A DNA stretch of 64,000 bases from Sphaerochaeta sp. (GTDB lineage Bacteria > Spirochaetota > Spirochaetia > Sphaerochaetales > Sphaerochaetaceae), in contig JAKVPA010000005.1 in NCBI GenBank assembly GCA_022482495.1, positions 1 through 64,000 on the forward strand. The letters are read 5' to 3'. How positions within the stretch are numbered: the stretch's first letter is position 1; every line of letters starts with the position of its first letter. Made by a program: the position numbers and the translations under genes. Shown here piece after piece: positions 1 through 64,000 of the stretch. The notes beneath the pieces were generated by a model. That model was not told the origin of the DNA. It worked only from the letters and a program-made list of their open reading frames with translations, and ran no database searches.

Positions 1-468
1 ATCCCCATCTACGTGATGTTCGCCCATTGGGGGCTGACAGACACCTATCTGGGATTGATCCTTCCGGAAGCGGTCAGTCCATACTACATCTTCATGCTTC
101 GGCAGACATTCCTCTCTATTGATGACAGTTACATCGATGCGGCGAAGATCGACGGGTTGGGAAAGGTGGGGATCATCACCAAGATTTTGGTGCCGATGTG
201 CAGCTCGACGTTGTTCACCGTCACGTTGGTCACCTTCACTTCCGGTTGGAACAGCTATTTCTGGCCGAAAATCATCGCCAAAGAGGAATCCCATCGTGTG
301 CTTACGGTCGGATTGGCCAAGTTGCGGGAGACGTTTGCCGGCCAGGGGACGATGAACAATCATGAGATCATGGCGGGCGCGGTCATGGCGATCCTCCCGG
401 TGGTAATCTTGTTTTTCATATTCCAAAAGTACATGCTTTCCGGGTACAGTAAAGCTGCAATGAAATGA
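1..468 (+). CDS. Carbohydrate/glycerol-phosphate ABC transporter permease (MalG/UgpE type), 5' truncated
   Basis: The reading frame is open from base 1, so the N-terminus lies outside the window; about 155 C-terminal residues remain. It carries the inner-membrane permease EAA loop (YIDAAKIDGLGK, then I-x-x-P), which docks on the ATPase subunit, followed by W-N-S-Y-F-W-P and a last membrane helix (AGAVMAILPVVILFFIF). These are marks of the second permease of CUT1 sugar importers. A glycerophosphodiesterase follows after 12 bases and a GlpP-like regulator lies downstream, so the substrate may be glycerol-3-phosphate or a glycerophosphodiester as in Ugp systems; that is inferred from context. 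Other sugars cannot be excluded. Confidence 0.85.
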   Translation: MPIYVMFAHWGLTDTYLGLILPEAVSPYYIFMLRQTFLSIDDSYIDAAKIDGLGKVGIITKILVPMCSSTLFTVTLVTFTSGWNSYFWPKIIAKEESHRVLTVGLAKLRETFAGQGTMNNHEIMAGAVMAILPVVILFFIFQKYMLSGYSKAAMK

Positions 469-480
469 GGAGGCAGTCAG

Positions 481-1209
481 ATGCACGTCGTTGCACATCG
501 TGGATATAGTGGGAAATATCCGGAGAATACCATGGTGGCGTTCCGGATGGCGGAAGAGGCCAAAGCCGATGAGATCGAACTGGATGTCCAATTGACCAAG
601 GACGGTACGGTCGTCGTCATTCATGACGAGCAGGTTGATCGGACGACGGATGGAACCGGACCGGTTCGGGAATATACGTTCAAAGAGCTGGAAAAGCTGG
701 ATGCTTCCCGGATCCGGCCGGGTGACTATCCCGTCCAGCACATCCCTTCGTTTGAGGAATACTGTGAATGGGCGTCCCATGCCCACATCACCACCAACAT
801 CGAGCTGAAGACCGGATTGGTCTACTACCCGGAGATTGAGCGGAAGACCATCGGGATTTTGGACAAATATGGATTGATGGACCGGGTGATGTTCTCGTCG
901 TTCAACCATCTTTCGTTGGTGGAGACGAAGCGGCTCGCGCCACAGATTCCCGTCGGCGCTCTGATTGGCAAACAGGGGATCGTCAATGCGGGCTATTACT
1001 GTGAGAAATATGGATTTGAGTACTATCATCCTAGTTATGAGGCGCTCACTGATGCAGCGGTGGCTGAGTTGAAGGCCCATCACGTAAAGATGAATGTATG
1101 GACGGTTGACGCCATGGGGCCGCTTGAACAACTTGCAGCCTGGGGTGTTGACGGGGTGATTTCCAACTACTGCACGGTGTGCCGACAGTATCTGGATGGA
1201 GCGAAATGA
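481..1209 (+). CDS. ugpQ: Glycerophosphodiester phosphodiesterase
   Basis: A 242-residue GDPD-family TIM barrel that hydrolyses glycerophosphodiesters to sn-glycerol-3-phosphate and an alcohol. Visible catalytic and metal-binding motifs are HRG (His6, Arg7), P-E-N-T at 14-17, E-I-E-L-D-V (Glu33, Asp35) and V-I-H-D (His48). No signal peptide is present, so it should act in the cytoplasm on imported substrate. The ATG is preceded by a strong AGGAGG. It sits 12 bases after the permease, and its stop overlaps the next start (ATGA), indicating one operon. The family is certain; the exact substrate is inferred. Confidence 0.9.
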   Translation: MHVVAHRGYSGKYPENTMVAFRMAEEAKADEIELDVQLTKDGTVVVIHDEQVDRTTDGTGPVREYTFKELEKLDASRIRPGDYPVQHIPSFEEYCEWASHAHITTNIELKTGLVYYPEIERKTIGILDKYGLMDRVMFSSFNHLSLVETKRLAPQIPVGALIGKQGIVNAGYYCEKYGFEYYHPSYEALTDAAVAELKAHHVKMNVWTVDAMGPLEQLAAWGVDGVISNYCTVCRQYLDGAK

Positions 1210-2153
1210 AACGGAAGGTTGTTGCGATCCTTCTCATGCTGGTGGCGGCGTTCTCCCTGTTCGCCGCGGACCGTGCTGACCAATTCGCCGAGGTGGTGGA
1301 CCGCTCGTCGAATGCGGGAAACCTCACATTGTACTTCGTGGATCTGGATGTTCCGGAAGGCAGCAAGGACAAGAGCGGGGATTGCACCATCATCATCAGT
1401 CCGGATGGGAAGGTGATGATGGTCGATTGCGGCCATCCTGATTCGGGTAAGGATGTACGCCGGGTGATGGACGCGCTGGGCTTGAAGCGGATTGACATCT
1501 TCCTCAACACCCATCCGCATATTGATCATCTGGGTGCGTTCCCTGAGGTGGCTGACACGTATGAAATCGGAACGGTGTATCGGTCCGCGTTGGCGTACGA
1601 TACCCAGTACACCCGGGCGTTCGATGCTGCGATCAAGACGCACAATCTCCCGGTCCAGGTAGTGGCGAAAGGGGATTCGTTCATGCTGGGTGATGCGGTG
1701 AAGGTTGAGGTGCTGTGGCCTGAGGGAGAAAAGATATCCTATCCGAAGGGATATCCCATGAACGCCACCCAGTTCATCAATGACCATTCCATTGCGTTGC
1801 GTCTGACATATGGGACGAGCACCGTGTTGCTCTGCGGGGATCTTTACCGCTCTGCGGAACGCGAGGTGTTGGATCTCTATGGGGATGCGTTGAAGAGCGT
1901 TGTAGCCAAGGCGAACCATCATGGGATCGATACGTCCAACCAACGCAAGTGGATCAAAACGGTGCATCCCCAGGTGGTCGTGGCGATGAACGATGTCATG
2001 GGAAGCATGGACGTGTATCGTGATTACGTGAAGTATGGAGCTACATTCTACCATACGTTGTACAATGGAACCGTTCGGGTCCGGTTGGATGACAAAAGCC
2101 ATGTCTCCGTGCTCCCGCAACGGGAAAGTTGGGTGGATAAAGGCGGAACCTAA
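1206..2153 (+). CDS. Secreted metallo-beta-lactamase-fold hydrolase (ComEC/Rec2-like)
   Basis: The start is the ATG at 1206 that overlaps the previous stop; it gives 315 residues beginning with a signal peptide (MKRKVVAILLMLVAAFSLFA, likely cleaved near A-A-D). The metal-binding motif T-H-P-H-I-D-H lies at residues 102-108, with later L-L-C-G-D-L and K-A-N-H-H-G. This is the pattern of stand-alone ComEC-C-terminal-like hydrolases. Export puts it in the periplasm or at the surface. Placement between a phosphodiesterase and a GlpP homologue suggests it may process a phosphodiester or phospholipid-derived compound before import, but no substrate can be read from the sequence. Confidence 0.75.
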   Translation: MKRKVVAILLMLVAAFSLFAADRADQFAEVVDRSSNAGNLTLYFVDLDVPEGSKDKSGDCTIIISPDGKVMMVDCGHPDSGKDVRRVMDALGLKRIDIFLNTHPHIDHLGAFPEVADTYEIGTVYRSALAYDTQYTRAFDAAIKTHNLPVQVVAKGDSFMLGDAVKVEVLWPEGEKISYPKGYPMNATQFINDHSIALRLTYGTSTVLLCGDLYRSAEREVLDLYGDALKSVVAKANHHGIDTSNQRKWIKTVHPQVVVAMNDVMGSMDVYRDYVKYGATFYHTLYNGTVRVRLDDKSHVSVLPQRESWVDKGGT

Positions 2154-2155
2154 GC

Positions 2156-2728
2156 ATGGATGTGCGTGGCATCAAGGATCTGTTCGAACAGTCGCCGATC
2201 ATCGCGGCGGTGAAATCCGAAGAGCTTCTGCAGAAAGCGCTGGAAAGCGAGTGCATGATGGTGTTCATCCTGTACGGCTCGATCTGCACGATTGACGCCA
2301 TCGTGGACCAGGTCAAGGCTCGGGGGAAGATCGCCATCGTCCACACAGATCTGGTGGCGGGGCTGGCCGGCAAGGATCCGGTCGGGGCGGAATTCATCCG
2401 CCGCCACACCAAGGCGGATGGAATCATCAGCACCAAGCAGCAAATGGTCCGGAGGGCAAAGGAACTGGGCTTGATCGCAGGAGAGCGCACCTTCATGATC
2501 GACAGCATGGCGTTCGCCACTGTCACCCAGCACCTTGCCACCTGCCGGCCCGATTTTCTGGAAATCATGCCCGGTGTGGCTACAACCATTATCCATGAGC
2601 TTCATGAGATGACGGATGTGCCATTGGTCGCAGGAGGGTTGATCCGGAACAAAACGGACATTCTCCGGGCGTTGGATGGGGGCGCCTGCGCCATCTCCAC
2701 GACGAAAGCCGAGCTTTGGGCGCTGTAA
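2156..2728 (+). CDS. glpP: GlpP-like glycerol-3-phosphate-responsive antiterminator
   Basis: A 190-residue cytoplasmic protein resembling the GlpP family, which in Firmicutes binds glycerol-3-phosphate and lets RNA polymerase read through terminators ahead of glycerol genes. Supporting segments are V-H-T-D-L-V-A-G-L, D-G-I-I-S-T-K, an E-I-M-P-G run and the phosphate-binding-like VPLVAGGLIRNKTDI near the C-terminus. It starts 2 bases after the preceding stop and is the last gene before the rRNA promoter. Its presence supports a glycerol-phosphate role for this operon. Its RNA target is not visible in the window. Confidence 0.8.
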   Translation: MDVRGIKDLFEQSPIIAAVKSEELLQKALESECMMVFILYGSICTIDAIVDQVKARGKIAIVHTDLVAGLAGKDPVGAEFIRRHTKADGIISTKQQMVRRAKELGLIAGERTFMIDSMAFATVTQHLATCRPDFLEIMPGVATTIIHELHEMTDVPLVAGGLIRNKTDILRALDGGACAISTTKAELWAL

Positions 2729-3060
2729 GCCGCCAGAGATAAGAAAAAAAAGAAGAATTCCCCCTTGACATGTTTCAAGAGTTTTGGCTATGTTATTTGG
2801 GCACGCTCAAAAAACCAAGTTGATGAGCGATGGGTTTTTGACAGTTTATAAGTGAAGAGAAGAGAAGTAAAAAATTGACTGGACGATTGCCGAAAGGTCG
2901 TTGGTCCAGTTGGTGATGTGGAAGCTTGAGGGCTTCCTTGTCAATTCAGATACGAACAGAAAACGGGATCGAATAGAGAACGTTGGTGTTTGTTTGAGGG
3001 ACTGGGGAGGATTTGAAGCAGAGATTTCCGGCGTGCCCGCGAGGGCTGCGCCGGGTTTCA
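2729..3060 (+). promoter_or_regulatory. rRNA operon promoter and leader (no protein gene)
   Basis: This 332-base stretch holds no credible protein gene. An A-rich tract (2739-2758, candidate UP element) precedes a -35 TTGACA at 2765-2770 and a -10 TATGTT at 2789-2794 (18-base spacer). The leader then carries the 5' strand of the 16S processing stem (2838-2868) and a small hairpin (ACTGGAC 2878-2884 with GTCCAGT 2904-2910). A second TTGACA at 2838 belongs to the processing stem and has no matching -10. Confidence 0.75.
2838..2868 (+). repeat. 5' strand of 16S rRNA processing stem
   Basis: Bases 2838-2868 pair with 4699-4729 over 31 positions with one mismatch (T2853 to T4714) and two G-U pairs. 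Such stems bracketing 16S are RNase III substrates in other bacteria. The 3' strand ends one base before tRNA-Ile. Confidence 0.85.
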
Positions 3061-4600
<1,540 letters not shown>

Positions 4601-4698
4601 GGAAAGAAAGGGCGCCGGAGGGCCTCACACCCGAAGGCGGAGACTGACGTACGTAGTACAGCCGGTGAGAGTCCGGCAATTCCTCAGGTTTCCACAAA

Positions 4699-4729
4699 AC
4701 TTTTCTTCTCTTCTCTTATAGACTGTCAA
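4699..4729 (+). repeat. 3' strand of 16S rRNA processing stem
   Basis: Reverse complement of 2838-2868 (see that entry). It ends directly before the first base of tRNA-Ile, so cleavage here would separate 16S from the tRNA. Confidence 0.85.
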
Positions 4730-4730
4730 G

Positions 4731-4804
4731 GGGACTGTAGCTCAGGTGGTTAGAGCGCGTGCCTGATAAGCACGAGGTCATAAGTTCAAGTCTTATCAGT
4801 CCCA
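4731..4804 (+). tRNA. ileT: tRNA-Ile (GAT)
   Basis: A 74-base cloverleaf in the 16S-23S spacer. Acceptor arms GGGACTG and CAGTCCC pair fully. The anticodon arm is CGTGC-CTGATAA-GCACG with anticodon GAT, and TTCAAGT lies in the T arm. The discriminator is A4804 and CCA is not encoded, so it must be added after transcription. tRNA-Ile(GAT) in the spacer is a common bacterial arrangement. Confidence 0.97.
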
Positions 4805-4833
4805 TGTTGATTTTTTACAGTTGAGCGAGAGGA

Positions 4834-4848
4834 CGGGAAGGATGATAT

Positions 4849-4856
<8 letters not shown>
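4834..4856 (+). repeat. 5' strand of 23S rRNA processing stem
   Basis: 4834-4856 pairs with 7781-7803 over 23 positions with one G-G mismatch and one G-U pair. The inner eight pairs are the terminal helix of mature 23S; the outer part is a precursor extension. Confidence 0.8.
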
Positions 4857-7780
<2,924 letters not shown>

Positions 7781-7790
<10 letters not shown>

Positions 7791-7803
7791 ATCATCGTTC
7801 CCG
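7781..7803 (+). repeat. 3' strand of 23S rRNA processing stem
   Basis: Complement of 4834-4856. Between here and 5S lies one more small hairpin (GTCCGT/ACGGAC at about 7829-7846). Confidence 0.75.
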
Positions 7804-7854
7804 CCGTCGCGGGGAGGCTCGGGGGGCGTCCGTCCTGCGGACGGACCCGGAGCC

Positions 7855-7972
7855 GGCCCGGTGGCCACAGCAAGGCGGACATACCCGTTCCCATCCCGAA
7901 CACGGTCGTCAAGCGCCTTCGCGCCGATGGTACTGCGGTTCTTCCGCGGGAGAGTAGGTAGCTGCCGGGCCC
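7855..7972 (+). rRNA. rrf: 5S ribosomal RNA
   Basis: About 118 bases. The terminal stem GGCCCGG...CCGGGCC closes the molecule. Conserved segments CCCGTTCCCATCCCGAACAC, GCGCCGATGGTACTGC and GGGAGAGTAGGTAGCTGCC are present in order. It lies about 65 bases after 23S and directly before the operon terminator. Ends are accurate to about 2 bases. Confidence 0.95.
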
Positions 7973-7989
7973 TTTCTTTTTCCTTTTCC

Positions 7990-8016
7990 AACACCCTTTC
8001 CCAAGGGTGTTTTTCT
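7990..8016 (+). terminator. rRNA operon intrinsic terminator
   Basis: Perfect 9-base stem AACACCCTT / AAGGGTGTT (7990-7998 and 8003-8011) with a 4-base loop, followed by a T-rich tail, 18 bases after 5S. Confidence 0.9.
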
Positions 8017-8044
8017 TTGCCCAATGAACGCTGACTTCTTTGTC

Positions 8045-8073
8045 TTGAGCAATGATACCATTTCAAGTACTAT
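8045..8073 (+). promoter_or_regulatory. Putative promoter of metN
   Basis: -35 TTGAGC at 8045-8050, 17-base spacer, -10 TACTAT at 8068-8073. The predicted leader is only about 18 bases, leaving no room for an S-box or other riboswitch ahead of metN. AGGAAG provides the ribosome binding site. Confidence 0.65.
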
Positions 8074-8097
8074 GGGACAAAGTAAGGAAGCGGTTGT

Positions 8098-9107
8098 ATG
8101 CGAATCACGTTGAAGAATCTGAAGCGCTCCTATGGCCAGCTTCACGCGGTGAACGATGTCAGCCTGTCGATTCCCTCCAATACCATATTCGGAATCATCG
8201 GAAAAAGTGGTGCAGGGAAATCAACATTGGTGCGTTTGGTGTCACTGTTGGAGAAGCCGGATTCCGGAGAAGTATACTATGACGACAAACGTGTCGATAA
8301 TTTGTCAAAAAACGAACTCATGATGCGACGCCGTCATATCGGCATGATCTTTCAGAACTTCAACTTGTTTTCAAGTCGGAACTGCGCCCAGAACATCGCA
8401 TATCCCATGGAGATCAACGGGTACAAACCGGAAGAGATCAAATCGAGGGTGCATGAGTTGCTTTCCTTGGTGGATTTGGAAGGCAGGGAAAATGCCCGTA
8501 TCAGCACGCTTTCCGGAGGCCAGAAACAACGGGTCGCCATTGCGCGCGCCCTTTCCTGCCGTCCGGACATTCTGTTCTGCGATGAGGCGACCAGCGCGCT
8601 GGATCCCCAGACGACCAGCTCAATTCTGGATCTGATCAAGGACATCCAGAAGCGATGAGCCTGACGGTGGTGATGATCACCCACCAGATGGAAGTGGTCC
8701 GCGACACCTGCAAGGAAGTGGCAGTCCTGAATGACGGAGAGGTGGTGGAACAGGGCAAGGTTGCCGATATCTTCAGTAATCCGCAGAATCCTGTCACCAA
8801 AGATTTTCTTTCCCGTCTGTTGGGGCATGACGAGCGGACCAGCAGGGTATACCAATGGTCCCACCAGAAAGGATCGTACGTGCTTCGCTTCCCCGGCAAC
8901 GTGACCGACCAGCCGATCATCTCGCAACTGAGCAGGAAGTACGGAGTGGATTTCAACCTCCGTGCCGGTGGCGTCCAGGTGGTGGATGGCGAGGAGATCG
9001 GGACGATGATGGTGGATATCCTCAGCCCTGATGAAACAGTGGTTCCGTCCATCCTGAAGGATTTACGTGCGCAGGGCGTCATCGTGGAGGATCATCATGG
9101 GAGCTAA
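8098..9107 (+). CDS. metN: Methionine ABC transporter ATP-binding protein MetN, interrupted by a frameshift at about 8655
   Basis: The ATPase of the D/L-methionine importer is split over two frames. Codons from 8098 give 186 residues with Walker A GKSGAGKST (35-43), signature LSGGQ (138-142) and Walker B C-D-E-A-T (Asp162, Glu163), ending at TGA 8656-8658. The next frame starts at ATG 8655 with MSLTVVMITHQME (the H-loop) and ends with the regulatory NIL domain. Joined, the protein is about 336 residues, normal for MetN. One lost base near 8654 (for example CGC ATG becoming CGATG) explains it. No classic slippery heptamer is present. Two translationally coupled half-proteins via ATGA are possible but would be unusual. 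Confidence 0.85.
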
Positions 9108-9762
9108 GCTTTGGATTCTGGTAGGCCAGGCCACCTGGCAGACGTTGGTCATGGTGTTTTTCTCAACATTGTTCAGTCTGATTCTTGGGCTCCCTTTGGG
9201 GATTTTGCTTACCGTCACCAGTCCGGAGGACCAGGGTGGCATCAGCCCGCGCCCGGTGATGAACAACATCATCGGACGTATCGTCAACGTTCTTCGTTCC
9301 TTCCCGTTCATCATTCTGATGATTCTGCTGTTCCCCCTTGCCCGGTTGATCTTGGGCACCAGCATCGGGACGGCAGCCACCATTGTGCCGCTTTCCATCG
9401 CGGCGGCTCCGTTTGTCGCCCGTGTCATCGAAAGCGCCTTGAAGGAAGTGGACCCCGGTGTCATCCAGGCGGCCCGCGCCATGGGATCGACCAACAGCCA
9501 GATCGTCTTCAAGGTGATGATCCCCGAGGCGATGCCGTCGCTGGTAAGCGGTGTGACGCTGACCATCATCAATTTGATCGGCTATTCCGCCATGGCGGGA
9601 GCCATCGGTGGTGGAGGCCTGGGAGACTTGGCCATCCGGTACGGATACCAACGGTTCCGCGGGGACGTGATGTTCGTCTCCGTCGTGGTGATTCTGGTGC
9701 TGGTCGAAGTGATCCAGATGATCGGCAACCGGATCGCGGCCAAGATGATGGCAAAGCGGTAA
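9097..9762 (+). CDS. metI: Methionine ABC transporter permease MetI
   Basis: A 221-residue inner-membrane permease with about five helices and the EAA-type loop V-I-Q-A-A-R-A-M-G-S followed by V-M-I-P-E-A. Further family marks are V-N-V-L-R-S-F-P-F and S-A-M-A-G-A-I-G-G-G-G-L-G. The chosen ATG at 9097 is preceded by GTGGAGG and overlaps the metN end by 11 bases, implying translational coupling. It forms the membrane channel for methionine with MetN and the binding protein MetQ. Confidence 0.93.
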   Translation: MGAKLWILVGQATWQTLVMVFFSTLFSLILGLPLGILLTVTSPEDQGGISPRPVMNNIIGRIVNVLRSFPFIILMILLFPLARLILGTSIGTAATIVPLSIAAAPFVARVIESALKEVDPGVIQAARAMGSTNSQIVFKVMIPEAMPSLVSGVTLTIINLIGYSAMAGAIGGGGLGDLAIRYGYQRFRGDVMFVSVVVILVLVEVIQMIGNRIAAKMMAKR

Positions 9763-9828
9763 GCTGTTGTTTGCAAAGAAGTTGGATCGTTGTGTTGCGC
9801 AAAATATGTCAGTGGGCGGGAAATCCTC

Positions 9829-9866
9829 TTGCATCTCTTCGTAAAATGATGTATGTTGTCGACAAC
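9829..9866 (+). promoter_or_regulatory. Putative internal promoter with palindromic operator between metI and metQ
   Basis: -35 TTGCAT at 9829-9834, 17-base spacer, -10 TATGTT at 9852-9857. A perfect 12-base palindrome GTTGTCGACAAC (9855-9866) overlaps the -10 and the expected transcription start near 9864, a typical repressor position. It would allow metQ to be transcribed separately from metNI. The regulator is unknown. Confidence 0.6.
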
Positions 9867-9887
9867 GTAACAAAAAGGAGAGAGATC

Positions 9888-9956
9888 ATGACGAATACAT
9901 CCATCATCATTCGTTCCACCATGATGTCTCTCATGATGATGCCCGTCAGGGCATAA
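9888..9956 (+). CDS. Candidate methionine-rich leader peptide (attenuator) upstream of metQ
   Basis: A 22-codon ORF directly behind the internal promoter, with an excellent ribosome binding site (AAGGAG, 7 bases from ATG). Six of 22 codons are ATG: Met1, 12, 13, 16, 17 and 18. Codons 12-18 read M-M-S-L-M-M-M. It lies in the untranslated leader of the methionine-binding protein gene and ends at TAA 9954-9956. Classical amino-acid leader peptides (his, trp, leu) are built this way: ribosomes stall on clustered codons when the charged tRNA is scarce. Function is inferred from position, codon content and nearby complementary segments; the peptide itself probably has no role. Confidence 0.6.
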   Translation: MTNTSIIIRSTMMSLMMMPVRA

Positions 9957-10044
9957 CATCTATACTTCAAATCTATCTTTATTTTTTCGGTCTCAAGGAA
10001 AAGCGCTTTGCTTTTAATACCTGTAATCTGTCTCTGAGGAGAGA
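9927..10044 (+). promoter_or_regulatory. Putative attenuator structures in the metQ leader
   Basis: TCTCTC (9927-9932), immediately after the first Met pair of the leader ORF, is complementary to GAGAGA of the leader's own SD and to the metQ SD region GAGGAGAGA (10036-10044). ATGCCC-GTCA-GGGCAT (9939-9954) forms a 6-bp hairpin over the last Met codon and the first base of the stop. CATCATCAT (9902-9910) can instead pair with ATGATGATG (9933-9941), so the structures compete. TCTCT-GAGG-AGAGA (10031-10044) can hide the metQ SD. No classical terminator is obvious, which favours control of translation. Confidence 0.45.
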
Positions 10045-10049
10045 TTTGT

Positions 10050-10868
10050 ATGAAAAAAACATTTGTCATCGTGTTGTCTGTATTGTTGGTGTTGGGTTCT
10101 GTCGCGTTCGCGCAGGGCACCAAGGAATCCGCGGCTCCCGTTAAAAACCAGGTGCTGAAAGTCGGCGCCACGCCGGAACCGCATGCCGAGTTGCTCAATC
10201 TGGTCAAGGATGACCTGGCCGCCCAGGGCATTACGCTGGATGTCATCGAGTTCACCGATTATGTGACGCCGAACGAGGCGTTGGAGAGTGGCGAGATTGA
10301 TGCCAACTACTTCCAGCACATCCCGTACCTTGAGAGCTTCAACAAGGAGAAGGGCTATCATCTGGTCAATGCCGGGGGCATCCACGTAGAGCCGTTCGCT
10401 GTGTACTCCAAGAAATACACCAAGCTTGCTGATCTTCCCAACGGTGCTACCATCGCCATCCCCAACGATCCGACCAACGAAGGCCGCGCATTGCTGCTTC
10501 TGCAGAGCGCAGGGCTCCTGAAGCTGGCCGATGGAGTTGGTCTGACCGCCACTCCGCTGGACATCGCTGAGAACCCGAAGAACTTCAAGTTCAAGGAGAT
10601 CGAGGCCGCCTCTCTTCCCCGTGTCCTTTCCGATGTTGATGCCGCGACGATCAACGGCAACTACGCCATCCCCGCCGGCTTGATCGCCACCCGGGACGGT
10701 CTGTTCATCGAAGGCGCCGACAGCCCGTACGTCAACGTTGTCGCCGTCAAGGCCGGCAACGAGAACGACCCGCGTGTCGTCGCGCTGGTCAAGGCGCTGA
10801 AGAGCCAGAAAGTGGCTGACTACGTCGCCAAGCGCTATCCCAACGGGGAAGTCGTCCTGGTGAAATAA
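10050..10868 (+). CDS. metQ: Methionine-binding protein MetQ (NlpA family)
   Basis: A 272-residue periplasmic substrate-binding protein feeding MetNI. Family marks are V-G-A-T-P-E-P-H-A-E-L, F-T-D-Y-V-T-P-N-E-A-L, D-A-N-Y-F-Q-H-I-P-Y-L and N-G-N-Y-A-I-P-A-G-L. The N-terminus is a signal peptide ending V-A-F-A-Q-G with no lipobox cysteine, so the mature protein appears not to be lipidated, unlike most Gram-negative MetQ. The SD is GAGGAG, 8 bases from ATG. It lies 287 bases after metI behind its own promoter and Met-rich leader, and a strong terminator follows. Confidence 0.92.
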   Translation: MKKTFVIVLSVLLVLGSVAFAQGTKESAAPVKNQVLKVGATPEPHAELLNLVKDDLAAQGITLDVIEFTDYVTPNEALESGEIDANYFQHIPYLESFNKEKGYHLVNAGGIHVEPFAVYSKKYTKLADLPNGATIAIPNDPTNEGRALLLLQSAGLLKLADGVGLTATPLDIAENPKNFKFKEIEAASLPRVLSDVDAATINGNYAIPAGLIATRDGLFIEGADSPYVNVVAVKAGNENDPRVVALVKALKSQKVADYVAKRYPNGEVVLVK

Positions 10869-10887
10869 CCTTACGTTCCGTAATCTG

Positions 10888-10916
10888 GGGAGACCGGTTT
10901 GGTCTCCCTTTTTTTT
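10888..10916 (+). terminator. Intrinsic terminator after metQ
   Basis: Perfect 8-base stem GGGAGACC / GGTCTCCC (10888-10895, 10901-10908), loop GGTTT, followed by eight T. Confidence 0.95.
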
Positions 10917-10939
10917 GTCCGGTACGGTATGCTGGCATC

Positions 10940-12091
10940 ATGGAATATCTTTTCTTCGGATTACTTGGCGTGGTGATCGTCCTCCTTTTGATCCTTGTCT
11001 TCCGCTCTGGTCACCGTACGGATACGAGAGAGACGGCCTATCTGAAAGCCTCGCTTGACCAGCTTTCCCGGGAAAACTCCCAGACCCGCAAGGAGTTGCT
11101 GGACATGCTGGAGCAGTACCGATTCTCCGTCACCCAGTCGGTGACCACCCTGCAGGGACAGGTGTCCTCCGCTTTGGACCGGATCCGCGCGGACAATGAC
11201 GCAAAGCTGGAGTTGATGCGCCAGAGCGTCGACACCCGGCTGAAGAGTTCGCTTTCCGAATCATTCTCCCTGGTTTCCCAGCAACTGAACGAAGTGCACA
11301 AAGGACTGGGGGAGATGCAGAACCTGGCAAGCGGCGTTGGAGATCTGAAACGGTTGATGGGCAACATCAAGAGCCGGGGGGTCCTGGGGGAAGTGCAGGC
11401 AAAGCGCATTCTGGATGACATCCTCACTCCTGGCCAGTATGACACCAACGTGGTGTGCAAGAAGGGAAGCTCCCAGTACGTCGAATTCGCCGTGAAAATG
11501 CCTGGAGCCGGTTCGACTCCGGTGTACCTTCCCATTGACTGCAAATTTCCCAAGGAGGATTACGAACGGTTGATGGATGCCCAGGACAAGGCGGACAAGG
11601 AAGGGGTGCGGGTTGCCGAGCAGGCGCTCCGCACGCGGTTGCTCTCCGAAGGGAAGGCGATCGCCAAGGGGTATCTCGATCCTCCGAACACGACGGACTT
11701 CGCCCTGCTGTTCCTCCCATCCGAAGGACTGTACGCCGAGGTGCTCCACCTGCCAGGTTTGGCTGAGGAGCTGCAGCTGCAGGATAAGGTGGTCGTCGCG
11801 GGTCCTACCACGCTGGCCGCCATCCTGAACAGCCTGCAGATGGGCTTCCGCACACTTGCCATCGAGAAACGGACCGACGAAGTGTGGAAGATCCTCTCCG
11901 AAGTGAAGACGCTGTTCGCCCGCTTCTCCGAGGATCTGGAGACCACCCACAAGCGGATCACCCAGGCGGCGTCCTCGCTGGACGAGGTGTCACGCAGGAC
12001 GGAGACGATGGGTCGGAAATTGCGTGATGTGGAAGTGTTGGATACCCACACAATGGATGAAAATACAAAACTACCGGAGAATACCGTATAA
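10940..12091 (+). CDS. rmuC: DNA recombination protein RmuC
   Basis: 383 residues: an N-terminal membrane anchor (about residues 3-22), a long coiled coil (about 25-130) and the RmuC nuclease-like domain with S-R-G-V-L-G-E-V-Q, Y-L-P-I-D-C-K-F-P and L-F-L-P-S-E-G-L-Y-A-E-V. RmuC limits inversions at short inverted repeats in E. coli and is predicted to be a nuclease. No Shine-Dalgarno precedes the ATG; a -10-like TATGCT ends 6 bases upstream, so a leaderless mRNA is possible, although no good -35 is visible. Its end overlaps a -10-like TATAAT before the next gene. Confidence 0.9.
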   Translation: MEYLFFGLLGVVIVLLLILVFRSGHRTDTRETAYLKASLDQLSRENSQTRKELLDMLEQYRFSVTQSVTTLQGQVSSALDRIRADNDAKLELMRQSVDTRLKSSLSESFSLVSQQLNEVHKGLGEMQNLASGVGDLKRLMGNIKSRGVLGEVQAKRILDDILTPGQYDTNVVCKKGSSQYVEFAVKMPGAGSTPVYLPIDCKFPKEDYERLMDAQDKADKEGVRVAEQALRTRLLSEGKAIAKGYLDPPNTTDFALLFLPSEGLYAEVLHLPGLAEELQLQDKVVVAGPTTLAAILNSLQMGFRTLAIEKRTDEVWKILSEVKTLFARFSEDLETTHKRITQAASSLDEVSRRTETMGRKLRDVEVLDTHTMDENTKLPENTV

Positions 12092-12119
12092 TTTTGCAAA
12101 ACTATGGACAGAGTTTGCA
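12087..12119 (+). promoter_or_regulatory. -10 element and inverted repeat upstream of ornithine carbamoyltransferase
   Basis: A consensus TATAAT (12087-12092) with a weak -35 is followed by the imperfect inverted repeat TGCAAAACT (12095-12103) / AGTTTGCA (12112-12119), which would cover the transcription start. It is a candidate operator, perhaps arginine-responsive given the next gene; it does not clearly match the E. coli ARG box. Confidence 0.4.
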
Positions 12120-12159
12120 TAAAAATGTAGGATAGAAGAGTGAGTTTGGAGGAATTGGT

Positions 12160-13191
12160 ATGGAAAAGAAACAGCTGAACCTGAAAGGCCGGAGTTTTCT
12201 GACATTGAAGGATTATTCCAAGGAAGAGATCCTGTATCTGTTGGATCTTGCCGCTGACCTGAAGGCGAAGAAGAAAGGGGCGGCCCATTCCGCCCGTGTG
12301 GATGGACATCTTTTGGAAGGCAAGAACATTGTCCTGATCTTCGACAAGACATCCACCCGTACCCGTTGTTCCTTCGAAGTCGCCGCGTTTGACGAAGGCG
12401 CCTGCGTGACCTACCTGACCAACAGCCAGATGGGGAAGAAAGAGTCCATCGAGGATACGGCGAAGGTGCTGGGCAGGATGTATGACGGCATCGAGTATCG
12501 GGGATATTCGATGGACCTGGTCAAGGATTTGGCCACCTACAGCGACATCCCGGTGTGGAACGGACTGACCGATGATGATCACCCCACCCAGGTGCTGGCC
12601 GATTTCCTCACCGCCATGGAGCACACCGGCAAGAAGCTTGAGGACATGAAGCTGGCCTACATCGGCGATGGACGGAACAACGTCTCCAACGCCCTGATGA
12701 TCGGGGCGGCCAAGGTGGGGATGGATTACAGCATCGGCACGCCGATCGAACTGTTCCCGTCCACCAAACTGTTGGAGGAGATGCGGGATGTCGCCGATGA
12801 TTCCGGTTCCCACATCAAGGTGTACACCGATCCATATGAGGCGGTGCTGGACGCCGACATCATCTACACGGACGTCTGGGTTTCGATGGGGGAGGAGGCG
12901 AAAACCGCCGAACGCATCAAACTGCTCAAGCCGTACCAGGTGACGATGAAGATGCTTCAGGCGACGGGCAACGACAAGGTGATCTTCGAGCACTGCCTGC
13001 CGTCGTTCCATGATCTGGGGACGACCATCGGGCAGACGATCTACAACGAGTACGGCCTGAAGGAGATGGAAGTGACCGACGAGGTGTTCCGCTCCTCCCA
13101 CTCGGTGGTGTTCGACGAGGCGGAGAACCGCATGCACACCATCAAGTCGGTGATGGTCGCCACGATGAGCGACGTGCTTGCCGCTCGCTGA
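12160..13191 (+). CDS. argF/arcB: Ornithine carbamoyltransferase
   Basis: 343 residues. It transfers carbamoyl phosphate to ornithine giving citrulline, or runs the reverse in the arginine deiminase pathway. Carbamoyl-phosphate site S-T-R-T-R is at 65-69, H-P-T-Q at 141-144 and the catalytic H-C-L-P at 278-281. The SD TTGGAGGAA precedes the ATG. It stands alone, without arcA, arcC or other arg genes nearby, so the biosynthetic or catabolic role is undecided; its length and [10 protein letters not shown] resemble catabolic ArcB. A short hairpin (13214-13233) follows and may terminate weakly. Confidence 0.92.
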
Positions 13192-13213
13192 AACATGGTT
13201 TCCGTTCGGGCAG

Positions 13214-13236
13214 GGGGATGGACAGCCATCCCCTTG
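13214..13236 (+). terminator. Possible weak terminator after ornithine carbamoyltransferase
   Basis: Perfect 8-base stem GGGGATGG / CCATCCCC with loop ACAG, but only a short and broken T tract (TTGTCGCTTG) follows. Confidence 0.5.
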
Positions 13237-13240
13237 TCGC

Positions 13241-13269
13241 TTGTGATTATGCTCCGTTCGGAATATGCT
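13241..13269 (+). promoter_or_regulatory. Putative promoter of the TetR-family regulator
   Basis: -35 TTGTGA (13241-13246), 17-base spacer, -10 TATGCT (13264-13269), giving a leader of about 22 bases. Confidence 0.5.
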
Positions 13270-13297
13270 ATGATACGAAAGACAAGGGTGACGGGCC

Positions 13298-13921
13298 ATG
13301 CCAAAACGAATAGATCATGATGAACGGAAAGAACGGATCGTACAGACGGCGCTGAAGGTGTTCGCCCGGGAAGGGTACAAGAACTCCAATCTCAGCCTGA
13401 TCGCCAGCGAATGCGGGATTTCCCGTCCGACGATCTACCAGTATTTCCATGACAAGGAACAGATCTACTACTATGCGGTGAAGCTGGTCACCGGCCGGAT
13501 GTTCGCCAAGTACGTCTCCTATGCCTGGGACACCACTTCCAACTGCATCGACCGGATCATCCACATCTGCAACGACATCATCGACACGGCCAAGGTCAGC
13601 GAAGGGGAACTGACCAACCTGCTGGACGTGATGTTGCAGATGAAGCGGGAAGGAAAGGACTTCAACGACATCGTGCTCCGCAGGACGGCAAAGCTGACCA
13701 TCCTGTTCAAGCGTCTCCTCCGGATGGGTATCATGAACCATGAGGTGATCGAATGCGACGTGGACAAGGTGTCCGACCACCTGTTGATCCTCCTGGAGTC
13801 CAGCTGTCTCCGGCTGGGATTCTTTGAAGTGGTGGACCTGGAGCGTGACAAACAGTTGATCGACAACTACCTGGAGTTCTACAAGACCCACCCGCGTTCC
13901 ACATCCGTCGTCAAACGATAG
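13298..13921 (+). CDS. TetR/AcrR-family transcriptional regulator
   Basis: 207 residues with an N-terminal TetR helix-turn-helix (about residues 10-55): R-I-V-Q-T-A-L-K-V-F-A-R-E-G-Y, then C-G-I-S-R-P-T-I-Y-Q-Y-F and the usual D-K-E-Q-I. The C-terminal ligand and dimer domain has no recognisable specificity. TetR proteins usually repress neighbouring genes, but no clear operator was found; clpB (downstream) and the carbamoyltransferase (upstream) are the adjacent genes. A short GGCC hairpin follows the stop. Confidence 0.85.
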   Translation: MPKRIDHDERKERIVQTALKVFAREGYKNSNLSLIASECGISRPTIYQYFHDKEQIYYYAVKLVTGRMFAKYVSYAWDTTSNCIDRIIHICNDIIDTAKVSEGELTNLLDVMLQMKREGKDFNDIVLRRTAKLTILFKRLLRMGIMNHEVIECDVDKVSDHLLILLESSCLRLGFFEVVDLERDKQLIDNYLEFYKTHPRSTSVVKR

Positions 13922-13999
13922 TGGCCGTTCGGCCGTTTTCTTACTATATTCCATGCGTACAAGACAGGTCTCTTTAGCAAGATAAGGAGAATCATCACC

Positions 14000-16574
14000 A
14001 TGGATTTTGAAAAAATGACCATCAAACTGCGTCAGGCCATCCAGGACGCTGATCAGATTGCCGCGCAGAACGGCAACCAGGAAATTACCACGGAGCACGT
14101 CCTGTTGGCGTTGCTCAGGCAGAAAGATGGGTTGCTTCCGCCGCTGTTGGACAAGATCGGCGTCTCAGCGGGTCAGGCGGAGCAGGCCTTCCGGGAGCTG
14201 GTGGACAAACTCCCCAAAGTATATGGCAGCAACGTCCAGCGTTCCCTTTCCGGCGCGCTGGGTACGGAGTTGTATGCCGCGCAGAACGTCGCAACGGAGT
14301 TCAAGGACGAATATCTGTCGGCGGAGCATCTGCTCCTTGCCGTCTTGGATGAGGACAATCCCTCTTCCCGGGCGTTGAAAGGATTGGGCGTCTCCAAGGA
14401 CGCCGTGATGCAGGCGCTGAAGGCCGTCCGGGGCAACCAGACCATCACATCGGAAGATCCGGAAAGCCGCTACCAGAGCTTGGAGAAGTACTGCAAGGAC
14501 ATGACCGCCCTGGCACGCAACGGAAAACTCGACCCGGTCATCGGACGGGACGAGGAAATCCGCCGGGTGATGCAGGTGCTTTCCCGCAGGACGAAGAACA
14601 ACCCCGTGTTGATCGGAGAGCCGGGTGTCGGCAAGACGGCCATCGTCGAAGGACTGGCCCAGCGGATCACCAGCGGGGATGTGCCTGAGTCGTTGAAGGA
14701 CAAACGGATCCTTTCGCTGGACGTTGGCTCGCTGGTCGCCGGCGCGAAGTTCCGCGGAGAGTTTGAGGAACGGCTCAAGGCGGTGGTCAACGAAGTGGTT
14801 TCCAGCGAGGGCAGGATCATCCTGTTCATCGATGAGCTGCACACCATCGTCGGCGCAGGGCGCCGCGGAAGGTTCCACCGATGCGTCCAACCTGATCAAA
14901 CCGGCGTTGGCGCGTGGCGAATTGCACGCCATCGGCGCAACGACGCTGGATGAGTACCGCAAGTACATCGAGACGGACAAGGCGCTGGAGCGCCGGTTCC
15001 AGCCGGTGTACTGCAAGGAACCGACGGTGGAGGATACCATCGCCATTCTGCGTGGGCTTCGGGACAAGTACGAGGTGCACCATGGCGTGCGGATCAAGGA
15101 TGATGCCTTGGTCGCCGCGGCGGTGCTGTCCAATCGGTACATCACCAACCGGTTCCTGCCGGACAAAGCCATCGACCTGATCGATGAGGCCGCCAGTCAG
15201 CTGAAGATGGAGATCGAGAGCCAGCCGGTCGAACTGGACAAGATCGAACGGAAGATCCTCCAGCTGAACATCGAGGAGAAATCCTTGGAGAAGGAGACGG
15301 ACACCGCCTCCCTGGCACGGCTTGAGAAGATCAAAGGGGAGCTCGCCGAGCTGAAGAGCAAAGGCGACGCGATGAAGCTGCAGTGGCAGAATGAGCGGTC
15401 CGCAATCTTCGGCATCAAAGAGAAGAAGGCAAAGCTGGAGCAACTCAAGGTGGAGGAGCAGCAGGCGGAGCGTCAGGGAGACCTGACCAAGGCCGCCATG
15501 ATCATGCACGGCGAGATGCCCAAGCTGCAGGCTGAGATCCAGAAGGAAAGCGACAACCTGGCCAAGGCGCAGAAAGACGGGAAACAGCTGCTTCGGGAAG
15601 AGGTCAGTGAAGATGACATCGCCCGGATCGTCAGTTCGTGGACCGGGGTGCCGGTAGCCAAGATGCAGTCCAGTGAGAAGGAGAAATACCTCAAACTGGA
15701 GGAGACGCTCTCCAAGGAAGTGGTTGGTCAGGACGAGGCCATCAAGGCGGTGGCCAACGCCATCCGCCGGAACAAGGCGGGCATCGGCGACGAGCACCGT
15801 CCGTTGGGTTCGTTCCTGTTCGCCGGTCCCACCGGTGTGGGCAAGACGTTGCTTGCCAAAGTACTTGCCGGCTTCCTGTTCGACGACGAGAAGGCGTTGA
15901 CCAGGATCGACATGTCAGAGTACATGGAAAAGTACTCGGTCAGCCGTCTGATCGGAGCGCCCCCGGGGTACGTGGGGTATGACCAGGGCGGTCAGCTCAC
16001 CGAAGTGGTGCGGCGCCGGCCGTATTCGGTGATCCTGTTCGATGAGATCGAGAAGGCCCATCCGGATGTGTTCAACATCCTGCTTCAGGTGTTGGATGAC
16101 GGGCGGCTTACCGATGGACAGGGCAGGGTGGTGGACTTCACCAACACGGTGATCATCATGACGAGCAACCTCGGTTCTTCCGAGTTGTTGTCCGCCACGG
16201 ATTACCTGCAAGGGAAGAAGGAAGTGATGGAAGCGATCCGTCGCGCCTTCAAGCCGGAGTTCATCAACCGTATCGATGAGATCGTCGTCTTCAAGAGTCT
16301 TGGGGAAGCACAGCTTCGGCAGATCGTCACGTTGCAGCTGAATGCTCTTTCCAAGCGGATGGAGGCCAAAGGCCTGCACCTCGTCTGGACGGAGCCGGTG
16401 GTCGATATGGTGTTCAAGGCTGGCTACAGCCCTGAGTACGGCGCCCGGCCGATCCGCAGGGCGTTGCAGGATCTGGTTGAGGATCCGCTGGCGATGAAGC
16501 TCCTGGAAGGATCGTATCCGGAAGGAAGCACGATCCATCTGGGGATCACCGCGGGAAAACTGGCGATTTCGTAA
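14000..16574 (+). CDS. clpB: ATP-dependent chaperone ClpB, with a frameshift at about 14867
   Basis: A hexameric AAA+ disaggregase that works with DnaK. The first frame (14000-14953) covers the N-domain repeats and AAA-1: Walker A GEPGVGKT (206-213) and [14 protein letters not shown]. The second frame continues with [10 protein letters not shown], the coiled-coil M domain, AAA-2 Walker A GPTGVGKT (about 609-616) and the C-terminal domain. One extra G in the GGG near 14867 accounts for the shift; removing it gives 857 residues, the usual ClpB length. Both halves are fully conserved, so a sequencing error is likely. The SD is AAGGAGAA. No CIRCE element is seen upstream. Confidence 0.9.
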
Positions 16575-17136
16575 GGATCTCCTCATAGGCCTGTGCGGTG
16601 TCGATGTCCGTCACATACGCGGGATCGTCCGTCGCATAGGCCATGATGTCCGGTCGGGATAGCAGGTGGTGCATCGTTTCCGTTTTGTCTGCGCTTTGGA
16701 TCAGCGGGATGAACAGGGGACGGAGCAACACCGGGTGTCCCGGCCGTTTTTGTTGGAAGAACGGGCGGACGCCGTTGTAGCCGTCCATCGCCCGGGCCAG
16801 CTGAAGATAGTGGTTCGGCTGGATCAGGGGAAGATCCCCCAGAGTGACGAAAAAATCTTCGTCAGGACGGAGGAACCCAACGCCTGCCTGGGTGGAGGAG
16901 AACTGTCCGTCCAGGTAGTGGTCGTTGGGGACGAGCAACAGCGACGGGCACGCCAGATCCCTCAGGGACGCCTCCACCCGGGCTTTCTGGAAACCGGTCA
17001 CCACGATGGTGTACAGGCCCGCTTGGAGTGAAGCCTCCACGCTGTGATGGATGATGTCCTTTCCGTTCCACGGATAAAACAGTTTCTCTCCGCCGCTTCG
17101 CGATCCCAGCCCTGCGGCAAGCATGATGTTCTGCAT
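16546..17136 (-). CDS. MobA/MocA-like molybdopterin or NTP nucleotidyltransferase
   Basis: About 196 residues beginning M-Q-N-I-M-L-A-A-G-L-G-S-R-S-G-G-E-K, the glycine-rich nucleotide-binding loop of the NTP-transferase-3 family, followed by a Lys at the expected place, L-V-P-N-D-H-Y and F-V-T-L-G-D-L-P-L (metal-binding Asp). Relatives add CMP or GMP to molybdopterin. No molybdenum enzyme gene is nearby, so the substrate is open. The start at 17136 fits the conserved N-terminus; no strong SD is visible. Its 3' end overlaps the clpB 3' end by 29 bases on the opposite strand. Confidence 0.75.
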   Translation of the reverse strand: MQNIMLAAGLGSRSGGEKLFYPWNGKDIIHHSVEASLQAGLYTIVVTGFQKARVEASLRDLACPSLLLVPNDHYLDGQFSSTQAGVGFLRPDEDFFVTLGDLPLIQPNHYLQLARAMDGYNGVRPFFQQKRPGHPVLLRPLFIPLIQSADKTETMHHLLSRPDIMAYATDDPAYVTDIDTAQAYEEILTKSPVFPR

Positions 17137-17163
17137 GGACCCATCATACACCAACCGGTCAAA

Positions 17164-17193
17164 TTGACCAAACGCTTTCTTTTCTGGTATTCC
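17164..17193 (+). promoter_or_regulatory. Putative promoter of the DUF554 gene
   Basis: -35 TTGACC (17164-17169), 18-base spacer, -10 TATTCC (17188-17193). Transcription would begin at about 17200, two bases before the ATG, so the mRNA may be leaderless. Confidence 0.45.
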
Positions 17194-17201
17194 TTATCTA
17201 T

Positions 17202-17888
17202 ATGTTTGCAACCTATGTGAATTGTCTGGCGGTGATCGCGGGAACCTTGGTCGGCTTGCTGCTGAAGAAGGTGATCAAAGAGTCCTTCAAGGAGATCGTC
17301 ATGACCAGCGCCGGTCTGGTGACGGTGGTCATCGGTCTGGGAATGGCGTTGAAAGCCGGTTCGTATCTGGTGATGATCTTCTCCGTGATCTTGGGTGGTT
17401 TCGTCGGATACGCGCTCCGCATCGAGGACCATGTGTTGGGTCTGGGTGGCTGGATCCAGCGCAAGACCAGCAAGAGTGGCGACAGTGTCACGTTCGCCCA
17501 GGGATTCCTCAACGCGTCCTTGCTCTTCTGCACCGGCGCGATGTCCATCGTCGGCTCCATCCAGGCGGGGACGGTGGGCGACTACCAGCTGATTCTGGTC
17601 AAGTCGGTGATGGATGGATGCATGGCCATCGTCTTCACCGCGGCGTACGGCATCGGCGTGCTGTTCAGTTCGGTGGTGGTGTTGGTCTACCAGGGATTCT
17701 TCACGCTGGCGGGAGGATGGTTGCAGCCGCACCTCGGGGAAGTGGGCATCAATGAGATGGGGGCCGTCGGCGGAGTGCTGCTTCTGATGATCGCCGGCAA
17801 TCTCCTGCAGATAAAAAAATTCAGGACGGGGGATTTCCTCCCCGCCCTGGTGTTCGCGCCGATTCTGGCGCGGTTCATCACCGTCTGA
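17202..17888 (+). CDS. DUF554 family membrane protein
   Basis: 228 residues, hydrophobic, about six membrane helices. The N-terminus (N-C-L-A-V-I-A-G-T-L-V-G-L-L-L) and glycine-rich segments (V-V-I-G-L-G-M-A-L; F-C-T-G-A-M-S-I-V-G-S-I-Q-A-G) match the DUF554/YdfK family, whose transport or other function is not established. No Shine-Dalgarno sequence precedes the ATG. It is convergent with glycogen phosphorylase with only three bases between the two stop codons, leaving no separate terminator. Confidence 0.85.
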   Translation: MFATYVNCLAVIAGTLVGLLLKKVIKESFKEIVMTSAGLVTVVIGLGMALKAGSYLVMIFSVILGGFVGYALRIEDHVLGLGGWIQRKTSKSGDSVTFAQGFLNASLLFCTGAMSIVGSIQAGTVGDYQLILVKSVMDGCMAIVFTAAYGIGVLFSSVVVLVYQGFFTLAGGWLQPHLGEVGINEMGAVGGVLLLMIAGNLLQIKKFRTGDFLPALVFAPILARFITV

Positions 17889-17891
17889 TCA

Positions 17892-20411
17892 TCACCTGAG
17901 CAGGCTCTTGGCGTTTGAGATCGCCGTATCGTTCTCGATGTCTTTCTGCACCGGACACGGCTTCAGGTTCCAGATCTCCTTGGCGTACTCGTTGATCGTA
18001 CGGTCACTGGAGAACTTGGCGCTGGAAGCGATGTTCAGCACGGCCATCCGGTTCCATGCCTTGGGATCCGCATGGTACAACGCCGTGGCCTTGTGGTGTT
18101 CATCACGATACATGGCCAGGTCTGCGAAGGTGAAGTACCGGTCACCCTGCTCAAACAGGGACTTCCACAGCGGGTCGAAGATGTTCGGCTCATTGATGTT
18201 GAAGAATCCGGAGAGCAACAGGTTGACCCCTTCCTTGATTCCTTCGTCCTTGGATATCCACTCCTTCGGTTGATAGGAGGCGCGGAGCGCTTCGATCTGC
18301 TGTTCGGTATGGCCGAAGATGAACAGGTTCTCCTGGCCCGCTTCCTGGGCCATCTCGATGTTGGCGCCATCCAGCGTGCCGATGGTCAGCGCGCCGTTGA
18401 CCATGAACTTCATGTTGCCCGTACCGGAAGCTTCCGTGCCGGCGGTGGATATCTGCTCGGAAAGATTGCTCGCCGGAATGATACGTTCGGCCATGGTGAC
18501 CCGATAGTTGGGCAGGAACTGTACCCTGAGGATGTGGTTGGTCTGGGGGTCTTCATTGACCGTCTTGGCGATGTTGTTGATCAACTTGATGATCAGCTTG
18601 GCGTTGACGTATCCCGGGGCGGCCTTCCCTCCGAAGAAGAAGGTGATCGGCTCCATATCCTTGGTCAGCGGACCGTGGTTCTTCAGGTCGTTGTACAGCA
18701 GCACGATATCCAGTGCGTTGAGCAGCTGCCGCTTGTACTCGTGGATCCGTTTGACCTGGGTGTCGAACAGGGAGTCGGGATTGACCAGCACGCCGCAGTC
18801 CTTGCGGATGAACGCCGCGGCGCTTTCCTTTGCCTGCCGTTTGATCTTGGCGAAATCGTCCAGAAAGCCTGCGTCCGTTGCGAACGGCTTGAGCTTGGAG
18901 ATCTGGGAGAAATCGGTGATCCATCCGTCTCCGATCGCTTCGGTGATCTTCGCAGCCAACGCCGGGTTGGCGTCAAGCAGCCAGCGGCGCTGGGTGATGC
19001 CGTTGGTCTTGTTGTTGAACCGGTCGGGGAAGATCATGTTGAATTCGGGGAACATCTTGGTCTTCAGCAGTTCCGAATGGAGCGCCGCAACGCCGTTGGT
19101 GCTGTGGCTGCCGATGATGGCCAGGTTGGCCATCCGGATCTGCTTGGGGTTGGTCTCTTCGATGATGCTGACTTTGGCCACCTGGTCCCCACGCATCGGG
19201 AAGTAGGAGACGGCTTGCTGGAGGAACCTGCGGTTGATCTCGTAGATGATCTGCAGATGGCGTGGCAGCAGGTGCTCGAACATGGGAAGCGACCATTTCT
19301 CCAATGCTTCCGGCATCAGGGTGTGGTTGGTGTACCCAAGGGTACGCACCGTCAGGTCCCACGCCTCGTCCCAGGAAAGGTTTTCCTTGTCCAGCAGGAG
19401 CCTCATCATCTCCGGTACGGCCAGGGACGGGTGGGTGTCGTTCATCTGGATGGCGGCGTGGTCGGGAAAATCCAGCCAGTCGGTATGGTGCCGTTTGTAC
19501 CGCTTGAAGATGTCCTGCAGGGAGCAGGAGACGAAGAAGTACTGCTGTTTCAGCCTGAGCTCCTTGCCCAGGTACTGGGTGTCATTGGGGTAGAGCACCT
19601 GGGAGAGGTTCTCCGCCTGGACTTTCTGGCGCACCGCTTCGGTGTAGTCGCCTTCATTGAACTCCTGGAAACTGAACTCGCTGGGGGCTTTCGCCGACCA
19701 CAGGCGGAGCGTGTTGACCGTCTTGCAGCCGTAGCCGATGATCGGGGTGTCGTACGCCATGCCCAGTACGGTTTCGTCGGGAATCCATTTGAACGAGTCG
19801 TTTCCGTTCTCCCGGATCATCTGCACGTAGCCGCCGAAATGGACGGGATAGACGGTGTCCGGCCGCTGGATTTCCCAGGGGTTGCCATCCCGGAGCCAGT
19901 CATCCGGTTGTTCCTGCTGCCAGCCGTTGACGACCAGCTGGCGGAAAATGCCGTAGTTGTACCGGATGCCATAGCCGTATGCCGGATATTCCAGCGTGGC
20001 CAGGGAGTCCAGGAAACAGGCGGCAAGCCTGCCCAGTCCTCCGTTGCCCAGCCCGGCGTCCGGTTCCACGTCGGCCAGTTCCTCGTAGGTGTAGCCCAGG
20101 GAAGCCAAGGCGTCCTTGACCTGTTTCTCCAGACCGAGGTTGATGATGTTGTTCGTCATGGCGCGGCCCATCAAAAACTCCAGGGAGAGGTAATACACCC
20201 GTTTGGCGTCGGTGGCCCGCTGGGTCTGCCGGCTCTTGTCCCATTGCTGGATGATGCGGTCACGGATGGAAAGGGCCAGGGCGGCATACCTGCCTTCCGG
20301 AGTCGTATGGTAAATGTCGGCGTCTTCGCTGTACTTCAGATGTTCCGCGAAATCCTGCGCAATGGCTTCCGCCGTATGCCCGAAACGGGTATTGCTGCTG
20401 TGTTTGTTCAC
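17892..20411 (-). CDS. glgP: Glycogen/starch/alpha-glucan phosphorylase
   Basis: 839 residues, usual for the family; it releases glucose-1-phosphate from alpha-1,4-glucans using pyridoxal phosphate. The open frame runs further upstream, but the GTG at 20411 is chosen because GGGAGG lies 5 bases before it and family similarity begins there. Seen are L-G-N-G-G-L-G-R-L-A-A-C-F-L-D-S and the PLP site E-A-S-G-T-G-N-M-K-F with Lys668. The upstream region (20412-20520) has no clear promoter. No other glycogen gene is nearby. Confidence 0.95.
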   Translation of the reverse strand: MNKHSSNTRFGHTAEAIAQDFAEHLKYSEDADIYHTTPEGRYAALALSIRDRIIQQWDKSRQTQRATDAKRVYYLSLEFLMGRAMTNNIINLGLEKQVKDALASLGYTYEELADVEPDAGLGNGGLGRLAACFLDSLATLEYPAYGYGIRYNYGIFRQLVVNGWQQEQPDDWLRDGNPWEIQRPDTVYPVHFGGYVQMIRENGNDSFKWIPDETVLGMAYDTPIIGYGCKTVNTLRLWSAKAPSEFSFQEFNEGDYTEAVRQKVQAENLSQVLYPNDTQYLGKELRLKQQYFFVSCSLQDIFKRYKRHHTDWLDFPDHAAIQMNDTHPSLAVPEMMRLLLDKENLSWDEAWDLTVRTLGYTNHTLMPEALEKWSLPMFEHLLPRHLQIIYEINRRFLQQAVSYFPMRGDQVAKVSIIEETNPKQIRMANLAIIGSHSTNGVAALHSELLKTKMFPEFNMIFPDRFNNKTNGITQRRWLLDANPALAAKITEAIGDGWITDFSQISKLKPFATDAGFLDDFAKIKRQAKESAAAFIRKDCGVLVNPDSLFDTQVKRIHEYKRQLLNALDIVLLYNDLKNHGPLTKDMEPITFFFGGKAAPGYVNAKLIIKLINNIAKTVNEDPQTNHILRVQFLPNYRVTMAERIIPASNLSEQISTAGTEASGTGNMKFMVNGALTIGTLDGANIEMAQEAGQENLFIFGHTEQQIEALRASYQPKEWISKDEGIKEGVNLLLSGFFNINEPNIFDPLWKSLFEQGDRYFTFADLAMYRDEHHKATALYHADPKAWNRMAVLNIASSAKFSSDRTINEYAKEIWNLKPCPVQKDIENDTAISNAKSLLR

Positions 20412-20521
20412 GTTTTCCTCCCGAGGGTTGATAAACCGGTTTTGTTCCAATATACCAAGGAGGGAGGAAAATTGCGATACCTCAACGAAAAAAGCCAGGC
20501 GAAGAACCGCTCTGGTGTTAC

Positions 20522-20557
20522 TTGACAAAGAAGGCACACCTCTGGTAACGTACCAGA
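20522..20557 (+). promoter_or_regulatory. Putative promoter of the tRNA-Thr/rpmG/secE/nusG unit
   Basis: -35 TTGACA (20522-20527), 18-base spacer, -10 TAACGT (20546-20551). The -10 lies inside an inverted repeat TCTGGT (20541-20546) / ACCAGA (20552-20557), so a regulator could bind here. Confidence 0.55.
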
Positions 20558-20596
20558 TGCGCGTTTGAATTTTGCGCGAGTGGTATGTCCATTCAT

Positions 20597-20668
20597 GCCC
20601 TTGTAGCTCAGCGGTAGAGCACCACCTTGGTAAGGTGGGGGTCAACGGTCCAATTCCGTTCGAGGGCT
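20597..20668 (+). tRNA. thrT: tRNA-Thr (GGT)
   Basis: 72 bases. Acceptor GCCCTTG pairs with CGAGGGC, allowing one G-T pair. The anticodon arm is CCACC-TTGGTAA-GGTGG, anticodon GGT. GTTCGA motif-like T loop; discriminator T20668; no encoded CCA. A T-rich run (20668-20681) follows directly and may cause partial termination or 3' trimming before rpmG. Confidence 0.95.
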
Positions 20669-20713
20669 TTTCTTTTTTTTTCAACGGTGATGTTTCGCCG
20701 AGGAGCAGGAAGT

Positions 20714-20890
20714 ATGGGTGAGAAGAAGAAAACCAGTGTTGAGAAAGTCGCACTGCAGTGCACGGTATGCCATCGGAAGAACTACACGACCGAGCGGAAC
20801 CGCAAAAACGGTGGGGAGAAGCTTGAGCTGAACAAGTACTGCCCGTTCGACAAAAAGCATACCCTCCACAAGGAAGCTAAGATCAAATAA
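20714..20890 (+). CDS. rpmG: 50S ribosomal protein L33 (bL33)
   Basis: 58 residues. Zinc-ribbon ligands are visible as C-T-V-C (16, 19) and Cys43; the fourth Cys of the C+ form is replaced by a P-F-D-K-K-H sequence (His49). The chosen ATG follows GAGGAGCAGGA. The order rpmG, tRNA-Trp, secE, nusG is widely conserved in bacteria. The protein binds near the E site of the large subunit. Confidence 0.93.
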
Positions 20891-20896
20891 GTCCGT

Positions 20897-20994
20897 TCAA
20901 GAAGCAAATAGGCCAATAGCTCCAATGGTAGAGCACTGGTCTCCAAAACCGGGTGTTGGGGGTTCGAGTCCCTCTTGGCCTGTCTGCTTCTTGA
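20897..20994 (+). repeat. 10-base inverted repeat flanking tRNA-Trp
   Basis: TCAAGAAGCA (20897-20906) and TGCTTCTTGA (20985-20994) are perfectly complementary and lie just outside the tRNA, so they extend its acceptor stem with only a few unpaired bases. Likely a processing signal freeing the tRNA from the rpmG-secE mRNA. Confidence 0.75.
20910..20982 (+). tRNA. trpT: tRNA-Trp (CCA)
   Basis: 73 bases. Acceptor AGGCCAA pairs with TTGGCCT. The anticodon arm is CTGGT-CTCCAAA-ACCGG, anticodon CCA. T loop GTTCGAGTC; discriminator G20982; CCA not encoded. It lies between rpmG and secE and is probably co-transcribed with them. Confidence 0.96.
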
Positions 20995-21016
20995 GCGTTT
21001 TTGAAGGAGTCTTTCG

Positions 21017-21196
21017 ATGAAGAAAATGATGAAGTATTTCAAAGAGTGCCACAACGAACTGAAGAAGGTCGTCTGGCCGACCCGCGAAGTAGTCCTCAAT
21101 TCGACGAAAGTCGTCATCGTTTCCACAATTTTGGTAGCCATCTTCCTCGGTTTCGTGGATTTTGTGCTGCTGAAGATTTTGTATGTGATGTTCTAA
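21017..21196 (+). CDS. secE: Preprotein translocase subunit SecE
   Basis: 59 residues (M-K-K-M-M-K-Y-F-K-E-C). It has the SecE amphipathic segment E-L-K-K-V-V-W-P-T-R-E-V followed by one membrane helix (about residues 33-56). SecE clamps SecY in the inner-membrane translocon. SD AAGGAG lies upstream. It sits between tRNA-Trp and nusG as in most bacteria and is the short one-helix form. Confidence 0.95.
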   Translation: MKKMMKYFKECHNELKKVVWPTREVVLNSTKVVIVSTILVAIFLGFVDFVLLKILYVMF

Positions 21197-21205
21197 GGAT
21201 ACAAC

Positions 21206-21775
21206 ATGGCAAAGGGCTGGTACGTCGTACATACATACTCAGGGTATGAACAGAAGATTGAGAGGATCATCCGCAAGATGCGTGACAATGATCCCAATTT
21301 TGCAGCCGTTTGCACCGATGTGAAAGTTCCGTTTGAAACAGTCGTTGAGGTGAAGGATGGCGTGAAGCGTGATGTGAAGCGCAAGATTCTTCCCGGATAC
21401 ATTTTGGTTGAGATGGATCTTCCCGTGGATGCATGGAAGCCGTGGTGCTTCCAGATCAAGCGGATCCCGGGAGTGACGGGTTTCCTTACGTCGGATGATG
21501 ACCGTCTGAAGCCGCCGGTGCCGCTCACCGCCGCTGAGGTGAAGGGCATCTTCCAGAAAACGGGTGACCTGCCTGCGGACAAGGTGTTCAAGCCGAAGCA
21601 GAGTTTCTCCCAGGGCGATCATGTGAAGATCATCGAAGGACCGTTCGAGTCGTTCACCGGTGTGGTGGAAGAGGTGAATGCCGAGAAATCCCGCCTGCGT
21701 GTCAGCGTGGGGATTTTTGGACGGTCGACGCCGGTAGACGTTGACTTCCTCCAAGTGGAAAAGGTGGTCATGTAA
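21206..21775 (+). CDS. nusG: Transcription termination/antitermination protein NusG
   Basis: 189 residues. The NGN domain starts [13 protein letters not shown] and includes [11 protein letters not shown]. The KOW domain near the C-terminus reads [14 protein letters not shown]. NusG binds the RNA polymerase clamp and links it to Rho or S10. It begins 9 bases after secE. Confidence 0.96.
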
Positions 21776-21811
21776 GCGTTGGACGAACGCTGCTGACCGT
21801 GCATCAGTTTT

Positions 21812-21956
21812 TTTACATTCGTCCATTGTTTCTGTTGTACACTCCCTCGGAGTAATCCGAGGCGTGGGAGCCTGCCGTATGGCAGGCGTTATTACCAGCG
21901 TGCAGGCCGGATCTATCAGCCAACTCAGGCAGGCCAGGGCACGTAAGGAGAGAGAT
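21812..21956 (+). promoter_or_regulatory. Promoter and structured leader of the rplKAJL-rpoBC operon
   Basis: Putative -35 TTTACA (21812-21817) and -10 TGTACA (21836-21841). The leader has two tandem perfect 7-bp hairpins with 4-base loops: CCTCGGA-GTAA-TCCGAGG (21845-21862, GNRA loop) and GCCTGCC-GTAT-GGCAGGC (21870-21887). A longer-range CGTGC / GCACG pairing comes just before the rplK SD. This is the expected place for an L1 (or L10) autoregulatory site; identity is not proven. Confidence 0.5.
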
Positions 21957-22385
21957 ATGGCAAAGAAGGTAACTGCGATCATCAAGTTGCAGTGCCCGGC
22001 TCAGAAGGCCACACCGGCGCCCCCGATCGGACCGGCTCTTGGTCCTCATGGAGTCAGCGCTCCCAAATTTGTCCAGGAATTCAATGCCCAGTCCAAGGAT
22101 TATGAACCGGGCTTGGTGGTTCCTGTCGTCATCACCGTCTACGCGGACAAGAGCTTCACGTTCATTCTGAAAACCCCTCCCGCATCCATTCTGATCAAGA
22201 AGGAGCTGGGGTTGCAGAAGGCAAGCGCCACGCCGAACAAGGCGAAGGTCGGCAAATTGACCAAGGCGCAGTGCGAGAAGATCGCGAAGATGAAGTTGAA
22301 CGACCTGAACAGCAATTCGCTGGAGACGGCCATGAAGGTCATCGCCGGAACTGCTCGGAGCATGGGCGTTGAGGTGGAGAAATAA
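21957..22385 (+). CDS. rplK: 50S ribosomal protein L11 (uL11)
   Basis: 142 residues. The N-domain contains [13 protein letters not shown], the thiostrepton-region loop, with a Pro where many bacteria have Gln. The C-domain R-S-M-G-V-E-V matches the rRNA-binding end. L11 forms the GTPase-associated stalk base. The ATG at 21957 follows AAGGAGAGAG. Confidence 0.96.
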
Positions 22386-22387
22386 CT

Positions 22388-23086
22388 ATGGCGCATGGAA
22401 AGAAATATCGCGAAAGCGCGAAAAAGATTAACCACGAGAAGAGCTATTCCTTTGACGAGGCTGCGGCCTTGGTGAAGGAAATGGCGTACGCCAAGTTCGA
22501 CGAGACGATTGATCTCGCCGTCAAGCTCACCTTGAAGAAGAGCCAGAGTGTCCGTGACACCGTGGTGCTTCCCAACCAGTTCGCCGCCCAGAAACGGGTG
22601 TTGGTGTTCGCCAAAGGCGCCAAGGCTGATGAGGCCAAGGCCGCGGGTGCCGCGTACGTTGGGGATGACGATCTGATCGAAAAGATCAAGGGTGGCTGGC
22701 TTGACTTCGACGTTGCCGTCGCTACGCCGGACATGATGAAGGATGTCGGTCGTCTCGGCCCGATCCTTGGACGCAAAGGCTTGATGCCGAACCCGAAGAC
22801 CCAAACGGTTACGTTTGAAGTAGGGAAGGCGGTCGCCGAGTTGTCCAAAGGCCGTACGGAGTTCCGCTCCGACAAGACCAACGTCGTGCACCTGCCGATC
22901 GGCAAGGTTTCCATGGAGCCGCAGAAAGTGGCGGAGAACGCCAAGGCGGTCGTCCAGGAGATCATCCGGAAGAAACCCAGTGACGCCAAGGGCGATTACA
23001 TCGGTTCTGTGGCGCTGTCTTCCAGCATGGGCCCTGGCGTCCACGTGGAAACGGCGAACTTGATGCAGGCTGACGCCGCGGTATAA
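22388..23086 (+). CDS. rplA: 50S ribosomal protein L1 (uL1)
   Basis: 232 residues, full length. The L1 signature region G-P-I-L-G-R-K-G-L-M-P-N-P-K is clear. L1 forms the mobile stalk at the E site and is a known translational repressor of its own operon in E. coli. It begins 2 bases after the rplK stop, so translation is coupled. The structured leader before rplK is the candidate feedback site. Confidence 0.96.
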   Translation: MAHGKKYRESAKKINHEKSYSFDEAAALVKEMAYAKFDETIDLAVKLTLKKSQSVRDTVVLPNQFAAQKRVLVFAKGAKADEAKAAGAAYVGDDDLIEKIKGGWLDFDVAVATPDMMKDVGRLGPILGRKGLMPNPKTQTVTFEVGKAVAELSKGRTEFRSDKTNVVHLPIGKVSMEPQKVAENAKAVVQEIIRKKPSDAKGDYIGSVALSSSMGPGVHVETANLMQADAAV

Positions 23087-23096
23087 GGAGAGAGAT

Positions 23097-23642
23097 ATGG
23101 AAGGATATAAGACTCGTATTACTCCCGAGAAAGAGGCTGCCGTCAAGGCGCTGCATGACGAATTCGCCCAGTACGACGGATTCATCTTCACCGATTACCG
23201 TGGGATGACGGTCGAGCAGATCACCAAGGTCCGCAAGAACCTGATGAAGTCCCAGGGCAACTATCGGGTGGTGAAGAACCGCTTCGCCAAGATCGCATTG
23301 AACCAGCTGGACTACAAAGGGTGCGACGCGCACCTGAAGGGGCCCACCGGCATCGCGCTGGTCAAGGGAGACACGACCAACGTCGTTGCCAAGGAGCTGT
23401 TTGCTGCGAAGGATGACGGTGCGCCGATTGATATCAAGGGCGGCCTTGTGGATGGTCAGATGCTGGATGTCGCGCAACTTGAGGCGTACAGCAAACTGCC
23501 TAACCGTGAAGAGCTGCTCTCCATTTTGCTTGGCACGATGAAAGCGCCGGTGCAGAAGCTGGCCGCTACGTTGTTGGCGTATGTGAAGAAGATGGGTGAA
23601 GGTGAGCCTGCGAAGCAGGAAGCCGCGCCCGCCGCGAATTAA
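23097..23642 (+). CDS. rplJ: 50S ribosomal protein L10 (uL10)
   Basis: 181 residues. The N-terminal rRNA-binding domain carries F-T-D-Y-R-G-M-T-V-E-Q and R-V-V-K-N-R; the C-terminal helix that anchors L7/L12 dimers follows, with an Ala/Glu-rich tail. L10 connects L7/L12 to L11 and 23S. SD AAGGAGAGAG. An ACAGTC/GACTGT-closed RNA fold occurs right after its stop. Confidence 0.95.
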   Translation: MEGYKTRITPEKEAAVKALHDEFAQYDGFIFTDYRGMTVEQITKVRKNLMKSQGNYRVVKNRFAKIALNQLDYKGCDAHLKGPTGIALVKGDTTNVVAKELFAAKDDGAPIDIKGGLVDGQMLDVAQLEAYSKLPNREELLSILLGTMKAPVQKLAATLLAYVKKMGEGEPAKQEAAPAAN

Positions 23643-23681
23643 CAGTCTTAGTCTTCGTTTGCAGTAACCTGCTATGACTGT
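23642..23681 (+). promoter_or_regulatory. RNA fold between rplJ and rplL
   Basis: ACAGTC (23642-23647) pairs with GACTGT (23676-23681), enclosing GCAG-TAAC-CTGC (23661-23672). It may protect or space the rplL mRNA, whose product is needed in several copies per ribosome. Confidence 0.35.
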
Positions 23682-23706
23682 AGAAATAATTGAAGGAGAA
23701 GGTAAT

Positions 23707-24090
23707 ATGGCTACCAAAGAAGAAATTATTGACGCGATTTCGAAGATGACGGTTCTTGAGATCTCTGATCTCATCAAGATGATGGAAGAGAAGTTCGGCG
23801 TTCAGGCCGCTGCGGCTGCCGCCGCACCTGCTGCCGCCGCTGCCGCTGGTCCCGCCAAGGACGAGCCGACCGAGTTCAACGTGATCCTGAAGAGCTCCGA
23901 TCCGACCAAGAAGATCGCTGCCATCAAGGAAGTCCGTAACCTGACCGGTGTTGGTCTTGGTGATGCCAAGGCGATTGTCGAGGCCGGAAACAAGACCATC
24001 AAGGAGAATGTTTCCAAGGCTGACGCGCAGTCCATCAAAGAGAAACTTGAAGCGGCTGGCTGTGTGGTTGAAGTCCAGCCGGCAAGCTGA
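23707..24090 (+). CDS. rplL: 50S ribosomal protein L7/L12 (bL12)
   Basis: 127 residues. N-terminal dimerisation helices, an Ala-rich hinge at about 36-55 ([10 protein letters not shown]) and a C-terminal domain with K-I-A-A-I-K-E-V-R and V-G-L-G-D-A-K. The ATG at 23707 with GAAGGAGAA is chosen over an upstream in-frame ATG because the family N-terminus starts there. The stalk dimers recruit translation factors. Confidence 0.96.
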
Positions 24091-24115
24091 CCTTCATCGA
24101 TTGCTGTGTGAGCGC

Positions 24116-24144
24116 GCCACCAATGGGTTTTTCCCCTTGGTGGC
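24116..24144 (+). promoter_or_regulatory. Strong hairpin between rplL and rpoB (attenuator or processing site)
   Basis: GCCACCAA (24116-24123) pairs with TTGGTGGC (24137-24144), with an inner GGG/CCC and a TTTTT loop. No T tract follows, so it is not a simple terminator. E. coli has both an attenuator and an RNase III site at this place. Confidence 0.55.
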
Positions 24145-24210
24145 CTGCTCTGTCTTTCGAAACTCCGAGAGGAGTGAGTTCGTTTGTCCGAAATGTCTGG
24201 AGGGTACATG

Positions 24211-27200
24211 ATGGTTGCCAACGGCAAAGCCATAACACGCACGTACATCGGCTCTGATTTTCAAGAGGTTTGTGAGCTTCCCAACCTGATCGGCGTACAG
24301 CTGGACAGCTATGAGCGTTTTCTGCAGCTGGACGGGTACAAGAAAGGCGAGGCTCCCAATCCCGCGTATGGACTGGAAAAAGTGTTTCAGTCCACGTTCC
24401 CGATTGAAGTTCCAAATGGCGAGATGCGGCTCGTTTACAAGGGCTACAAGATTGACCTGGACAACATCAAGTTCTCCGAGACCGAATGCAAGAAGAAAGG
24501 ACGCACCTACAGCGTCCCATTGAAAGCTACCATCAGCCTGGAGTTCAACACCGGGGAGATCCGTGAGAAGGAAATCTTCTTCGGTGACATCCCGTTGATG
24601 ACCGACCGTGGCACGTTCATCGTCAATGGCGCTGAACGGGTTGTGGTAAGCCAGATCCACCGGAGCCCCGGAGTCATCTTCAGCAATGAGAAGGACGTCT
24701 ATTCGTCCCGCATCATTCCGTACCGCGGTTCCTGGCTGGAGTTTGAGATTGATGAGAAGAAACGGTTGATCTACACCAAGATCGACCGGAAGAAACGTAT
24801 CCTGGGCACCCTGTTCCTCAGGGCCATCGGATACGATACCCGGGAAAAGATCGTCGCCGAGTTCTACAAGAGCCAGGCGGTCGAGCTGAGTGACGCCACG
24901 AAGAATGAAGTGGAGAACCGCTACCTGTTCAAGGACATCTACGATACGGTGGATGGGGAGCGCAAACGAATCCTTCGTGCCGGTGACCAGCTGCATGCCC
25001 ACGAGATCGACGAGCTGATCCAGCGGAAGATCACCAGCGTGGAGCTGGTTGACATGGACAACGCCGATACGCTTCACTCGGACATCGTTCTGAACTGCTT
25101 CAAGGAAGAAGACGCCAAGTACACGTCCGAAGGGCTGGATGAACCGTCCAAGGAAGATGTGCTGACCCCGATCTTCACCGTGCTGATGCCCGGTGAAATG
25201 GTCGCCGTGGATCGTGCCGAGAAGGATCTGCCTGAAATGTTCTTCTCGCCGCGCAAGTATGACCTGGGCGCCGTCGGCCGGTACAAGTTCAACAAGAAGT
25301 TCGGCAGCGAGGATGATTCCACGGACATCACGACGTTGCAGCCGAAGGACATCGTCAACACGATGGCCTATTTGATCCGTGTATTCATCCGTGAGAAGAA
25401 CATCGATGATATCGATCACCTTGGTAACCGTCGTGTCCGCTCCGTCGGCGAGCTGTTGCAGAACGCCCTGAAAGGCGCGTTCGCCCGTATGGACAAGATC
25501 GCCAAGGAACGGATGAGCCTGATGATGGCCGACGAGCATTCCAAAGAGTCGGCCAAACCGCAGGATTTCATCTCCATCAAGCCGATCGTGGCCGCGGTGA
25601 AGGAATTCTTCGGTTCTTCCCAGTTGTCCCAGTTCATGGATCAGGTCAACCCGCTTTCCGAGCTGACCCACAAGCGTCGTCTGAACGCCCTCGGCCCCGG
25701 TGGTCTTTCCCGTGACCGTGCCGGATTCGAAGTCCGTGACGTCCATTACACCCATTATGGTCGTATCTGCCCGATCGAGACTCCTGAAGGTCCGAACATC
25801 GGTCTGATCGTCTCTCTGGCCAACTATACCCGGGTCAACGAGTATGGCTTCCTGGAGACGCCGTACCGCAAGGTGGTGGATGGCATCGCGACCAAAGATG
25901 TCAAATACCTGGATTCCAACGACGAGGAAAAGTACATCATCGCCATGGCAAACGCCAAGTTGGACAAGGAAGGGCACTTCCTGGACAAGGAAGTCCCTGT
26001 CCGCCACGCCGGTGATTACACCACGCGTCCCGCTTCCGAAGTGTCCTGGATGGATGTCTCCCCGAAGCAGGTAATCAGTGTCGCCGCCAGCTTGATTCCG
26101 TTCCTGGAACATGATGACGCCAACCGTGCGTTGATGGGTTGTAACATGCAGCGCCAGGCCGTTCCTCTTCTGTTCCCCGAGGTTCCGCGTGTCGGTACCG
26201 GTATGGAGCAGAAAGCGGCGTATGACAGCGGTGTGTTGGTCAAGGCCAAACGCGCCGGTGTCATCCAGTACGTCTCCTCCACCAAAGTCATCATCAAGCC
26301 GGACAAGAGCGACATTGAAGGCGAGGTGGACTACTACGAACTGCAGAAGTACCAGCGGACCAACCAGGATACCTGCTTCAACCAGCGCCCGATCATCAGT
26401 GTCGGCCAGCATGTGGATGCAGGCGGGGTGCTTGCCGATGGACCGGCGACCCAGAACGGGGAGCTTGCCCTGGGACGCAACATTCTGGTCGGATTCGTGC
26501 CGTGGAACGGGTACAACTACGAGGACGCTGTTCTGATCAGCGAACGGGTGGTGAAGGATGATATCTTCACGACGATCCATATCAAGGAGTTCACCACCGA
26601 CATCCGTGAGACCAAGCTCGGACCGGAGAAACTGACCCGTGATATCCCCAACACCAACGAGAAGCTGCTCGAGGCGTTGGATGAGGACGGTATCGTCCGC
26701 ATCGGGACGATGGTCCGGCCGGGATCGATCCTCGTCGGAAAAGTCACCCCGAAGAGCGAGAGTGACACCACACCGGAGTTCAAGTTGCTCAACTCGATCT
26801 TCGGTGAGAAGGCCAAGGAAGTGCGTGACACCTCCCTGAAGGTCCCCCATGGGACGGAAGGGACGGTCATCGACATCCAGCGCCTCTCCCGCGCGGAGAA
26901 CGATGAGTTGCCCGCCGGTGTCAACGAGACGGTCAAGGTGTTGATCGCCACCAAGCGCAAGCTTCGTGAAGGCGACAAGATGGCTGGACGCCATGGAAAC
27001 AAGGGTGTCGTCTCCCGGATCCTTCCGGAAGAGGACATGCCGTACATGGAAGACGGCACGCCGCTTGATGTCTGTCTGAATCCGCTGGGCGTACCTTCCC
27101 GTATGAACATCGGACAGTTGATGGAAACCCAGCTCGGCTGGGCCGCCGTCTCACTGGACGAGTGGTACTCCTCTCCGGTGTTCCAGAGCGCGTCGATGGA

Positions 27201-27726
27201 CCAGATTGAGGCGAAGATGAAAGAGGCGGGGCTTCCCACCAATTCCAAGGTGACGCTGTACGATGGCAGGACGGGTGTCCCGTTCGTCAACAAGGTGTTC
27301 TGCGGGTACATTTACTACCTGAAGCTGCACCACTTGGTCGACGACAAGATGCATGCGCGTTCCACCGGTCCGTACTCGTTGGTCACCCAACAGCCGCTGG
27401 GCGGCAAGGCCCAGTTCGGTGGCCAGCGTCTCGGAGAGATGGAGGTCTGGGCGTTGGAGGCGTACGGCGCCGCCAATACCTTGCAGGAACTCCTGACCAT
27501 CAAGAGCGACGACATGAACGGCCGTGTGAAGATCTATGAGAGCATCGTGAAAGGCGAGCCCGCCACGGCGGTCGGCATGCCTGAGGCGTTCAACGTCCTG
27601 GTGCAGGAGATCAGGGGATTGGCATTGGATATGTCCGTGTATGATTCCAATGGGAAACAGGTTCCGCTCACCGAGCGTGATGAAGAGCTGATCAACAAGC
27701 AACAGAAAGGCTCACTGAACAACTAG
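24211..27726 (+). CDS. rpoB: DNA-directed RNA polymerase subunit beta
   Basis: 1,171 residues. The start at 24211 (M-V-A-N-G-K) lies 6 bases after GGAGGG; the frame is open a little further upstream. Rifampicin cluster: S-Q-L-S-Q-F-M-D-Q, then [13 protein letters not shown]. Asn492 sits where E. coli has Ser531; Asn here is associated with natural rifampicin resistance in Treponema and Borrelia. Catalytic-region sequences ([21 protein letters not shown]) are intact. It is followed after 10 bases by rpoC. Confidence 0.98.
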
Positions 27727-27736
27727 GAGTAGACGG

Positions 27737-32038
<4,302 letters not shown>

Positions 32039-32040
32039 TC

Positions 32041-32203
32041 GGCGCCTGTTGGCGCCAATCGCCTTGGCGGACTGCCCGTCAGGAACACACCTGGCTGTCC
32101 ATGCTGAGTTGCGGTTTTTGATGAAGTGGCGGCGCTGTGCCGCCACAGACCCCCGTTTGGTGAGGGACGGTGGGCCAAACAATACAAGGGAGTGTATCGA
32201 AAG
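32041..32203 (+). promoter_or_regulatory. Structured rpoC-rpsL intergenic leader
   Basis: It contains GGCGCC-TGTT-GGCGCC (32041-32056), a perfect 8-bp hairpin GTGGCGGC-GCTGT-GCCGCCAC (32126-32146) and GTTTGG (32155-32160) pairing with CCAAAC (32175-32180). No clear promoter or T-tract. It may be a ribosomal-protein feedback site (S12 or S7) for rpsL-rpsG. Confidence 0.4.
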
Positions 32204-32578
32204 ATGCCTACGATTAATCAGCTGGTACGAAAGGGCCGGAAAGATGTCTCCAAGAAGACAAAAGCCCCGGCTCTCGAGGGTTGCCCTCAGAAGCGCGGTG
32301 TTTGCACCCGTGTGATGACGGTCACCCCGAAGAAGCCGAACTCCGCTCTGCGGAAGGTCGCACGTGTGCGCCTTTCCAACGGGTATGAAGTCACCGCCTA
32401 TATCCCCGGTATCGGGCACAACCTCCAGGAGCACTCGGTGGTGCTCATGAGGGGCGGAAGAGTCAAGGACCTTCCTGGTGTGCGGTACCACATCATCCGT
32501 GGCGCCAAGGATACCCAGGGCGTTGCCGATCGCAAGAGAAGCCGCAGCAAGTACGGTGCCAAGAAGCCAAAGGCGTGA
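32204..32578 (+). CDS. rpsL: 30S ribosomal protein S12 (uS12)
   Basis: 124 residues starting [12 protein letters not shown]. The decoding-site loop is [11 protein letters not shown], so the streptomycin-critical Lys43 equivalent is wild type. The second loop reads [12 protein letters not shown]. The ATG at 32204 is chosen from the conserved N-terminus; longer upstream frames are spurious. Confidence 0.97.
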
Positions 32579-32586
32579 GGGGGTAG

Positions 32587-33060
<474 letters not shown>

Positions 33061-33081
33061 ACCTGTTTCAGGCCACACCAA

Positions 33082-33110
33082 ACCACCGACGTTGTGCCGG
33101 TGGTTTTTTT
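33082..33110. terminator. Intrinsic terminator after rpsG, possibly bidirectional
   Basis: ACCACCG (33082-33088) / CGGTGGT (33098-33104) followed by seven T. It ends the str operon and could also stop the convergent - strand gene, although the A-rich tract on the other side is weak. Confidence 0.85.
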
Positions 33111-33118
33111 GTTTTCTT

Positions 33119-33769
33119 TTATCGTGTCAGGTGGACGTACAGATGGGAGAGCGTGGCGGATGCCGTCATGTTCTGCCGCTGTGCGTGGATCGTCAGTACT
33201 TCCTGCTCCTTGACGGGGAACGAGAATGTGTGTGCAGAGAGGTGTCCTGCGGTCCGGATGGTGGTCTCCCATCGGATGATGCCGTTTTGGTTGGTGATCC
33301 AGAGCCGGAGCTCCGGGGTGACCTCATCCCTCACCGGCTCTTTCCCTTTTCCGGCAAAGCCGTCGCAGAACCGGTATCCGGCCGGAACGGTCACCGTCGC
33401 TAGGTGGGAGGTGACGCCTTGGTGGCCCGCTTCCAGGGTGCGATCCACCGGGACGTACACCCATTGGGTCGGATCGTCCCGCCTGGGATCGGTCTCCTCG
33501 TATCCCCGTTTTTGGAGGATCCGGGCGTACCGCTCCCTGCTGGAGAACGAGAAGAGAAGATTGCACAGGAAGATGCCGGCGTACCCGATTCCTCCGGTGG
33601 ACAGGCCGATGAAGCCGAACAGAATCGTAGAGCCGAGAAGCGGTATGCCGTATGCCCAGTCACCATGGGGGAGCACGGCCAGCGGGCCGAACAGGAACGT
33701 GGGGAAGGACCATCCTTGAGTGATGCGGATGATTCTGCCGTTCTTCTGGAATTCCCTGACGTGACGCAT
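33119..33769 (-). CDS. Small membrane protein, DUF2628-like N-terminus
   Basis: 216 residues from the ATG at 33769 (GGAG just upstream; spacing is short, so a start 57 bases earlier is possible). The N-terminal region G-W-S-F-P-T-F-L-F-G-P-L-A-V-L plus two or three hydrophobic helices to about residue 85 resembles DUF2628 membrane proteins. The C-terminal half is soluble and beta-rich and has no family I recognise. It is on the opposite strand between rpsG and tuf, where fusA lies in many bacteria, and is convergent with rpsG. It appears to be an insertion between two ribosomal operons. Function unknown. Confidence 0.65.
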   Translation of the reverse strand: MRHVREFQKNGRIIRITQGWSFPTFLFGPLAVLPHGDWAYGIPLLGSTILFGFIGLSTGGIGYAGIFLCNLLFSFSSRERYARILQKRGYEETDPRRDDPTQWVYVPVDRTLEAGHQGVTSHLATVTVPAGYRFCDGFAGKGKEPVRDEVTPELRLWITNQNGIIRWETTIRTAGHLSAHTFSFPVKEQEVLTIHAQRQNMTASATLSHLYVHLTR

Positions 33770-33852
33770 GCTCCAAGTGTACGTTTCTGACGGAAAGAAG
33801 GCAACATTCTGAGGCGTGCAACTCATTGGGAGGCAATCAGTTTCCCAAATGC

Positions 33853-33881
33853 TTGACACAATGATACGATTTCCGTATAGT
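33853..33881 (+). promoter_or_regulatory. Strong promoter of tuf and the S10-spc-alpha operon
   Basis: -35 TTGACA (33853-33858), 17-base spacer, -10 TATAGT (33876-33881), near consensus. The predicted start is about 33888, leaving a leader of about 270 bases before tuf. Confidence 0.85.
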
Positions 33882-33887
33882 AGTCGA

Positions 33888-34155
33888 GTGCGCCTAAGGG
33901 GTAGTAGTCTCTTTATGCGCGTAGGGCCAAACCGATTATTGCCAGCGCAATGATAAGGTGGTTCCAGAATGAAAAGTTTTTTCAAAACTTTGCTATGTCG
34001 GCCGGATCGCTTCTGCCTTGCCCGTCGACCTCTGGATCCTCTTGTTATACAGCTACCAACAATCAGTGTGTCCCCAAGACAGGTAAAGGCCTTGCCTTTA
34101 TGGTAACTTATATGATTTGCGGCGATACAAGGATGATCGCCACAAGGAGGAAACG
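33888..34155 (+). promoter_or_regulatory. Long structured leader of tuf
   Basis: It holds three hairpins: AAAGTTTT-TTC-AAAACTTT (33973-33991), TAAAGGC-CTT-GCCTTTA (34084-34100) and GGCGAT/ATCGCC (34121-34141), the last just before the tuf SD. It also contains a 45-codon ORF (33969-34106). None is followed by a T tract. With the divergent - strand gene, this is the only content of the 33770-34155 gap. Confidence 0.5.
33969..34106 (+). CDS. Possible small ORF (45 aa) in the tuf leader
   Basis: It begins [10 protein letters not shown] and ends K-A-L-P-L-W. It has a plausible SD AAGGTGG 7 bases before ATG and a strongly basic composition, lies wholly within the tuf leader, and overlaps two of its hairpins. 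No similarity is recognised. It may be a leader peptide coupling translation to downstream folding, or a chance ORF. Confidence 0.3.
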
Positions 34156-35346
<1,191 letters not shown>

Positions 35347-35360
35347 GGTTTTTTAGGAAT

Positions 35361-35401
35361 GCCTTGCCGGCATTCAAATGTGCTGGCAAGGCCCGTTTTT
35401 T
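35361..35401 (+). terminator. Terminator-like hairpin between tuf and rpsJ
   Basis: GCCTTGCC (35361-35368) / GGCAAGGC (35385-35392), with further pairing inside, then CCG and six T. It has the form of an intrinsic terminator but stands ahead of essential genes without a visible promoter, so it is likely partial or regulated (attenuator). Confidence 0.7.
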
Positions 35402-35410
35402 GGAGGAATA

Positions 35411-35719
35411 ATGGCTAAAGAAAGAATCCGGGTAAGACTGAGAGGCTTTGATGTGGAGCTCGTTGAACAGAGCGCCAAAGCCATCGTCGATACCGTAGTG
35501 AAGGCCGGTGCTACTGTTTCCGGACCTGTACCGCTCCCGACTCGTATCAATAAGTATACAGTCCTCAGATCGCCCTTTGTTAACAAGAAGTCTCGTGAGC
35601 AGTTCGAGATGAGAACCCACAAAAGGCTGATTGACATATTGGATCCCACATCAAAAGTCATGGATGCCCTCATGAAACTTGAGCTCCCTGCCGGTGTTGA
35701 TGTTGAGATTAAACAGTAA
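35411..35719 (+). CDS. rpsJ: 30S ribosomal protein S10 (uS10)
   Basis: 102 residues: [15 protein letters not shown], and the [11 protein letters not shown] signature. The ATG at 35411 follows TGGAGGAAT. S10 also serves as NusE in antitermination. It opens the S10 block (rpsJ to rpsQ). Confidence 0.96.
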
Positions 35720-35734
35720 GAGTTGAGGTAAGAA

Positions 35735-36355
35735 ATGTTAGGGCTTATCGGCAAGAAAATTGGAATGACCCAGGTGTTTGACGCGCAAGGCAGGCTCACA
35801 CCTGTAACGGTTATAAAGATTGAGGATAATGTGGTTGTGGCACAGCGCACCGATGCGAAGAATGGCTATAACGCGGCAGTCCTCGGTTCCATTGACAAGA
35901 AGAAAAGCACCGTCACCAAGCCGTATGCCGGCCAGTTCAAGGATATTTGCGAACCGAAGCAGGTTGTTGCTGAGTTCCGTGATTATGAGAAGGACGTGAA
36001 GGTCGGGGAAGTGCTTGGAGTTGATGTTTTCAAAGACGCGACGTACGTCGACGTGTCAGGAACATCGAAAGGAAAAGGATTCGCCGGCGCCATAAGGCGT
36101 TACGGATTCAGTGGCGGCCGTGATACGCATGGTTCCAAGTTCCATCGTGATCTCGGTGGTACTGCTATGTCATCTACGCCAGCACGCACGTTCAAAGGCC
36201 ACAGAATGGCCGGCCACATGGGTGTTGATGCAGTTACGGTGCAGAACCTGAAAGTCGTCAGGATTGACGAGGATCTGCAGGTTCTCATGGTGAAGGGAGC
36301 GATCCCCGGTCCCGCCCATAGCGTCGTCATCGTGAAGAAAGCGATTAAGAAGTAG
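35735..36355 (+). CDS. rplC: 50S ribosomal protein L3 (uL3)
   Basis: 206 residues: L-G-L-I-G-K-K-I-G-M-T-Q-V-F at the N-terminus, and the extended loop from about residue 126 (R-D-T-H-G-S-K-F-H-R, then G-H-R-M-A-G-H-M-G) reaching the peptidyl-transferase centre. It starts 15 bases after rpsJ. Complete and unremarkable. Confidence 0.96.
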   Translation: MLGLIGKKIGMTQVFDAQGRLTPVTVIKIEDNVVVAQRTDAKNGYNAAVLGSIDKKKSTVTKPYAGQFKDICEPKQVVAEFRDYEKDVKVGEVLGVDVFKDATYVDVSGTSKGKGFAGAIRRYGFSGGRDTHGSKFHRDLGGTAMSSTPARTFKGHRMAGHMGVDAVTVQNLKVVRIDEDLQVLMVKGAIPGPAHSVVIVKKAIKK

Positions 36356-36366
36356 GGGCGAGAGAT

Positions 36367-37011
36367 ATGGAAGCGAAAGTTTTTTCTACTGATGGGAAGG
36401 AAGTCAGAAGCATCGAGCTGAACGATGAGGTGTTTGGCCACAAGGTCAGCAACGGATGCATCTACTACGCCATCAATAACGAGCTTGCCAACCGCCGTGT
36501 TGGTACGGCCTGCACCAAAACGCGGGCTGAAGTCAACTACAGCAATACCAAACCGTACAAGCAGAAGGGTACGGGTAACGCCCGTCAGGGTGACAAGAAG
36601 TCCCCGTTGCTGGTCGGTGGCGGTACGATCTTCGGACCCCGCCCCCGCGAGTATGGCTGGGTGCTGCCTAAGAAGATGAAGCGGTTGGCCATGAAAAGCC
36701 TCCTGACGCTGGGCGTCAAGGAGAATCGTTTGGTGGTTGTTGAGGATTTCACTGCCGCCAATGGCAAGACCAAGGAGTTGATCTCCATCCTGAAGGCGTT
36801 CAATCCGGACGAGACCCGCACGCTGGTCGTCCTGAAGGGCAATGACGCGTTGCTTCGCCGTGCCGCACGGAACATTCCGTATGTGCACGTCCAGGCGTAC
36901 GACAAGCTCAGTGCTCACGAACTCCTCTACGGACGGAAGATTCTGGTCCTTGAGACCGCCGCGAAGAATCTGAACGATTTTTACGGTGAAACCAAAGAGG
37001 CCGCGAAATGA
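36367..37011 (+). CDS. rplD: 50S ribosomal protein L4 (uL4)
   Basis: 214 residues with the tunnel-lining loop K-Q-K-G-T-G-N-A-R-Q-G and G-G-G-T-I-F-G-P-R-P-R. In E. coli L4 represses the S10 operon by attenuating its leader; the terminator-like hairpin before rpsJ could be the equivalent target here (inference). Its stop overlaps the rplW start by four bases. Confidence 0.96.
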   Translation: MEAKVFSTDGKEVRSIELNDEVFGHKVSNGCIYYAINNELANRRVGTACTKTRAEVNYSNTKPYKQKGTGNARQGDKKSPLLVGGGTIFGPRPREYGWVLPKKMKRLAMKSLLTLGVKENRLVVVEDFTAANGKTKELISILKAFNPDETRTLVVLKGNDALLRRAARNIPYVHVQAYDKLSAHELLYGRKILVLETAAKNLNDFYGETKEAAK

Positions 37012-37310
37012 GAGCTGACCAAGTGATTATTGCCCCGGTGTTGAGCGAGAAGAGCAATCTTGCCCGTGAAGGGGAGACGAAGAAGTACACGTTCCGGGTG
37101 AACATGGACGCGAACAAGCTGCAGATCAAAGAAGCAGTGAAGACGTTGTTCAATGTGACGCCGGTGAAGTGCAACACCATGATTGTGAAAGGAAAGCCTA
37201 AATTTACCAGAGGCAAGGCGGGATTCGTCCTCGGTACTACTGGTGACTGGAAAAAGGCTGTCGTGACCCTGGCCAAGGGTGAAAGCATCCAGGCCATCGA
37301 AGGCGTATGA
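37008..37310 (+). CDS. rplW: 50S ribosomal protein L23 (uL23)
   Basis: 100 residues starting M-R-A-D-Q-V-I-I-A-P-V-L-S-E-K, with V-K-C-N-T-M-I-V-K-G-K-P-K-F in the rRNA-binding loop. It lies at the exit tunnel and is the docking site for SRP and trigger factor. The ATGA overlap with rplD implies coupled translation. Confidence 0.95.
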   Translation: MRADQVIIAPVLSEKSNLAREGETKKYTFRVNMDANKLQIKEAVKTLFNVTPVKCNTMIVKGKPKFTRGKAGFVLGTTGDWKKAVVTLAKGESIQAIEGV

Positions 37311-37325
37311 GGAGAGAGGTAGCAT

Positions 37326-38150
37326 ATGGCTCTTAAAAGTTACAAGCCCAATACTCCTGGCCTTCGCCAACGGACCACTTTGGTCTTCGACGAGTTGACC
37401 ACGAACAAACCGGAGAAGTCCCTGACCAAGTTCCTGCACAGGACTGCGGGCCGTGACACCTTTGGTCGCATCAGTGTCCGTCGCCGTGGCGCAGGTTGCA
37501 AACGGAGATATCGTATCATCGATTTCAAGCGGGACAAGTACGGCGTTCCTGGTACGGTGAAGACCATCGAGTATGATCCCAACCGGACGGTGAACATCGC
37601 GCTGGTGTTCTATGCCGATGGCGAGAAGCGGTACATCATCGCTCCGCAGAACCTGAAAGTCGGACAGAAGATCGTCAGTGGACCAGACGCGCCCCTTACC
37701 ACGGGAAACGCCCTTCCTCTGAAGAACATTCCGCTTGGGTTGATCGTCCACAACGTCGAGCTGACCAAGGGCCGTGGCGGCCAGTTGGTCCGCGCTGCCG
37801 GGCTTGGCGCCACGGTGGTCGCCAAGGAAGGCGACTATGTGACGCTCCGCCTGCCTTCCGGTGAAATGCGCATGGTGTTCAACGAATGCTACGCCACCAT
37901 CGGTACGCTGGGGAACTTCGACCACATGAATACCAACCGTGGCAAAGCCGGTGTGACCCGCCATTTGGGCATCAGACCGTCGGTACGTGGTACGGCAATG
38001 AACCCGATCGATCACCCGCATGGTGGTGGTGAGGGCAAGACCCATACCGGTCGTATTCCTGCGACGCCTTGGGGCAAGTTGGCAAAGGGCGGACATACCC
38101 GCTCCCTGAAGAAGCCGTCCAACGCATTCATCGTCAAGAAGAGGAAATAG
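37326..38150 (+). CDS. rplB: 50S ribosomal protein L2 (uL2)
   Basis: 274 residues. Hallmarks: [17 protein letters not shown], and the C-terminal [12 protein letters not shown] with the conserved His implicated in peptidyl-transferase structure. SD GGAGAGAGG. Complete. Confidence 0.97.
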
Positions 38151-38159
38151 GAGTTTACC

Positions 38160-38447
38160 GTGGCTAGATCAATCAAGAAAGGACCGTTCGTAGAGCGCAA
38201 GTTGTACAAGCGGATCCAGGAATCAAGCAAGACGAATCAGAAGTCGATGATCAAGACGTACTCCCGGGCCTCAACGATCATCCCTGAGATGGTGGGATTC
38301 ACGATCTCCGTGTACAACGGAAAGACATGGATTCCTGTGTATGTGACCGAGAACCTGGTCGGACACAAACTCGGTGAGTTTGCTCCTACCAGAATTTTCC
38401 GCGGGCACTCATTGAACGCCGACAAGGCTGTGCCGGCCGGTAAGTAA
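38160..38447 (+). CDS. rpsS: 30S ribosomal protein S19 (uS19)
   Basis: 95 residues from a GTG start ([10 protein letters not shown]), preceded by [16 protein letters not shown] and [11 protein letters not shown] are typical. It binds the 30S head with S13. It starts 9 bases after rplB; the GTG may lower its initiation rate. Confidence 0.96.
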
Positions 38448-38458
38448 GAGGTACCACG

Positions 38459-38821
38459 ATGCAAGAGAAAAAAGGATATACCGCTACGGCAAAATACCTT
38501 CTGGTCTCTCCGTCCAAGGTGCGCCCTGTCGCCGACCTGGTGCGGATGAAGCCCTATCCTGAGGCAGTCGCCATTCTGGAGTCAATGCCACAGAAGGGTT
38601 CACGTCTGATCCTGAAGGTGCTGCAGAGCGCCTGCGCCAACGCGTTGGATCGCAACAAGAAGATTGACGAGGAAAACCTGGTCGTCTCCGAGCTGCACGT
38701 CGACGACGGCCCGAGGCTGAAGAGAGTATGGCCCAGATCCCATGGGAGGAGAGACATTCTCCTTCGCAGGATGTCGCACATTACCGTCACTGTTGACGAG
38801 AAAACGAGTGTGAGGAAATAA
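38459..38821 (+). CDS. rplV: 50S ribosomal protein L22 (uL22)
   Basis: 120 residues. Its beta-hairpin segment G-P-R-L-K-R-V-W-P-R-S-H-G-R reaches into the exit tunnel near the macrolide site. The stop is immediately followed by the rpsC ATG with no gap, implying coupled translation. Confidence 0.95.
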   Translation: MQEKKGYTATAKYLLVSPSKVRPVADLVRMKPYPEAVAILESMPQKGSRLILKVLQSACANALDRNKKIDEENLVVSELHVDDGPRLKRVWPRSHGRRDILLRRMSHITVTVDEKTSVRK

Positions 38822-39553
38822 ATGGGCCAGAAAGTTAATCCAATTGGACTTCGGTTGGGCATCAACAAGACCTGGAAGTCGAAGTGGTTTGTGGATCGCA
38901 AGGAGTATGCAGACACGCTGCATGAGGACCTGAGGCTTCGCAAGGAGCTTCTGGAATGCCCTGAGGTCCAGGGTGCTGAGATTTCGGATGTGGAAATCAT
39001 CCGCAAGCCTCAGCGTGTCACCGTGGTCATCACCACCAGCCGGCCGGGGATCATCATCGGCAGCAAGGGTGCCAACGTTGAGAAACTTGGCCTCCGCCTG
39101 CAGAAGCTTTCCGACAAGAAGGTGCAGATCAAGATCAAGGAGATCAAGAAGCCCGAGGCTGACGCCCAGCTGATCTCCGCCAACATTGCCCGCCAGTTGG
39201 TCGCCCGCGGTTCGTTCCGCAGAGCGATGAAGATGGCGATTTCCAAGGCGATGCAGAGCGGTGCGCAGGGCATCAAGGTACGTCTTTCCGGACGTATCGG
39301 CGGTGCAGAGATCTCCCGCAGCGAGTGGATGAAGGAAGGTCGTGTGCCTCTTCACACTCTTCGCAGTGACATCGATTATGGGTTCACCACGGCGAACACC
39401 TCGTTCGGATGCATCGGCGTCAAGGTGTGGGTGTTCAATGGCGAAATCTATGAGCACGTGCAGAAAGATGATGCCGGTATGGTAGCCAAGAAACCGCTGA
39501 AGGTTGACGACAGTGGGGACGTGGTTGACAGCACTACCGGGGCAAGGAGTTAA
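38822..39553 (+). CDS. rpsC: 30S ribosomal protein S3 (uS3)
   Basis: 243 residues. M-G-Q-K-V-N-P-I-G-L-R-L-G at the start, KH domain with R-P-G-I-I-I-G-S-K-G, and G-R-I-G-G-A-E-I-S-R in the C-terminal domain. It lines the mRNA entry channel and has helicase activity with S4 and S5. The C-terminal tail is acidic and slightly long. Confidence 0.96.
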   Translation: MGQKVNPIGLRLGINKTWKSKWFVDRKEYADTLHEDLRLRKELLECPEVQGAEISDVEIIRKPQRVTVVITTSRPGIIIGSKGANVEKLGLRLQKLSDKKVQIKIKEIKKPEADAQLISANIARQLVARGSFRRAMKMAISKAMQSGAQGIKVRLSGRIGGAEISRSEWMKEGRVPLHTLRSDIDYGFTTANTSFGCIGVKVWVFNGEIYEHVQKDDAGMVAKKPLKVDDSGDVVDSTTGARS

Positions 39554-39556
39554 GCC

Positions 39557-39973
39557 ATGCTGAGTCCGAAGAGAGTAAAATACAGAAAGAGGCAGCGTGG
39601 TGACCGCAAAGGCATCGCCCAGAGCGGCAACACGATTGCGTTTGGGGAATATGGCTTGATGGCGACGGAGCCGTTGTGGGTGACCAACCGCCAGATCGAG
39701 GCAGCGCGTGTCGCGTTGACCCGTCACGTGAAGCGTGGCGGCAAGATCTGGATCAGGATCTTCCCCGATATGCCGTACACCAAGAAGCCTGCAGAAACCA
39801 GACAGGGAAACGGAAAGGGTGCGCCGGAAGGCTGGGTTGCCGTGGTGAAGACCGGAACCATCATGTTCGAGATGGGTGGCATCAGCAAGGATGTCGCGAA
39901 AGAGGCTTTGACTTTGGCCGCTTCCAAGCTACCCCTCCGTACCAGGTTCGTCGCAAGACGGGATGTGGAGTGA
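39557..39973 (+). CDS. rplP: 50S ribosomal protein L16 (uL16)
   Basis: 138 residues: [25 protein letters not shown], and [13 protein letters not shown]. It contacts the A-site tRNA elbow. It starts three bases after rpsC. The Arg hydroxylated by YcfD in E. coli lies in a conserved stretch, but no hydroxylase gene is in view. Confidence 0.96.
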
Positions 39974-39977
39974 GCAT

Positions 39978-40187
39978 ATGAAGAATTCGTTTAAAGATTT
40001 GACCTTGGAAGAGCTGAAGGCGAAGAAAGAGGAACTGCACAAGCAGTACCTGAACCAGAGAATGGACAAGGTGCTTGGACATGTGGAGAACCCTCTTGCT
40101 GTACGCACGACGCGCAGAGCCATCGCCCGTGTCAACACTCTGATCTCCGAGTATGAGCTTGGAATCCGCAAGCCTGCAACCAAATAG
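39978..40187 (+). CDS. rpmC: 50S ribosomal protein L29 (uL29)
   Basis: 69 residues from ATG 39978 (M-K-N-S-F-K-D-L-T-L-E-E-L), two helices, with P-L-A-V-R-T-T-R-R-A-I-A-R-V-N-T near the C-terminus. An upstream in-frame ATG is rejected because it would lie inside rplP and add non-homologous residues. It sits near the tunnel exit with L23. Confidence 0.93.
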   Translation: MKNSFKDLTLEELKAKKEELHKQYLNQRMDKVLGHVENPLAVRTTRRAIARVNTLISEYELGIRKPATK

Positions 40188-40197
40188 GGAGTGAGAT

Positions 40198-40452
40198 ATG
40201 GAAAAAGCGTGGAGAAAGACGATGACAGGCCAGGTGGTCAGCGACAAGATGGATAAGACGATTACGGTCGCCATCACCAAGAAGACGCTCAACCCCCTGT
40301 ACAAGAAGTATGTGAGCACCACCAAGAAGGTGAAGGCCCACGATGAGAACAATGAGGCGAAGATCGGGGACACCGTCCGTGTGGAGGAGTGCCGCCATCT
40401 GAGCAAGGATACATGCTGGCGTCTCGTTCAGATTGTCGAGCGTGCCCGCTGA
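40198..40452 (+). CDS. rpsQ: 30S ribosomal protein S17 (uS17)
   Basis: 84 residues with an OB fold: [14 protein letters not shown] and V-H-D... replaced here by K-A-H-D-E-N-N, then [14 protein letters not shown]. It is a primary binder of the 16S 5' domain. It ends the S10-type part of the operon; no terminator separates it from rplN. Confidence 0.95.
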
Positions 40453-40470
40453 GAGGACAGGAGAGACATT

Positions 40471-40836
40471 ATGATCCAGATGCAGAGCTATTTGAATGTA
40501 GCGGATAACAGCGGGGCCAAACGGGTGCAGTGCATCAAGGTTCTCGGTGGAAGCCATCGGTATGTCGCCGGAATCGGTGATGTCATCGTGGTCGCCGTCA
40601 AGGACGCGCTGCCCAATGGCGCCATCAAGAAGGGTGATGTTCTGAAGGCTGTGATCGTCCGTACGAAAAAGGAATACCGGAGACCTGACGGTACCTATAT
40701 CAGGTTCGATGACAATGCATGTGTCGTCATCGATGCCAACAATAACCCGCGCGGCAAGCGTATTTTCGGACCAGTGGCCAGGGAACTTCGTGACCACTAT
40801 ATGAAGATCGTTTCCCTCGCGCCGGAAGTGTTGTAG
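40471..40836 (+). CDS. rplN: 50S ribosomal protein L14 (uL14)
   Basis: 121 residues: [16 protein letters not shown] at the start, [10 protein letters not shown], and G-P-V-A-R-E-L-R at the end. It sits at the subunit interface, where RsfS binds. It starts the spc-type part; SD AGGACAGGAGAG. Confidence 0.97.
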
Positions 40837-40846
40837 GAGATCAGCT

Positions 40847-41152
40847 ATGAGACTGAAGAAAAATGACACCGTAAAAGTCATTTCGGGAAAGGACAAGGGC
40901 AAGACTGGACGTATTCTTTCCATCGATCATGACAAGGAACGCGTGGTCGTACAGGGTGTCAACATGGTCAAGAAGACCATGAAAAAGAAGAACCAACAGG
41001 ACAAGGGCGGAATCATTGAGATCGAAGCCCCACTTTCTGTTGCCAATGTCGCATACGTCCTGAAGGACGGAAAGACGACTCGCATCGGGTATAAGTTCGA
41101 CGATAATGGAAACAAAGTCCGTGTCGCCAAGAAGACTGGGGAAGTAATCTAA
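40847..41152 (+). CDS. rplX: 50S ribosomal protein L24 (uL24)
   Basis: 101 residues with a KOW motif ([13 protein letters not shown]) and [10 protein letters not shown]. It is an early 50S assembly initiator. Its TAA shares one base with the rplE ATG (TAATG), so translation is coupled. Confidence 0.95.
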
Positions 41153-41778
41153 TGGCAGAAGAGAAGAATGTAAAGGCCGCGGCTGAAAAGAAGCCCGCAG
41201 CCCCCAAGAAAGCTGAAGCTCCCGCCGAAAAGTTTATCCCGAACTTCAAGAGGAAGTATCTGGAGACGGTTGCTCCCGCCATGTTCAAAGAGCATGGTTA
41301 CAAATCCCCGATGCAGACTCCCAAGTTGGAGAAGATCGTGGTCAGCATTGGCTGCGGCGACGCCATCGAGAACAAGAAATTGCTCGATTCCGCCGTCAAG
41401 GAGCTGGAGCAGATCACTGGTCAGCATGTCGTGAAAACCAAAGCGCGGAAATCCATCGCCAACTTCAAGCTCCGTGAGGGGCAGGAGATTGGTGCCATGG
41501 TGACCCTGCGTGGTGACAATATGTGGTACTTCCTGGAGAGGCTGATCTGCATCGCGCTTCCCCGTGTGAAGGACTTCAGGGGCGTCAATCCCAACGCATT
41601 CGATGGACGCGGGAACTACTCGCTCGGCATCACCGAGCAGATCATCTTCCCGGAGATCGACTTCGACAAGATTGAACGGATCAGTGGCATGAACATCGCG
41701 ATCGTCACGACGGCGAAGACCGACGAAGAAGGGTATGACCTGCTGAAGAAGCTCGGAATGCCGTTCGCGAACAAATAA
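41152..41778 (+). CDS. rplE: 50S ribosomal protein L5 (uL5) with N-terminal extension
   Basis: 208 residues, about 25 longer than usual because of an Ala/Lys/Pro/Glu-rich N-terminal extension (residues 1-26) before the family start F-I-P-N-F-K-R-K-Y. The core is intact: [20 protein letters not shown], and P-R-V-K-D-F-R-G. It binds 5S rRNA in the central protuberance. The extension begins at the only ATG coupled to the rplX stop, so it looks genuine. Confidence 0.95.
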
Positions 41779-41791
41779 GGGTGAAGCAATC

Positions 41792-41977
41792 ATGGCAAAG
41801 AAATCATTGATCATCAAATCCAGGAAAGAGCCGAAGTTCAGCACGAGAAGATACAATCGGTGCAGGATTTGCGGGCGTCCTCGTGGGTATATGCGTCAGT
41901 TTGATATGTGCAGAATCTGCTTCCGTAAACTGGCAAGTGAAGGCCAGATTCCTGGCGTTACCAAATCGAGTTGGTAA
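41792..41977 (+). CDS. rpsN: 30S ribosomal protein S14, zinc-binding type (uS14)
   Basis: 61 residues, the short C+ form. Zinc ligands are C-R-I-C at 24-27 and C-R-I-C at 40-43. The family core [11 protein letters not shown] is present. It binds in the 30S head. SD AAGGGTGAAG. Confidence 0.96.
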
Positions 41978-41987
41978 GGAGAAAGAC

Positions 41988-42386
41988 ATGGCTGTAAGTG
42001 ATCCAGTAGCAGATATGCTCACCAAGATTAGGAACGCTAGTCTGGCGAAGCACGAGAAAGTAGATATCTCCAACTCTAAGATCAAGATCCAGATCATCAA
42101 GATCTTGAAGAATGAGGGATATGTGAAGAATTTCAAGAAGGTCACCAAAGACGGTTTCCCGTATGTCCGTGTCTTTCTGAAATACGACGAGGCACAGTCT
42201 CCGGTCATCCATGGGATCGAGCGCGTCAGCACTCCGGGTCGCCGTGTGTACACCGGCTACCGCGAAATGCCGCGTGTGTACAACGGCTACGGCATTGTGG
42301 TTGTCTCCACGTCCGCAGGTGTGATCACCGGGAAGAAGGCGACTGAGTCGAAGATTGGCGGCGAGCTGATCTGCAAAGTTTGGTAA
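41988..42386 (+). CDS. rpsH: 30S ribosomal protein S8 (uS8)
   Basis: 132 residues from ATG 41988 ([17 protein letters not shown]). The C-terminal RNA-binding motif [10 protein letters not shown] is present. The open frame extends upstream into rpsN, but the SD AAGGAGAAAG fixes this start. S8 regulates the spc operon in E. coli. Confidence 0.96.
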
Positions 42387-42397
42387 GGGGGAAGAGA

Positions 42398-42946
42398 ATG
42401 TCCAGAATTGGAAGATTGCCTATTACGATTCCCCAGGGCGTGAAGATTACCGTGGATCCGACCAACATGGTCCATGTGGAAGGGCCCAAGGGAAAACTGA
42501 ACTGCGCAGTACACTCGGAAATCAAAGTGGAAGTGAAGGACGGTAAGGTGGAACTGAGCCGCTCGACGGATGACCTGCAGGTGAAGAGCTACCATGGTTT
42601 GTACCGCCAGATGATCAGCAACATGATCACCGGCGTGACCAAAGGCTACTCCAAGACGTTGGTCATCAACGGCGTTGGATATCGTGCCGAGGCGAAAGGC
42701 AAGTACGTGTTGTTCACGCTTGGCTTCGCCAACCAGATCGAGTTCATGCTTCCGGAAGGCATCACCGCTGTGTGTGAGACCCCAAACAAGGTGACCATCA
42801 GCGGAATCGACAAGCAGAAGATCGGGCAGACCGCAGCTGAGATTCGCAGTCTCCGTGCGCCGGAGCCGTACAAAGGCAAGGGCATCAAGTACGAGACTGA
42901 GAAGATCCGCCGCAAGGCCGGCAAGACCGCTGCCGCGAAGAAGTAA
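42398..42946 (+). CDS. rplF: 50S ribosomal protein L6 (uL6)
   Basis: 182 residues from M-S-R-I-G-R-L-P-I at 42398; an ATG 18 bases earlier is rejected since it sits in the SD area (GGGGGAAGAG). The signature P-E-P-Y-K-G-K-G-I-K-Y is near the C-terminus. It consists of two tandem alpha-beta domains near the factor-binding site. Confidence 0.95.
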   Translation: MSRIGRLPITIPQGVKITVDPTNMVHVEGPKGKLNCAVHSEIKVEVKDGKVELSRSTDDLQVKSYHGLYRQMISNMITGVTKGYSKTLVINGVGYRAEAKGKYVLFTLGFANQIEFMLPEGITAVCETPNKVTISGIDKQKIGQTAAEIRSLRAPEPYKGKGIKYETEKIRRKAGKTAAAKK

Positions 42947-42962
42947 TGGGTAGGCGAAGAAA

Positions 42963-43322
42963 ATGAACAGAGTGATGGATAAAAGAAGAAAGCATCTGCG
43001 CCGCAAGCTCCACATCAGAAAGACACTGAGTGGGACGGCTTTGCGCCCACGGATGACGGTGTTCCGCAGCAACCTGCATATGTACGTCCAGGTCATCGAC
43101 GATGAAGCCGGCAACACGCTGGTTTCCGCAAGCACCGTGGAGAAAGAGCTGGCCGGCTTGAAGAACAACGTGGAAAACGCCGAGAAGCTTGGCGAGATTG
43201 TGGGGAAGCGTATGCTTGAGAAGCATATCGACACCGTGGTGTTCGACCGGAACGGGTACATGTACCACGGGATCGTGAAGGGCATCGCCGATGGCGCTCG
43301 TAAGAGCGGCATCAAGTTCTAG
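42963..43322 (+). CDS. rplR: 50S ribosomal protein L18 (uL18)
   Basis: 119 residues: a basic N-terminus (R-R-K-H-L-R-R-K-L) binding 5S r[21 protein letters not shown], and the C-terminal [13 protein letters not shown]. Works with L5 and 5S. It starts 16 bases after rplF. Confidence 0.95.
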
Positions 43323-43331
43323 GGGGATACT

Positions 43332-43859
43332 GTGGATAACTCGAGAGAAAGAGATCGGGGCAAGGACAAGAACGACGGCTTCACCGAGAAGCTGGTCAAA
43401 CTGAACCGTGTCTCCAAGGTAGTCAAGGGTGGTAAGCATCCCTCGTTTGCCGCCTTGGTGGTGGTCGGAGACCAGAAGGGGAAAGTCGGGTACGGATTTG
43501 GAAAATCCAATGACGTGACCGAAGCGATCCGCAAGGCAACCGACAGGGCCAAGGCTCATCTGATTTCCGTTCCGCAGAAGAACGAGATTCCGATGATCCC
43601 TCATGAGATCATTGGCAATTACAAGAGCGCCAGCGTGTTGCTCCGCCCTGCTGTTCCTGGTACCGGAGTCATCGCCGGTGGCGCCGTACGCGCCGTCTGC
43701 GACGCTGCGGGCATCAAGGACGTGCTGAGCAAGTCACTGGGCTCGAAGAATTCCATCAACACCGTCAAGGCGACCTTCGATGCGCTTGAGCATCTGTTGG
43801 ACGGCAAGACGTTGGCGAAGGAACGGGGCAAGAAGTCTCTTGCCGAGTTGTGGGGGTAA
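43332..43859 (+). CDS. rpsE: 30S ribosomal protein S5 (uS5)
   Basis: 175 residues from a GTG start (GTGGATAAC) after AGGGGGAT. The double-stranded RNA-binding-like region includes [15 protein letters not shown], then [10 protein letters not shown] and the C-terminal [11 protein letters not shown]. It functions in decoding accuracy and as part of the mRNA helicase. Starts 9 bases after rplR. Confidence 0.95.
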
Positions 43860-43862
43860 GGT

Positions 43863-44051
43863 ATGGCGGAAGCGAAGAAACTCAAGATCACATTGGTCCG
43901 GAGTCTCAATGGCGGCCTTCCTGTACAACGCAAGACGGCCAGAGGCCTTGGACTGGGGAAGATCAGCAGTTCCGTGGTGCAGGAGGATAACCCCTCCATC
44001 CGTGGAATGATTCGCGTGATCGAGCACCTGGTGAAAGTCGAGGAGATATAA
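43863..44051 (+). CDS. rpmD: 50S ribosomal protein L30 (uL30)
   Basis: 62 residues: [12 protein letters not shown], then the family [11 protein letters not shown]30 is missing from some bacteria but present here in the standard rpsE-rpmD-rplO order, 3 bases after rpsE. Confidence 0.95.
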
Positions 44052-44052
44052 C

Positions 44053-44484
44053 ATGGCACAGATTCAAGTACCGGTTGGTGCGCATACAAAGAAGACCATC
44101 GTCGGTCGTGGGATCGGCGGCAAAGGCAGAACCTGCGGCAAAGGAAACAAGGGGCAGAACTCTCGTTCCGGTGGCGGGGTCGCTCCGGGGTTTGAAGGTG
44201 GACAGATGCCGATGTATCGCCGTGTGGCGCGCAGAGGTTTCTCCAACTACCCGTTCAAGAAGGAATATTTGCCGATTTCCCTTGATGTGTTGAACGCCAA
44301 CTTCAATGATGGCGACACGGTGACGCTCGATGCCCTGAAGGACAAAGGGTTGGTTCGTGGATGCCGGACTCTGGTCAAGATCCTCTGCGACGGGGAACTG
44401 ACCAAGAAACTGGTCATTGAAGGGCTGAAGGTTTCCGCAGCGGCTGGTGAGAAGGTCAAGGCTGCGGGTGGCGAGATCAAATAA
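44053..44484 (+). CDS. rplO: 50S ribosomal protein L15 (uL15)
   Basis: 143 residues. The N-terminal glycine-rich extension [17 protein letters not shown] threads into 23S r[11 protein letters not shown] and Y-R-R-V follow in variant form. It starts one base after the rpmD stop, so translation is coupled, and is followed by secY. Confidence 0.95.
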
Positions 44485-44495
44485 AGAAGGGCGTT

Positions 44496-45809
44496 ATGGC
44501 AAACTCCTTGGTTGAGATGTTTCGGATTAAGGATCTCAGGAAGAAGATTCTGATCACCCTGGGCCTGCTGGTCATCAGCAGGGTCGGGGCGGTCATTCCT
44601 ATTCCTGGCGTGGATCCCCAAGTCCTGAAAACCTATTTTCTGTCACAGAGCAACAGTTCGAACTTCGGACTAACCGAATACCTGAACTTTTTCTCTGGCG
44701 GCGCGTTTTCCAATTTCTCCCTCTTCATGCTAGGCGTCATGCCCTACATCAGCACCCAGATCATCATCCAGTTGTTGCTGTTGATTATGCCGTCTCTCAA
44801 GAAGTTGGCTGAGGATCCCTCCGGACAGAAGAAGATTCAGCAGTACACCCGCTACGGGACGATTGCTGTGTGTCTGATTCAGTCATACGTGGTCACGATC
44901 TACGCGAAGTCCATTCCGAACGTTCTGACCATGGGGATTGTGCCGTTCACGTTGATCGCGATGCTCACCGTCACGACCGGATCGATGTATCTGGTCTGGC
45001 TTGGTGACAAGATCACCCAGTGGGGTGTGGGAAACGGCATCAGCCTGCTGATCTACGCAGGCATTGTCGCCCGTATCCCTGACGCAATGGTCACGCTGGT
45101 GAAGAGCGTTTCCGCGGGAACGCTGAACCCGATCGTCGTGGTGGTGGTCCTGGTGATGTTCGTCATCGTCGTCGCATTGGTTGTGTATGAAGAGCAGGGA
45201 GTTCGCAAGATTCCGGTGAACTACGCCAAGCGTGTGGTCGGACGGAAGATGTACGGTGCGCAGAACACCTACATCCCGTTCAAGATCAACCCGTCCAACG
45301 TTATCCCGGTCATTTTCGCGAGCGCGCTGCTTTCATTCCCATTGCAGATCGCGACGTCCCTCGGACCGCAGGTCCGTTGGTTGGCGCGGTTCGCGAATTG
45401 GTTGAATCCGCAGGGAGCCCCCTATCTGATTATCTACACCCTGTTGATCATAGCGTTTGCGTTCTTCTATACCCAGGTGAGCATGAACCCGGTAGAGATG
45501 GCGAAGCAGATCCGTGAAAACGGTGGTTCCGTACCAGGTGTCCGGAGCGAGAAGCTGGAAGAGTATCTGACCAAGGTGCTCAACCGCATCGTGCTCCCTG
45601 GCGCCATCTTCCTGGCCTTCATCGCCTTGATCCCCACGTTGGTACAGAAGTTGTTTAACTTCCCGTCTTCCGTCGCGATGCTGTTCGGCGGCACGTCGTT
45701 GATCATTTTGGTCGGCGTCGACCTCGACACGATGCGGCAGGTGGAAGGGTTGATGAAGATGCACCACTACGATGGGTTCACCAAAGTGGGCAAAAACAGA
45801 AGTCTATAG
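44496..45809 (+). CDS. secY: Preprotein translocase subunit SecY
   Basis: 437 residues and about ten membrane helices. N-terminal L-R-K-K-I-L-I-T-L, plug-domain region F-S-G-G-A-F-S-N-F-S-L-F, and the conserved cytosolic loop V-V-G-R-K-M-Y-G (C4/C5). It forms the protein-conducting channel with SecE. Unlike E. coli-type and Bacillus operons, adk, map and infA do not follow; rpmJ comes next after 18 bases. Confidence 0.97.
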   Translation: MANSLVEMFRIKDLRKKILITLGLLVISRVGAVIPIPGVDPQVLKTYFLSQSNSSNFGLTEYLNFFSGGAFSNFSLFMLGVMPYISTQIIIQLLLLIMPSLKKLAEDPSGQKKIQQYTRYGTIAVCLIQSYVVTIYAKSIPNVLTMGIVPFTLIAMLTVTTGSMYLVWLGDKITQWGVGNGISLLIYAGIVARIPDAMVTLVKSVSAGTLNPIVVVVVLVMFVIVVALVVYEEQGVRKIPVNYAKRVVGRKMYGAQNTYIPFKINPSNVIPVIFASALLSFPLQIATSLGPQVRWLARFANWLNPQGAPYLIIYTLLIIAFAFFYTQVSMNPVEMAKQIRENGGSVPGVRSEKLEEYLTKVLNRIVLPGAIFLAFIALIPTLVQKLFNFPSSVAMLFGGTSLIILVGVDLDTMRQVEGLMKMHHYDGFTKVGKNRSL

Positions 45810-45827
45810 GCTGAGGAGCTTGGAATC

Positions 45828-45944
45828 ATGAAAGTAAGAGCAAGTGTGAAGCCGATCTGTGACAAGTGCAAGGTTGTACGCCGCAATGGCGTCGTGCATA
45901 TCATCTGCGAGAATCCGAAGCACAAGCAGAGGCAGAAAGGCTAA
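45828..45944 (+). CDS. rpmJ: 50S ribosomal protein L36 (bL36)
   Basis: 38 residues beginning [11 protein letters not shown]. Zinc ligands Cys11, Cys14, Cys27 and His32 are all present (C+ form). SD GAGGAG. It lies between secY and rpsM as in many bacteria. Confidence 0.96.
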
Positions 45945-45985
45945 GGTTCGGCGAAAGCCTACCCGTTAAAGGAAGGAGACCACGA

Positions 45986-46351
45986 ATGGCTAGAATTGCA
46001 GGTGTAGATGTGCCGAACAAAGCGGCGAAGATCGCACTGACCTATATCTATGGTATCGGCAGAAAAACGGCAATGGATATTTGCGAGAAGAGCAAGATTG
46101 ATCCGAACGCAAACATCAACACCCTTTCGAATGATGACTTGGCGGCGGTCCGCAAGGTCATCGATGAGAATTACAAGGTTGAGGGACGGCTCCGCACGGA
46201 AGTGGCCCTGAACATCAAGCGCCTTATGGACATCGGCTGCTACCGTGGCCTGCGTCATCGTAAGGGTCTTCCGGTACGCGGACAGCGGACAAGAACCAAC
46301 GCCCGTACCCGTAAGGGTAAGAAGAAGACCGTAGCGGCGAAGAAGAAATAA
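45986..46351 (+). CDS. rpsM: 30S ribosomal protein S13 (uS13)
   Basis: 121 residues from ATG 45986 ([11 protein letters not shown]), SD AAGGAGACC. The helix-hairpin region [10 protein letters not shown] and the C-terminal [13 protein letters not shown] are intact. It contacts the P-site tRNA. Upstream in-frame codons overlap rpmJ and are not homologous. Confidence 0.96.
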
Positions 46352-46365
46352 GGAGCAGGAAAGAA

Positions 46366-46743
46366 ATGGCGAATACGAAACGCAAAGTGAAGAAGACGGT
46401 ATATGAGGGGAACTGCTACATTCAGGCGACCTTCAACAATACCATCATCACGATTACGGATTTACAGGGGAATGCTGTTTCTTGGGCAAGCGCCGGCGGG
46501 CTTGGGTTCCGCGGTGCCAAGAAGTCCACTCCGTATGCCGCGCAGACCACGTGTGAGAAAGCCGCCAAAGCGGCCATCGACAACGGGCTGCAGGAAGTCA
46601 ACGTGTTTGTGAAGGGACCTGGTGTAGGGCGTGAGAGCGCCATCAGGACGCTTGGTGTGCTTGGCCTGAAGGTCAAGTCCATCCGTGACTGCACTCCGAT
46701 CCCCCACAATGGTTGCAGACCTCGCAAGAGCAGAAGAGTGTGA
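46366..46743 (+). CDS. rpsK: 30S ribosomal protein S11 (uS11)
   Basis: 125 residues: [26 protein letters not shown], and the C-terminal [13 protein letters not shown]. It forms the mRNA exit platform. SD AGGAGCAGG. Complete. Confidence 0.97.
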
Positions 46744-46761
46744 TGAGGAGTAAGGAAAGTT

Positions 46762-47403
46762 ATGGCAAGATATACTGGACCTAAATGCAGATATTGCAGA
46801 GCTGAGAAGACCAAGCTGTTCCTCAAGGGAGAGCGGTGCCACACCGGTAAGTGCCCGTTGACCGACGCTAGGAATGTAGGGCTTCCGGGCAAAGATCCGC
46901 ATGCTCGCGCAAAGAAGCCGACCGAGTACGGCCTGCAGTTGCGGGAGAAGCAGAAACTCAAGAGAACGTATTGCATGCTGGAGAAGCAGTTCAAGCTGAC
47001 CTTCAAGGAAGCTGCCCGTATCCCCGGGAAAACCGGTGAGACGTTGATCAGCCTTCTGGAGTCACGTCTGGACAATGTGGTATTCCGCCTGCATTTCGCA
47101 ACCAGCCGCAACCAGGCGGCGCAACTCGTCAACCATGGCCATATCCAGGTCAATGGGAAGCGGGTGACCATTCCTTCCTACCGGCTGAAGGCGGGGGATG
47201 TGGTCAGTGTCGCCCCGAAGAGCCAGAAGATGGTCGCCATCAAGCAGAGCCTGATGGAATACTCCAAGAGTGGCGTCAATCCGTGGCTCACGTTGGATCC
47301 GGATACAATGAAGGGAACCTTCGTTGCCGTTCCGAGAAGAAGTGAAGTAACCGAGCTCGAGAAGATCAACGAACAGCTGGTCGTCGAGTTGTATTCCAAG
47401 TAA
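46762..47403 (+). CDS. rpsD: 30S ribosomal protein S4, zinc-binding type (uS4)
   Basis: 213 residues. The N-terminal zinc site has Cys9, Cys12, Cys26 and Cys31 (C+ form). The S4 RNA-binding domain (R-L-D-N-V-V-F-R-L, then L-V-N-H-G-H-I-Q-V-N-G) is intact. S4 starts 30S assembly and regulates the alpha operon in E. coli. It starts 18 bases after rpsK. Confidence 0.96.
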   Translation: MARYTGPKCRYCRAEKTKLFLKGERCHTGKCPLTDARNVGLPGKDPHARAKKPTEYGLQLREKQKLKRTYCMLEKQFKLTFKEAARIPGKTGETLISLLESRLDNVVFRLHFATSRNQAAQLVNHGHIQVNGKRVTIPSYRLKAGDVVSVAPKSQKMVAIKQSLMEYSKSGVNPWLTLDPDTMKGTFVAVPRRSEVTELEKINEQLVVELYSK

Positions 47404-47413
47404 GGAGTAGTTC

Positions 47414-48481
47414 ATGGCACGCAAAAACCTTCTGAAGGGTTTCAAGAAGCCCAAGGGGATAACATTCGAGCATAGCGCAGTAGAGCCTAATTACGGGAAG
47501 TTCATCGCCTATCCGTTTGAGAGAGGCTTTGGAACAACCATCGGCAATACGCTCCGCAGAGTGCTCCTTTCCTCTATCCAGGGGTATGCGGTCACTGCCG
47601 TGAAGTTCACCAGTTTCAACGAGGATGGCGCACCCCATCTGATCAGCAGCGAGTTCGAGCAGCTTCCTGGCGTTCGTGAGGATATCACGGACATCATCGC
47701 CGCTCTGAAGAAGCTGCAGATCCGGATGCCTGAGGATTCGGAAGGCACGAACCTGCTGATCGAATGCAAAGGGCCGGGCGTCATCACCGGGGCGAACTTG
47801 GAGCGTGACCAAGTAGAGATCACCAACAAGGATCTGGTTCTCTTCACCATGATGGATGATGCAAATCTTGAGATGGAAGTCCAAATCGATCTCGGAAGGG
47901 GCTATGTTCCGTCCGAATTGAACGAGAAGTACATCGAAGAGATCGGCACCATCCCCATCGATGCGTGCTTCTCTCCGGTCAAACGGGTGAAATACTCCAT
48001 CGAACCGACCAGGGTTGGCTATCGCAACGACTACGACAAGCTGACGCTGGAAGTGTACACCGACGGGACCATCGCACCGCAGAACGCGCTTGCCGAAGCG
48101 GCGAAGATCGCCAAGGATCATTTCCAGATCTTCATCAACTTTGATGAGACCCTGATCAACAGCAACGATGAGGTTGACGAGGAAGAGGAACGGGTCCGCA
48201 AGATCCTGAACACTTCCGTCGAGGAACTGGAGCTGACCGTGCGGTCCTCCAACTGCCTGAAGAACGCCAACATCAGGACGATCGGAGATTTGACCAAGAA
48301 GACCGAGGATGAGATCGCCAAGACGAGGAATTTCGGAAAGAAGAGCCTCCAGGAGATCAAGGAGAAACTCAAAGAGTGGAACCTGAGTCTCGGAATGACA
48401 GACTACAGCGTACTGAAGACCGCTATCAAGGTCCCCGGTGCAGCCGAGAAGAAGGAAGAGGATACAAAGAATGAAGCATAG
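47414..48481 (+). CDS. rpoA: DNA-directed RNA polymerase subunit alpha
   Basis: 355 residues. The N-terminal dimerisation domain contains [19 protein letters not shown]; an acidic linker at about 245-260 (E-V-D-E-E-E-E-R-V) leads to the C-terminal domain with L-T-V-R-S-S-N-C-L and F-G-K-K-S-L-Q-E-I, which binds UP elements and activators. A charged tail of about 15 residues ends the protein. It overlaps rplQ by 11 bases. Confidence 0.97.
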
Positions 48482-49043
48482 GATTGGATTCAACGCGCTG
48501 GATCGGCGTTCGGCGGAACGCCGGGCCCTGAAGCGTTCCATGGTGACTTCACTGTTCAGATATGAACGGATCGAGACCACCAGGCAGAAGGCGCTTGAGG
48601 TCCGCAAGATGGCCGAAAAGATGATCACACGCGCCAAAGTGGATGGCGTCCATCAGCGCCGTATCGTCAGCAAGGATATTGCTGACCAGGCGGTCGTGGA
48701 CAAGCTGTTCACCGAAATCGCGCCGCTCTTCAAGGAGCGCAACGGCGGATACACCAGAATCCTGAAGACAGGCAATCGTCTTGGCGACGCAGCCGAGATG
48801 GTGATCCTGGAGTTGGTGGAGAAGACCGAAGCGGAGAAGAAGAAGGCGGAGAAGAAGGCTGCCACCAAGGAAGCCAAGGCTGAGAAGAAAGCCGAGAAGA
48901 AGACCGAGGAGCCGAAGACGGAGGATAAAGCCGTCAAGAAGCATGCAACCTCTGTCCGTTCAGCAAAGGCCAGAGCAGGAATGCAGAAGGCCGCGAGTGT
49001 ACGCAAGACGATGGCCGGCGGTGCCGGTGGCGGGGACAAATAA
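48471..49043 (+). CDS. rplQ: 50S ribosomal protein L17 (bL17) with long basic C-terminal extension
   Basis: 190 residues from ATG 48471 ([13 protein letters not shown]), inside the end of rpoA. The family core ends at about residue 118 (M-V-I-L-E-L-V-E); the remaining 70 or so residues are a Lys/Ala/Glu-rich tail (E-K-K-A-E-K-K type) ending in a Gly-rich stretch. L17 surrounds the exit tunnel. Frame and codon usage continue smoothly, so the extension is probably real. Confidence 0.95.
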
Positions 49044-49091
49044 GACCCGGATTTCCGTCAAACGTACCATTGCAAGTCAGATATCTGACGA

Positions 49092-49122
49092 AGCCGCTGT
49101 CCTACGGGATGGCGGTTTTTTT
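49092..49122 (+). terminator. Terminator of the S10-spc-alpha operon
   Basis: CCGCTGTCC-TAC-GGGATGGCGG hairpin (two G-U pairs) followed by seven T, 49 bases after rplQ. Confidence 0.88.
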
Positions 49123-49148
49123 GTGCTTGTATGAAAAAACGACGAACC

Positions 49149-49177
49149 TTGACAAGTACTGATGGCATAACTAGAAT
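49149..49177 (+). promoter_or_regulatory. Promoter of rny
   Basis: -35 TTGACA (49149-49154), 17-base spacer, -10 TAGAAT (49172-49177). The leader is about 20 bases with SD AGGGGGG. Confidence 0.85.
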
Positions 49178-49203
49178 GTTACCAATACAATTAGGGGGGT
49201 TCC

Positions 49204-50733
49204 ATGAATATTTTAATGTACCTCCTGATTGCGTTTGTTGGGATTGCAATTGGTTGGTTATGCCGTTGGCTGTATGCGAAATTTAAGCTTACGTCGGTGG
49301 AACAGCGCGCTGAGCGCCTGAGCCGCGAAGCGATAAAGGAAGCGGAAGCAAAGAGCAAAGAGCTCGTGCTTGAGACTCGCAATCAACTGCTGATAGAACA
49401 GCAGCAGCAGGAACGAGAAGAAAGGGAAAGACGGAGCGAACTCCAAAGGACAGAGCGTCGCTTACAGGATAAAGAAGAGAGCCTGGAGCACAAGCAAACC
49501 GAACTGGATGCCATAAAAACGCAATTGGGCGAGCAGGAAACTGCGTTGCAAAAGCGTGAGCAGGCGATTGGCGAGAAAGAAGCCAGCCTGATCAAGGAAC
49601 TGGAAAAGATCGCGTCAATGACCGCTGACGAAGCGAAGGCAGTCATCATGGCGCAGATGCAGGAAAGCGCCAAGCGGGACGCGCAACTGGAGATCAACAA
49701 GATCGAACAGGAAGCGCAGCTGACTGCGGAAAAGAAAGCCCGTGACATCATCATTTCCTCCATCCAGAGACTGGCCACCGAAGTGACGGGGGATACCACC
49801 GTCGCGTCCGTGTCTCTGCCCAGTGATGAGATGAAAGGGCGGATCATCGGCCGGGAAGGCCGGAACATCCGCACCTTGGAGACACTCACCGGGGTGGACG
49901 TCATCATCGATGATACCCCGGAAGCGGTGGTGCTTTCCTGTTTTGACCCGGTGCGCAAGGAAATCGCCCGTGTTTCTCTGGAACGTCTGGTGCAGGATGG
50001 ACGGATCCATCCGGCACGGATCGAGGAAGTGGTCAACAAGGTGACCAAGGAAGTGTCCCGGATCATCATGGACCAGGGCGAGTCGGTGGTGTTCGACCTG
50101 GGCATCAGCAACATGAGCCAGGAAACAATCCGCGCCTTGGGCCGTCTGTATTTCCGTACCAGTTACGGCCAGAGCGTGCTGAACCACAGCAAGGAAGTTG
50201 CGTTGCTTGCCGGTATGATCGCCAGCGAAGTCGGGGCGGACAGCCAGCTTGCCATGCGCGCGGGCCTGCTGCATGACATCGGCAAAGGCATCGAGTCGGA
50301 AAGCGACGCCAACCACGCCGAGTTGGGAGCGGACCTGGCCAAACGGCTGGGGGAGGATCCCCGGGTGGTCAACGCCATTCTGGCCCACCACAACGATGTG
50401 GAGCCCCAGACTCCGGAAGCGGTGATCGTCCAGATCGCCGACGCCATCTCGGCCGCCCGGCCGGGTGCCCGCCGCGAGACGCTGGACAACTACATCAAGC
50501 GGCTTGAGTCATTGGAGAAGATCGCCATGAGCTTCGAAGGCGTGGACAGCGCGTTCGCCATTCAGGCGGGACGTGAGTTGCGCATCATGGTGAACAACGA
50601 GAAGGTCTCCGACGAGAAAGCGAAGGAGATCGCCAAAGGGATCGCCGAGCGGATCGAAGCGGAGCTCCGCTATCCCGGAAGGATCAAAGTGACCATCATC
50701 CGTGAGACACGGGTGGTGGAGTACGCAAGGTAG
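49204..50733 (+). CDS. rny: Ribonuclease Y
   Basis: 509 residues: N-terminal membrane anchor (about 4-22), a long Gln/Glu-rich coiled coil (about 30-190), a KH domain with I-I-G-R-E-G-R-N-I-R-T (from about 214) and an HD nuclease domain with L-L-H-D-I-G-K-G (His357, Asp358). RNase Y starts mRNA decay at the inner membrane and replaces RNase E in many bacteria. It is first in an operon with ymdB and tlyA, as the rny-ymdB pair is in Bacillus. Confidence 0.96.
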   Translation: MNILMYLLIAFVGIAIGWLCRWLYAKFKLTSVEQRAERLSREAIKEAEAKSKELVLETRNQLLIEQQQQEREERERRSELQRTERRLQDKEESLEHKQTELDAIKTQLGEQETALQKREQAIGEKEASLIKELEKIASMTADEAKAVIMAQMQESAKRDAQLEINKIEQEAQLTAEKKARDIIISSIQRLATEVTGDTTVASVSLPSDEMKGRIIGREGRNIRTLETLTGVDVIIDDTPEAVVLSCFDPVRKEIARVSLERLVQDGRIHPARIEEVVNKVTKEVSRIIMDQGESVVFDLGISNMSQETIRALGRLYFRTSYGQSVLNHSKEVALLAGMIASEVGADSQLAMRAGLLHDIGKGIESESDANHAELGADLAKRLGEDPRVVNAILAHHNDVEPQTPEAVIVQIADAISAARPGARRETLDNYIKRLESLEKIAMSFEGVDSAFAIQAGRELRIMVNNEKVSDEKAKEIAKGIAERIEAELRYPGRIKVTIIRETRVVEYAR

Positions 50734-50735
50734 TC

Positions 50736-51533
50736 ATGGCTGAGAAACGTCTGTTTCGCGCCCTGATGCTCGGGGATGTCTGCGGACAACCCGGGTGCAG
50801 GGCGTTGTTTGTAGGATTGCAATCGTTGGTGAAGGAAGTCCGCGCGGATTTCGTCGTCGTCAATGGGGAGAACGCTGCGGATGGGTTCGGACTTTCCGTA
50901 CCCCAGATGAACCAGTTCTTCTCGTTGGGCGTGGATGTGATCACCAGCGGGAACCATATCTGGCAGCAGGAGGATATCCTGCCGTATCTGGACAGTGAGA
51001 GCAGGTTGCTTCGGCCGGCCAACTACCCGGCAGGGGTGAAAGGCCACGGCATCGGGGTGTTCACCTCAAAACTGGGACCGGTCGTGGTGATCAACCTGCA
51101 GGGACGGCAGGAACTGCCGGCCATCGATGATCCCTTCCGGATCGGACATGAACTTGCCGTCAAAGCGCGGCGGCAGAGCCCGATCATTCTGGTGGATTTT
51201 CATGCCGAGGTGACCGATGAGAAGGAAGCGCTGGGCTTCTACCTGGACGGCAAGGTAAGCGCCGTGGTGGGGACCCATACCCACGTGCAGACAGATGACG
51301 CCAAGATCCTGCCCGGTGGAACAGCATACCTGACCGACCTGGGATTCTGCGGTCCCCAGGATTCCGTCATCGGAAGCGACCCCAAAGGCGCGGTGGAAAA
51401 ACAGCTTTCCCAAATGCCGCTGAGGAACGCCATCGCCGACCACAGCCCGGTGATCCAGGGTGTGGTGATCGACATTGACATGGACAGCGGCAAGGCGCTC
51501 TCCATCCAGCGGATCCAGAAAACGTACCTTTGA
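50736..51533 (+). CDS. ymdB: YmdB-family metallophosphoesterase (2',3'-cyclic nucleotide phosphodiesterase)
   Basis: 265 residues of the TIGR00282 family. Metal motifs: L-M-L-G-D-V-C-G, V-N-G-E-N-A-A-D-G-F-G, S-G-N-H-I-W and D-F-H-A-E, then G-T-H-T-H-V-Q-T-D-D. In Bacillus YmdB hydrolyses cyclic nucleotides and affects biofilm and RNA turnover, where it also lies downstream of rny. It starts 2 bases after rny. TGATG overlap with the next gene. Confidence 0.92.
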   Translation: MAEKRLFRALMLGDVCGQPGCRALFVGLQSLVKEVRADFVVVNGENAADGFGLSVPQMNQFFSLGVDVITSGNHIWQQEDILPYLDSESRLLRPANYPAGVKGHGIGVFTSKLGPVVVINLQGRQELPAIDDPFRIGHELAVKARRQSPIILVDFHAEVTDEKEALGFYLDGKVSAVVGTHTHVQTDDAKILPGGTAYLTDLGFCGPQDSVIGSDPKGAVEKQLSQMPLRNAIADHSPVIQGVVIDIDMDSGKALSIQRIQKTYL

Positions 51534-52294
51534 TGAAGAAACGGCCCCTGCTTGACCTTTTGGCGAACCGATATCCTGAAGACTCCCGCGACACGCTCAC
51601 GGCATACATCGTCTGCCGGAACGTCCGGGTGGCAGGAGAGATATGCGCCGATCCCAAGCGGTTGTTTCCCTGTGACGTTCCCCTTTCCCTTGATTTCGAG
51701 AAATATGTGTCCCGCGGCGGCACCAAACTGGAGCACGCCCTCTCTGCCTTTTCCGTTTCAGTGGACGGCCTGGTGATGCTGGATGCCGGCTCTTCCACCG
51801 GAGGCTTCACCGATTGTCTTCTCAAGCACGGCGCATCGATGGTCCACGCGGTGGATGTCGGCACCAACCAGCTGGATTGGAGCCTGCGCAGCGACAGCAG
51901 GGTCATTGTCCATGAGAAGCAGAACATCATGACCCTTTCCCAGGGGATGTTGCAGCCTCCTCCGGTCGGGGCCGTCTGTGACCTCTCCTTTCGTTCCATC
52001 GCCGGGGCCGCGTCCCACATCCTCTCGCTGGTCGGCGGCACATTTCTGATCTCGTTGATCAAACCCCAGTTTGAGACACCCAAGGGCCTTCCCGGCTTCC
52101 ATGGCGTGGTGGAGGACCCGGTGCTTCTTTCGCATATCATGCGGTCCGTCTACCAGCTTCTCCGTCGGGACGGTGTAGGAGTGAAGGATGTGACCAGGAG
52201 CCCGATCAAAGGGGCCAAAGGCAACGTGGAGTATCTGGCGTTGCTGGTGCCGGGAAACGGTCTGGACGAAGAGGCGTTTGCCTCACGGCTCTAA
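51533..52294 (+). CDS. tlyA: TlyA-family rRNA 2'-O-methyltransferase
   Basis: 253 residues: N-terminal S4-like RNA-binding domain (about 1-60), Y-V-S-R-G-G-T-K-L, then a Rossmann methyltransferase with M-L-D-A-G-S-S-T-G-G-F-T-D and a K-P-Q-F-E motif. Family members methylate 16S C1409 and 23S C1920 and confer capreomycin sensitivity; some were named hemolysin A. The start at 51533 overlaps the ymdB stop. It overlaps the convergent GerMN gene by 12 bases. Confidence 0.9.
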   Translation: MKKRPLLDLLANRYPEDSRDTLTAYIVCRNVRVAGEICADPKRLFPCDVPLSLDFEKYVSRGGTKLEHALSAFSVSVDGLVMLDAGSSTGGFTDCLLKHGASMVHAVDVGTNQLDWSLRSDSRVIVHEKQNIMTLSQGMLQPPPVGAVCDLSFRSIAGAASHILSLVGGTFLISLIKPQFETPKGLPGFHGVVEDPVLLSHIMRSVYQLLRRDGVGVKDVTRSPIKGAKGNVEYLALLVPGNGLDEEAFASRL

Positions 52295-52798
52295 GGAGAA
52301 CGGTTCTCCTTCCACCAACAGTACGATGGTTTTCACCCCGCCGACGGCAAGCGCCGTGGTTTCCACTTGCGTGAACGCCCGCTGGATCTCTGTGGAGGCG
52401 AGGAACGTCTTGCTCAGGTTGATGAACAACACGCGGTTGCTCAAGCTGCAGCCAATGAGGTTTGTCCCCGATGCGATGTACGTCACCGCCCCCTCGGCGA
52501 TGGCGGCCTGGTCCGGTCCTGCGAGCAACGCTTCCAACGTATCATGATAGACATCACCGCCCATCCGTTTCTGGGTGATGGGAAACAGCTGGATATCTCC
52601 GCGGAGGGTGACGAATGCGGCCTGGACGGCGCGATAGCCGGTGGCGACCTGCTTTTCCGTCTGGCTCTCGATCGCCTCAGGTACGCCGCTTTGGGCGATG
52701 GAACGGAGGATCACCGGACGGGCGATGATGACCGTCACCGCCATGGCGACGAACCAGATCAGCCAGAGAAGCGGCATGCGGTGGCCTTTGTGTTCCAT
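52283..52798 (-). CDS. GerMN domain protein, membrane-anchored
   Basis: 171 residues. One membrane helix near the N-terminus (about 9-27, L-L-W-L-I-W-F-V-A-M-A) and a C-terminal GerMN domain (D-T-L-E-A-L-L-A-G-P, then N-R-V-L-F-I-N-L-S-K-T-F). GerMN domains are periplasmic or extracellular modules first described in spore germination but widespread in non-spore formers. It would face the periplasm. Function unknown; it is divergent from ptsI. Confidence 0.82.
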   Translation of the reverse strand: MEHKGHRMPLLWLIWFVAMAVTVIIARPVILRSIAQSGVPEAIESQTEKQVATGYRAVQAAFVTLRGDIQLFPITQKRMGGDVYHDTLEALLAGPDQAAIAEGAVTYIASGTNLIGCSLSNRVLFINLSKTFLASTEIQRAFTQVETTALAVGGVKTIVLLVEGEPFSLEP

Positions 52799-52827
52799 AC
52801 GTGGAAGTGTAGTAATTTCTTGTACGC

Positions 52828-52857
52828 TTTACAACGTTTTGGAATCAAGGGTATGAT
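52828..52857 (+). promoter_or_regulatory. Putative promoter of ptsI
   Basis: -35 TTTACA (52828-52833), 18-base spacer, -10 TATGAT (52852-52857). The predicted start is 1-2 bases before the ATG at 52866, and no Shine-Dalgarno is visible, so the mRNA may be leaderless. Confidence 0.55.
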
Positions 52858-52865
52858 GTTGTATC

Positions 52866-54584
52866 ATGAGAATCATGACTGGCATCCCTTCTTCATCCGG
52901 TTTGGCGGACGGACCCGCGCTGGTCTATCTGCATTCCGCGCTCGTCACCGAAAAGGAGCATATTCCACCTTCCCGGGTACAGAAAGAGGTGGATCGTTTC
53001 CATACGGCGGTGGAGAAGGTCTCCATCGAACTCTCCGAGATGGAGGACGACGCGGCGTCAAAGGATATTCTTGAGACGCACCGCATGATGCTGGGGGATC
53101 CTGAGTTCATCCGCGCGGTGGACACGATGATCCAGAACGAGCAGGTGACGGCCACTTGGGCGGTGAAGGCGACGATCGATGAGATGACCAAACCGCTGGT
53201 CTCCAGCAAGGACGCCCTGTTCCGTGAACGTGCCGCCGATTTCGAGGATGTTTCGCTGCAGATCATCCGGGTGCTGCAAGGCCAGCCCCAGCACGGTCTG
53301 TCCCACCTTGACCGTGACGTGATCCTGGTTGCCGACAAACTGCTGCCTTCCGAACTCTTTTCCATCGACAAGACCCATGTGCTGGGCATCGCGCTGGACG
53401 GCGGCGGCTCCACCAGCCACATCGCCATTCTGACCCGTTCGCTCCGCATTCCCACGGTGCTCGCCCTGGGGTCGTTCAGCTCCAAGGTGCACAGCGGCGA
53501 CGAGGTGATCGTCGACGGCAACTACGGCGAGGTGTTCGTCCGTCCTGAACTGAGCACCCGGCAGATGGTCAAGGAACGGAACGAGCGGATGGAGCGGGAG
53601 CATCACCAGCTGGATGAGCTGTCAAAACTGCCCACGGTGACCCAGGACGGACACGCCATGGTGATCCTCTCCAACATCGAGATGGTCCGTGAGGTCCCGC
53701 TGGTCAAGCAGGTCGGCTCGGATGGCATCGGGTTGTACCGCTCCGAGTATCTGATCATCGAAGGCGGGGAGAAAATCTCCGAGGACGTCCAGTTTGAGAA
53801 CTACAAGTCGGTCATCCAGGCGATGGCGCCCCAGCCGGTGACCATCCGTACGTTTGACATCGGCGGAGACAAAGTGGTCCCCGGCCTGGGCATTGACGAG
53901 CAGAACCCCATTCTGGGGTGGAGGGCCGTCCGCTTCTGTCTTGCACGAAAGGACATTTTCTCGGTACAGTTACGCGCGTTGCTCCGCGCCAGTGTGTTTG
54001 GAAAACTCAGGATCATGTTCCCGATGATCAGCGGCGTGAAGGAGCTGGATGATGTCCTGGCCGTGCTGGAGCATGTGAAGCAGGGGATGGATGCCCAGCA
54101 CATCCCGTACGACCATGACGTGCAGATCGGGACGATGATCGAGGTACCGTCGGCGGCCTTGTGCGCCGATCTGTTGGCGGGGAAGGTGGACTTCTTCTCC
54201 ATCGGAACCAATGACTTGATCCAGTACACGTTGGCGGTCGACCGCGGCAATGAGAAGATCGCCTACCTGTACCAGCCGTTGCACCCCGCCGTGCTGCGGT
54301 CCATCAAGATGATCATCGACAAAGGGCACGCCGCCCACATCCCGGTGGGGATGTGCGGAGAGATGGCGGGCAACAGTTTCCTCTCCCCGTTGCTGTGCGG
54401 ATTGGGACTGGATGAATTTTCGATGGACCCCCAGTCGGTGCTGGCGGTGCGACGTAGCCTGAGAATGGTGACGTACGCCGAATGCCAGCAACTGGCCGAA
54501 GCCGTGTTACGGCTGGACGAAAGCGAGGCCATCAAAGCGTACATGAAGGATTGGATGGAACACCATGAGCGAATATCAGAATGA
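52866..54584 (+). CDS. ptsI: PTS phosphoenolpyruvate-protein phosphotransferase (Enzyme I)
   Basis: 572 residues. It moves phosphate from PEP to HPr. N-terminal G-I-P-S-S-S-G-L-A-D-G, the phospho-His site G-G-G-S-T-S-H-I-A (His185), the PEP-binding domain with G-L-Y-R-S-E-Y-L and F-D-I-G-G-D-K, and the conserved G-M-C-G-E-M-A-G near the C-terminus. No HPr or Enzyme II gene is nearby, so it may serve a sugar PTS encoded elsewhere or a regulatory PTS. An ATG at 52875 is an alternative start. It overlaps der by 20 bases. Confidence 0.95.
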   Translation: MRIMTGIPSSSGLADGPALVYLHSALVTEKEHIPPSRVQKEVDRFHTAVEKVSIELSEMEDDAASKDILETHRMMLGDPEFIRAVDTMIQNEQVTATWAVKATIDEMTKPLVSSKDALFRERAADFEDVSLQIIRVLQGQPQHGLSHLDRDVILVADKLLPSELFSIDKTHVLGIALDGGGSTSHIAILTRSLRIPTVLALGSFSSKVHSGDEVIVDGNYGEVFVRPELSTRQMVKERNERMEREHHQLDELSKLPTVTQDGHAMVILSNIEMVREVPLVKQVGSDGIGLYRSEYLIIEGGEKISEDVQFENYKSVIQAMAPQPVTIRTFDIGGDKVVPGLGIDEQNPILGWRAVRFCLARKDIFSVQLRALLRASVFGKLRIMFPMISGVKELDDVLAVLEHVKQGMDAQHIPYDHDVQIGTMIEVPSAALCADLLAGKVDFFSIGTNDLIQYTLAVDRGNEKIAYLYQPLHPAVLRSIKMIIDKGHAAHIPVGMCGEMAGNSFLSPLLCGLGLDEFSMDPQSVLAVRRSLRMVTYAECQQLAEAVLRLDESEAIKAYMKDWMEHHERISE

Positions 54585-56109
54585 GACGGGCAAGATTCCT
54601 GTCGTAGCGATCATCGGACGGCCCAATGTCGGCAAATCGACGTTGTTCAACCGTCTGCTTGGCAAACGGCGGGCCATCACCAGCCCGGAACCCGGGGTGA
54701 CCCGGGACGCCATCGAGGAACGGTGGTATCTGGGCAACCACCCGGTCACGCTGGTGGACAGCGGCGGCATCAAGCAGGAGAAGGAAGGATTGGACGACCT
54801 GGTGACCGACCGGAGCGTCTCGCTGTTCGCCTCCAGCGACGCCATTTTGTTTTTGATGGACTGCACCGAGGTGACCGGAGAGGATCGCCAGATCATGGAA
54901 GATCTGCGTCCCTACACCGACAAGGTGGTTTTGGTGGTCAACAAGGTGGATGATGAGAAGCGGCAGAACCTGGTCTGGGATTTCTTCCAGTACGGGTTCC
55001 AGCGGGTTGTCGGCATCTCCGCCGCCCATGGTCTGGGAATGGATGAACTGGAAGACTGCCTGATGGGCATGCTGGATCTGACCACCGTGGAGGAAGCGCC
55101 GGAGAAAGAGGCGACGGTGAAGATCGCCATCATGGGCAAGCCCAACACCGGCAAGAGCACGCTGACCAACCTGCTGGTCGGGGAAGAGGTGTCGCTGGTC
55201 AGCGACATCCCCGGCACGACGCGGGATGTGGTCCAGAGCCGCTTCACCTACAAGAACACCCTGTTCTCCGTGATGGACACGGCGGGAATCCGCCGCAAGG
55301 GGAAGGTCAGTGATGACGTGGAGTACTACTCGGTCAACCGGTCCATCAAGGCGATCGAGGAAGCGGACGTGGTGCTCCTGATGATCGACAGCGAGGAAGG
55401 CATCTCCGAACAGGACAAGAAGATCGCCAACCTGGTGGTACGCCGCGGCCGCGGCATCATTCTGGTGCTGAACAAGATCGACCTGCTGCATGGCCCGCAG
55501 AACCAGCTGAACGCCATCGAGGACCGGACCCGGTACCTGTTTCCCGTCCTGGGATTCGCTCCGCTCGTCCCCATCTCCGCCAAAGACGGAAAGAACATCG
55601 GCAAGCTTCTGGATACCGTATGGGCTGTCTGGAGACAGAACAACAAACGGGTGGAGACGGCGCAACTGAACGTCGCCATCAAGGAGTGGGGGGAGAAATA
55701 CCAGCCACCCCGCGGAGAAGCCGGCCATTACAAGGTGTACTACGGCACGCAGGTCGGGGTGAACCCGGTGCGGTTCCTTCTGTTCGTCAACCGGATCAAG
55801 GACTTTCCGCCGATGTACATCCAGTATCTGAAGAACTGCATCCGGCGTGATCTTGGCTTCACCATGATCCCGGTGGAGGTGGATCTCAGGGAACGGACCC
55901 GCAATCCATCGTTGCATGACCGGGCTCCCAAGGCCCCGTCGCTGACGGATATCAAGAAGAATGCCGCGGCCAAGGCCGCCCCGCGCTCCGGCGGCCGTGC
56001 CAAACCGCGTCCCCGGCCGGTCAAGCCAGGCAACAAGGCGGCGTTGGGAAAAGCGATCGAACGGGCGCAGAAACGGGCGAAGTCGAGCGCCTCCAAACGT
56101 GGATCCTGA
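54565..56109 (+). CDS. der: Ribosome-assembly GTPase Der (EngA)
   Basis: 514 residues with two tandem GTPase domains: G1 G-R-P-N-V-G-K-S-T (18-26) and the second G-K-P-N-T-G-K-S-T (191-199), each with D-T/S-G-G-I or D-T-A-G-I and N-K-V-D / N-K-I-D. A KH-like domain follows, then a basic Ala/Lys/Pro/Arg-rich tail of about 55 residues, longer than in most relatives. Needed for 50S maturation. It overlaps the end of ptsI by 20 bases. Confidence 0.95.
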   Translation: MSEYQNETGKIPVVAIIGRPNVGKSTLFNRLLGKRRAITSPEPGVTRDAIEERWYLGNHPVTLVDSGGIKQEKEGLDDLVTDRSVSLFASSDAILFLMDCTEVTGEDRQIMEDLRPYTDKVVLVVNKVDDEKRQNLVWDFFQYGFQRVVGISAAHGLGMDELEDCLMGMLDLTTVEEAPEKEATVKIAIMGKPNTGKSTLTNLLVGEEVSLVSDIPGTTRDVVQSRFTYKNTLFSVMDTAGIRRKGKVSDDVEYYSVNRSIKAIEEADVVLLMIDSEEGISEQDKKIANLVVRRGRGIILVLNKIDLLHGPQNQLNAIEDRTRYLFPVLGFAPLVPISAKDGKNIGKLLDTVWAVWRQNNKRVETAQLNVAIKEWGEKYQPPRGEAGHYKVYYGTQVGVNPVRFLLFVNRIKDFPPMYIQYLKNCIRRDLGFTMIPVEVDLRERTRNPSLHDRAPKAPSLTDIKKNAAAKAAPRSGGRAKPRPRPVKPGNKAALGKAIERAQKRAKSSASKRGS

Positions 56110-56794
56110 GATCAAGGTCGTCGCGTTCGATGTCGACGGCACGCTGTATGGGAAATGGTCCTATCTGTGGCGCATGACCCTGAGCGGTTTCCCTGATCCC
56201 TTGCTGGCCTGGGCATACAACCGGGCCAGGATACGCTACCGGGAGGTGCAGGGGACGGATCCGGTCCTTCCGGAAACCAGGGAAGGGTACCTCCGCCGTC
56301 TGTCCCTTCTGATGCTGAACGCACTGGGAAGAAAGCCCAGTGAGAAGGCCATCGCCCGGATCACCCGGCGGGTGGAGCGGCAGATGTACCACCGCTGGGC
56401 TGTGCTGTACCGAAGCGTCCATGGACGGAAGGGAATGCGCTCTGCCGTCGAAGAGCTCCACCGCATGGGCTACCGGATCGCCATCCTGTCGGATTTCCCG
56501 TTGGTGGAGAAACTCAAAGCCCTGGGCATCGCCCCATGGGTGGACGTCGCCCTGTCCAGCGAGGATATCGGATACCTCAAGCCGGACGGGCGGGTGTTTT
56601 CCCGTCTTCTTGACGCCATCGGGGTGCCGGCAGGGCAGGTGTTGTACGTCGGGGACAGTTATCACAAGGACGTTCTGGGAGCCAAAGGGGCGGGAATGCA
56701 TACCGTTCTGCTTTCCCGAGGCCGTCGAAGCGTGTACCCCGAGGCGGAATATGTGGTACATTCTTTTCAGAGACTGATTTCCTTGTTTCGGTAA
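56099..56794 (+). CDS. HAD-superfamily hydrolase
   Basis: 231 residues from GTG 56099 (M-D-P-E-I-K-V-V-A-F-D-V-D-G-T), overlapping the der stop. HAD motifs: D-V-D-G-T-L-Y (I), I-L-S-D-F-P (II), Y-L-K-P-D-G-R-V-F (III) and V-G-D-S-Y-H-K-D (IV). Helical cap between motifs I and II. Probably a small-molecule phosphatase; the substrate cannot be predicted. Longer open frame upstream is inside der and not homologous. Its TAA overlaps an ATG 12 bases before the next gene's start. Confidence 0.85.
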   Translation: MDPEIKVVAFDVDGTLYGKWSYLWRMTLSGFPDPLLAWAYNRARIRYREVQGTDPVLPETREGYLRRLSLLMLNALGRKPSEKAIARITRRVERQMYHRWAVLYRSVHGRKGMRSAVEELHRMGYRIAILSDFPLVEKLKALGIAPWVDVALSSEDIGYLKPDGRVFSRLLDAIGVPAGQVLYVGDSYHKDVLGAKGAGMHTVLLSRGRRSVYPEAEYVVHSFQRLISLFR

Positions 56795-56805
56795 TGGAGG
56801 TCTGT

Positions 56806-58419
56806 ATGGATCGGTTGTGGATTGTGGTATCCCTCGCATTGTCCCTGTTGACGCTCGTGATCATGTTCCTGCTGCGCGCGGAGGACAAGAAAGAAAAGAG
56901 CTTCTCCCGGGTGATGGAGTTGATCAGCCGATTCCGCTCCGAAGCGGGCAAGACGGAATCCCAGCTGAAAGAGACCAGCCAGCAGGCGAGCAATGAAATC
57001 AACGCGCAGGTCAACAATGTCCACAACCTGATGCGTTCCATTGACGCGAAGATCCTGGATCTGGAAGGCCGTAGCGAAGACCTTTCTAAACTCCAGGCGG
57101 TGATGAACAACTACCGTGACGTAATGGTCCAGCTGAACGCCCTGACGGATCAAGCCGAGGGCAAGATCCAATTGGTCAACGAACAGGTCGCCGAGGTGAA
57201 GCGGATCGAATCGGTCATCGCTGGTTTCCGCGAGGAGATCGCCCAGGCCCGGCAGGCCATCCAGAACGATCTGGACGCCTCCAAAGCAACCATTTCCACG
57301 CTGGAAGCGGAGACACTCCAGCGGTTGGGAGATACCAGGCAGACGGTGGAGAAGACGATGCAGAATTGCAAGGATGTCGTCTCCGGACTGAAGACAACCC
57401 TCCAAGAGGAGGAGGACGCCGCCATCGCCGCCGTACACAAAGAAACGGAAGAGCTTCGTCAGTTGGGGCAGAAGACCGATACGCTGGTCGAATCCTCCAA
57501 AGAGCAGTTCAACCAGTTGCAGGCTGATTCCGTCGCCCAGGTGAACAAGGATCTTTCCGCGTTCACCATCGCCAGCACGCAGAAACTGGAGACGGTGTTC
57601 AAGCAGACCATCGAGCAGATCGACGCGTCGTTCCTCACCATGGTGCACACCTCCCAGGTGTTCATCAATGAACTGGACAGCAGACTGGCTTCCACCAAGG
57701 AGATCACCTCATCGCTGGAAGCGAAAAGTGCCGATAACCTTGCCCAAGCCTCCCGGCGTCTGGATTCCTATTCCCGGCAGATCGCCGCCGCTCAGGCGGA
57801 AATCGTCTCCCAGGAGAACCGGAAGAAACAGATGGAGGAGAGCATCCATGCCATCCAGGAAGAAGCCCAGGCGCTGCATCAGGAATTGAACCATCTGAAA
57901 GAAGAGAAAGCGGCCATCATCAAGGAACGGGAGGAACGCCCCCAGCCGGTGATCATCCCCGCCCCCATTCCAACCAACCCCGTCCAACCGACCACCACCG
58001 AAGCTCCTGAAGAACCCCAAGTTCCTGAAGAACCGGAGGCCACCGAGGAACCCGAGGCCACCGAGGAACCCGAAGCCACCGAGGAACCTGAAGCCATCGA
58101 AGAACCTGAAGCCATCGAAGAACCTGAAGCCATCGAAGAACCTGAGGCCACCGAGGAACCGGAAGCCATCGAGGAACCGGAAGCCATCGAGGAACCGATA
58201 CCTGAACTTGAGGATCTGGTGACCAGTCCGGAGCCTGTGGAGGATGCCAAGCCGCTTCCCCTTCAGGAGTTCGAGCCGGAGTTTGTGGCGGAGGACAAGG
58301 AGCCGGAACCGGTGGATATCCCTGATGAGAAAGAGTTGGGGAAGAAGAAACCGGAGAAAACGGTCAGTTACGTTCCTGTCGGCAAAGAGGAAGAAATTCG
58401 TCTGGACGATGAGAGCTGA
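56806..58419 (+). CDS. SpiroCoCo-type coiled-coil protein with hexapeptide repeats
   Basis: 537 residues from ATG 56806, 5 bases after GGAGG (the ATG at 56794 lies before that SD). An N-terminal membrane helix (about 3-22), then about 350 residues of heptad-rich coiled coil, a Pro-rich segment, nine E-P-E-A-T/I-E hexapeptides (409-462) and an acidic tail ending E-I-R-L-D-D-E-S. The layout resembles the spirochaete SpiroCoCo family, probably cytoskeletal or envelope-associated; function is unproven. Confidence 0.75.
   Translation: MDRLWIVVSLALSLLTLVIMFLLRAEDKKEKSFSRVMELISRFRSEAGKTESQLKETSQQASNEINAQVNNVHNLMRSIDAKILDLEGRSEDLSKLQAVMNNYRDVMVQLNALTDQAEGKIQLVNEQVAEVKRIESVIAGFREEIAQARQAIQNDLDASKATISTLEAETLQRLGDTRQTVEKTMQNCKDVVSGLKTTLQEEEDAAIAAVHKETEELRQLGQKTDTLVESSKEQFNQLQADSVAQVNKDLSAFTIASTQKLETVFKQTIEQIDASFLTMVHTSQVFINELDSRLASTKEITSSLEAKSADNLAQASRRLDSYSRQIAAAQAEIVSQENRKKQMEESIHAIQEEAQALHQELNHLKEEKAAIIKEREERPQPVIIPAPIPTNPVQPTTTEAPEEPQVPEEPEATEEPEATEEPEATEEPEAIEEPEAIEEPEAIEEPEATEEPEAIEEPEAIEEPIPELEDLVTSPEPVEDAKPLPLQEFEPEFVAEDKEPEPVDIPDEKELGKKKPEKTVSYVPVGKEEEIRLDDES
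58030..58191 (+). repeat. Nine 18-base in-frame tandem repeats
   Basis: Nine units encode E-P-E-A-(T/I)-E with third-base variation (GAACCGGAGGCCACCGAG type). Being a multiple of three, copy changes would lengthen or shorten the protein without a frameshift. Confidence 0.95.
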
Positions 58420-58425
58420 CGCGGC

Positions 58426-58454
58426 TTGACGATAGCGGATTGTCTCAGTACCTT
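58426..58454 (+). promoter_or_regulatory. Possible promoter of grpE
   Basis: -35 TTGACG (58426-58431), 17-base spacer, -10 TACCTT (58449-58454), leader about 95 bases including a CCGGA/TCCGG hairpin near 58510. No CIRCE operator is seen. Confidence 0.4.
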
Positions 58455-58554
58455 ACAGGCATCTACCGGGTGGGTTTGTAACACATTCAGTGAGAATACA
58501 ACATGGGCGTTTCCGGACGGCTCCGGGAAGGCCTAGAAAAACTGAGGGATACCT

Positions 58555-59167
58555 ATGGAAACAACTGAGCAGTCCAAAGAGACGAAAACGCCGGAAAAGC
58601 AGCAGGATATGGCCATGGACCAGAAGGAGGCCAAGCGTCCGGTCAATGACGCCGATTTGGAACATGCCAAAGCGGAGAACGCCAAGCTTTCCGAAGAAAA
58701 TACCAAACTGAAAGCAGAGAATGCCGCGTTGCAGGAGAAAGTCAATCTGATCCTTCTGAAGTACGCGGATATGGACAACGCGCGTAAGCGTGCCATCCGT
58801 GATTGCGACGAGGGGATCGCCCGCGCCAAGGCCAATATGGTCAGGGATCTGCTCCCTACGTTGGATGATTTCCAACGTGCTGTCGCAGCCGCGGAAAAAG
58901 GGGATGACTACGGCAAGATGCTGGAAGGGGTGAAGATGATCCAAGCGAATCTCTTCTGCCATGTTGCAGAAGAACTACGGCTTGGAAGTGATGCATTCCG
59001 AGGGCAAGCCGTACGACCACAACCAACAGGAAGTGTTCCTGGTCGTCGAGGATGAGAAGCTGAAGGATGAGGTTGTCCTGGAGACCTTGATCCCCGGCTA
59101 CACCATCGATGGCAAAGTGCTCCGCCCGGCGAAGGTCAAGCTGGGGAAACCGAAAGCAAAAAATTGA
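58555..59167 (+). CDS. grpE: Nucleotide exchange factor GrpE, with a frameshift at about 58953
   Basis: The first frame gives an acidic N-terminus, a long coiled coil and the family D-N-A-R-K-R-A, R-D-L-L-P-T-L-D-D-F-Q-R-A and G-V-K-M-I, then leaves the family at about codon 134. The next frame (from about 58958) continues M-L-Q-K-N-Y-G-L-E and the C-terminal beta-domain (G-Y-T-I-D-G-K-V-L-R-P-A-K-V) to the normal end. One extra base in CTCTTCTGCC near 58953 explains it; the repaired length is about 203 residues. GrpE exchanges ADP on DnaK. SD GAGGG. Confidence 0.9.
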
Positions 59168-59192
59168 CGATTGCACGTGGCGTGAGTATTTT
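59164..59192 (+). promoter_or_regulatory. Promoter of dnaK
   Basis: -35 TTGACG (59164-59169) overlaps the grpE stop codon; 17-base spacer; -10 TATTTT (59187-59192). The leader is about 60 bases. It allows dnaK to be made independently of grpE. Confidence 0.6.
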
Positions 59193-59259
59193 ACAAGCAG
59201 TTCGAGAGAACAATTGATTGATATGAACATTGGTAACGACAAGTGAGGAGATAGAGAGT

Positions 59260-61197
59260 ATGGGTAAGATTATTGGTATTGATTTGGGCACCACAAACAG
59301 CTGTGTCGCCGTCATGGAGGGGAATGAGCCGAAAGTCATCATCAACAGTGATGGCGCCCGGACCACTCCGTCCATTGTGGCGTTCACCGACAGCGGCGAG
59401 CGCCTTGTCGGTCAGCCCGCGAAGAACCAAATCATCAAAAACGCTGAGAATACGGTGTATTCCATCAAGCGGTTCATGGGGCATAAATACAGTGAAGTGA
59501 CGGAAGAGGCCGCACAGGTTCCGTACAAAGTGGTCGCCAGCAATGAAGGCTATGCCCGTGTGTTGATTCACGGCAAGCAGTATTCGCCGGAAGAGATCAG
59601 CGCCGCGATCCTTCAGAAGATGAAGGAAAGCGCCGAGGCCTATCTTGGCGAGAAAGTGACGGAAGCGGTCATCACCGTTCCCGCGTACTTCAATGACTCG
59701 CAGCGTCAGGCCACCAAGGACGCCGGCAGGATCGCCGGTCTGGATGTCAAGCGGATCGTCAACGAGCCGACCGCATCCGCCCTTGCCTATGGTCTGAACA
59801 AGGATACGTCCAAGGAAGAGAAGATCGTCGTCTACGACTTCGGTGGTGGTACGTTCGATGTCTCCATCCTGGAGCTGGGTGATGGTGTCTTCGAAGTGAA
59901 GTCCACCAACGGTGATACCCACCTTGGCGGTGATGACTTCGATGCCCGCATCATCGAGTGGATGAACAGCGAGTTCAAGAAACAGTACAACATTGACCTG
60001 AAGAACGACAAGGTCGCTCTGCAGCGTCTGAAGGACGAGGCGGAGAAGGCGAAGATCGCCCTGTCCACCACGATGAGCTATGAGATCAACCTGCCGTATA
60101 TCGGCAACGTTGGTGGCAATCCGGTGCACCTTCAGATGACGTTGACCCGCGCCAAATTCGAGGAGCTGGTCGATGATCTGATCCAGCGGTCCAAACAGCC
60201 GGTGCAGAATGCGTTGCGTGACGCCGGCCTGACGGTCAATGATATTGATGACGTCATTCTGGTTGGTGGTACGACGCGTATCCCCAAAGTCCAGGAGACG
60301 GTTCGCCAGATTTTCGGCAAAGAGCCGCGTAAGGGCGTCAACCCGGATGAGGTCGTTGCCATGGGCGCCGCCATTCAGGGTGGTATTCTTGGCGGAGACG
60401 TCAAGGACGTCGTCCTGTTGGATGTCACGCCGCTTTCGCTGGGCATCGAGACCCTCGGTGGCGTCGATACCAAGATGATTCCGCGCAACACGACGATTCC
60501 TACCAAGAAGAGCCAGATCTTCAGTACGGCTGCTGATGGACAGACGGAAGTCACCATCAACGTCCTGCAGGGCGAGCGTGAGATGGCCTCGCAGAACAAG
60601 TCGCTTGGTCGGTTCAACCTGGTTGGTATTCCCGCCGCTCCGCGTGGGGTGCCTCAGATCGAGGTGTCCTTCGATATTGATGCCAACGGCATCGTCCACG
60701 TTTCGGCGAAGGACCTTGGCACTGGCAAGGAACAGAAGATCCGTATCGATGGAGCTTCCGGTCTTTCCGATGACGAGATCAACCGGATGGTGAAGGACGC
60801 TGAGTCGCATGCCGAAGAGGATAAGAACGCCCGCTCGAAGATTGACGCCCGCAACGAAGCGGAAAGCATCCAGTACAGCACCGAGAAGTCTCTGAAAGAC
60901 TACGGTGACAAGGTGTCCGCCGATGAGAAGGTGAAGATCCAGAGCGCGTTGACCGACCTGAAGAACACGTTGGCCAACCAGAACGCCTCCGCTGAGGAGA
61001 TCAAGGCGAAGAGCCAGGCCGTCCAAGAGGCTGCCTACAAGCTCTCCGAGGAGATCTACAAGGCAGCAAGCGCCAACGCCCAGGCCAATGCTGGTGCCCA
61101 GCAGCAACAGCAGCAGGCTGAGCAACCCAAGAAGGACGAGCCCAAGAAGCACAAGGGCAACGGTCCTGATGACGCCGACTATGAGGTGGTGAACTGA
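59260..61197 (+). CDS. dnaK: Molecular chaperone DnaK (Hsp70)
   Basis: 645 residues from [14 protein letters not shown]. The ATPase domain has phosphate loops ([16 protein letters not shown]) and [10 protein letters not shown] style sequence I-L-V-G-G-T-T-R. The substrate domain follows ([12 protein letters not shown]), with a Gln/Ala-rich tail ending D-A-D-Y-E-V-V-N in place of the usual E-E-V-D. ATG 59260 has SD GAGGAG; an upstream start is rejected. Confidence 0.98.
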
Positions 61198-61230
61198 TTG
61201 CCGGTTTTCTGCTACACTATCGGTTGAATG

Positions 61231-61263
61231 TGCATCATGTCGGCCAAAAGCCGACATGATGTA
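61231..61263 (+). promoter_or_regulatory. Perfect 12-bp hairpin between dnaK and dnaJ
   Basis: CATCATGTCGGC (61233-61244), loop CAAAA, GCCGACATGATG (61250-61261), extended by a G-T and a T-A pair. No T tract follows, so it is more likely a stabilising or processing element than a terminator. Confidence 0.65.
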
Positions 61264-61287
61264 TGTTAAAGGGTTGGAAGAGGTTGT

Positions 61288-62427
61288 ATGGCGACAAAAC
61301 GTGATTACTATGAAGTGCTCGGCGTCTCCAAGGACGCGACACTGGAACAGATAAAGAAAGCCTACCACAAGCTGGCGTTGCAGAACCACCCGGACACCCA
61401 TCCCGGTGACAAGGCTGCTGAGGAACGCTTCAAGGAAGCCACCGAAGCCTACGAGGTCCTGGGGGACGAGAAGAAACGTGCCGCCTATGATCAGTTTGGA
61501 TTCGCCGGCATCGATGGCGCCGGTGGGACGGGGCATGATTATTCCCATGTCTACCAGGATTTCTCCGATATTTTCGGGGGTCATGGCGGTTTTGAGGATA
61601 TCTTCAGCTCGTTCTTCGGCGGTGGCATGGGAGGCGGCGGTGGTGCCAGACAAAGCCAGCAAGGCCCAGGGCCAGGCGCCAACCTTCGCTACGATGTGAC
61701 GATTGATTTCGCCCAGGCGCTTGCCGGGACGAAAGTGGATATTTCCTACGCCCACCAGGTGATGTGCGACACCTGCCATGGAACGGGAAGTGAAGGCGGG
61801 GATGGAGGGACGAAAGTCTGCCCGACCTGCGGTGGCAGTGGACAGGTGCGCCGCAACAGCGGTTTCTTCTCCATCGCCACCACCTGCCCGACCTGCGGTG
61901 GAACCGGCCGGGTGATCGATCATCCCTGCTCCGATTGCCACGGCAGCGGCGTCAAGCGCAAGCAGACCAAGGTGCGGGTGACCATTCCTGCCGGGGTGGA
62001 TACCGGAAACCACATGACGCTGCGCGGCATGGGGGATGCGGGAGCCAACGGAGGGGAGTCCGGTGACCTGTATGTCTACATCAACGTCAAACCGGACAAG
62101 TACTTCGTCCGTGATGGCGCCGATCTGTACCTGCAGATCCCCGTTTCGTTCCCCCAGGCAGCCCTTGGCTCGGACATCCAGGTGACCAACTGGGATGGCA
62201 CGGTGCTGAAGGTCAACATCCCCAGCGGGACGCAGAGCGGCAAGTTGCTTCGCGTCCGTGACCAGGGAGCGCCAAAGCTGAACAGCACGGAGCGTGGGGA
62301 CCTGTACATCAAGATTCAGGTGGATACCCCCAAGCGGCTTGGCCTGAAAGCCAAGAAGTTGATGCAGGATCTTGCCGAGGCGATGGGCTCTGATGACCAT
62401 CCCTCTCCAGTGACGTTCGAACAATGA
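61288..62427 (+). CDS. dnaJ: Chaperone protein DnaJ (Hsp40)
   Basis: 379 residues. J domain with H-P-D at 34-36, a Gly/Phe-rich linker (about 77-125), and four zinc motifs of type C-x-x-C-x-G-x-G (C-D-T-C-H-G-T-G, C-P-T-C-G-G-S-G, C-P-T-C-G-G-T-G, C-S-D-C-H-G-S-G), then the C-terminal substrate-binding domain. It stimulates DnaK ATPase. It lies 90 bases after dnaK behind a strong hairpin. Complete. Confidence 0.97.
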   Translation: MATKRDYYEVLGVSKDATLEQIKKAYHKLALQNHPDTHPGDKAAEERFKEATEAYEVLGDEKKRAAYDQFGFAGIDGAGGTGHDYSHVYQDFSDIFGGHGGFEDIFSSFFGGGMGGGGGARQSQQGPGPGANLRYDVTIDFAQALAGTKVDISYAHQVMCDTCHGTGSEGGDGGTKVCPTCGGSGQVRRNSGFFSIATTCPTCGGTGRVIDHPCSDCHGSGVKRKQTKVRVTIPAGVDTGNHMTLRGMGDAGANGGESGDLYVYINVKPDKYFVRDGADLYLQIPVSFPQAALGSDIQVTNWDGTVLKVNIPSGTQSGKLLRVRDQGAPKLNSTERGDLYIKIQVDTPKRLGLKAKKLMQDLAEAMGSDDHPSPVTFEQ

Positions 62428-62432
62428 GGTGA

Positions 62433-63209
62433 ATGATGGGCGAGAAGGTCTACGGGAAACATAACATCGAGGAAGCCATCAAGGTGGCTTCGATGGGTTC
62501 CACGCTGTATGTGTCCCGGTCGGTGGGGAAGGCGTACGCCGATGTGGAGCGCGCCGCGATGCTCACCGGGAAGATCGCCATCAAACGGATCAGTCCGGTC
62601 GAGATGGACCGGATGGTCCCCGATGCTGATCACCGGGGTGTGGTGCTGGACATCGGAGGCCCCCGCAAGGGTGGCGGCCGGTTGATCCAGACCTCAGTGG
62701 AACAGTTTCTCAAAACCCTTCCCGAAGGTCAGGGGGCGGTGGTGCTGGTGCTGGATGAGATCACCGACCCGCACAATCTGGGAGCGATCCTCCGCTCTGC
62801 CGACCAGTTTGGCGTGGATCTGGTGGTGGTCCCCCAGCGCAATTCCGCCGGTTCCACCGAGACGGTGACCAAAGTCTCTTCCGGAGCGGCACAGTACGTG
62901 CCGATGGCGGTGGAGACCAACCTGAACCGGGTGCTGACCACCCTGAAGAACAGTGGATTCTGGGTGTATGGCGCTGACATGAGCGGAACCTCTTCGTATG
63001 CCACCGAGTTCTCCTCCCGCACCGTATTGGTGATGGGCTCGGAGGGATCGGGAATCCGTCAGATGACCCGTTCCCTGTGCGATTTCATTGTTTCCATCCC
63101 GATGTCCGGACATATTGATTCGTTGAATGTTTCCGTCGCCACGGGGATTCTCCTGTATGAATTCCGCAGGCAAAAGCCGTTGGCGGATTCAACGAATATG
63201 CAGAATTAG
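62433..63209 (+). CDS. rlmB: 23S rRNA 2'-O-methyltransferase RlmB / TrmH-family SpoU methylase
   Basis: 258 residues. The N-terminal substrate-binding domain (G-K-H-N-I-E-E-A-I) is followed by a SpoU knot domain with motif 1 D-E-I-T-D-P-H-N-L-G-A-I-L-R-S-A, motif 2 V-M-G-S-E-G-S-G-I and motif 3 I-P-M-S-G-H-I-D-S-L-N-V-S. RlmB methylates G2251; related TrmH proteins act on tRNA, so the exact nucleotide is inferred. ATG 62433 has GAGGTG upstream, 5 bases after dnaJ. Confidence 0.88.
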   Translation: MMGEKVYGKHNIEEAIKVASMGSTLYVSRSVGKAYADVERAAMLTGKIAIKRISPVEMDRMVPDADHRGVVLDIGGPRKGGGRLIQTSVEQFLKTLPEGQGAVVLVLDEITDPHNLGAILRSADQFGVDLVVVPQRNSAGSTETVTKVSSGAAQYVPMAVETNLNRVLTTLKNSGFWVYGADMSGTSSYATEFSSRTVLVMGSEGSGIRQMTRSLCDFIVSIPMSGHIDSLNVSVATGILLYEFRRQKPLADSTNMQN

Positions 63210-63240
63210 GAATATTTCAGTCATAAAATATCATTTATTC

Positions 63241-63278
63241 TTGCAAGTTGCCGCTTCTCTCAATAAGATGGTACCATC
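63241..63278 (+). promoter_or_regulatory. Promoter and palindromic operator of the DUF3798 gene
   Basis: -35 TTGCAA (63241-63246), 17-base spacer, -10 TAAGAT (63264-63269). A perfect 12-base palindrome GATGGTACCATC (63267-63278) overlaps the -10 and start site, typical of a repressor site. The SD GAGGAGTGAGG follows. Confidence 0.7.
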
Positions 63279-63302
63279 CTATGAAAGAGGAGTGAGGAAC
63301 CA

Positions 63303-64000
63303 ATGAAAAAAACGCTCGCTGTTTTGCTCTGCTTGTTGATGGCCTTCTTTGCCTTTGCGCAAGGAAGCTCCGAACCTGCCGCCACAGCGCCTGCCGCAGC
63401 ACCTGCCGCGGCCGCTAAACCGGCTGCTCCGAAGTATCACATCGGTGTCGTCACCGGAACGGTATCCCAGTCTGAGGATGACCTTCGTGGTGCCGAGGTA
63501 CTGATCAAGGAATATGGCGCCGTCAAAGACGGTGGCATCATTCAGCACGTCACCTATCCTGACAACTTCATGGACGAAGCGGAGACCACCATCAGTGTGA
63601 TCGCCGGTCTCGCCGATGATCCGTTGATGAAGGCCGTCATCGTCAACCAGGCAGTCCCTGGCACGACCGAGGCGTTCCGCAGGATCAAGGAGAAGCGCCC
63701 TGACATCCTGACCATCGCTGGTGAGGCGCATGAGGATCCGGCCGTCATCGAGAGCGCGTCCGACCTGGTCGTCCAGAACGACTTCGTCGCCCGTGGTTAT
63801 CTGATGGTCCACACCGCCCATGAGCTTGGCTGCGACACCTTCATCCACATCTCCTTCCCGCGCCACCTCTCCTACGAGACGATGAGCCGCCGTGTCGCCA
63901 TCATGAGGGCGACCTGTGAGGACCTTGGCATGAAGTTCGTCATGGAGACCGCTCCGGATCCGACCAGCGATGTTGGTATCCCGGGTGCCCAGCAGTACAT
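63303..64000 (+). CDS. DUF3798 periplasmic protein (binding-protein-like), 3' truncated
   Basis: The frame is open to the window edge (232 codons seen). A signal peptide ends F-F-A-F-A-Q-G-S-S-E without a lipobox Cys, then an Ala/Pro linker to about residue 50. The domain begins Y-H-I-G-V-V-T-G-T-V-S-Q-S-E-D-D-L-R-G, typical of DUF3798, whose fold resembles periplasmic sugar-binding proteins. It is probably a nutrient-binding protein; its transporter genes would lie beyond the window. SD GAGGAGTGAGG. Confidence 0.75.
   Translation, partial: MKKTLAVLLCLLMAFFAFAQGSSEPAATAPAAAPAAAAKPAAPKYHIGVVTGTVSQSEDDLRGAEVLIKEYGAVKDGGIIQHVTYPDNFMDEAETTISVIAGLADDPLMKAVIVNQAVPGTTEAFRRIKEKRPDILTIAGEAHEDPAVIESASDLVVQNDFVARGYLMVHTAHELGCDTFIHISFPRHLSYETMSRRVAIMRATCEDLGMKFVMETAPDPTSDVGIPGAQQY

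Follow-up and report, generated by a model that had tools for sequence, protein, structure and literature searches.

Methionine genes are usually controlled by SAM riboswitches, T-boxes or MetJ. The E. coli trp, his and leu attenuators rely on a short ORF with tandem cognate codons, which has its own promoter, is accompanied by RNA hairpins and precedes genes for the cognate amino acid, and tnaC senses free tryptophan through its peptide. Leader peptides for methionine have been proposed in two groups of bacteria. In Campylobacter jejuni, MetL (20 aa, 3 Met codons) stands before metBA as a proposed Met leader whose RNA was reported to end shortly 3' of the stop codon (PMC3847290); its translation was seen by Ribo-seq initiation-site profiling, and a further Met leader, CJsORF19 (MMYQMR), was proposed before the metQ-type gene Cj0772c (PMC11955535). 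Reported orthologues of MetL come from C. jejuni, C. coli and C. doylei alone. In Streptomyces lividans, the leader MSTTSDRTPATEATTTPGARCMCRRMCAF, termed metL, is a predicted leader peptide before metNIQ (PMC8079986). Outside methionine, the uORFC-8-2 motif before cysS of Rhodobacterales is predicted to act by ribosome-mediated attenuation (PMC8632094). Met leaders as such have thus been put forward before, in Campylobacter for metBA and metQ and in Streptomyces for metNIQ, and an earlier note on the DNA studied here, which knew of no Met version for the binding protein of a methionine importer, needs correcting in view of Cj0772c and the S. lividans operon. A literature search that covered few subscription journals returned no description of the spirochaete element considered below, or of amino-acid leader peptides in spirochaetes.

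The element was noticed in a 64-kb stretch of Sphaerochaeta DNA (the window). A dedicated promoter and a very short 5' UTR precede a leader ORF of ~17-25 codons, and the RNA carries two hairpins, P1 and P2; the element is understood here, with a probability of about 0.78, as a cis-acting ribosome-mediated attenuator that would sense methionine through the decoding of Met codons. At the level of sequence, it shares with ribosome-mediated attenuators a short ORF, led by a Shine-Dalgarno sequence (SD), ahead of genes for the cognate amino acid and a run of cognate codons near the end of that ORF. MetL and CJsORF19 of Campylobacter are alike in placing a short Met-codon leader before genes of methionine synthesis or for a methionine-binding protein; compared by published description, the spirochaete element adds a covarying helix that locks the SD, a hairpin fixed at the final Met codon and several targets. 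The S. lividans metL also is a predicted leader before a methionine importer operon, but it belongs to a leaderless transcript, has few and scattered Met codons and no recognised terminator, whereas the spirochaete ORF is SD-led and carries a tandem Met run. The tandem cognate codons, own promoter, hairpins and cognate-amino-acid genes of the E. coli trp/his/leu type are all represented, with the difference that the conserved spirochaete hairpins are confined to the leader and its stop codon. With tnaC and similar Rho-linked leaders the element shares a G-poor stretch after the leader stop, and Rho is encoded in the window genome; the constant feature, unlike in tnaC, is the run of Met codons. 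The uORFC-8-2 motif similarly involves a conserved uORF whose tandem cognate codons fall in the first stem, but it concerns cysteine, another phylum and a clear U-run terminator.

In the window, metN and metI (9097-9762) lie upstream of metQ, and the features of the leader, all on the plus strand, begin in the metI-metQ gap with the promoter TTGCAT-17-TATGTT (9829-9857; -35 box at 9829-9834, -10 box at 9852-9857, 17-nt spacer). The leader SD, AAGGAG (9875-9880), precedes the Met-rich ORF of 22 codons at 9888-9956, MTNTSIIIRSTMMSLMMMPVRA followed by the stop, in which Met occupies codons 1, 12, 13, 16, 17 and 18. The SD also contributes to the 5' strand of P1, formed by leader SD and start codon (9878-9890), which folding and covariation pair with 9920-9932; this 3' strand, the anti-SD CATGATGTCTCTC, is situated inside the Met-Met-Ser-Leu codons and ends in TCTCTC (9927-9932). 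Hairpin P2, ATGCCC-GTCA-GGGCAT (9939-9954), takes in the last Met codon, the Pro-Val-Arg-Ala codons and the first base of the stop codon, with outer pairs GATG/CATC linking 9935-9938 to 9957-9960. A G-free stretch rich in U, C and A (9957-9988) follows immediately 3' of the leader stop. The gene taken as regulated is metQ (10050-10868), with its SD region GAGGAGAGA at 10036-10044, for the substrate-binding lipoprotein of a methionine ABC transporter; it matches the NCBIfam models MetQ PRK11063 (E 5e-68) and MetQ/NlpA TIGR00363 (E 1e-65), both below the curated cut-offs. The promoter, the Met-rich ORF, its SD and the end hairpin are thus confirmed in the sequence as the earlier note had placed them. 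Chance is a poor account of the ORF: a scan of the window in both orientations returned 12 ORFs of 8-35 aa with an SD, and this one alone has at least 5 Met, the runner-up having 3. The palindrome that the note had pointed out on the predicted start site (GTTGTCGACAAC, 9855-9866) is present in the window, but it is not at that place in the aligned relatives listed, those of the same genus included, and was rejected as a conserved part.

Relatives were compared at several levels of stringency. A DNA search recovered 9920-9960 in several of them, the remaining gap having diverged. The pattern ATGATGCCC-N(2,6)-GGGCA occurs in 79 of 139 Sphaerochaetaceae genomes and its reversed control in a handful; a covariance model, R1, run on 138 genomes of the family, many of them metagenome assemblies, recognises the element in 80. 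Applied to a phylum sample of 393 genomes, R1 gave matches solely in members of the Sphaerochaetaceae, and the named genomes with the element come from that family, mainly from gut and rumen, with the isolate Bullifex porci, which carries two copies, among them. Where the simple hairpin pattern matched within a long ORF (L044, L045) or lacked a Met-rich leader (L099, L100), the match was dropped as chance; one R1 match (L153, E 0.0076) was left out as well. To allow for the shared ancestry of the sequences, the comparisons relied on own-versus-cross controls and on diverse subsets.

The earlier note had called for a conserved Met-rich ORF and covarying stems in the metI-metQ gap of relatives; the ORF is conserved, and P1 covaries. 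A strong SD is present in 63 motif-bearing loci (two further loci, L079 and L097, are without one), and in 62 of the 63 the ATG after the strongest SD is in frame with the Met codons. Lengths at these loci extend from 39 to 57 nt in steps of 3, so that seven lengths occur, all multiples of three. Judged from this comparison of sequences, the leader ORF is under selection as an ORF, its frame being held across length changes of whole codons. Within it, the Met codons are kept: counted back from the Pro codon, Met occupies positions -1 and -2 in all 37 diverse leaders, -3 in 31, and -6 and -8 in 26 each. The Ser and tail residues follow from RNA structure instead, in that the Ser codons shown are all TCN, without any AGY, and the residues 3' of MMMP differ widely (V, A, G, D, E, L, F, S, C, W). 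The promoter recurs in most of the 63 aligned loci, with a TTGCAT(A) box and a CATAAT-like box in the same place, the latter ~20-30 nt upstream of the leader ATG.

Evolution of P1 is that of a helix whose sequence changes freely while pairing is kept, enclosing a variable loop. Over 86 loci, the P1 duplex has an energy of -16.2 kcal/mol within its own genome and of -12.8 kcal/mol across genomes, with none of 20000 permutations as good; the same own-versus-cross signal holds for the 13 copies ahead of genes other than the main metQ set. In a plain MAFFT alignment, 8 of 9 P1 pairs have changed in both partners, with a covariation score above that of 500 of 500 shuffles. The model-fitted alignment of the 86 loci gives 97 double changes where 35 are expected, a comparison in which fitting itself favours structure. 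As positive control in the duplex scan, P1 reaches z -7.1. These results bear on the note's reading of TCTCTC as complementary to the metQ SD: the complementarity exists, but energies and covariation identify the leader's own SD and start codon as its stronger, evolutionarily maintained partner (in the window, -18.5 kcal/mol with the leader SD and -10.9 kcal/mol with that of metQ).

The P2 stem, ATGCCC-N4-GGGCAT, is nearly invariant, while its loop and the residues encoded there vary. It ends at the leader stop codon, which in a few lineages sits in the loop. At one locus, L148, the hairpin reads ATGCGC-TAGC-GCGCAT: a single compensatory change has removed the Pro codon and retained the stem, which argues that P2 is an RNA hairpin rather than a peptide motif. 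The tract behind it is depleted of G, with 21 G among 912 nucleotides at positions 3-18 after P2 in 57 diverse loci (117 +/- 9 expected from shuffled spacers), and a U-rich tail directly 3' of P2 is found in 42 of these 57 loci (8.6 +/- 2.7 in shuffled spacers). P2 plus tail is terminator-like in 32 of the 57, a count for which the shuffle control destroys P2 and so sets the expected value too low; the tail test, with P2 kept, is the fair one. P2 therefore looks like a weak terminator in most loci. In the window, the tract is G-free and not U-rich close to P2, the genus of the window likewise lacks the U-rich tail, and a terminator scan of the window did not call P2 a terminator, from which it follows that intrinsic termination is probably not the whole story in this genome. 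Termination could be intrinsic, by P2 and a U-rich tail, or Rho-dependent, on the G-poor stretch. The spacer between leader and metQ also holds a third hairpin, P3 (e.g. GGTCC-TNA-GGGAC), in many loci of one large genus (g16, L021-L093), and its arms co-change by eye; as an essential part P3 was ruled out, being absent in loci such as L036 and L038.

How such parts could be connected into a switch was weighed against several other designs. The earlier note had proposed a translational attenuation in which TCTCTC masks the metQ SD until a ribosome stalled on the Met codons sets it free. The window sequence suits this idea, in that TCTCTC can pair with the GAGAGA of the metQ SD region, yet the pairing leaves no trace in evolution: the metQ SD does not covary over 30 to 63 loci, own and cross-genome energies are alike (-8.8 and -9.1 kcal/mol; z 0.19 in the duplex scan), and the metQ SDs of several genera pair poorly, down to -2.6 kcal/mol. 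A simulated ribosome stall made the metQ SD easier to open in 16 of 63 loci and harder in another 16, with no consistent direction. Sequestration of the downstream SD by a leader segment, as in leaders of the erm type, was thus not found among these loci, and together with the stronger duplex at the leader SD this makes the design improbable. What does survive from the note is its broader claim of a translated Met-codon leader that would control a methionine gene, supported by the conserved frame, the Met codons, the SD, the promoter, the end hairpin and the copies before other methionine genes. Were the peptide rather than codon decoding the sensor, a nascent chain ending ...SMMMP(xRA) might bind methionine or SAM and so stall in the exit tunnel, in the way that TnaC responds to tryptophan; the conserved C-terminal ...MMMP and three leaders (L025, L030, L082) that end Pro-stop in the manner of TnaC speak for it. 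However, the residues after MMMP vary, L148 loses Pro and keeps the RNA stem, and Ser is explained by anti-SD pairing through TCN codons. Conserved residues independent of RNA structure, known from arrest peptides of the TnaC, SecM and SpeFL type, did not appear in the leaders compared; the constant features are Met codons and RNA structure, and we consider arrest by the peptide unlikely.

Two further readings shift the function from the ORF to the RNA. Two conserved hairpins, the near-invariant sequence of P2 and the U-rich tail behind it might belong to a metabolite- or protein-binding, riboswitch-like RNA in which the ORF is secondary. The frame kept through whole-codon length changes argues to the contrary, and so does P1, whose sequence is free if paired and whose loop is variable, unlike a binding core. 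The locus has no Rfam match at gathering score and no sensible one at E up to 10. A riboswitch-like RNA therefore seems quite improbable. Attenuator RNAs that act in trans are known, rnTrpL for example, and P2 with its U-rich tail resembles the 3' end of an sRNA in many loci, so that the leader transcript might mostly end after P2 and serve as a small RNA in trans or encode a small functional peptide. That every copy with clear context stands directly before methionine genes, and that the peptide is not conserved beyond Met and the RNA-driven residues, renders this the most far-fetched of the readings considered.

The cis-acting attenuator proposed here starts from what comparison shows: the ORF keeps its frame and its Met codons, P1 and P2 are maintained, the tract behind P2 is poor in G, and the element sits ahead of methionine genes. 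With Met-tRNA plentiful, the ribosome would complete the leader and depart; P1 would then close the leader SD, such that no new ribosome disturbs the RNA, and P2 would fold and bring about an early end of transcription, either as the weak terminator with a U-rich tail or by way of Rho on the G-poor stretch. With Met-tRNA scarce, the ribosome would stall on the Met codons, keep P1 open and cover or disrupt P2, and RNA polymerase would continue into metQ. The direction, on at low methionine, is inferred from gene function. A counterpoint deserves mention, as P2 lies beneath the ribosome during termination at the stop codon as well, and the high-methionine state consequently needs release before RNA polymerase escapes. 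The antiterminator would be the ribosome itself and not a competing RNA hairpin. An own-versus-cross duplex scan of leader segments against the spacer and metQ start gave no clear partner for an alternative pairing, and covariation did not reveal mutually exclusive antiterminator and terminator hairpins; no competing antiterminator being found, the scheme is unlike trp and his. Alternative structure beyond P1 and P2 is possible in light of a model-free scan, in which pairing of the 5' UTR plus SD with the spacer showed a weak signal, with p 0.007 before any correction for the 15 tests. More tentatively, and at somewhat less than even odds, we envisage a family-wide methionine regulon built on a single mobile cassette of RNA and ORF. 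Antitermination would fall to the stalled ribosome, P1 would relock the leader start each time a ribosome has passed, and P2, built on the final Met codon, would be the off switch, with no competing antiterminator hairpin involved.

The putative regulon is read from the genes downstream. Among the 86 R1 loci, 73 lie ahead of metQ and 13 ahead of other genes. The latter include metQ paralogues (six loci, with an M20 hydrolase gene adjoining in five), second met ABC operons (two), metA (L167), the O-acetylhomoserine sulfhydrylase gene metY (L151), peptide-transporter genes for an OppA-like binding protein (L094, L096) and one for an HcxA/YbdH-like oxidoreductase (L158). The metA and metY copies score weakly with R1 (E 7e-5 and 2.5e-5), yet both carry the SD, Met codons, P1 and P2. 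Nearly all of these 13 targets serve methionine uptake or synthesis, and its leader suggests a methionine-related role for the L158 oxidoreductase. A single leader cassette before both uptake and synthesis genes would make the Sphaerochaetaceae a ready case of Met-codon regulation and extend amino-acid leader peptides to the Spirochaetota. Met codons are an odd sensor, given that Met also begins every ORF and thus the leader itself; the covarying helix over the leader's own start suggests a rule of one ribosome per transcript, which is directly testable. The window genome has no SAM-I riboswitch (RF00162), SAM-I was found in few Sphaerochaetaceae members (7 of 61), and in motif-less genomes of the family no Rfam element reached gathering score ahead of metQ (20 loci).

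Several observations were made beside the leader itself. Where the next gene is shown, a Met leader stands ahead of a MetQ-like protein and an M20 amidohydrolase at L052, L152, L154, L155, L156 and L159, a pair that possibly accomplishes uptake and cleavage of N-acyl or peptide-bound methionine; the NCBIfam matches of the L152 MetQ-like protein look circularly permuted, the C-terminal part of the profile coming first and the N-terminal part second. Directly upstream of metN, the window contains a complete rRNA operon (16S, tRNA, 23S, 5S) at 3061-7970. The metN gene is itself split into ORFs at 8098-8658 and 8655-9107, in different frames with an ATGA overlap near 8655, and the junction is one continuous frame in relatives whose match spans it; the split may reflect either a one-base indel in the assembly or strain or a genuine frameshift. 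A T-box RNA lies ahead of thrS in the same genome (G000 contig 13, 16864-17098, minus strand; L213), the sole T-box match, with an E value of 4e-20 just below the Rfam cut-off.
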